In this document: positions 1 to 23,649 of the stretch, in pieces
Position numbering within the stretch: position 1 is the stretch's first letter
Layout: each line of letters starts with the position of its first letter
IMG/VR virus record: IMGVR_UViG_3300025698_001396
Span: 1-23,649 of that record
Source: a virus
Strand: one strand, 5' to 3'
Length of the DNA: 23,649 bases
Notes under the pieces: model-generated
The model's database searches: none
Told to the model about the DNA's origin: nothing
What the model saw: only the letters and a program-made list of their open reading frames with translations
Translations under genes and position numbers: made by a program

Positions 1-176
1 GTAAGCAAAAACTATGGGCAGTAATACTAAAAGAACGCAAAGAGATTTTTGATACATCAAGTATATTTTTTTCTAAAAGAAGTGCAGAATTTTGGAAAAA
101 GGAAGAAATTGAAAAATATCCTGATGTTGAAAGAGGAACTTACAAAGTAGTAAGAATAGAGATTAACATAATTTAA
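1..176 (+). CDS. Hypothetical protein, 3' end only
   Basis: The gene is open at the left edge; the first complete codon begins at base 3, and 57 residues are visible before a TAA stop. The visible part starts KQKLWAVILKERKEIFDTSS and ends VVRIEINII. It is basic and mixed in character, with no signal peptide, membrane segment or cysteine motif. No family was recognised. It is read in the same direction as the small genes that follow and is probably the last part of another early or accessory phage gene. There are 32 bases between its stop and the next start. Confidence 0.55.
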   Translation, partial: KQKLWAVILKERKEIFDTSSIFFSKRSAEFWKKEEIEKYPDVERGTYKVVRIEINII

Positions 177-208
177 TATTTAATTAACTTACTAGAAGAA
201 GAAACTTT

Positions 209-364
209 ATGGAAAAATATATACCATTACTATCGGTAGCTATAATTTGTATGGCTATACAGTGGCACGGACACTATCTCAAAGATGAGGTAAATATTTG
301 GTTAGATTTTGTACCCTCATTGATATTATTTATTGCATTACTTTTAATCACTACTAAATCTTAA
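209..364 (+). CDS. Small membrane protein, two predicted helices (51 aa)
   Basis: This 51-residue reading frame begins MEKYIPLLSVAIICMAIQW and ends LLLITTKS. It has a hydrophobic stretch at about residues 5-17 and a second at about 33-47, separated by a polar loop (HGHYLKDEVN). That is the layout of a two-span inner-membrane peptide with a short loop. The family is unknown. It sits 4 bases upstream of the next start and is co-directional with its neighbours, so it is probably part of one transcription unit. Similar small membrane proteins in phages serve as holin-like, superinfection-exclusion or host-takeover proteins, but nothing in the sequence chooses among these. Confidence 0.6.
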   Translation: MEKYIPLLSVAIICMAIQWHGHYLKDEVNIWLDFVPSLILFIALLLITTKS

Positions 365-369
365 AATAT

Positions 370-678
370 ATGCTAAACATAGAACTTAACAATACTGTTG
401 ATAATAAGTGGGAAGAAGAATTTGATAAGCAGTTTATGGAGTATGCTTTTGAAAATGAAAACATGATAATAGACAATGATACTGATGGAAATGATATTAA
501 ACAATTCATACACAAAGTTATCAAACAAAGGGAAGATGAACTAAAGAAGGAATTTAAGGGAATGATTCCAGAGAAGAAGAAATTATATGAAGCAAAGAAT
601 TTAACTGATGTAGCTTTTAATTGTGAAATAAAGGGTTTTAACGAGTGTAGAGAACATATTTTAAATAAACTAATTTAA
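370..678 (+). CDS. Hypothetical acidic/helical phage protein (102 aa)
   Basis: The protein is rich in Glu, Asp, Lys and Asn and appears almost entirely helical, with no membrane segment or signal peptide. The C-terminal part (about residues 82-100, ending GFNECREHILNKLI) resembles the short 'GYNxCRxxIL' helical tails common in small phage proteins of unknown function; this is an impression, not a domain assignment. It has no Shine-Dalgarno sequence; the start is preceded by AAATAT. It lies between two genes for membrane or exported products and is probably co-transcribed with them. No function is proposed. Confidence 0.65.
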   Translation: MLNIELNNTVDNKWEEEFDKQFMEYAFENENMIIDNDTDGNDIKQFIHKVIKQREDELKKEFKGMIPEKKKLYEAKNLTDVAFNCEIKGFNECREHILNKLI

Positions 679-682
679 ATAT

Positions 683-997
683 ATGAAAAAACTACTAATA
701 ATACCCATCATCTTACTTTTAGCTGGGTGTACTCAAGTAAAATTAACTGAAACAACAGATAAATACAATGTAACAGATGAATTATTAAATGAAGCAATAA
801 ATGAAATAAAAAAAGAGCCTGTAGTTTTATCTAAACCAAAAGAACCAATGTATTATGGTTATGAGAATGAAAAAGGAGTTATTGTTGCTTACGCAAATCA
901 TTTTGGAGAATTTTTTTACCTTGATGAAAATGGTGAATATATAAAAGTTATAGATGAAAAAACAAGAGATAAATATTTATATAATATAAATAAATAA
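683..997 (+). CDS. Predicted lipoprotein (104 aa)
   Basis: The N-terminus, MKKLLIIPIILLLAGC, is a typical type II signal peptide: two lysines, a hydrophobic core and an LAGC lipobox with the acceptor cysteine at residue 16. The mature protein would be about 89 residues, polar and Lys/Glu-rich, attached to a membrane by its lipid. Its second half, with several Tyr and Gly residues (YYGYENEKGVIVAYANHFG), looks like small beta structure. No family was recognised. It is not next to the holin-like gene at the other end of the window, so an Rz1 spanin role is not supported. Phage lipoproteins far from lysis genes often act in superinfection exclusion or alter lysogenised cells; that is inference from context. 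Confidence 0.75.
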   Translation: MKKLLIIPIILLLAGCTQVKLTETTDKYNVTDELLNEAINEIKKEPVVLSKPKEPMYYGYENEKGVIVAYANHFGEFFYLDENGEYIKVIDEKTRDKYLYNINK

Positions 998-1013
998 CAT
1001 TTAACTTAACGCT

Positions 1014-1214
1014 ATGCCACAAGTAATACCACCACCAATTAAAAAGAGAGATCATGAAATGGAATATATCTCTAATTTAAAACAAAACACTAAAGAACAT
1101 ACAGATTACTTTTCAAAATTAGATCAGCCACCAGAGAGATGGTATAAGAATGATTGGATGTTAGCTGTATTCTCTGTAATGTATATTGTGTGGTTTATAA
1201 TTTATTTAATTTAA
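1014..1214 (+). CDS. Small tail-anchored membrane protein (66 aa)
   Basis: The first 45 residues are polar, beginning MPQVIPPPIKKRDHEMEYIS. The last 18-20 (MLAVFSVMYIVWFIIYLI) form one strongly hydrophobic helix ending at the C-terminus. This predicts a tail-anchored or single-span protein with most of its mass on the cytoplasmic side. The family is unknown. It follows the lipoprotein gene after 16 bases, so three of the first five genes here encode small membrane-associated products. Confidence 0.65.
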   Translation: MPQVIPPPIKKRDHEMEYISNLKQNTKEHTDYFSKLDQPPERWYKNDWMLAVFSVMYIVWFIIYLI

Positions 1215-1218
1215 TATT

Positions 1219-1365
1219 ATGCTAGACCCATTACCAATTGGAGAAGAAGAACCAAAATTCCTTAAGTGTGAGAACTGTGGTATGGTATATAATGATGAAG
1301 ATGAACTGCATGATTACAATAGTATTGAAGACAGTGGGCTATGTACTTTTTGTGTTAAATTGTAA
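1219..1365 (+). CDS. Small zinc-ribbon protein (48 aa)
   Basis: This 48-residue frame starts with the ATG at 1219, 4 bases after the preceding stop. It contains FLKCENCGMVY near residue 17 and GLCTFCVKL at the C-terminus. These two CxxC pairs, about 24 residues apart, form a four-cysteine zinc-ribbon or rubredoxin-like knuckle. The linker is acidic (YNDEDELHDYN), so a nucleic-acid role is not certain; protein-protein contact is equally possible. Miniature zinc-ribbon proteins of this kind are frequent in phage early regions and mostly uncharacterised. Confidence 0.6.
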   Translation: MLDPLPIGEEEPKFLKCENCGMVYNDEDELHDYNSIEDSGLCTFCVKL

Positions 1366-1374
1366 ATAAATAAT

Positions 1375-1740
1375 ATGAAAAAAACAGAAATAGAACAAAA
1401 AAATATTAATATGCTTATGTGTATGCTTATTAGAAAAATGCAAATTGCTGTTGATAAAATGTACCATCCTCCATTAATGGTAAAAGAAGAAAAACTTGAG
1501 AATGGAGAAACTTTACATCATTATAAATTGATTAAAAAAGATGAAAAAACCCCTAAGTTTATATTTTGTTGCAGTCCAAAACCAAATGTAAAAAAATTAG
1601 ATGAAAAAACTAAAAAAGAAATAATACTTAATGCTAGACGACTTGGTGGCGGTAGTACTAATTATTTTATGGATAAAATATTTGAAGGTACTGATTTTAA
1701 TTGGAGAGAAGAAATACTTAGAGATTTAAATAATAAATAA
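1375..1740 (+). CDS. Hypothetical protein (121 aa)
   Basis: This is a basic, Lys-rich soluble protein. Visible marks are a helical N-terminus with several Met and Cys residues (INMLMCMLIRKMQIAVDKM), a pair of adjacent cysteines (IFCCSPKP) near the middle, and a glycine patch ARRLGGGSTNYF near residue 93 that could be a turn or a phosphate-binding loop. None of this matches a family I recognise. It ends 2 bases before the start of the RecU-like gene, so the two are probably translated from one message and may work together. Confidence 0.6.
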   Translation: MKKTEIEQKNINMLMCMLIRKMQIAVDKMYHPPLMVKEEKLENGETLHHYKLIKKDEKTPKFIFCCSPKPNVKKLDEKTKKEIILNARRLGGGSTNYFMDKIFEGTDFNWREEILRDLNNK

Positions 1741-1742
1741 CT

Positions 1743-2165
1743 ATGCCCTACTTAGAAACAGATCTTACTTCGGACTTTTCAAAGTTCCAAAGGAAGAACA
1801 AGCGCGCATGCGAGATTGCTTTTACTTATAACATGGAGTTTAAAGTAAAGAAAATGGGGAAACGTTTGAACTTCAAGGGGGATTTCCAACCACAGCAAAT
1901 ACCAGAGCTATTAAAAGGTATTCATGGTTGCGTGTATTATAAGATGTCTGATATGAGCAGGGGAGCTAAACCTTTTGACGCAATGCAGACTTGTTATTGC
2001 CCGGGACTTATAGGAGTGCTATGGTACACCCCCCGCAAGCCAAAGATATTACTCTTGCTTGATGTTCAAGAAGTTGATAAACTTATGTTAAAAGGAGTTA
2101 AGAGCATCACAGAAAAGGAAGCTATAGAGATGGCAGTTTATCGATTTGATTTAAAGACTAAATAA
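1743..2165 (+). CDS. RecU-like / Holliday-junction-resolvase-fold protein (140 aa)
   Basis: The order of motifs recalls the phage RecU-like family (sometimes named penicillin-binding-protein-related factor A), whose members carry a PD-(D/E)xK nuclease fold. Known members, as remembered, run FELKxTxGKxLPF, then PHQ, then HKISDxxxGxKPFD, then a strand ending PRKPK. Here the matching parts are EFKVKKMGKRLNF (about residues 31-43), QPQQ (about 48-51), YYKMSDMSRGAKPFD (about 65-79) and YTPRKPKILLLLD (about 95-107). The family's catalytic ExK appears as FKVK, so the usual Glu is replaced or shifted. The protein may be inactive, structural or use another acid. It lies directly upstream of the methyltransferase gene. 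Confidence 0.5.
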   Translation: MPYLETDLTSDFSKFQRKNKRACEIAFTYNMEFKVKKMGKRLNFKGDFQPQQIPELLKGIHGCVYYKMSDMSRGAKPFDAMQTCYCPGLIGVLWYTPRKPKILLLLDVQEVDKLMLKGVKSITEKEAIEMAVYRFDLKTK

Positions 2166-2170
2166 TAACT

Positions 2171-3844
2171 ATGAAATATTTATCATTATTCTCGGGCATT
2201 GGAGGGTTCGAGTTAGGAATACAACAAGCGTATGAACAAAAATTACGAAATAATAATGGTGCATTATCGGGGAGAGATAAGAAGACACCATCAGACAGTC
2301 CCAACACTATCACAGGCAATGGGAATGGGTGGAGGAACAATTCCACTTGCATTGGTTACTCAGAAATCGACAAATATTCAATCCAAACCTATCAAAAACA
2401 TTTTAACCACAAAAATTATGGAGACATTACAAAAATCAACGAAAAAGAATTACCAGACTTTGATCTCTTGGTTGGAGGGTTCCCATGTCAATCTTTTTCA
2501 ATCGCTGGAAAACGCGGTGGATTTAACGACACAAGAGGTACGCTCTTCTTTGAAATCGCTCGGATTGTTAAACAAAAACAGCCACGCCTTTTACTTCTTG
2601 AAAATGTCAAAGGGCTTTTATCTCACGACAAAGGACAAACATTCTATACCATCATCTCCACGCTTGATGAACTGGGGTATGACTGTCAATGGCAAGTGCT
2701 TAACAGCAAAAATTTCGGCGTCCCACAAAATAGGGAACGAGTGTTCATTGTCGGACATCTTAGAGGAACACCCAGACCAGAAGTATTTCCTATCGGAGGA
2801 GGCACAAAAAAAGATATTGTCCAGCTTAATCACCCAACACACTCAAACAATAGGCTCTATGGAATAGAGGGGATAAGCCCTACTTTAAACACCGCACAAG
2901 GTGGTAATAGGCAACCAAAAATAGTTAAAGTAAGCGGTGATTTAGATAAAAGAAAAACTTATCTTGGTGATATAGCTTCAACTCTAGCAGCCAACCCAAC
3001 AAGTGATAATACAGCCAGACTATTTGAAAATAATAAAATAAGAAGACTAACCCCAAAAGAATGTGAAAGACTACAAGGATTTCCGGAAGTAGAAAAGTGT
3101 GATATACTAGAAGTATGCAAAGAGAATCAAAAGAAAAATGTAAATGCGGAAAACCAAAATCACAAGTTGCAAAAACTTGTTGGGAGTGTAGAAAGAAAAG
3201 ACTCACAAGAAAATGCAAAATATGTGGTAAAGTTTTTGAATACAAAAAATCAACAAATAAACAAACCTGTTCAACCGAATGTGCTTATAAGTTGCGTGGA
3301 AAACGGAGTAGAAATACACAGTCAAGGAAAATTACTCTTAAATGCCAAGAATGCGGAAAAGAAAAATTGGTGTCACCAGTATATAAAGATAGAAGATTTT
3401 GTTCAAATGCTTGTTGGCATAAATTTAATACTGGAAAAAATAACAGTAAATGGAGAGGTGGAATCACCTCAGAACGAGCAATGTTTGGCACTTCAAAAGA
3501 ATGGAAAGAAGTTAGAAAAAAAGTTTGGAAACGAGATAATGCAACCTGTAGGAGATGTGGAGAAAGATTTAATCATACTCAAAGAACTTTTGAAGTCCAT
3601 CACATTGTACCATTTAGGCATAGGAAATTTAGAACAAAAGTTAGCAACCTTATCCTCGTTTGTAATACGTGCCATAATTGGATACATTCCAATAGAAATA
3701 AAAAATCAAAATACCTTTACGATAATCATAAAAAGTAAAGTTGGTTGGACTTATGGATGTTCTGATTCTCAGAGGTATCGTCAATGTGGAAATGCAGTTA
3801 CAGTAAATGTAATTCAAGCTATAATGGAAAGGTTGTTATATTAA
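2171..3844 (+). CDS. DNA (cytosine-5) methyltransferase, interrupted in frame by an HNH gene
   Basis: This enzyme transfers a methyl group from S-adenosylmethionine to C5 of cytosine in DNA; in phages it protects against restriction or matches host methylation. Visible motifs are I FSGIGGFELG (about residues 6-15), IV GFPCQSFS with the catalytic Cys (about 103-110), VI ENVKGLL (about 143), VIII VPQNRERVFIVG (about 186), IX RRLTPKECERLQGFP (about 290-305) and X QRYRQCGNAVTVNV (about 534). Normal relatives read QGFP(D/E)GWT without a break. Here 218 codons separate QGFPE from GWTYG, and this stretch carries an HNH gene in another frame. The MTase frame nevertheless stays open to its own C-terminus. 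Without the insert the enzyme would be about 339 aa, normal for the family. G+C is locally higher than in the neighbours, suggesting recent acquisition. Whether the 557-aa product is active is unknown. Confidence 0.9.
   Translation: MKYLSLFSGIGGFELGIQQAYEQKLRNNNGALSGRDKKTPSDSPNTITGNGNGWRNNSTCIGYSEIDKYSIQTYQKHFNHKNYGDITKINEKELPDFDLLVGGFPCQSFSIAGKRGGFNDTRGTLFFEIARIVKQKQPRLLLLENVKGLLSHDKGQTFYTIISTLDELGYDCQWQVLNSKNFGVPQNRERVFIVGHLRGTPRPEVFPIGGGTKKDIVQLNHPTHSNNRLYGIEGISPTLNTAQGGNRQPKIVKVSGDLDKRKTYLGDIASTLAANPTSDNTARLFENNKIRRLTPKECERLQGFPEVEKCDILEVCKENQKKNVNAENQNHKLQKLVGSVERKDSQENAKYVVKFLNTKNQQINKPVQPNVLISCVENGVEIHSQGKLLLNAKNAEKKNWCHQYIKIEDFVQMLVGINLILEKITVNGEVESPQNEQCLALQKNGKKLEKKFGNEIMQPVGDVEKDLIILKELLKSITLYHLGIGNLEQKLATLSSFVIRAIIGYIPIEIKNQNTFTIIIKSKVGWTYGCSDSQRYRQCGNAVTVNVIQAIMERLLY
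3100..3108 (+). promoter_or_regulatory. Possible extended -10 promoter for the HNH gene
   Basis: TGATATACT is a TGn extended -10 followed by the hexamer TATACT, the same hexamer used by the regulator promoter near 10871. A -35 placed 17 bp upstream would be TTTCCG (3080-3085), a poor match, but extended -10 promoters tolerate that. The predicted start, about 7 bases downstream, falls on or beside the A of the HNH ATG at 3115, so the message would be leaderless or nearly so. Confidence 0.35.
3115..3738 (+). CDS. HNH homing endonuclease with zinc-finger pairs (207 aa)
   Basis: This is probably a site-specific DNA-cleaving enzyme that spreads its own gene by cutting uninterrupted alleles. Three cysteine modules come first: CKCGKP...CWEC (about residues 9-25), CKICGK...CSTEC (about 34-56) and CQECGK...CSNAC (about 76-100). 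Next is a NUMOD3-like KNNSKWRGG, then an HNH fold with CRRCGERF, EVHHIVPF as the first His pair, and NLILVCNTCHNWIH with the Asn and last His plus zinc cysteines. All key HNH residues are present, so it looks active. Its frame differs from the surrounding methyltransferase frame and it ends just before the host gene resumes. It has no Shine-Dalgarno; a possible own promoter lies directly upstream. Vsr-like or restriction partners of the methylase would not be expected to be nested this way. Confidence 0.88.
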   Translation: MQRESKEKCKCGKPKSQVAKTCWECRKKRLTRKCKICGKVFEYKKSTNKQTCSTECAYKLRGKRSRNTQSRKITLKCQECGKEKLVSPVYKDRRFCSNACWHKFNTGKNNSKWRGGITSERAMFGTSKEWKEVRKKVWKRDNATCRRCGERFNHTQRTFEVHHIVPFRHRKFRTKVSNLILVCNTCHNWIHSNRNKKSKYLYDNHKK

Positions 3845-3857
3845 TATAACACCCAAT

Positions 3858-3928
3858 ATCGAGATCGTCTAATGGCAGGACACAGGGTTTTGGATCCTGT
3901 TATCTAGGTTCGAATCCTAGTCTCGGTG
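3858..3928 (+). tRNA. tRNA-Gln (TTG)
   Basis: A full cloverleaf can be drawn. The acceptor is ATCGAGA with TCTCGGT (7 pairs including one G-U). The D arm is GTC...GAC with the AATGG loop. The anticodon stem CAGGG/TCCTG encloses loop TTTTGGA, giving anticodon TTG. The T arm is CTAGG/CCTAG with loop TTCGAAT, and the discriminator is G. CCA is not encoded. It is 14 bases after the methyltransferase stop and 4 bases before the next tRNA, so the pair probably shares one transcript. Confidence 0.92.
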
Positions 3929-3932
3929 CTAA

Positions 3933-4003
3933 GTAGGCATAGTGTAATGGTAGCACGGCAGGATGTGGCCCTGTCAGACATAGTTCGAATCTATGTGCTT
4001 ACT
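3933..4003 (+). tRNA. tRNA-His (GTG)
   Basis: The acceptor is GTAGGCA with TGCTTAC (7 pairs, one G-U). T8 is present, the D stem is GTGT/GCAC, and the anticodon stem GCAGG/CCTGT encloses loop ATGTGGC with anticodon GTG. The T arm is CATAG/CTATG with loop TTCGAAT. CCA is not encoded. Most bacterial tRNA-His genes encode an extra G at -1 opposite C73. Here the bases are A at -1 and T at 73, so the usual histidyl-tRNA synthetase identity pair is not encoded. Confidence 0.9.
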
Positions 4004-4042
4004 CAACCTCCAATCATACCACTAACAATTTACACCAACCTT

Positions 4043-4068
4043 AAAACGAAGCACAGAGCTTCGTTTTT
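4043..4068 (+). terminator. Intrinsic terminator after the tRNAs, probably bidirectional
   Basis: AAAACGAAGC and GCTTCGTTTT form a perfect 10-bp stem around the loop ACAGA, with T5 on the plus strand and a run of A (T on the minus strand) on the other side. Flanking ACCTTA/TAAGGT-like bases can lengthen the stem. It lies where the plus-strand unit (tRNAs) meets the end of the minus-strand replication operon, so it could stop both. The remaining bases to 4172 show no gene or other structure. Confidence 0.8.
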
Positions 4069-4172
4069 AGTGTAAGGTTAGCTATTTATGAAGTAAGAAC
4101 TAATAAACCAATAATCCAGTGTTCTGTAAAAAGTATCAAATAAATACCAAGTATTGTTTTCATATAATTATA

Positions 4173-5540
4173 TTAAAATATAATCTCCCAACCTTTTACA
4201 TCATACAATCTCTTCCTTTCAAAATATTGTCTCTTCAATATTGGATTTTCATTGTCGCAGAGATCATAAATCTTTGCATCAGTCTTCCCTGCAAAAAATC
4301 TAAGTATACGCCCAGCAATTTGAACAGTAAGCACATCTGATTTTAAATCACCTGCAATAATTAATCTATCAAGTTCTGGAATATCAAGTCCGGTTGAAAG
4401 TAATGAGAATGTACCAAGCAAAATATTAAATTTATATTTCCCAGCTCTCATACTGTTCAATATATCATTTCTATTTTTATCATCGCTATCTGCATAATAC
4501 ACATTGAAGTCTTTTAACTTCTCTTTTAATATTTCACAATGCTCACGTCTTTTTGTAAGTATTATAACTTTCTTCCCTGCCACTGCTTCACCAACTGCAA
4601 TACCTTGAATCAAAGTATTACGGCTATCATTTGCCACCATTGTGTCTATCATTTCATGGTAGTTCGCTGATACTGGAATTTTAACACGAGTATAAATTAC
4701 CTCAACTGTTGGTTTAATCATTGTTTCCTCATACTTTGAAATTATAGGCCCAAGATAGAAAAATATTACATCAGTTTTTCCATCATCTTTTGAACGATTT
4801 GGTGATCCTGATAATCCGTAAATATGTTTTGGGTTAAAACATTCTAAAGTTTTTATTCTAACTTTTGACACTATCCCATGGCACTCATCTATAATTAAAA
4901 GTCCTACTTGTGAGCTAATTCTTTTAGCCCAATAACAATCTTTACTTGCTAGACTTTGCCACGTAGCTACAATAACATCATTATTAATATCTTTGTGATC
5001 TTTATCAATTATACCAACATCATATTTAAACCATTTTTTATACTCCAATTTAAATTGAGAAGCAATAACTGTTGTTGGACAAATTATAAGAGTTTTAAGT
5101 CCAAGCCGACGTGACACTTCGCAAGATACTATAGTTTTTCCTGCGCCAGTTCCTGCATAAACTACACCTAGCTCTGCTTTTATTGTGTCGGCCACTATCT
5201 TATTTTGGTGTTTATATTCATTCTCCATTGGTATAGGCATCCAGTCGTTGAAGTCTGCTTTAGGCTCATTTAAATTACTTTCAACTTCATATTCTATTTC
5301 ATTCTTATCTAAATAAGCTGTAAACCTACCACAAAATGCACGTGGTAATATTAAATCTCCACTCTTTTTATCTTCTTTGAAATACTTAAACAACCTTTGA
5401 GCCGCCCAAGCATTTCCTGTAATTCTTACCACCCTTGCATAAGCGGGGTTTTTGATAGTCAAAGCTTTCTTTGCCACCCCGAGGGTTTTTGTATCACAAT
5501 TTGATATGATTAAAATGTTACTCTTTTTGATTGTTATCAT
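4173..5540 (-). CDS. SF2 DNA helicase, UvsW/ResIII type (455 aa)
   Basis: This is an ATP-dependent DNA helicase or translocase. Motif I AGTGAGKT lies at about residue 130, motif Ia CPTTVIASQF about 155, motif II IIDECHG (DECH type) about 215, motif III GLSGSPNR about 245, and the second RecA lobe carries TGLDIPELD and QIAGRILR (motifs V and VI) at about 390-410. A roughly 100-residue N-terminal extension precedes the helicase core, as in UvsW-like phage helicases acting in recombination-dependent replication, branch migration or fork rescue. It is the last gene of the minus-strand replication operon, 10 bases after the coiled-coil gene. A restriction-subunit role is unlikely because no nuclease domain or partner gene is present. 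Confidence 0.85.
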   Translation of the reverse strand: MITIKKSNILIISNCDTKTLGVAKKALTIKNPAYARVVRITGNAWAAQRLFKYFKEDKKSGDLILPRAFCGRFTAYLDKNEIEYEVESNLNEPKADFNDWMPIPMENEYKHQNKIVADTIKAELGVVYAGTGAGKTIVSCEVSRRLGLKTLIICPTTVIASQFKLEYKKWFKYDVGIIDKDHKDINNDVIVATWQSLASKDCYWAKRISSQVGLLIIDECHGIVSKVRIKTLECFNPKHIYGLSGSPNRSKDDGKTDVIFFYLGPIISKYEETMIKPTVEVIYTRVKIPVSANYHEMIDTMVANDSRNTLIQGIAVGEAVAGKKVIILTKRREHCEILKEKLKDFNVYYADSDDKNRNDILNSMRAGKYKFNILLGTFSLLSTGLDIPELDRLIIAGDLKSDVLTVQIAGRILRFFAGKTDAKIYDLCDNENPILKRQYFERKRLYDVKGWEIIF

Positions 5541-5550
5541 CTTGATTCTA

Positions 5551-6495
5551 CTAAAAAGATTTAATTTTATTAGTTACCTCGGCTAAAAGAATAGTAGCAT
5601 CACCCAAAAACTCTATTGCATCAGCAGATTCTACCAGTGGCATATCTACATTTAATAAATCATCAGCATATAATTCCAATTTCTCCTTGTCAGGTAATAA
5701 CTCCAATCTTTTTGCTTCCTTTGCTTCTTCACGTTTTCTTTCATCCTCTACAAATTTAGCTAAACGTTCTTGTTCAAGTTTTGCCTCTTCTTTCTCTTTA
5801 GCTGCTTTCTCCTCCATAGCAATTCTAGCATTTTCTTCATATTCTAACCTTTCTCTGTCTGCTTCAATTTTTCTTTTTTCTACTGCAACCTCATCACGTT
5901 CTGCTTGTAATTTTGCTTCATCAATATCTCTCTTTAACTTTATTTCTAGTTCATCTGCATCACGTTTTTCTTGAGCTTCTTCTTCTAAAGCTACTCTATC
6001 ATCCTCAAGCTTCTCTGCAACACGAGAATTGTAATAAGCTTCAAATTCATTACTGTCCATCTTCATTAAATCCTCATCACACAAATTATCTTCTCCATCA
6101 CCAATCGCAGCCAGTCTTTCCATTCTTTTAGGAAGCTTTGCCCTTTGCTCTTTTTCAACTGCAATTTCCTTAGCTTCATCTTCTAACTCTTTAAGCCTTG
6201 CAGTTTCAGGTCTAACAACATCTAACAATTCATTCTCTTTTTCTTTTTCAAGTTTATTAGCTTTGTTAAAAATATCACGATAACCTTTACCTGCTTTTTC
6301 TATTTCAATTTCATATCCACGAAGTTCTAACCTTGTTTTTTTAACAAGTTCAAGTTGTACTTTGTCTTCTAAATTTGATGCAGTAATTGATTTTGTTTTA
6401 TCTACAATTTTCTGCAACTCTTCTTTTGTCACATCGAACTTTGTCATCTCGGTCACTTGGCTCTCTAGATTTTGTATTGTTAATTGTTCGTTCAT
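5551..6495 (-). CDS. Coiled-coil recombination-associated phage protein, DUF1351-like (314 aa)
   Basis: Nearly the whole protein is helical and charged. A Lys/Glu-rich coiled coil runs from about residue 70 to 265, with the densest heptads at about 155-255. The C-terminal 50 residues (DKEKLELYADDLLNVDMP...) resemble the tail of phage coiled-coil proteins, often annotated DUF1351, that are commonly found beside YqaJ exonuclease or RecT/Erf genes. That neighbourhood is repeated here, since a YqaJ gene lies upstream in the same operon. Its biochemical role is not known; a scaffold for the recombination complex is plausible. Low-complexity composition makes distant similarity unreliable. Confidence 0.7.
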   Translation of the reverse strand: MNEQLTIQNLESQVTEMTKFDVTKEELQKIVDKTKSITASNLEDKVQLELVKKTRLELRGYEIEIEKAGKGYRDIFNKANKLEKEKENELLDVVRPETARLKELEDEAKEIAVEKEQRAKLPKRMERLAAIGDGEDNLCDEDLMKMDSNEFEAYYNSRVAEKLEDDRVALEEEAQEKRDADELEIKLKRDIDEAKLQAERDEVAVEKRKIEADRERLEYEENARIAMEEKAAKEKEEAKLEQERLAKFVEDERKREEAKEAKRLELLPDKEKLELYADDLLNVDMPLVESADAIEFLGDATILLAEVTNKIKSF

Positions 6496-6496
6496 A

Positions 6497-6667
6497 TTAT
6501 ATTAAATTTAAGTAAATTAAAGTAAATATTGTCGAAGTAATACAACCAGCAAAAAAACCATATTTTAGATTATTACTTGCACTTTTTTTCCACAATTTTT
6601 CCATTATATCCATTGTTACTGGATCTTGTTGTTTTAATTTTTCTAGTTTATGGTTAAAATTTCCCAT
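6497..6667 (-). CDS. Small single-span membrane protein (56 aa)
   Basis: This short gene lies between the YqaJ and coiled-coil genes. It begins MGNFNHKLEKLKQQDPVTMD, continues with a basic amphipathic segment (EKLWKKSASNNLKYG), and ends in one hydrophobic helix (FFAGCITSTIFTLIYLNLI) at the C-terminus. Its ATG is 4 bases after the YqaJ stop and its TAA is 1 base before the next ATG, the same tight spacing as the real genes around it. A tail-anchored membrane peptide inside a recombination operon is unusual; the function is unknown. Confidence 0.65.
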   Translation of the reverse strand: MGNFNHKLEKLKQQDPVTMDIMEKLWKKSASNNLKYGFFAGCITSTIFTLIYLNLI

Positions 6668-6671
6668 ACCA

Positions 6672-7454
6672 TTACATTATTATAGCCTTCCACTCCAACA
6701 AATCTTTGCGAAATGATACGAGTGTTTCGGTGGCTTTATTAATTTTGTCTTGTAATATTTCATTATCCCTATCAAGAACAACAATATCAAGTTTGTTCTT
6801 TTGATCTTTAAACCTGTCATCAAATATACAAAAGTTTAATTTCTTTAAATCAGGATTAACAATAAAGTAATGTACACACTGCCAAATGTATTCAGGTGGT
6901 ACACCTAATATTGTTTGTTTTGAAGCAGGTAGCTTAGTTTCTTTTTTATCAATCATTTTCGCTAGCCTATTGAATACTGCTGTTTTTGTGTCTGGGCTTT
7001 TTACTTCAAATGCTTCAGTATAAACCTGTTTTTGAGTTATACCTGACACTGTTGTCTCAATCAATCCATCGGGTGATAGTGCTAACCATGGATATTCTTC
7101 ACTAATACAAAGCCCATGAGTTGAAACTTTTTTACCAGTCATCTCTTCAAATAATGCAATTGCTTCTGGCTCTTTGTCATTCCCTCTTGCCATTGCACGT
7201 GATTTTGGTGGTCCGGCTACTTCTTCCCCACCTTCGAAATCATCCTTAACACCATTTTCTTCTGCAAGGAGTTTTTGTTGTAGTTCTTTAAATTCCACAT
7301 CACTGTATGCGTATTCCTCTGCAATAAGTTCGGCAATAAGCCCTACTCTTGCAGCTGGGGTACCCATAACTTCTTTTAGCTTTGTACCAGTTATTTTTCC
7401 CCTTCGCTCGGCTAACCATTCTGGTGTGCCTTGTTCTAGTTTACTTATATTCAT
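6672..7454 (-). CDS. YqaJ-family viral recombinase / lambda-type exonuclease (260 aa)
   Basis: This family degrades one strand of a double-stranded DNA end so that a single-strand annealing protein can pair the exposed strand. The N-terminal GTPEWLAERRGKITG is the typical start, with the WLxxRxGxITGT signature. Catalytic parts of the PD-(D/E)xK core follow: ARGNDKEPEAIALFEEMTG (about residues 85-103), SPDGLI with the metal-binding Asp (about 127) and AFEVKSP with the ExK pair (about 148). The length is normal. An acidic insertion at about residues 60-82, between the N-terminal signature and the ARGNDKEPE motif, is less usual. Downstream are a membrane peptide, a DUF1351-like protein and an SF2 helicase, which together form a recombination block. 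No recognisable annealing protein lies in the window. Confidence 0.88.
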   Translation of the reverse strand: MNISKLEQGTPEWLAERRGKITGTKLKEVMGTPAARVGLIAELIAEEYAYSDVEFKELQQKLLAEENGVKDDFEGGEEVAGPPKSRAMARGNDKEPEAIALFEEMTGKKVSTHGLCISEEYPWLALSPDGLIETTVSGITQKQVYTEAFEVKSPDTKTAVFNRLAKMIDKKETKLPASKQTILGVPPEYIWQCVHYFIVNPDLKKLNFCIFDDRFKDQKNKLDIVVLDRDNEILQDKINKATETLVSFRKDLLEWKAIIM

Positions 7455-7471
7455 ATATTGAATTATTTATT

Positions 7472-7678
7472 TTAAAAAGGTTTTTCTAATTTACTACTGT
7501 CCATATAAGGTATTTTGTTTTTCCTGCACCACGTGCATCTTCTCATCTTGTAGTACGTTGGTATAAATATTTCCCCACAAGCATCACAACGCTTAGGTGG
7601 AAGTTCTATTCCACTGTAGTCAGGTTTTACTTCTTTTCCATTGTCCCAGTTGTCTGACATATATTTCTTTTTACCCAT
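7472..7678 (-). CDS. Small zinc-finger protein (68 aa)
   Basis: Two cysteine pairs, RCDACGEIF at about residue 33 and RCTWCRKNK at about residue 48, form a compact four-cysteine zinc finger in a basic context that could bind nucleic acid. The N-terminus contains DNWDNGKEV, which nearly repeats DDWGDGKEV at the start of the SSB-like protein one gene upstream. An 18-base hairpin stem sits directly against its start codon (7679-7703). The family is unknown; a replication or recombination accessory role is inferred from the operon. Confidence 0.65.
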   Translation of the reverse strand: MGKKKYMSDNWDNGKEVKPDYSGIELPPKRCDACGEIFIPTYYKMRRCTWCRKNKIPYMDSSKLEKPF

Positions 7679-7703
7679 CAGGGGTATCTTGCAAATACCC
7701 CTG
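7679..7703 (-). promoter_or_regulatory. Stable hairpin abutting the start codon of the zinc-finger gene
   Basis: CAGGGGTAT and ATACCCCTG form a perfect 9-bp stem with a 7-base loop. In the transcript the stem ends at the base before the ATG. No run of U follows on either strand, so it is not a normal intrinsic terminator. It could lower or gate translation of the downstream gene, or mark an RNA cleavage site between this gene and the SSB-like gene. Confidence 0.6.
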
Positions 7704-7715
7704 ACTAATTAATAT

Positions 7716-8129
7716 TTACATTTCGTCTTCTGCTTGTTCCATTGGAGTTTTTTTAACTTCTTCTCCGCCGTCCATTTCATCATAATTTGGATCCATTCCA
7801 AAAGTTATTACTTTTAGATTCTTAACTTTGTGAAAACCTTTTTTGGGAGCATCACCCTCACTATCAAATTTGATACCAATTACTTCACCAATCTTACAAT
7901 TTTTAAGACGAGCAATTGTTCCAACTTTTGATTCTGAAACACCAACAAACCATAGATTACCATCTGCAAGTTTAAGTGTAGTGATTAACTGTGGTCCAAA
8001 TGCACCATCACCTTCTTTTCTGTCTTGAGATATTTTTGTACCTTTAATTTTGTCACCTACTTTTTCGAATTTGAACCAGTTAGATTCAACTTCTTTTCCG
8101 TCTCCCCAATCATCTTTTTGTTCTACCAT
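7716..8129 (-). CDS. SSB-like single-stranded DNA-binding protein (137 aa)
   Basis: The middle (about residues 18-110) alternates strands and turns in a way that fits an OB fold: SNWFKFEKVGDKIKGTKIS, then LITTLKLADGNLWFVGV, then IGEVIGIKFDSEG, with aromatic and basic residues placed for DNA stacking. The C-terminus is strongly acidic (DEMDGGEEVKKTPMEQAEDE), like the tails by which SSBs recruit partners, although the last residue is Met rather than the classic Phe. The size matches phage SSBs. It lies between the primase/helicase genes and the exonuclease. The assignment rests on composition, predicted fold and position rather than a diagnostic motif. Confidence 0.6.
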   Translation of the reverse strand: MVEQKDDWGDGKEVESNWFKFEKVGDKIKGTKISQDRKEGDGAFGPQLITTLKLADGNLWFVGVSESKVGTIARLKNCKIGEVIGIKFDSEGDAPKKGFHKVKNLKVITFGMDPNYDEMDGGEEVKKTPMEQAEDEM

Positions 8130-8139
8130 ATATTTTATT

Positions 8140-8514
8140 TTATATTTTAATTAATTTAGTTATAACTTGGTAATAAATACCATCAATTTGAATTTTGGAA
8201 GAAGTTATTACATGATCATTATTCCATTTTTCAAGTGCGTCTTTCAACTTATTATAACTTAACTCTCTGTACCTTTTTCGACCTTTAAGTTTTGCGTTAT
8301 ACCTCTGGGAACTCCGAATTCCTAACCTAGCTAATTCTCGGTAAAACATCATAGGTTCAAATTTTTCTAATTTATTTTGGCTACAGTAATCTATGTAGTA
8401 ATCATATATGTTAAACTGTTCATCTTCATCTACTTTATGACCATTTTGCAATCTTAAATAAACATAGTTTAAATAATTCAAAACTGTATTTTCCATCGGT
8501 TTATAATTAGCCAT
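8140..8514 (-). CDS. Hypothetical basic protein, possible detached winged-helix domain of a D5/P4 primase (124 aa)
   Basis: The run NIYDYYIDYCSQNKLEKF, then FYRELARLGIRSSQRYNA, then KLKGRKRYRELSYNKLK resembles the C-terminal winged-helix module of D5/P4-type primase-helicases, which often reads YxxYxxWCxxN, FxxxLxxxG, then a basic wing with a RxRxxxGIxL strand. That is an inference from pattern. If correct, this protein binds origin DNA or helps load the helicase encoded two genes upstream. It lacks cysteines arranged for zinc and has no membrane segment. The short gaps on both sides (4 and 10 bases) place it firmly in the replication operon. Confidence 0.45.
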   Translation of the reverse strand: MANYKPMENTVLNYLNYVYLRLQNGHKVDEDEQFNIYDYYIDYCSQNKLEKFEPMMFYRELARLGIRSSQRYNAKLKGRKRYRELSYNKLKDALEKWNNDHVITSSKIQIDGIYYQVITKLIKI

Positions 8515-8518
8515 ATAT

Positions 8519-9259
8519 TTATGTTAATGATTTAATTGCTGTGATAAAATCACAATTATTTATTTCTTGATATAAATCTATAGCATCACCATGCCAACCA
8601 CATCCAAAACAATGCCCTTTGTTATCTTTTTTAAACCAACAGAATGATGCTGTTTTGTCGTGGTGTGAATCTATAGGGCATATGTAAAACTCCCTACCAG
8701 AGCTTCTAAATTTAGGCTCTCCTTCCATTAAATCTCCAATAGGATATTGCTTAGCTCCTTCTATATCAAGTTCTGCATAATTTTCTATCCTTTTTCCTTT
8801 AATTATATCTAGCTTTATTCCAAAATTTCTTTTCTTTTTTTCTAAACCAATCTTTTCATTCTCTGCTTTCTCAATCATATTTTTTAAAAAATACTTTTCA
8901 AATTCATTGTATTTTTCATTATGCAATTCTTTGTATAAATTATTTATTTTAGATCTAGAATGTAATATGTCATATTCTAATTCTTTTATTTTATCTCTCA
9001 TCACTCCCATAATAGCTTTATCACCTACCCAATTATTTTTCCATTCTTTAAACTGTTCTCTACAGCTTTTTTTCCATTCATCCTTCAACTCATTATTATG
9101 GTCTTCCATTTGATAACCAATACTATCATCTTCTCTTATATATCTATCATCTTCCAGTAACATAATTTTTTCTTGTTCTTCCGTTGGGAGGTTGACCCAT
9201 TTATAATTTTCAATTTCTTTATTGACTTTAAAATGTAATATTATATTTCTTATACTCAT
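8519..9259 (-). CDS. Primase-like protein with C-terminal CHC2 zinc finger (246 aa)
   Basis: The last 55 residues carry a DnaG-type CHC2 zinc-binding domain: YICPIDSHHDKTASF with Cys and His ligands (about 193-200), then GHCFGCGWHGDAIDL with the CxxC pair (about 221-235). In DnaG this domain recognises the template and lies at the N-terminus, followed by the TOPRIM catalytic domain. Here it lies at the C-terminus and no TOPRIM follows. The first 170 residues form a Lys/Glu-rich coiled coil. The segment AKQYPIGDL just before the zinc finger matches the usual entry to a CHC2 domain. It may deliver single-stranded DNA to a partner primase or to the SF3 helicase, whose gene is separated by only 1 base. 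Confidence 0.75.
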   Translation of the reverse strand: MSIRNIILHFKVNKEIENYKWVNLPTEEQEKIMLLEDDRYIREDDSIGYQMEDHNNELKDEWKKSCREQFKEWKNNWVGDKAIMGVMRDKIKELEYDILHSRSKINNLYKELHNEKYNEFEKYFLKNMIEKAENEKIGLEKKKRNFGIKLDIIKGKRIENYAELDIEGAKQYPIGDLMEGEPKFRSSGREFYICPIDSHHDKTASFCWFKKDNKGHCFGCGWHGDAIDLYQEINNCDFITAIKSLT

Positions 9260-9260
9260 A

Positions 9261-10616
9261 CTAATATTTTATTCTTTCTAGTAAATTTGGTTCCATTAAA
9301 ACTTTGCGCCTTACCCTTTTCCCTTCAGCTGTCATGTGGTCACTATTCTTACCAAGTGTTGTTTTAAGATCAGTAAGAGTTTCAATATCTTTTATAAACA
9401 CATAATAACTTTGTTTCTTTTTACCTTTTACTTCAGCCCATATTTTATAATCTTCGTATAGCTCTATATTTGATACAAAACTATTTTCATCTTTCTCATA
9501 ATTTTCATTAAAGAATAACACTGATGCAGATATATTTTGTTGAAATTCTTGTGCTGTTATATCTGTTTGTGCTGTTTTAGTAAATTTAAATTTATTTTCT
9601 TTTAATCTTTTTGCTCCAACCAAAGCCCAAAGTATTATACCGCCCAACTCATTCATTAATTTTTGTGTTAGTTTAGTATCTCTTTCGTAAGCTTTAAAAT
9701 ATCTATTAAAAGGTATAATTATAATTCTTTCTGTCAAAGCTTTGTTATACCCAGAAAAAGCAGGCATATCATTTGTTGAGAATAAATAATTAACTGTTGG
9801 TTTCCACATAAATCTTGAACCATATATTCTTCTTACAGATATGTGATCACCACCTACCATTGCTTTGAACTTATCTGATTTTACAAATTTACTTTCGTCT
9901 TCAGAGCAGATATTCATTTTTTTACCAACTAAACCTGCTACTGCGAATTGGTCTGTTGTCATAGTTTCAACTGACATTGCTTCACAATGTTCTTCACCAA
10001 TCATAGTTCTCATTAAATCAAGTAACACTGATTTACCATTACGACCCTTACCCGTACAGAAAAATACAACGTGCGCTTCAGTGGTATTAAGCAAATAATA
10101 TCCCATCATTTCTTGTATTAAATCCTGTAATTTTTTATCAGGTTCCATGTCTTCTGTAACAATAACTTCATCTAAAAATTGTAGCCATCTTTCTATTTTT
10201 GTTTCATCATATTCTCCAAATTTTTCAGCGTCGCAATCAACCCAATGAAAGCAAGATTTTGATTGTGCATTATCCTCTATCTTTAATGTATTAACATTTA
10301 CACATTTTAAATTATTAATTGCTAAATAATTAAAATCCATATCCGGTATTATATTATATAGTGTATATTTCAATTGACCAATAAAATCTTTCACCATAAA
10401 TACAGACATATTTTTACTGGTGTTGTTGGAAATAAATCTATAGATGTTTTTTTCTAAATCATATAGACTTAAAAGTTTATAATACCCTTTTGTATTATCA
10501 TACAAAAAGAATAAATCTATTTTAGAAACATAAAGTATACTTTGCGCAATATCTTCTTTTTGGCAAAACAATTCTACGAGTTCTTGGGTGGTAATTTTTG
10601 AGCTACTTTTTATCAT
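9261..10616 (-). CDS. SF3 helicase, D5/P4-alpha type (451 aa)
   Basis: This is a hexameric AAA+ replicative helicase. Walker A GKGRNGKSVLLDL lies at about residue 187, Walker B MNICSEDES about 235, motif C LFSTNDMP about 279, and an arginine-finger region ALTERIIIIPFNRYF about 295. The roughly 170-residue N-terminal part matches the D5_N helical region that precedes such helicases, and the C-terminus has a winged-helix-like segment (ELYEDYKIWAEVKGKKKQS). No archaeo-eukaryotic primase motif is visible, so priming must come from elsewhere. The frame extends 16 codons further to a TTG at 10664, but ATG at 10616 is preferred. It is an ATG, it is spaced like its neighbours, and the upstream bases form one arm of a large RNA structure. 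Confidence 0.88.
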   Translation of the reverse strand: MIKSSSKITTQELVELFCQKEDIAQSILYVSKIDLFFLYDNTKGYYKLLSLYDLEKNIYRFISNNTSKNMSVFMVKDFIGQLKYTLYNIIPDMDFNYLAINNLKCVNVNTLKIEDNAQSKSCFHWVDCDAEKFGEYDETKIERWLQFLDEVIVTEDMEPDKKLQDLIQEMMGYYLLNTTEAHVVFFCTGKGRNGKSVLLDLMRTMIGEEHCEAMSVETMTTDQFAVAGLVGKKMNICSEDESKFVKSDKFKAMVGGDHISVRRIYGSRFMWKPTVNYLFSTNDMPAFSGYNKALTERIIIIPFNRYFKAYERDTKLTQKLMNELGGIILWALVGAKRLKENKFKFTKTAQTDITAQEFQQNISASVLFFNENYEKDENSFVSNIELYEDYKIWAEVKGKKKQSYYVFIKDIETLTDLKTTLGKNSDHMTAEGKRVRRKVLMEPNLLERIKY

Positions 10617-10775
10617 AATACAATTAATTAAAAGACCCTCTCGCCTTAAGTCTAGTTTCCACAAGACTATGGAAAATAAAAAACACAGTTAAAACTGGTT
10701 TCAAATAATCCCGAAAGGGCCTTTTGTTTAATTGTATTACATTCAAAAACATAGTGGAAACTTTATTTTTTAAGG
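10617..10775 (-). promoter_or_regulatory. Structured 5' leader of the replication operon with interleaved inverted repeats
   Basis: Two long-range pairings can be drawn. Repeat A is a perfect 9-mer, AGTTTCCAC at 10654-10662 against GTGGAAACT at 10754-10762. Repeat B pairs 10617-10639 with 10716-10738, 20 of 23 positions complementary. In transcript order the arms are A, B, A', B', so they either form a pseudoknot or exclude each other. Arm B' ends at the base before the helicase ATG. A small CCC/GGG hairpin (10710-10719) overlaps arm B. An imperfect CAGT/ACTG hairpin followed by T6 in the transcript (about 10675-10697) could be an attenuator. No known riboswitch class was recognised. Confidence 0.6.
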
Positions 10776-10782
10776 TAACTAT

Positions 10783-10811
10783 AGCTTATCAGATTTTTAT
10801 ACAGTTGTCAA
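10783..10811 (-). promoter_or_regulatory. Leftward sigma70-type promoter for the replication operon
   Basis: On the minus strand TTGACA (10811-10806, a perfect -35) is followed after 17 bp by TAAGCT (10788-10783), preceded by TGA as an extended -10. The hexamer itself is a weak match (T, A and final T). Transcription would begin near 10776 and run through the structured leader into the helicase gene. Its -35 touches the left copy of the ATAGCACA repeat, so a repressor bound there could block it. Confidence 0.55.
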
Positions 10812-10873
10812 TAGCACACTTATACACAGTTAGATTATAATATGTATTTGACTTATAATATAGTTTGTGCTAT
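10811..10873. promoter_or_regulatory. Inverted operator-like pair, ATAGCACA ... TGTGCTAT
   Basis: The 8-mer ATAGCACA at 10811-10818 is repeated exactly in inverted orientation (TGTGCTAT) at 10866-10873. The left copy abuts the -35 of the leftward promoter, and the right copy overlaps the spacer and -10 of the rightward one. Such placement fits binding sites for the HTH protein encoded just to the right, letting it repress the replication operon and its own gene. The 47-base gap may allow cooperative looping. Confidence 0.5.
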
Positions 10874-10876
10874 ACT
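10848..10876 (+). promoter_or_regulatory. Rightward sigma70 promoter for the HTH regulator
   Basis: TTGACT (10848-10853), a 17-bp spacer ending TGC, and TATACT (10871-10876) give a near-consensus promoter with an extended -10. The start would be close to 10883, leaving an untranslated leader of about 25 A/T-rich bases before the ATG at 10908. It is the strongest promoter visible in the window and indicates a host with a standard housekeeping sigma factor. Confidence 0.8.
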
Positions 10877-10907
10877 TTATAATAATAATATAACATAAAA
10901 ATAAAAT

Positions 10908-11144
10908 ATGCCAAAAATAGACATTCGAGAGTATATGAATAAACATAAAATAAATGTTTATCAATTAAACAAAATGTTAGGTAACCGTAATGGTAGCTAT
11001 ACTTTTATTTCACAAAAGTTAAAAGGTGACAAAACTGTAAGGTATGACAAAGTACAAGAGATTTGTGATATTCTAACAAAAAAGACAGGTGACCCTATTA
11101 CACCTCAAGATGTTATTACAGAAGTAGTTGTTGTTAAGTTGTAA
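10908..11144 (+). CDS. Small HTH transcriptional regulator, Cro/CI-like (78 aa)
   Basis: The protein runs IREYMNKHKINVYQLNKML (helices 1-2), then NRNGSYTFISQKLKGDKTV (recognition helix and turn), then YDKVQEICDILTKKTG. This is the five-helix layout of the XRE/Cro family, in which the helix after the glycine turn enters the DNA major groove. At 78 residues it is a minimal DNA-binding domain without a ligand or dimerisation domain, like Cro. It is the only plus-strand gene between two minus-strand operons and is divergent from the replication operon, the usual position of a phage switch regulator. Likely targets are the two ATAGCACA repeats upstream. Confidence 0.7.
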   Translation: MPKIDIREYMNKHKINVYQLNKMLGNRNGSYTFISQKLKGDKTVRYDKVQEICDILTKKTGDPITPQDVITEVVVVKL

Positions 11145-11172
11145 GAAAATGGAGCTAATAGCTCTATTTTCT
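11144..11172. terminator. Bidirectional terminator shared by convergent genes
   Basis: AGAAAATGGAGCT and AGCTCTATTTTCT form a 13-bp stem (one G-T pair) around the 3-base loop AAT, with T-rich tails on both strands. The left arm starts on the last base of the regulator's TAA stop, and the right arm contains the TAG stop of the convergent 1612-residue gene. One hairpin therefore ends both transcription units with no intergenic space. Confidence 0.85.
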
Positions 11173-14100
11173 ATTTAGTAAAAATGTAATTTGGTTTTTA
11201 ACTTCATCAGATATAACCTTCTTTTCACGAAGGTTTTTATAATATGCGATTTTTTCTTCTCTATTATTAAGGCTGTTTAATTTTTCTGCTAAAAATTTCG
11301 CACGCTCTCCATTCTTTACACCTAGTTGTTTAATTTTCTTTTCTGTATAATTTAAACCATTTTGTGTGTCCTTCCCATATTCAACAACTTTATCATGCAA
11401 CGCTTTATTTTCAACTTTCATTGTTTTCATTTCTTTTATAGCTTGCTCTCTTGGTAATCTAGTAAGATATTCATAAGATGTTTCAGCATCCTTATTTAAA
11501 TAAAAACTTTCTTTTGATTGTTTTTTAAGCATACTTTGTATATTTTGTATATCTTTGCTTTCAGCACCAACAATCTCTCCAGATTTTTTACGCAAAAATC
11601 TACTTATAAAAGGTAACTCTTTTACAGCGGGTTTTTCTCCTTTACCAACAGCAGTTATCGTATTAATCATTTTAGATACGAATCTACCAGCTCCACCAAT
11701 ATATTGTTGATAAGCATAATTCATATTAGCAGGGGAAACTTCAATACCTTTTTCCGATAATTTTTCAGATATTTTTATAAAAGATTTTCCTGTTGAACTT
11801 TCTTCTAAACTATCAAAATATTTTATAGAATCAGGCGCATTTTGATCCCAGTCAGGTCTTATTTTTCCTCCCGTCCAAGATAGATTACGTGCCACATCTA
11901 CAGGTAAATCAAGTATAGTAGGTATCGCAGCTGAAAGTGAATCTGTACCACCAACTGGGTTATACGCTTCAAGTACGGCTGCTACAACACCATCAGCAGC
12001 ATCTTTAAAGTCAACATTTTCTCCACCAGCAATATCAGTTGCATAATCAGTCATAACTTTTAAAGGCTTTAAACCCCAAGAAACAGGAATATTTAAATAC
12101 CAAAAATCTTTTTCATCCCCTTCTAAGAATCCGGGCTTTGGCATAACAACCGTAAGGTTTGCTGTCCTATCCCATTTACTTACTTTATCTCGCCATTCTG
12201 GGTCCATAAAGTCATTCCATTCATTTGTAGCAGTTATACTCCCAACCATTGCAGTCGTTACTGATGCGGCTACTTTAGGATTTTTCATAGCACGAAGCAT
12301 TTTAACAGAACCTTGTATAGAAGCATTTGAAAACATGTAAAGAGCGTTAACAAGAGGCCCCCCTGTACCCATTTTATTAAAGTTGATAGATGCTTCTTTC
12401 GCAAGTACAGCTGCTCTTTGACGACTTGCTCCAAGCTCTAGAGATGTTTTGTAAATTGTTAATCTAGTAGAATCTTCAAATAATGTATTCCATTTATCTA
12501 CATACTCTACTATACCTCGAGCTGCTTTTCTTGGTTTACTTCTGTTTATTTTTTGTATCTTTTCATAATCCATATCCAACTGTTTGCGAGTTGAAAGTGA
12601 CATACCACCAGTCGTACCACCATCTTCAATCATTTGTTTATATAGTTTTGATCCTTCTGTATCTTTTCCTCTCATGAAATTTACTATATCTCTCAAGCTC
12701 TCTTGTTTTATTTCTTTTTTAGCAGCGTTAACCACACCTTTTGCTCCTATCTCTTTTTTACTTGCAGCATAAATAAGTGATTCCTGTAAATCTCTGATTT
12801 TATTTGGGAAGGCAAATTCAGGGTTAAATCTAGTCATTAAACCTGAATATAGTCTAGTAAAACTACCTATATATTTCATTGGGCCATCTAGCTTTGTACG
12901 ATTAATTCCTCTTAAAGCCATTGCTAAAGGCTGATCATTTATCTTAATTAATACTGGTTTACCAGCTTCTCTCATTTGTAGTACTGTGGGGTCGGTAACT
13001 CTTTCAAATATTGGTGAGCCGTCCTCTCTTGTACCAATTTTTTTCGGCTTGATTTCTTCAAATAAATCATCAAAGTATTTTTTATTATCTCTCACTAATT
13101 TTAAAGTAGATAAATCAACTGTATTTTTTTCAGCACGAGTTATAGCTTGTCTTTGGTTCGCTAATATATTTTTAACAATATCATCCACTTCTCTCTGACT
13201 ACCCTTTGCAGTTTTAAGGCCAGTTCCTTTTACATCTAAACCACGACCGCCTAAAACATCTACAATATTTTCGCTCTCTGCGAATATACGTTGAAGAGGT
13301 ACATGATTTGCATATTTATTACGAAGTGTATTATAAAATTTACGATCTATAACTTGCGAATCAAGCAAAATATCAAGTGTTTCTTTATTAACATTTAATA
13401 AATTATCAGCTGCTTTTTTAATTTCTCCATAATATTCTTTACCTTCTATATTTTTAAGTATAGCCTTTGCTTCATTGTCAGTTATCCCAGCTGCCTTTTC
13501 TCCCAAACTAGCATTTCGTTCAGGTGCATGTTTAGCAAGTAAGTAATCATTAATATCTTTGCGGATAATTTTATCATCTATTTTTAAATCGTCGCCAAGT
13601 TTTAATAAATCATTGTCAATTGTTTTTGCCATTGTGTCTAAATTTTCCATACGTGAACTAACCCTCCCATGCATTAATATCTCTTTTTCATAAGGGTTAG
13701 ATAAGTCATCCACTTTTACATTTGGATCTTCAACTATTCTCCTTACTCTTTCCCAATCATCAACTAATGTTTCTCTAGTCTTAATCCAAGCGTTCTCTGC
13801 CTTGTTCCTAAACTCCTTATAATAACCATTTTTAGTAGCGTTTATAGTGGTTGGACCTCCTAATTCTACTTCAGCTTTTGGTAATGCTCTTGCCATTTCT
13901 GGTGTATCATAGTATGATTGAGTATATGAAGAAACCAACTTATTATCACTCGGATTCACATTTCCAGACTCCAAAACATCTGAAATCAATTTTTTTCTTG
14001 GCGCTTCTATGCGCTCTGTTTTTGTTGGGAGTATATTGCGGTCAGGAAGGGATGAAATCTCATCCTGAACGACCGGAGTATCAATCTTGGGACGGGATAG

Positions 14101-16002
14101 AGTAGGGTCTTCTCTGTGTTCTTTAATAAAATACAAAACTGAATCAGTTTCTATTTCACCTTTATTATTATATGTCGCTAATTCAAGAGCATCACTTATC
14201 TCATTTTGTTTTACACCTTGTACCTTTAATCTTTTAGTAATATCTTCTTCAGGAAAATAACCTTGAGGAAGCTTAAGTGAATCTACTGCTTCTTTAGCAA
14301 GGTCATCAGTTTTAGATACAGGTTTAGTTGGTATCTTAGTTTTAGGTTCTAATTTACCATCAAGAAACAAACCTTTTACTATGTTCTTCTTTGTATCATC
14401 TAACTCTAAATATTTTGATGAAAAAGATTCCACAGACTCATCAATTAGTCCTCCATCATCTTTTAACATTTTTCTTCTTGCACTATCTGATAGATTATCA
14501 TATATATTAGAAACACTAGAGTCATCCATTTTAGATATTTTATTACCACGAATAAAATTATCATATTTGTCAATACTAATATCTTCTATTTTTTTTATAG
14601 CGTCACCTATCTTTTTTTGTTTTGAAAGTATTAAATGTTCTCCACTTTCATCATATATTTCATATCCTTTAGTTGTTTTTTTATATGATATTGTTACACC
14701 ATTATTTAGATTCTTTGTTATGGTGTTCGCAGGTGCTTTTGGCTTATAAGTTGACTCACCACCTTCTGCTAATTTTTTATAATTTTCTTTAAATGTATCT
14801 ACTCCAGTACGTTCTATTTGATTTTTAAAAGTTTTTATGGCATCTTCTTTTGTGTAATTTGAAAATTTAGAATTATAACTACCTAAATATTTACCAGTAT
14901 AATGTTCATACAAAGTAATACTACCATCAGCTTCTTTAATTTCTACACCAACAGCATTATAAGGAAGTTCCACACGTTCTCCAACCTTTTTATTTTTAGC
15001 TCCTTGTGGTACAACTGTCAATTTGCCAGCTTCTTTAGTAGCCTTTGTAGTTTTTTTTGCTTCTGCAATTTTCTTAATCAGTATTTCAGCGACATCATCT
15101 GTTTTAGTGCTTATTATATCTGGTGCAAAATGCCTAGCTAAATCATCAGTTACGCCCATTTTAAGAAGCATATTAACAGCATCATCTATTTTACTTATCC
15201 CTTTGAAAGCTTCTACTGTCGCTTTTTTTGTACCACCAATTGGCATCAAGTCCAAACCAACACTTCCAACTACACCTATAAAAGCTATTTCTTCTGGATG
15301 TGCAATAGCTACTTGGCCCATTGTTTTAGTCGGATTTTTCTCTCCCCACTCTTTAACTTTAAGTTCTGATTCAGCTATCCTTAATTCTACTGATTTAACT
15401 GGTTCATCTTTAAATATCCATTTTAAACTATCAGGTACCTCAACTTCAGTTATATTTGGCACATCTGAATCTGGACCAGCATCAACCTTAGCAAGAGCAT
15501 TACCAAGGGTAACACCAGCACTACCAATATTCCTAGACGTTTCTTGAGCTAGGTTTTTTAAAATACCTTTTTCTGTAGCGTATCTTAATAATTGTTGTTT
15601 TCTTCCAACGGGAGTGAGTAGTGAAGCGATTGAAAAAGCAGTTTTAACAGGTTTTTTAATAGGTTCTGCTACCACTTCATTGTCACTTACTTCTTCTCCT
15701 CTCTTATAAAAGTCGAATAAAGTATCAAAAGAAAAAGGACTTCTATTAGGTTCTTTAATAGTTTCTTTAACAGGCCCTTTTTGCTCTATCCTGTTTTTTG
15801 ATATTTTACCTTTAGTTGGGATTATATTTACCGGAGTGGTTTCTTTTACTAATTTATTTTCTTTTTCTTTTTCTTTTTCTTTTTCTTTTTCTATTCTTCT
15901 TTTAAGGTAAGAGCTAGTTTCAGTCGCTTCACCACCTGTACCACGCCTAATACTCTCAAGGCTTTCTTGGAGCTTATCTGTAATTGAACTGAATAGTGAC
16001 AT
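11164..16002 (-). CDS. Large virion/injection protein with LPD38-type region (1612 aa)
   Basis: This is by far the largest gene. At about residues 1045-1330 the sequence around RFNPEFAFPNKIRDLQESL, then SINFNKMGTGGPLVNALYMF and the following hydrophobic segment matches, in style, the large polyvalent-protein domain LPD38 of phage injection proteins, which enter the cell with the DNA. The N-terminal third is mostly disordered and charged, with a (KE)n run at residues 37-48. A Gly/Ile-rich hydrophobic patch lies at about 235-250. Helical repeats occupy about 750-1000, and the C-terminal 180 residues form a Lys-rich coiled coil. It is the last gene of the virion operon, as expected for an ejected internal protein. 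No protease, lysozyme or ADP-ribosyltransferase motif was found. Confidence 0.7.
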   Translation of the reverse strand: MSLFSSITDKLQESLESIRRGTGGEATETSSYLKRRIEKEKEKEKEKENKLVKETTPVNIIPTKGKISKNRIEQKGPVKETIKEPNRSPFSFDTLFDFYKRGEEVSDNEVVAEPIKKPVKTAFSIASLLTPVGRKQQLLRYATEKGILKNLAQETSRNIGSAGVTLGNALAKVDAGPDSDVPNITEVEVPDSLKWIFKDEPVKSVELRIAESELKVKEWGEKNPTKTMGQVAIAHPEEIAFIGVVGSVGLDLMPIGGTKKATVEAFKGISKIDDAVNMLLKMGVTDDLARHFAPDIISTKTDDVAEILIKKIAEAKKTTKATKEAGKLTVVPQGAKNKKVGERVELPYNAVGVEIKEADGSITLYEHYTGKYLGSYNSKFSNYTKEDAIKTFKNQIERTGVDTFKENYKKLAEGGESTYKPKAPANTITKNLNNGVTISYKKTTKGYEIYDESGEHLILSKQKKIGDAIKKIEDISIDKYDNFIRGNKISKMDDSSVSNIYDNLSDSARRKMLKDDGGLIDESVESFSSKYLELDDTKKNIVKGLFLDGKLEPKTKIPTKPVSKTDDLAKEAVDSLKLPQGYFPEEDITKRLKVQGVKQNEISDALELATYNNKGEIETDSVLYFIKEHREDPTLSRPKIDTPVVQDEISSLPDRNILPTKTERIEAPRKKLISDVLESGNVNPSDNKLVSSYTQSYYDTPEMARALPKAEVELGGPTTINATKNGYYKEFRNKAENAWIKTRETLVDDWERVRRIVEDPNVKVDDLSNPYEKEILMHGRVSSRMENLDTMAKTIDNDLLKLGDDLKIDDKIIRKDINDYLLAKHAPERNASLGEKAAGITDNEAKAILKNIEGKEYYGEIKKAADNLLNVNKETLDILLDSQVIDRKFYNTLRNKYANHVPLQRIFAESENIVDVLGGRGLDVKGTGLKTAKGSQREVDDIVKNILANQRQAITRAEKNTVDLSTLKLVRDNKKYFDDLFEEIKPKKIGTREDGSPIFERVTDPTVLQMREAGKPVLIKINDQPLAMALRGINRTKLDGPMKYIGSFTRLYSGLMTRFNPEFAFPNKIRDLQESLIYAASKKEIGAKGVVNAAKKEIKQESLRDIVNFMRGKDTEGSKLYKQMIEDGGTTGGMSLSTRKQLDMDYEKIQKINRSKPRKAARGIVEYVDKWNTLFEDSTRLTIYKTSLELGASRQRAAVLAKEASINFNKMGTGGPLVNALYMFSNASIQGSVKMLRAMKNPKVAASVTTAMVGSITATNEWNDFMDPEWRDKVSKWDRTANLTVVMPKPGFLEGDEKDFWYLNIPVSWGLKPLKVMTDYATDIAGGENVDFKDAADGVVAAVLEAYNPVGGTDSLSAAIPTILDLPVDVARNLSWTGGKIRPDWDQNAPDSIKYFDSLEESSTGKSFIKISEKLSEKGIEVSPANMNYAYQQYIGGAGRFVSKMINTITAVGKGEKPAVKELPFISRFLRKKSGEIVGAESKDIQNIQSMLKKQSKESFYLNKDAETSYEYLTRLPREQAIKEMKTMKVENKALHDKVVEYGKDTQNGLNYTEKKIKQLGVKNGERAKFLAEKLNSLNNREEKIAYYKNLREKKVISDEVKNQITFLLNRK
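15857..15891. repeat. Hexanucleotide tandem repeat encoding (KE)n
   Basis: Almost six copies of the unit TTTTTC lie inside the 1612-residue gene and are read on the minus strand as alternating Lys and Glu. Because the unit is six bases, gain or loss of copies by polymerase slippage changes the protein by two residues without a frameshift. It is therefore a tolerated length-variable linker rather than an on/off switch. Confidence 0.85.
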
Positions 16003-16020
16003 ATTTTTTATTTTATTTTA

Positions 16021-17463
16021 CTAGCCTTCTGGGAACATTGCATTGTAATCTTCTCCCCCTCCCCCGCTATCACTTATAGCCTGTGTTTTAGATTGGAAAT
16101 ATTTTTTAGCAGTAGGATCAGATGGATTTAAATATACATTAGCAGGTACTCTATTTACAAAGTCTTTTAAAACTTTAGCACCAGATAAAGAATACTTCTC
16201 ATATAGTTTAGCATATTCTTCAGTATTAATATAGCCATCTTCTCCACGAGTGTTTATTAATGATTGAATATCTTGTGTTATCCCAGTTCCATAATCTGTA
16301 CTGTTTTTTACTTTGGTCATTACACCACTAGAATACGACATTATTTCTTTTGAAATTGGATCAAACTCAACAATCATTACTTCTCCAGATGGAGATATTT
16401 CTTTATATACATGTGATTTTTCATCACGTTTCAACCCTTCGTAAGTATTATCACCAAGTTTAATTTTTTCTCCGATTGGAACTTTATCAAGTAAAGAATA
16501 TACATCTTTAAGTAAACCAACTTCATCCTCTAAATTTTCCATATCACTCATTTTTTGATTTGTGTCATATAATTTTTGAGCGTAACCATCACCATATATT
16601 GAATCAATACCTTCTATCATTTCATCTGTAAGGGGTGAATTTGTTTCAGATAAAGCAGTTACTTTATCAATACCATAATCTGTTCTAACTTGTTCTTCTT
16701 TCCTATAACTAGCAATAAGCTCAACTTTACTGTCAGCCAAGTCAATTGCCTTTTGGTTAGCGTCTTGTGCTAATTTAAACAACTCTTGTGCTGCTTGGTT
16801 ATCTTCTCTTTTACCAGTTCTGATTGCTTCTTCTGCTTTTTCTTTTGCAAGTTCAATTGCTCTATTCTTTTGAGCGTGAAGATTTTGGATATTCCTATCA
16901 TAATCCATTTCAATTTCTTTTAATTTACCACCGGCACCTCTGAAATCTCCACCTTCAGTTGGAAGTACCGCAGCTTTACCAGCAATTTGTGTGTTCATAA
17001 AACCACCACGCTCACCACCACTTATATCAGCGACTGGTTGACCACGTCTTTGAGCTTCTTGTGCTTCCTGAATAGATTGGTCATATTGTGCGCCTGCTCT
17101 TACACCTTCTTTTTCTATGTTAGCTAATTGGTCAGCTGTAAGCTCTGCATTTGGGTCCTGATAGCCTATAGCAGTCCTAATATCATCAATAGTAGTTTGA
17201 ACATCTAAATTACCAATGTCTGCCATGAGGCCTGTTGTGTCAGTTCTGACAGCATTTACATCCTTGCGCACGTTTTCAGAACCACTCACAATGTTATTTG
17301 ATGATGTTGTTCTGAATTTATCAGTAAGTGGAGTAGGATTAACAGGACCTTTATCAGCTTCCAAAGCTTTTAAAGCAGTACCTTCATCGAAACCTTTTCC
17401 TATCATATCATCATAAGCTGCTTTTGCTCTAAAAGGATCTTTAAATTGTTCAAAATTTGCCAT
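16021..17463 (-). CDS. Virion-associated coiled-coil protein (480 aa)
   Basis: No family was recognised. The first 60 residues (MANFEQFKDPFRAKAAYDDM...) look like a small helical domain followed by a flexible Thr/Ser/Pro stretch. A glycine-rich turn region (SGGERGGFMNTQIAGKAAV) lies near residue 150. Residues about 180-260 form a Lys/Glu/Ala coiled coil (EMDYDRNIQNLHAQKNRAIE). The rest is mixed alpha/beta, ending SGGGGEDYNAMFPEG. It lies between the stopper-like gene and the large injection protein with gaps of 12 and 18 bases, so it is most likely a second internal or ejection protein. Length and alanine-rich coiled coil suit that role, but this is inference from position. Confidence 0.6.
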   Translation of the reverse strand: MANFEQFKDPFRAKAAYDDMIGKGFDEGTALKALEADKGPVNPTPLTDKFRTTSSNNIVSGSENVRKDVNAVRTDTTGLMADIGNLDVQTTIDDIRTAIGYQDPNAELTADQLANIEKEGVRAGAQYDQSIQEAQEAQRRGQPVADISGGERGGFMNTQIAGKAAVLPTEGGDFRGAGGKLKEIEMDYDRNIQNLHAQKNRAIELAKEKAEEAIRTGKREDNQAAQELFKLAQDANQKAIDLADSKVELIASYRKEEQVRTDYGIDKVTALSETNSPLTDEMIEGIDSIYGDGYAQKLYDTNQKMSDMENLEDEVGLLKDVYSLLDKVPIGEKIKLGDNTYEGLKRDEKSHVYKEISPSGEVMIVEFDPISKEIMSYSSGVMTKVKNSTDYGTGITQDIQSLINTRGEDGYINTEEYAKLYEKYSLSGAKVLKDFVNRVPANVYLNPSDPTAKKYFQSKTQAISDSGGGGEDYNAMFPEG

Positions 17464-17475
17464 ATTATTAATTAT

Positions 17476-19449
17476 TTATTTGAATTGTTTATATAATATT
17501 CTTTTCTCTGGTTGTGTAGCTTCTCTAACTTTAAAGCCAAAGGCAGTTATCTCCCAAGTTTGACCATCTGAATCAGAGCCAAATTCTATTTGAGCATTGT
17601 AAAAAGGTAATGCTCTAAAATCTTTTGATAAATAAACTCTGAATTTCTTTTTATTAACTTCACTACTTGATCCAAACTTTTCAAAACCAAAAGGGTGTAG
17701 CCCAAAAATATTATAAGGAATTGCATTAAAGATATAATCTGTATCAGTTGCACCATCTATTGTAGTTGAATATTGCTCTGTGTAACCATCATCATCAAGT
17801 AAAAGTGATATAGTAAGTTCTGTGTTATCAGTAATATATCCTTCGATATAAACTGAATCCATTTCTTTCATATTGCTAAATGGGATTCCAGTATCAGAGA
17901 ATGTAAATTGTTTTGATCTCCATGAAGAAGTAAATGCAAAATCACTATCAACCGGCTCATCAATTACTTTGTAAACATTTGCCACTGTTGCATCAGCAAA
18001 ATATAATGCTTCTCCGTCTCCATCATCATATATAGTGAAGTCATTAGCTGACCAACCTATGATTGGACTTTCCCAAGCTTTAATAATTGCATTATAAACT
18101 AAAACTGTATCTGGTTTAGTTATATCGTCTGACGAACGCACTGACATGTAAGCTGATTCTTTCCAGAATATACCAGCTCCACTGTCAAAGTTTATAACAT
18201 CAGCAGTCGGTTGTATTGGGTATGATATTGGAGTAATTTGAGGGTAATCAACTTCAGCTAACCTTGATAAATTCATTATTTGATTATCAGGTGTCACAAA
18301 ATACATTCCGTTAGATCCTGTAAATATCATTTTATTGTTGATATTTCCTGTAGTTTGAGATTTGCCATCAAAAGGTTTAAGTGGGGTTATTGTATATAAG
18401 CCATCCCCATCTAGTTTTGCTTTGTAAGTTATATTTCTTTTAAACATGTAAGTAGCACCCTCATCTTGGGCCATACCTGTTACTGCTCCGCCACCTTCAC
18501 CTAGGTTAAATATCCCAGCGTCTGATGCAGTTGATTCATTTATAAGTGTTGTTAAATATATTGTAGCGTCTCCATATTTTGAAAAATATACTGCTTGAGG
18601 AGTTGAAGTTATACCTGCAATTAATATCCTATTATTTGCTACTAAATATATGTTACCCTTTGGATTACTAGGATATTCTTTTATTGCTTGAGTTACGCTA
18701 CGATTTACAGCACATCCGACTGTTGATGTTCCAACTGTGAATGTCGTAGCTGTTTTTGCAGTATAAACTAAATCAGTATCACAATATCTAAGTGTTCCTG
18801 TCGTGAAGAATCCTGTTGTGTCTGCTACATTTATTGTAGTTGTACCAATTACTACCGCTTCTGATAAAAGGCTGTGAGCGCCATTCCAGCGAGCAAATTC
18901 ATCATAAGCATTGCCGAAGTACACATAACTTTTTAAATCTGTATTTATATTGTAGTCAGCAAAGTCATAAGCTTTATTGTCAGTTGATGTAGTCCTTAAA
19001 CTTTCCCAAAGATCATTTTCTTCTTCAAAGTATTCAAGGTAAGTACCACGACTTCTAAGCATAACGTTTTCACCACTTCTTTTTCTAAATGTATGTAGTG
19101 AAGTGACTGCGTCTTCTGTAGTAGTTGAAGTACCTTTTATTTCATAACCAAAGTCACGTGCTGAAATTCTATCGCCATCATTGATAAGTGTATTTTGTCC
19201 ATTTGGATTTGCACCTTGTGGTAATTTACTAGAATCTTGCTTTGTTTGATAGCCTGAAAAACTGTTGACGATGTACCACTTTGAATCTGGAAAGTTTGCT
19301 CCAAGCATTATATTTTCTGCTTCTACAACAGGAGCGTTGTTTATCTGATTTTCTGTATATTCTTTATTTATGTGTGGAACTGTAAAAATTGAAGATAACA
19401 AAACACTAAATGCAGCTATTATTAGTTTTGTTTTTTCAAATTTTATCAT
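17476..19449 (-). CDS. Phage stopper / beta-propeller-like tail protein with N-terminal hydrophobic segment (657 aa)
   Basis: Residues 8-24 (KLIIAAFSVLLSSIFTV) are hydrophobic and follow two lysines, like a signal or anchor sequence. The remainder is beta-rich with repeated Trp, Gly and Asp motifs, such as DRISARDFGYEIKGTST (about 94-110), VADTTGFFTTGTLRYCDTDLVYT (partly near 210-230) and ITGMAQDEGATYMFKR-like repeats. This pattern is typical of podophage packaged-DNA-stabilising or hub proteins that close the portal. The gene lies just after the adaptor gene, separated by one base, the usual order for head completion proteins. The hydrophobic leader is unexpected in a virion protein. The assignment comes from composition and order, not a diagnostic motif. 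Confidence 0.55.
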   Translation of the reverse strand: MIKFEKTKLIIAAFSVLLSSIFTVPHINKEYTENQINNAPVVEAENIMLGANFPDSKWYIVNSFSGYQTKQDSSKLPQGANPNGQNTLINDGDRISARDFGYEIKGTSTTTEDAVTSLHTFRKRSGENVMLRSRGTYLEYFEEENDLWESLRTTSTDNKAYDFADYNINTDLKSYVYFGNAYDEFARWNGAHSLLSEAVVIGTTTINVADTTGFFTTGTLRYCDTDLVYTAKTATTFTVGTSTVGCAVNRSVTQAIKEYPSNPKGNIYLVANNRILIAGITSTPQAVYFSKYGDATIYLTTLINESTASDAGIFNLGEGGGAVTGMAQDEGATYMFKRNITYKAKLDGDGLYTITPLKPFDGKSQTTGNINNKMIFTGSNGMYFVTPDNQIMNLSRLAEVDYPQITPISYPIQPTADVINFDSGAGIFWKESAYMSVRSSDDITKPDTVLVYNAIIKAWESPIIGWSANDFTIYDDGDGEALYFADATVANVYKVIDEPVDSDFAFTSSWRSKQFTFSDTGIPFSNMKEMDSVYIEGYITDNTELTISLLLDDDGYTEQYSTTIDGATDTDYIFNAIPYNIFGLHPFGFEKFGSSSEVNKKKFRVYLSKDFRALPFYNAQIEFGSDSDGQTWEITAFGFKVREATQPEKRILYKQFK

Positions 19450-19450
19450 A

Positions 19451-20653
19451 TTAATATCTATTATCTTCGCTGAATGATCTTGATGTTGAACCCATTTGTG
19501 ATGGGAATCTCCATCTGTGAGTAGTAATTAATTGTTCTAAACTAGGATAATTTGATTTTAGTGCATCCCAAGCCATATCTCTTTTTTCTAAAATTTTTGG
19601 GTAAACTTTACTATTCTCTAAATCAGCAATTGTTGAAGTCATTGCGTCATACATTATAATATCTGCAAATTCTTTCGGACCTATAAGTTCTGAATCAGTT
19701 GAATATATTTCACTAACATTCATGAAAAATTGTTGATCTGCAACTGACGATGAAATTGTTTTAATTTGAAAATTTGAGTAGTACCAATAATCCATTAATC
19801 TCCATTGCTTATATGAAACTTCATCTATGTAATATAAACCACTTGCAGCTCCATTTAATTGCATTGCATAATAATCAAACAAAGTTGAAGTATCAACTGT
19901 GCCAGTTGTGCCATCAGGTGCATTTAAATCAATTGCTATATAATTAAAATCATTTGCTTTAAATGCTTGGCCAGAGAATTGTATTGTAATAGTTTTATAA
20001 AGATAATTTGAGCTATCGGCACCAAAACGTAGAGTTATTGAAGTTGGAGCGGTTGATAAAAATACTCTATAAAATACATAATTTCTTTTGTAAACTGTAT
20101 CTGTAAAAGCTGTGAATGATTTTTCAAGCAAACCTGTGCCGGTTGAATTTACTACTGTTAAACGAAGTGAACCATTACCTGTTTTATAAATCACATTGTC
20201 AATTGCTTTTGCTGTGATATCACCGGAGATTGTATATCCTGAATCTAGTTCACAAGTATCGATAATCCTGTTATTGCCACCTATATTTTTATTTCTTATA
20301 CCAAGAAACTTTGTAGCTTGGTCCCAGATTTCTGCAACTGATGACCTGTTGTTTGGGTCTTCGTAAAATTCTTTTATAGAAGTGTAATATGGTTTTGGCT
20401 TGTCAGCGTAATTTTCTTCTTGCCCTTCAAGTATTGCAAGTTTTAAATGGTCAGATGCTGTAGGATATTCTAAAACTTCATCAAAAACACGCAGTGTAGT
20501 CTTTTTTAATGTCCAAGGAAGTTGGTGTGTTCTCATTAGGTTACGCAAAGCTTCATCTAAATCATATACTAAGAACTGTTCTTCAGTATTCCTGTAGATT
20601 GCTTGCCATCTATTCATTCTATTTAGTAAGGTTGATAACAATGTTGTTTGCAT
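19451..20653 (-). CDS. Head-to-tail adaptor-like protein with inserted beta-sandwich domain (400 aa)
   Basis: The N-terminal 120 residues are helical and resemble phage adaptors (gp4/gp11-like): LLNRMNRWQAIYRNTEEQ, LRNLMRTHQLPWTLKKTT. The last 100 residues return to helices (FADIIMYDAMTSTIADLENS ... DMAWDALKSNYP). Between them, at about residues 130-280, sits a beta-rich block with TGNGSLRLTV, YVFYRVFLST, FNYIAIDLNA and YYIDEVSYKQW. That is the signature of a carbohydrate-binding-type jelly roll, in which the last strand often reads YIDEV. Adaptor proteins are usually 100-200 residues, so the insert explains the length. The block may face outward on the tail and contact the cell surface. Fold calls are by eye. 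Confidence 0.55.
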   Translation of the reverse strand: MQTTLLSTLLNRMNRWQAIYRNTEEQFLVYDLDEALRNLMRTHQLPWTLKKTTLRVFDEVLEYPTASDHLKLAILEGQEENYADKPKPYYTSIKEFYEDPNNRSSVAEIWDQATKFLGIRNKNIGGNNRIIDTCELDSGYTISGDITAKAIDNVIYKTGNGSLRLTVVNSTGTGLLEKSFTAFTDTVYKRNYVFYRVFLSTAPTSITLRFGADSSNYLYKTITIQFSGQAFKANDFNYIAIDLNAPDGTTGTVDTSTLFDYYAMQLNGAASGLYYIDEVSYKQWRLMDYWYYSNFQIKTISSSVADQQFFMNVSEIYSTDSELIGPKEFADIIMYDAMTSTIADLENSKVYPKILEKRDMAWDALKSNYPSLEQLITTHRWRFPSQMGSTSRSFSEDNRY

Positions 20654-20686
20654 ATTGTTTTATATTAAATTTCTTTATAGTCCCCA

Positions 20687-20701
20687 CCTCGTAAGATGAG
20701 G
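20687..20701. other. Small hairpin between fibre and adaptor genes
   Basis: CCTCG and TGAGG form a 5-bp stem (one G-T) around a 5-base loop in the 63-base gap upstream of the adaptor start. No U run follows on the transcribed minus strand, so a terminator role is doubtful. An RNA processing site or partial attenuator after the fibre gene is possible. It is the only sizeable gap in the virion operon. Confidence 0.3.
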
Positions 20702-20716
20702 ATTAAAAGTGTTTAA

Positions 20717-22957
20717 TTATTTATACTCGGCTACTAAATAATGATTTAGGTCTGTTACTCCTTGTACGCCACCAGCACCACCAGTTCCAGCTGTTCCGCC
20801 ATTTCTACCACCACCGCCTGAACCACCTGATGCACCTTCAGCTCCAACTGAAGCTGTACCTGCTGTACCATTAGAATTGTCTAAAGCTCCAACTACACCA
20901 GCTTTACCAGCTAAACTATATGAACCACCACCAGCTCCTGAACCAGCTGAAGCACAAGTAGGTCCTCCATCACCACCATTTGCGTCACCACCATCTCCTC
21001 CTGCTCCACCTCTTGCATTAATTGTACCAATATTAGCAGTTAAAGTATTATATAAAACAAGTGCCATTCCAGCTGAACCACCACCACCGCCTGAACCGCC
21101 TGTTGTTGAACCACCGCCATTTCCACCAGTTCCACCATCTACGCTAATCATTCCAGTAAAATTTAAAGCTCCTGCACATTCTATTATTATTGCACCACCA
21201 CCAGTTCCACCAATTCCTGGAGTGCCTGGACCAACAAATCCTACACCACCTGCTCCACCACTAGAACCAGTAGCTACTACTAAATATTTTTTGTATAAGT
21301 TACTTGCGTTTGGTGTTACATAGTGAAATAAATTACTAAATATTGCTCCTCCAGTTCCACCTATACCTGCTGTACTTCCAGAAGCATTCCCACCAACTCC
21401 ACCAATATGAGAAGAATCATCCATTACTGAATAACCTGTAACACCTGTTGTTGCACCTAATCCAGTTAAGTCAATTCCGCCTGCTATTGTACAATCTCCT
21501 TGTGATTTCATTATAAATATTGTACCAGAAGCGTGAGTATTTGAAAGTGTTGAAGTAGCACCTGCATCAATATTTATAGAAGTGTAATACTTCGTTACTA
21601 CATTACTACCACTAGCATCAATTGTTGTAGTACCTGTTGTTAAATTTAAAGCTCCATCAGAACCATCTCCACCAAAATCATTTTTATATTTAGGTAACCC
21701 TACTATATCACTTGTAAATGTTGTTGTGGCACTAAAAGTATGTTCTCCTGTCCAATCAAAGTTTTTGTCTCTACTCATACCAATACCATCTGTTTCAGAA
21801 TAGAGTGTTTTACCAAATTCTGGGGTTTTAACTCTACCAATACCTAAACCTATCTTTATAAAACCAAAAACTCCACCATTAGTAGCATTCATCTCATCTA
21901 AAACTCCTAAAATAGCAATAGGAACAGTAGATGTAATTTCTGCTTGATACAATGTAATATAATCTTGGAATGTTTCAGTAAAAGTAGTAGTTACATAAGT
22001 ATCTATTGGCATAGTTAAAGTACCAGTAGCAGTCCAATCATTGTGATTTACATCTACTATAATTGAATCAAAGGTTATTTTTTGATAAATACCTTGTCCA
22101 TCAGTTCCTTGATACATACCTTTTGTCGAAGAAACATTTACACCAACTGTTTCAGGACTTGTTCCTAGAGCTTCAAGACCTCTAGTAGTTGAAACATTTA
22201 CAGAAGTAAAACCACCTGCACCTACTGTATCTACATAATATTTAGTTGCTAAATCACCGTTATTTGATGGTAAATCTGTAAAACCTGTTGAACTTACAAT
22301 TGGAAAAGTATAAAAGTTTGTAGCAGTTGAACTTGTAAAAGTCCAAGGGCCATTCACTGTCTCCGCTGTGTCCTTATCAGTTAGTTGATCGTAAACATAA
22401 TGCACATTACTCATTACTACTTTAGAACCAGCGTTATGCGCTTTTCTGTTTGCTGTCACTGCTGTTTCTGTAGTCCCAGAAAAAGCAAGCCCACGAGTAC
22501 AAGTTTCAAAGTTTAGTGTAGTGCTATTCATTGCTGTACACAATACAATTTCTTCGCGGCTTGTTCCCGGTTCAACAGTTAAAAAAACTTTATTACCTAA
22601 AACATCCATTGATAAAACTGTATCATCTTTTAATGTAAACGAAGTAACTGGCACATAGCTTTGAGTTGAATTCATTGAAATACGTAAGTTTTTCTCATAG
22701 CCAGTAGCTACAGAATAACCAAGCATGCCACTTTCAACTTCAAATGGACATAAATATTCAGCTAAATCTGTATTTTGTTTAGCTGTCCCTTTATAATTCC
22801 ATATTCCGTGCATAGCAGGAATACCTGATTGCGCACGTTCTTCTACAGTTGGCCATCCTAAATCTTGATCTTGATAACAGTCATACAGACCTTGAGCATT
22901 TACATTTATTGTAAATCCTAGAAAACCAATTGCTAATAATAGTAAATATTTTTTCAT
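20717..22957 (-). CDS. Tail fibre-like protein with signal peptide and glycine-rich C-terminal domain (746 aa)
   Basis: The N-terminus MKKYLLLLAIGFLGFTINVNAQ is a convincing Sec signal peptide with a cleavage site after NVNA. Next is a region with several cysteines and aromatics (about 25-200), then long Thr/Ser-rich beta repeats typical of fibres (TATNFYTFPIVSSTGFTDL, TEHTFSATTTFTSD-like strings). Residues about 515-730 are dominated by GG, GGA and GGT turns (GGTGGNGGGSTTGGSGGGGG). This resembles the polyglycine-helix receptor-binding domains at the tips of some T-even-type fibres. Such tips vary between phages and set host range. The gene lies next to the holin-like gene, a normal place for fibre genes. 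A true signal peptide on a fibre is unusual. Confidence 0.65.
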   Translation of the reverse strand: MKKYLLLLAIGFLGFTINVNAQGLYDCYQDQDLGWPTVEERAQSGIPAMHGIWNYKGTAKQNTDLAEYLCPFEVESGMLGYSVATGYEKNLRISMNSTQSYVPVTSFTLKDDTVLSMDVLGNKVFLTVEPGTSREEIVLCTAMNSTTLNFETCTRGLAFSGTTETAVTANRKAHNAGSKVVMSNVHYVYDQLTDKDTAETVNGPWTFTSSTATNFYTFPIVSSTGFTDLPSNNGDLATKYYVDTVGAGGFTSVNVSTTRGLEALGTSPETVGVNVSSTKGMYQGTDGQGIYQKITFDSIIVDVNHNDWTATGTLTMPIDTYVTTTFTETFQDYITLYQAEITSTVPIAILGVLDEMNATNGGVFGFIKIGLGIGRVKTPEFGKTLYSETDGIGMSRDKNFDWTGEHTFSATTTFTSDIVGLPKYKNDFGGDGSDGALNLTTGTTTIDASGSNVVTKYYTSINIDAGATSTLSNTHASGTIFIMKSQGDCTIAGGIDLTGLGATTGVTGYSVMDDSSHIGGVGGNASGSTAGIGGTGGAIFSNLFHYVTPNASNLYKKYLVVATGSSGGAGGVGFVGPGTPGIGGTGGGAIIIECAGALNFTGMISVDGGTGGNGGGSTTGGSGGGGGSAGMALVLYNTLTANIGTINARGGAGGDGGDANGGDGGPTCASAGSGAGGGSYSLAGKAGVVGALDNSNGTAGTASVGAEGASGGSGGGGRNGGTAGTGGAGGVQGVTDLNHYLVAEYK

Positions 22958-22960
22958 AGT

Positions 22961-23215
22961 TTATTTTTTTAAATATCCTTTTTCTTTTAACCAGTTTATA
23001 CCTCTCATTATACCATAATATATAGTAGTTGCACCACTAATTATTGCCATGATAGCTGTGATGTATAAATCAATCTCTGTTTCTGGTATGTTTATTCCTT
23101 TTAAAGCAGCTAAAGCTACTACAAATACACCTAAATTCTTTAATGTTCTTGAAATTTTATTAGGATCAATACTAGAACCTAGATATGGAGCGTGTTTTGT
23201 TATTTTCTTTTGCAT
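22961..23215 (-). CDS. Holin-like protein, two membrane helices (84 aa)
   Basis: The protein has a basic N-terminus (MQKKITKHAPYLG), a first hydrophobic helix at about residues 28-45 (LGVFVVALAALKGINI), a short acidic turn (PETEID), a second helix at about 50-70 (LYITAIMAIISGATTIYYG) and a lysine-rich C-terminal tail (NWLKEKGYLKK). Size, two helices and charged tail fit class II holins, which form membrane lesions that time lysis. It starts 4 bases after the upstream gene ends and stops 3 bases before the fibre gene. No endolysin is recognisable nearby, though the incomplete gene upstream could be related to lysis. Confidence 0.65.
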   Translation of the reverse strand: MQKKITKHAPYLGSSIDPNKISRTLKNLGVFVVALAALKGINIPETEIDLYITAIMAIISGATTIYYGIMRGINWLKEKGYLKK

Positions 23216-23219
23216 ACGT

Positions 23220-23649
23220 TTATTTATTAAAAATATTTTTAATTAATTCCCAAATGGATTTGGGATTTTCTAAGGCTGGATTTGGGACATAACTTGATAT
23301 TGCTTTTAAAATATTTGGCTCTGTTGAAGTAATCCAATATGAGATAGGGTGTGGCCATTCAGTTACATAAGTTCTAGGTAAATCTTTATAATTCTCTATG
23401 TTGTATAAAGTTTTAAGTAATTTACCACCCTCTATTATACCATCTGCAAAAGCTATCATTGAATCTTCTCCTGAAACTTTTAAACAAATAGTAGGATCAC
23501 CATGTTTCTTATAGGTTGTAACCATATTTTTTTTGGTTATTGAATGAACTGCTGGACTTGAAAATTGATAATCTTTTGAAAAAGGTAGAACTTGTAAGCT
23601 CTCACTGTCTAAAACAATTTTAGCACCATTTTTTTCACCTAAATAAACA
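23220..23649 (-). CDS. Hypothetical protein, 5' end beyond the window
   Basis: The frame is open at the right edge. The internal ATG at 23525 is in frame with 41 further codons (starting VYLGEKNGAKIVLDSESLQV) that reach base 23648 without a stop, so the gene is larger than a 101-residue reading. About 142 residues are visible. The end (NPALENPKSIWELIKNIFNK) is amphipathic; there is one cysteine and no membrane segment. Its position directly before the holin-like gene would suit a virion or lysis gene, but no family was recognised. Confidence 0.55.
   Translation of the reverse strand, partial: VYLGEKNGAKIVLDSESLQVLPFSKDYQFSSPAVHSITKKNMVTTYKKHGDPTICLKVSGEDSMIAFADGIIEGGKLLKTLYNIENYKDLPRTYVTEWPHPISYWITSTEPNILKAISSYVPNPALENPKSIWELIKNIFNK

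Follow-up and report, generated by a model that had tools for sequence, protein, structure and literature searches.

Out-of-frame HNH insertions that leave the host reading frame open in viral C5 cytosine methyltransferases: a probable homing cassette

The window analyzed here is a 23.6-kb IMG/VR virus contig, taken at its full length of 23,649 nt. Positions 2171 to 3844 of its plus strand hold an open reading frame of 557 codons, insert included, that matches PF00145 (3e-79) and M.HhaI (1.1e-49), the best solved relative, and contains all the main methyltransferase motifs (SLFSGIGG, GFPCQ, LENV, QNRER, RRLTPxECERLQGFP, and GNAVTVNV). The Pfam match and the catalytic motifs place the product in the C5 cytosine DNA methyltransferase class, and with the insert in place it is presumably still active. 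The motif IX region RRLTPKECERLQGFPE (3041 to 3088, plus strand), which contains invariant columns of the family alignment, lies directly 5' of the insert (3089 to 3742, plus strand), and its highly conserved DNA presumably serves as the target for homing. The C-terminal part of the enzyme with motif X (GWTYGCSDSQRYRQCGNAVTVNV), delimited by Pfam, the M.HhaI match, and the alignment, follows at 3743 to 3844 on the same strand. Two phage tRNA genes, for Gln (TTG) and His (GTG), lie directly downstream of the methyltransferase at 3858 to 4004.

Relatives without the insert read QGFPDGWTEG or QGFPDNWTEG where the window methyltransferase has QGFPE, on the motif IX side, and GWTYG, ahead of motif X, separated by 654 nt. 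By the alignment, the insert amounts to exactly 218 codons lying between D/E and G, and each of them is open in the methyltransferase frame. The corresponding site in M.HhaI is just past its YPD and ahead of motif X. A few positions beyond it, uninterrupted enzymes differ naturally in length by 0 to 30 residues, so the insertion site is a length-tolerant loop. The initial annotation had described this interruption, with a complete HNH gene in a different frame, flanks of 26 and 4 bases, and no stop in the methyltransferase frame; the uninterrupted relatives, the open reading frames with their Pfam matches, and the 557 open codons bear this description out.

The HNH homing endonuclease gene (3115 to 3738, plus strand) encodes 207 amino acids and was assigned by PF01844 (4.3e-10), phrog_1271 (1.2e-24), and a family alignment. 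Its product contains several zinc-finger-like Cys pairs and a Pfam-defined catalytic domain at residues 145 to 192 (3547 to 3690, plus strand) with the conserved His, Asn, and Cys residues of HNH domains. The methyltransferase is read in the +1 frame with respect to the HNH gene. The only bases of the insert outside the HNH gene are the 4 nt after its stop and a leader of 26 nt before its start (3089 to 3114, plus strand), the length of which is fixed in 17 of the 18 copies described below. Within the leader, 6 nt before the HNH ATG, is an extended -10 promoter-like box, TGATATACT (3100 to 3108, plus strand), a putative promoter element. In 8 of 18 copies TGNTANNNT occurs at the identical offset, with its end 6 nt upstream of the start codon, against a background of 0.0007 per position, and TANNNT occupies that offset in 11 of 18; four copies (L007, L008, L114, and L116) have Shine-Dalgarno-like sequences in place of the box. 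The box was detected by comparing copies; a standard sigma-70 scan did not flag it, and no -35 hexamer is present. A promoter at this position would yield a leaderless HNH mRNA.

Through 3089 to 3742 the methyltransferase frame has 0 stops, compared with 29 in the other (+2) phase of the HNH gene. Synonymous shuffling of the window HNH gene, a simulation suggested in the initial annotation, gave 2.7 expected stops in the +1 frame and a probability of 0.017 for none; draws from the phage's own codon usage gave 6.5 expected stops, with none of 20,000 draws stop-free. An HNH gene rich in Lys and Arg codons naturally has few stops in its +1 frame, which makes openness in a single case less telling, and the earlier estimate of a chance stop every 12 to 15 codons proved too strict for this phase. 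The window alone is only moderately surprising, a single case that is no more than suggestive.

With the HNH protein and its alignment as queries, searches returned, after removal of near-duplicates, 17 further distinct insertions of the same HNH gene at the same C5 methyltransferase site, with HNH identities of about 45 to 77%. Sixteen are on viral contigs and one is on a Bacteroidetes MAG contig (L127). The same searches found no full-length relatives of the window HNH protein away from this site, and named phage and plasmid collections gave distant HNH matches only, with no cultured phage carrying the element. Frame-breaking stops in related insertions, which would have pointed to chance, were looked for and occur in 0 of 18 distinct inserts, over 203 to 216 HNH codons each. 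The methyltransferase C-terminal part is resumed in frame in 18 of 18, and motif X is retained in all copies; two of the 18, L005 and L108, have a further break upstream in the methyltransferase (a second HNH insertion and a frame change), in a few more fragment ends or distance bar the view to the start, and L101 ends with its contig. Synonymous shuffling predicts 1.1 to 4.4 stops per copy in the +1 frame, and the +2 frames hold 16 to 33. The joint chance of zero stops is about 1e-32 by synonymous shuffling, the conservative estimate, and about 1e-50 by locus codon usage, figures that multiply copies of shared ancestry whose HNH-silent sites are heavily diverged (dSN 1.3). With one copy per cluster it is still about 1e-17 (sum of per-copy values).

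The open frame and the sequence it encodes are conserved to different degrees. Using a four-class codon comparison, in which changes are sorted as silent or not in each frame, we found the HNH protein to be under purifying selection, with frequent HNH-silent changes (dSN 1.3). For the methyltransferase frame, dNN/dNS is 0.66, compared with 0.72 to 0.75 in the sham +1 frame of uninterrupted methyltransferases. Because this value is hardly below the controls, most of the read-through peptide lacks conservation of its own: purifying selection on its body is not visible, and its openness is what is kept. The two edges behave otherwise. In both AlphaFold models, 10-residue beta strands are predicted exactly at the two ends of the insert, at methyltransferase-frame residues 307 to 316 (3089 to 3118, plus strand) and 515 to 524 (3713 to 3742, plus strand). 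The first edge has alternating hydrophobic positions 6, 8, and 10, a pattern conserved in 17 copies, and at the last edge positions -9, -7, and -5 are hydrophobic in 81, 94, and 100% of copies. The models have a pLDDT of about 80 to 90 over motif X and about 30 over the loop body, with the TRD also poorly modelled. We infer from these predictions that the loop may project from the enzyme on a small beta-hairpin stem that closes it.

Uninterrupted as well as interrupted alleles, both of which the initial annotation had proposed to seek, surround the window gene. Its nearest methyltransferase relative, L026 (83%), is uninterrupted, as are the nearest methyltransferase neighbors of several other interrupted copies. 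In L026 (501 to 1564) the methyltransferase frame is broken upstream by a frameshift, either true or a sequencing error. On a methyltransferase tree, a quick one with several long branches that is only indicative, interrupted copies are scattered and the insert needs at least seven changes, two of them forced by well-supported branches. In 105 of 106 pairs the HNH proteins are more alike than the methyltransferases; the two identities are correlated (r = 0.75), so part of the spread is vertical. The scattered distribution and the higher HNH identity fit homing, of which they are no proof.

These observations are consistent with a model, to which we assign a probability of about 0.8, in which a homing cassette is translated through as a tolerated loop and its HNH protein is made from its own start. 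The cassette would be little more than the HNH gene, inserted at the conserved junction between motifs IX and X. No splicing would take place; ribosomes translating the methyltransferase would run on through the insert in the +1 frame, and the product would be a methyltransferase, probably active, with a loop of roughly 218 amino acids of nearly free sequence, carried at its base on two short beta strands at a place of tolerated natural length variation. The HNH protein would be made separately from its own start codon, served by the extended -10 box in most copies and by a Shine-Dalgarno sequence in others, and would presumably cut uninterrupted alleles, upon which the cassette would be copied in. 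The same DNA thus appears to encode two proteins, in such a way that a selfish gene can apparently spread without breaking its host gene.

A second HNH family, HNH2, unrelated to that of the window, interrupts related C5 methyltransferases after their motif VIII (L041:3050-3860, L086:2920-3720, L091:350-1125, and L130:913-2247). Here the methyltransferase N-terminal frame is open in the opposite (-1/+2) phase, with 0 stops against 9.5 to 14 expected in the three copies tested, and the C-terminal part has an ATG of its own, from which it restarts in a third frame. The resulting split enzyme is reminiscent of M.AquI. On one contig (L005/L086), a single gene contains insertions of both HNH families. 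The HNH2 loci bear on the explanation that best survives beside the loop model, namely, that the frame is open to keep ribosomes moving, by preventing polarity or by coupling to HNH or downstream translation, and not for a working long enzyme. An N-terminal frame held open through HNH2, even though the C-terminal part restarts elsewhere, is what such a need would leave behind. In the window family, however, the C-terminal part is in frame in every copy, motif X is kept, and the strand patterns at the edges are conserved. We regard this explanation as unlikely for the window family and, owing to HNH2, worth keeping in view.

Removal of the insert as an intron, or its skipping by ribosomal bypassing, would give a methyltransferase without the loop. 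Phage genes that tolerate interruption by a homing endonuclease are known from the bypass of T4 gene 60 with mobE and from the split nrdA of Aeh1, and precise insertion in a conserved site is a property of introns and bypass cassettes alike. The initial annotation had judged the flanks too short for an intron, and an intron was rejected here: Rfam gave no intron match, and no group I or group II catalytic RNA core, at the gathering threshold or even at an E value of 5, and RNA folding is weak (z only -1.67). Beyond the HNH gene there are only 26 and 4 bases. Of the two outcomes initially offered, a tolerated 218-residue loop and bypassing as in T4 gene 60, the first is favored and the second disfavored, since bypassing, like intron removal, does not explain why every copy has 218 open codons and a restored frame. 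A bypass cassette of the T4 gene 60 type combines matched take-off and landing codons with a stop and a hairpin; in none of the 18 copies does a stop follow the presumed take-off site. Intron removal and bypassing are together an improbable account. The T4 gene 60 insert is hopped over and Aeh1 nrdA yields two polypeptides, whereas in the window one frame runs through.

The openness might also be a by-product of the composition of the HNH protein, rich in Lys, Arg, and Cys and poor in Leu, Val, and Ile, with no selection on the methyltransferase frame. The +1 frame is indeed intrinsically stop-poor next to the +2 frame, and one free-standing HNH gene is open as well. This is the gene at L021:2243-2968, a zinc-finger HNH gene behind a capsid gene, with 0 stops against 4.7 expected; it was considered as a further dual-coding case and rejected, there being no host gene frame around it. 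It is the exception among 14 control HNH-type genes outside methyltransferases, which contain 139 +1 stops in 3,097 codons overall and of which 13 match their own expectation. Against a compositional origin stand these controls, the joint probability across 18 divergent copies, and the copy in L111, whose HNH frame is interrupted by TAA at codons 7 and 91 and which lacks the -10 box. Its methyltransferase frame is open throughout, and with two in-frame TAA codons the dead HNH gene cannot be what holds it open, a natural experiment whose weight would depend on the age of the nonsense mutations. Selection for openness of the host methyltransferase frame, proposed in the initial annotation, is strongly supported by the 18 distinct copies, the matched controls, and the open frame of the HNH-dead copy, and a purely compositional explanation is very improbable.

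Protein splicing of the 218-residue segment is the least probable explanation and was rejected: inteins also keep a frame open through an insert, and Hint-type inteins occur elsewhere in related methyltransferases, but the methyltransferase-frame inserts have no Hint or other Pfam domain, their ends lack Cys/Ser and His-Asn, in keeping with the absence of splicing residues noted in the initial annotation, the flanking residue is Gly, and the body sequence is not conserved. The intein-like Hint sequences interrupt C5 methyltransferases at their PCQ catalytic motif in L111 (1 to 1000) and L096 (2480 to 3800), and L111 bears both such a sequence and the decayed HNH insert.

Dual-coding insertion has a published precedent in the ShiLan domain of mycobacteriophage ShiLan gp65, an out-of-frame HNH insertion (PMC11855218, PMC9957025), such that the arrangement is less unusual than was first supposed, although the dual-coding insertion itself is supported. 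As in the window, the ShiLan insert is a stop-free segment in a phage DNA methylase, nearly filled by an HNH gene in another frame, and even the phase is the same, HNH codon position 1 falling on methylase position 3. The ShiLan HNH gene starts 18 nt into the insert and stops within its last 4 nt, a layout like that of the window, and both systems lack intron or intein signals, are scattered in distribution, and have a predicted looped-out structure. Its authors likewise propose leaderless initiation (PMC11855218). In contrast to the C5 enzyme of the window, gp65 is an amino-methyltransferase (DPPYG) interrupted at a different site, and direct comparison of the two systems found no significant HNH or methyltransferase similarity. 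By this comparison, the window element is an independent family of the ShiLan kind in C5 enzymes and not a ShiLan homologue. The ShiLan domain is known from ten actinobacteriophages with GC-rich genomes, in which open frames are less telling, compared with 18 mostly AT-rich copies here; the window family is new and widespread, and the evidence for selection is far stronger. A further insertion, in Pacc40 gp60, similarly places a putative endonuclease in an alternate frame of a phage methylase, but of a different methylase family and with an HNH assignment that is uncertain by the authors' own account (PMC11855218).

Inteins and group I introns that carry homing endonucleases resemble the window insert in being mobile, harmless to the host gene, and precisely placed where that gene is most conserved. 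Unlike them, it has no self-splicing RNA or protein domain, and the host enzyme presumably retains its function by tolerating the translated insert. It is generally assumed that a mobile gene within another gene is tolerated only with the help of an intron, an intein, or a bypass signal; the window family suggests a further route, in which the host frame is kept readable, and its 18 copies give a statistical proof of selection that a single published example could not. They also form a large natural set for the study of overlapping genes, with conservation of sequence in the HNH frame and, in the other, of openness only. With at least three unrelated HNH families represented (that of the window, ShiLan, and HNH2), it seems reasonably likely that dual-coding homing cassettes without splicing have arisen repeatedly and make up a general class of mobile element, in which a mobile gene would be overwritten onto a tolerated protein loop and the host methyltransferase frame left open.

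Another overlap lies upstream in the window gene, where a 211-amino-acid open reading frame (2232 to 2867) containing LSDILEEHPDQKYFLSEE overlaps the methyltransferase in another frame. It resembles overlapping open reading frames in the C5 methyltransferases of Streptococcus thermophilus phages, which, as in the window, have two open frames in one gene and, unlike the window, have no insertion and no HNH gene (PMC5601072); these phage genes, being uninterrupted, were rejected as a cultured example of the element. In the HNH2 insertions, the methyltransferase N-terminal frame runs into the alternate frame of this type of open reading frame.
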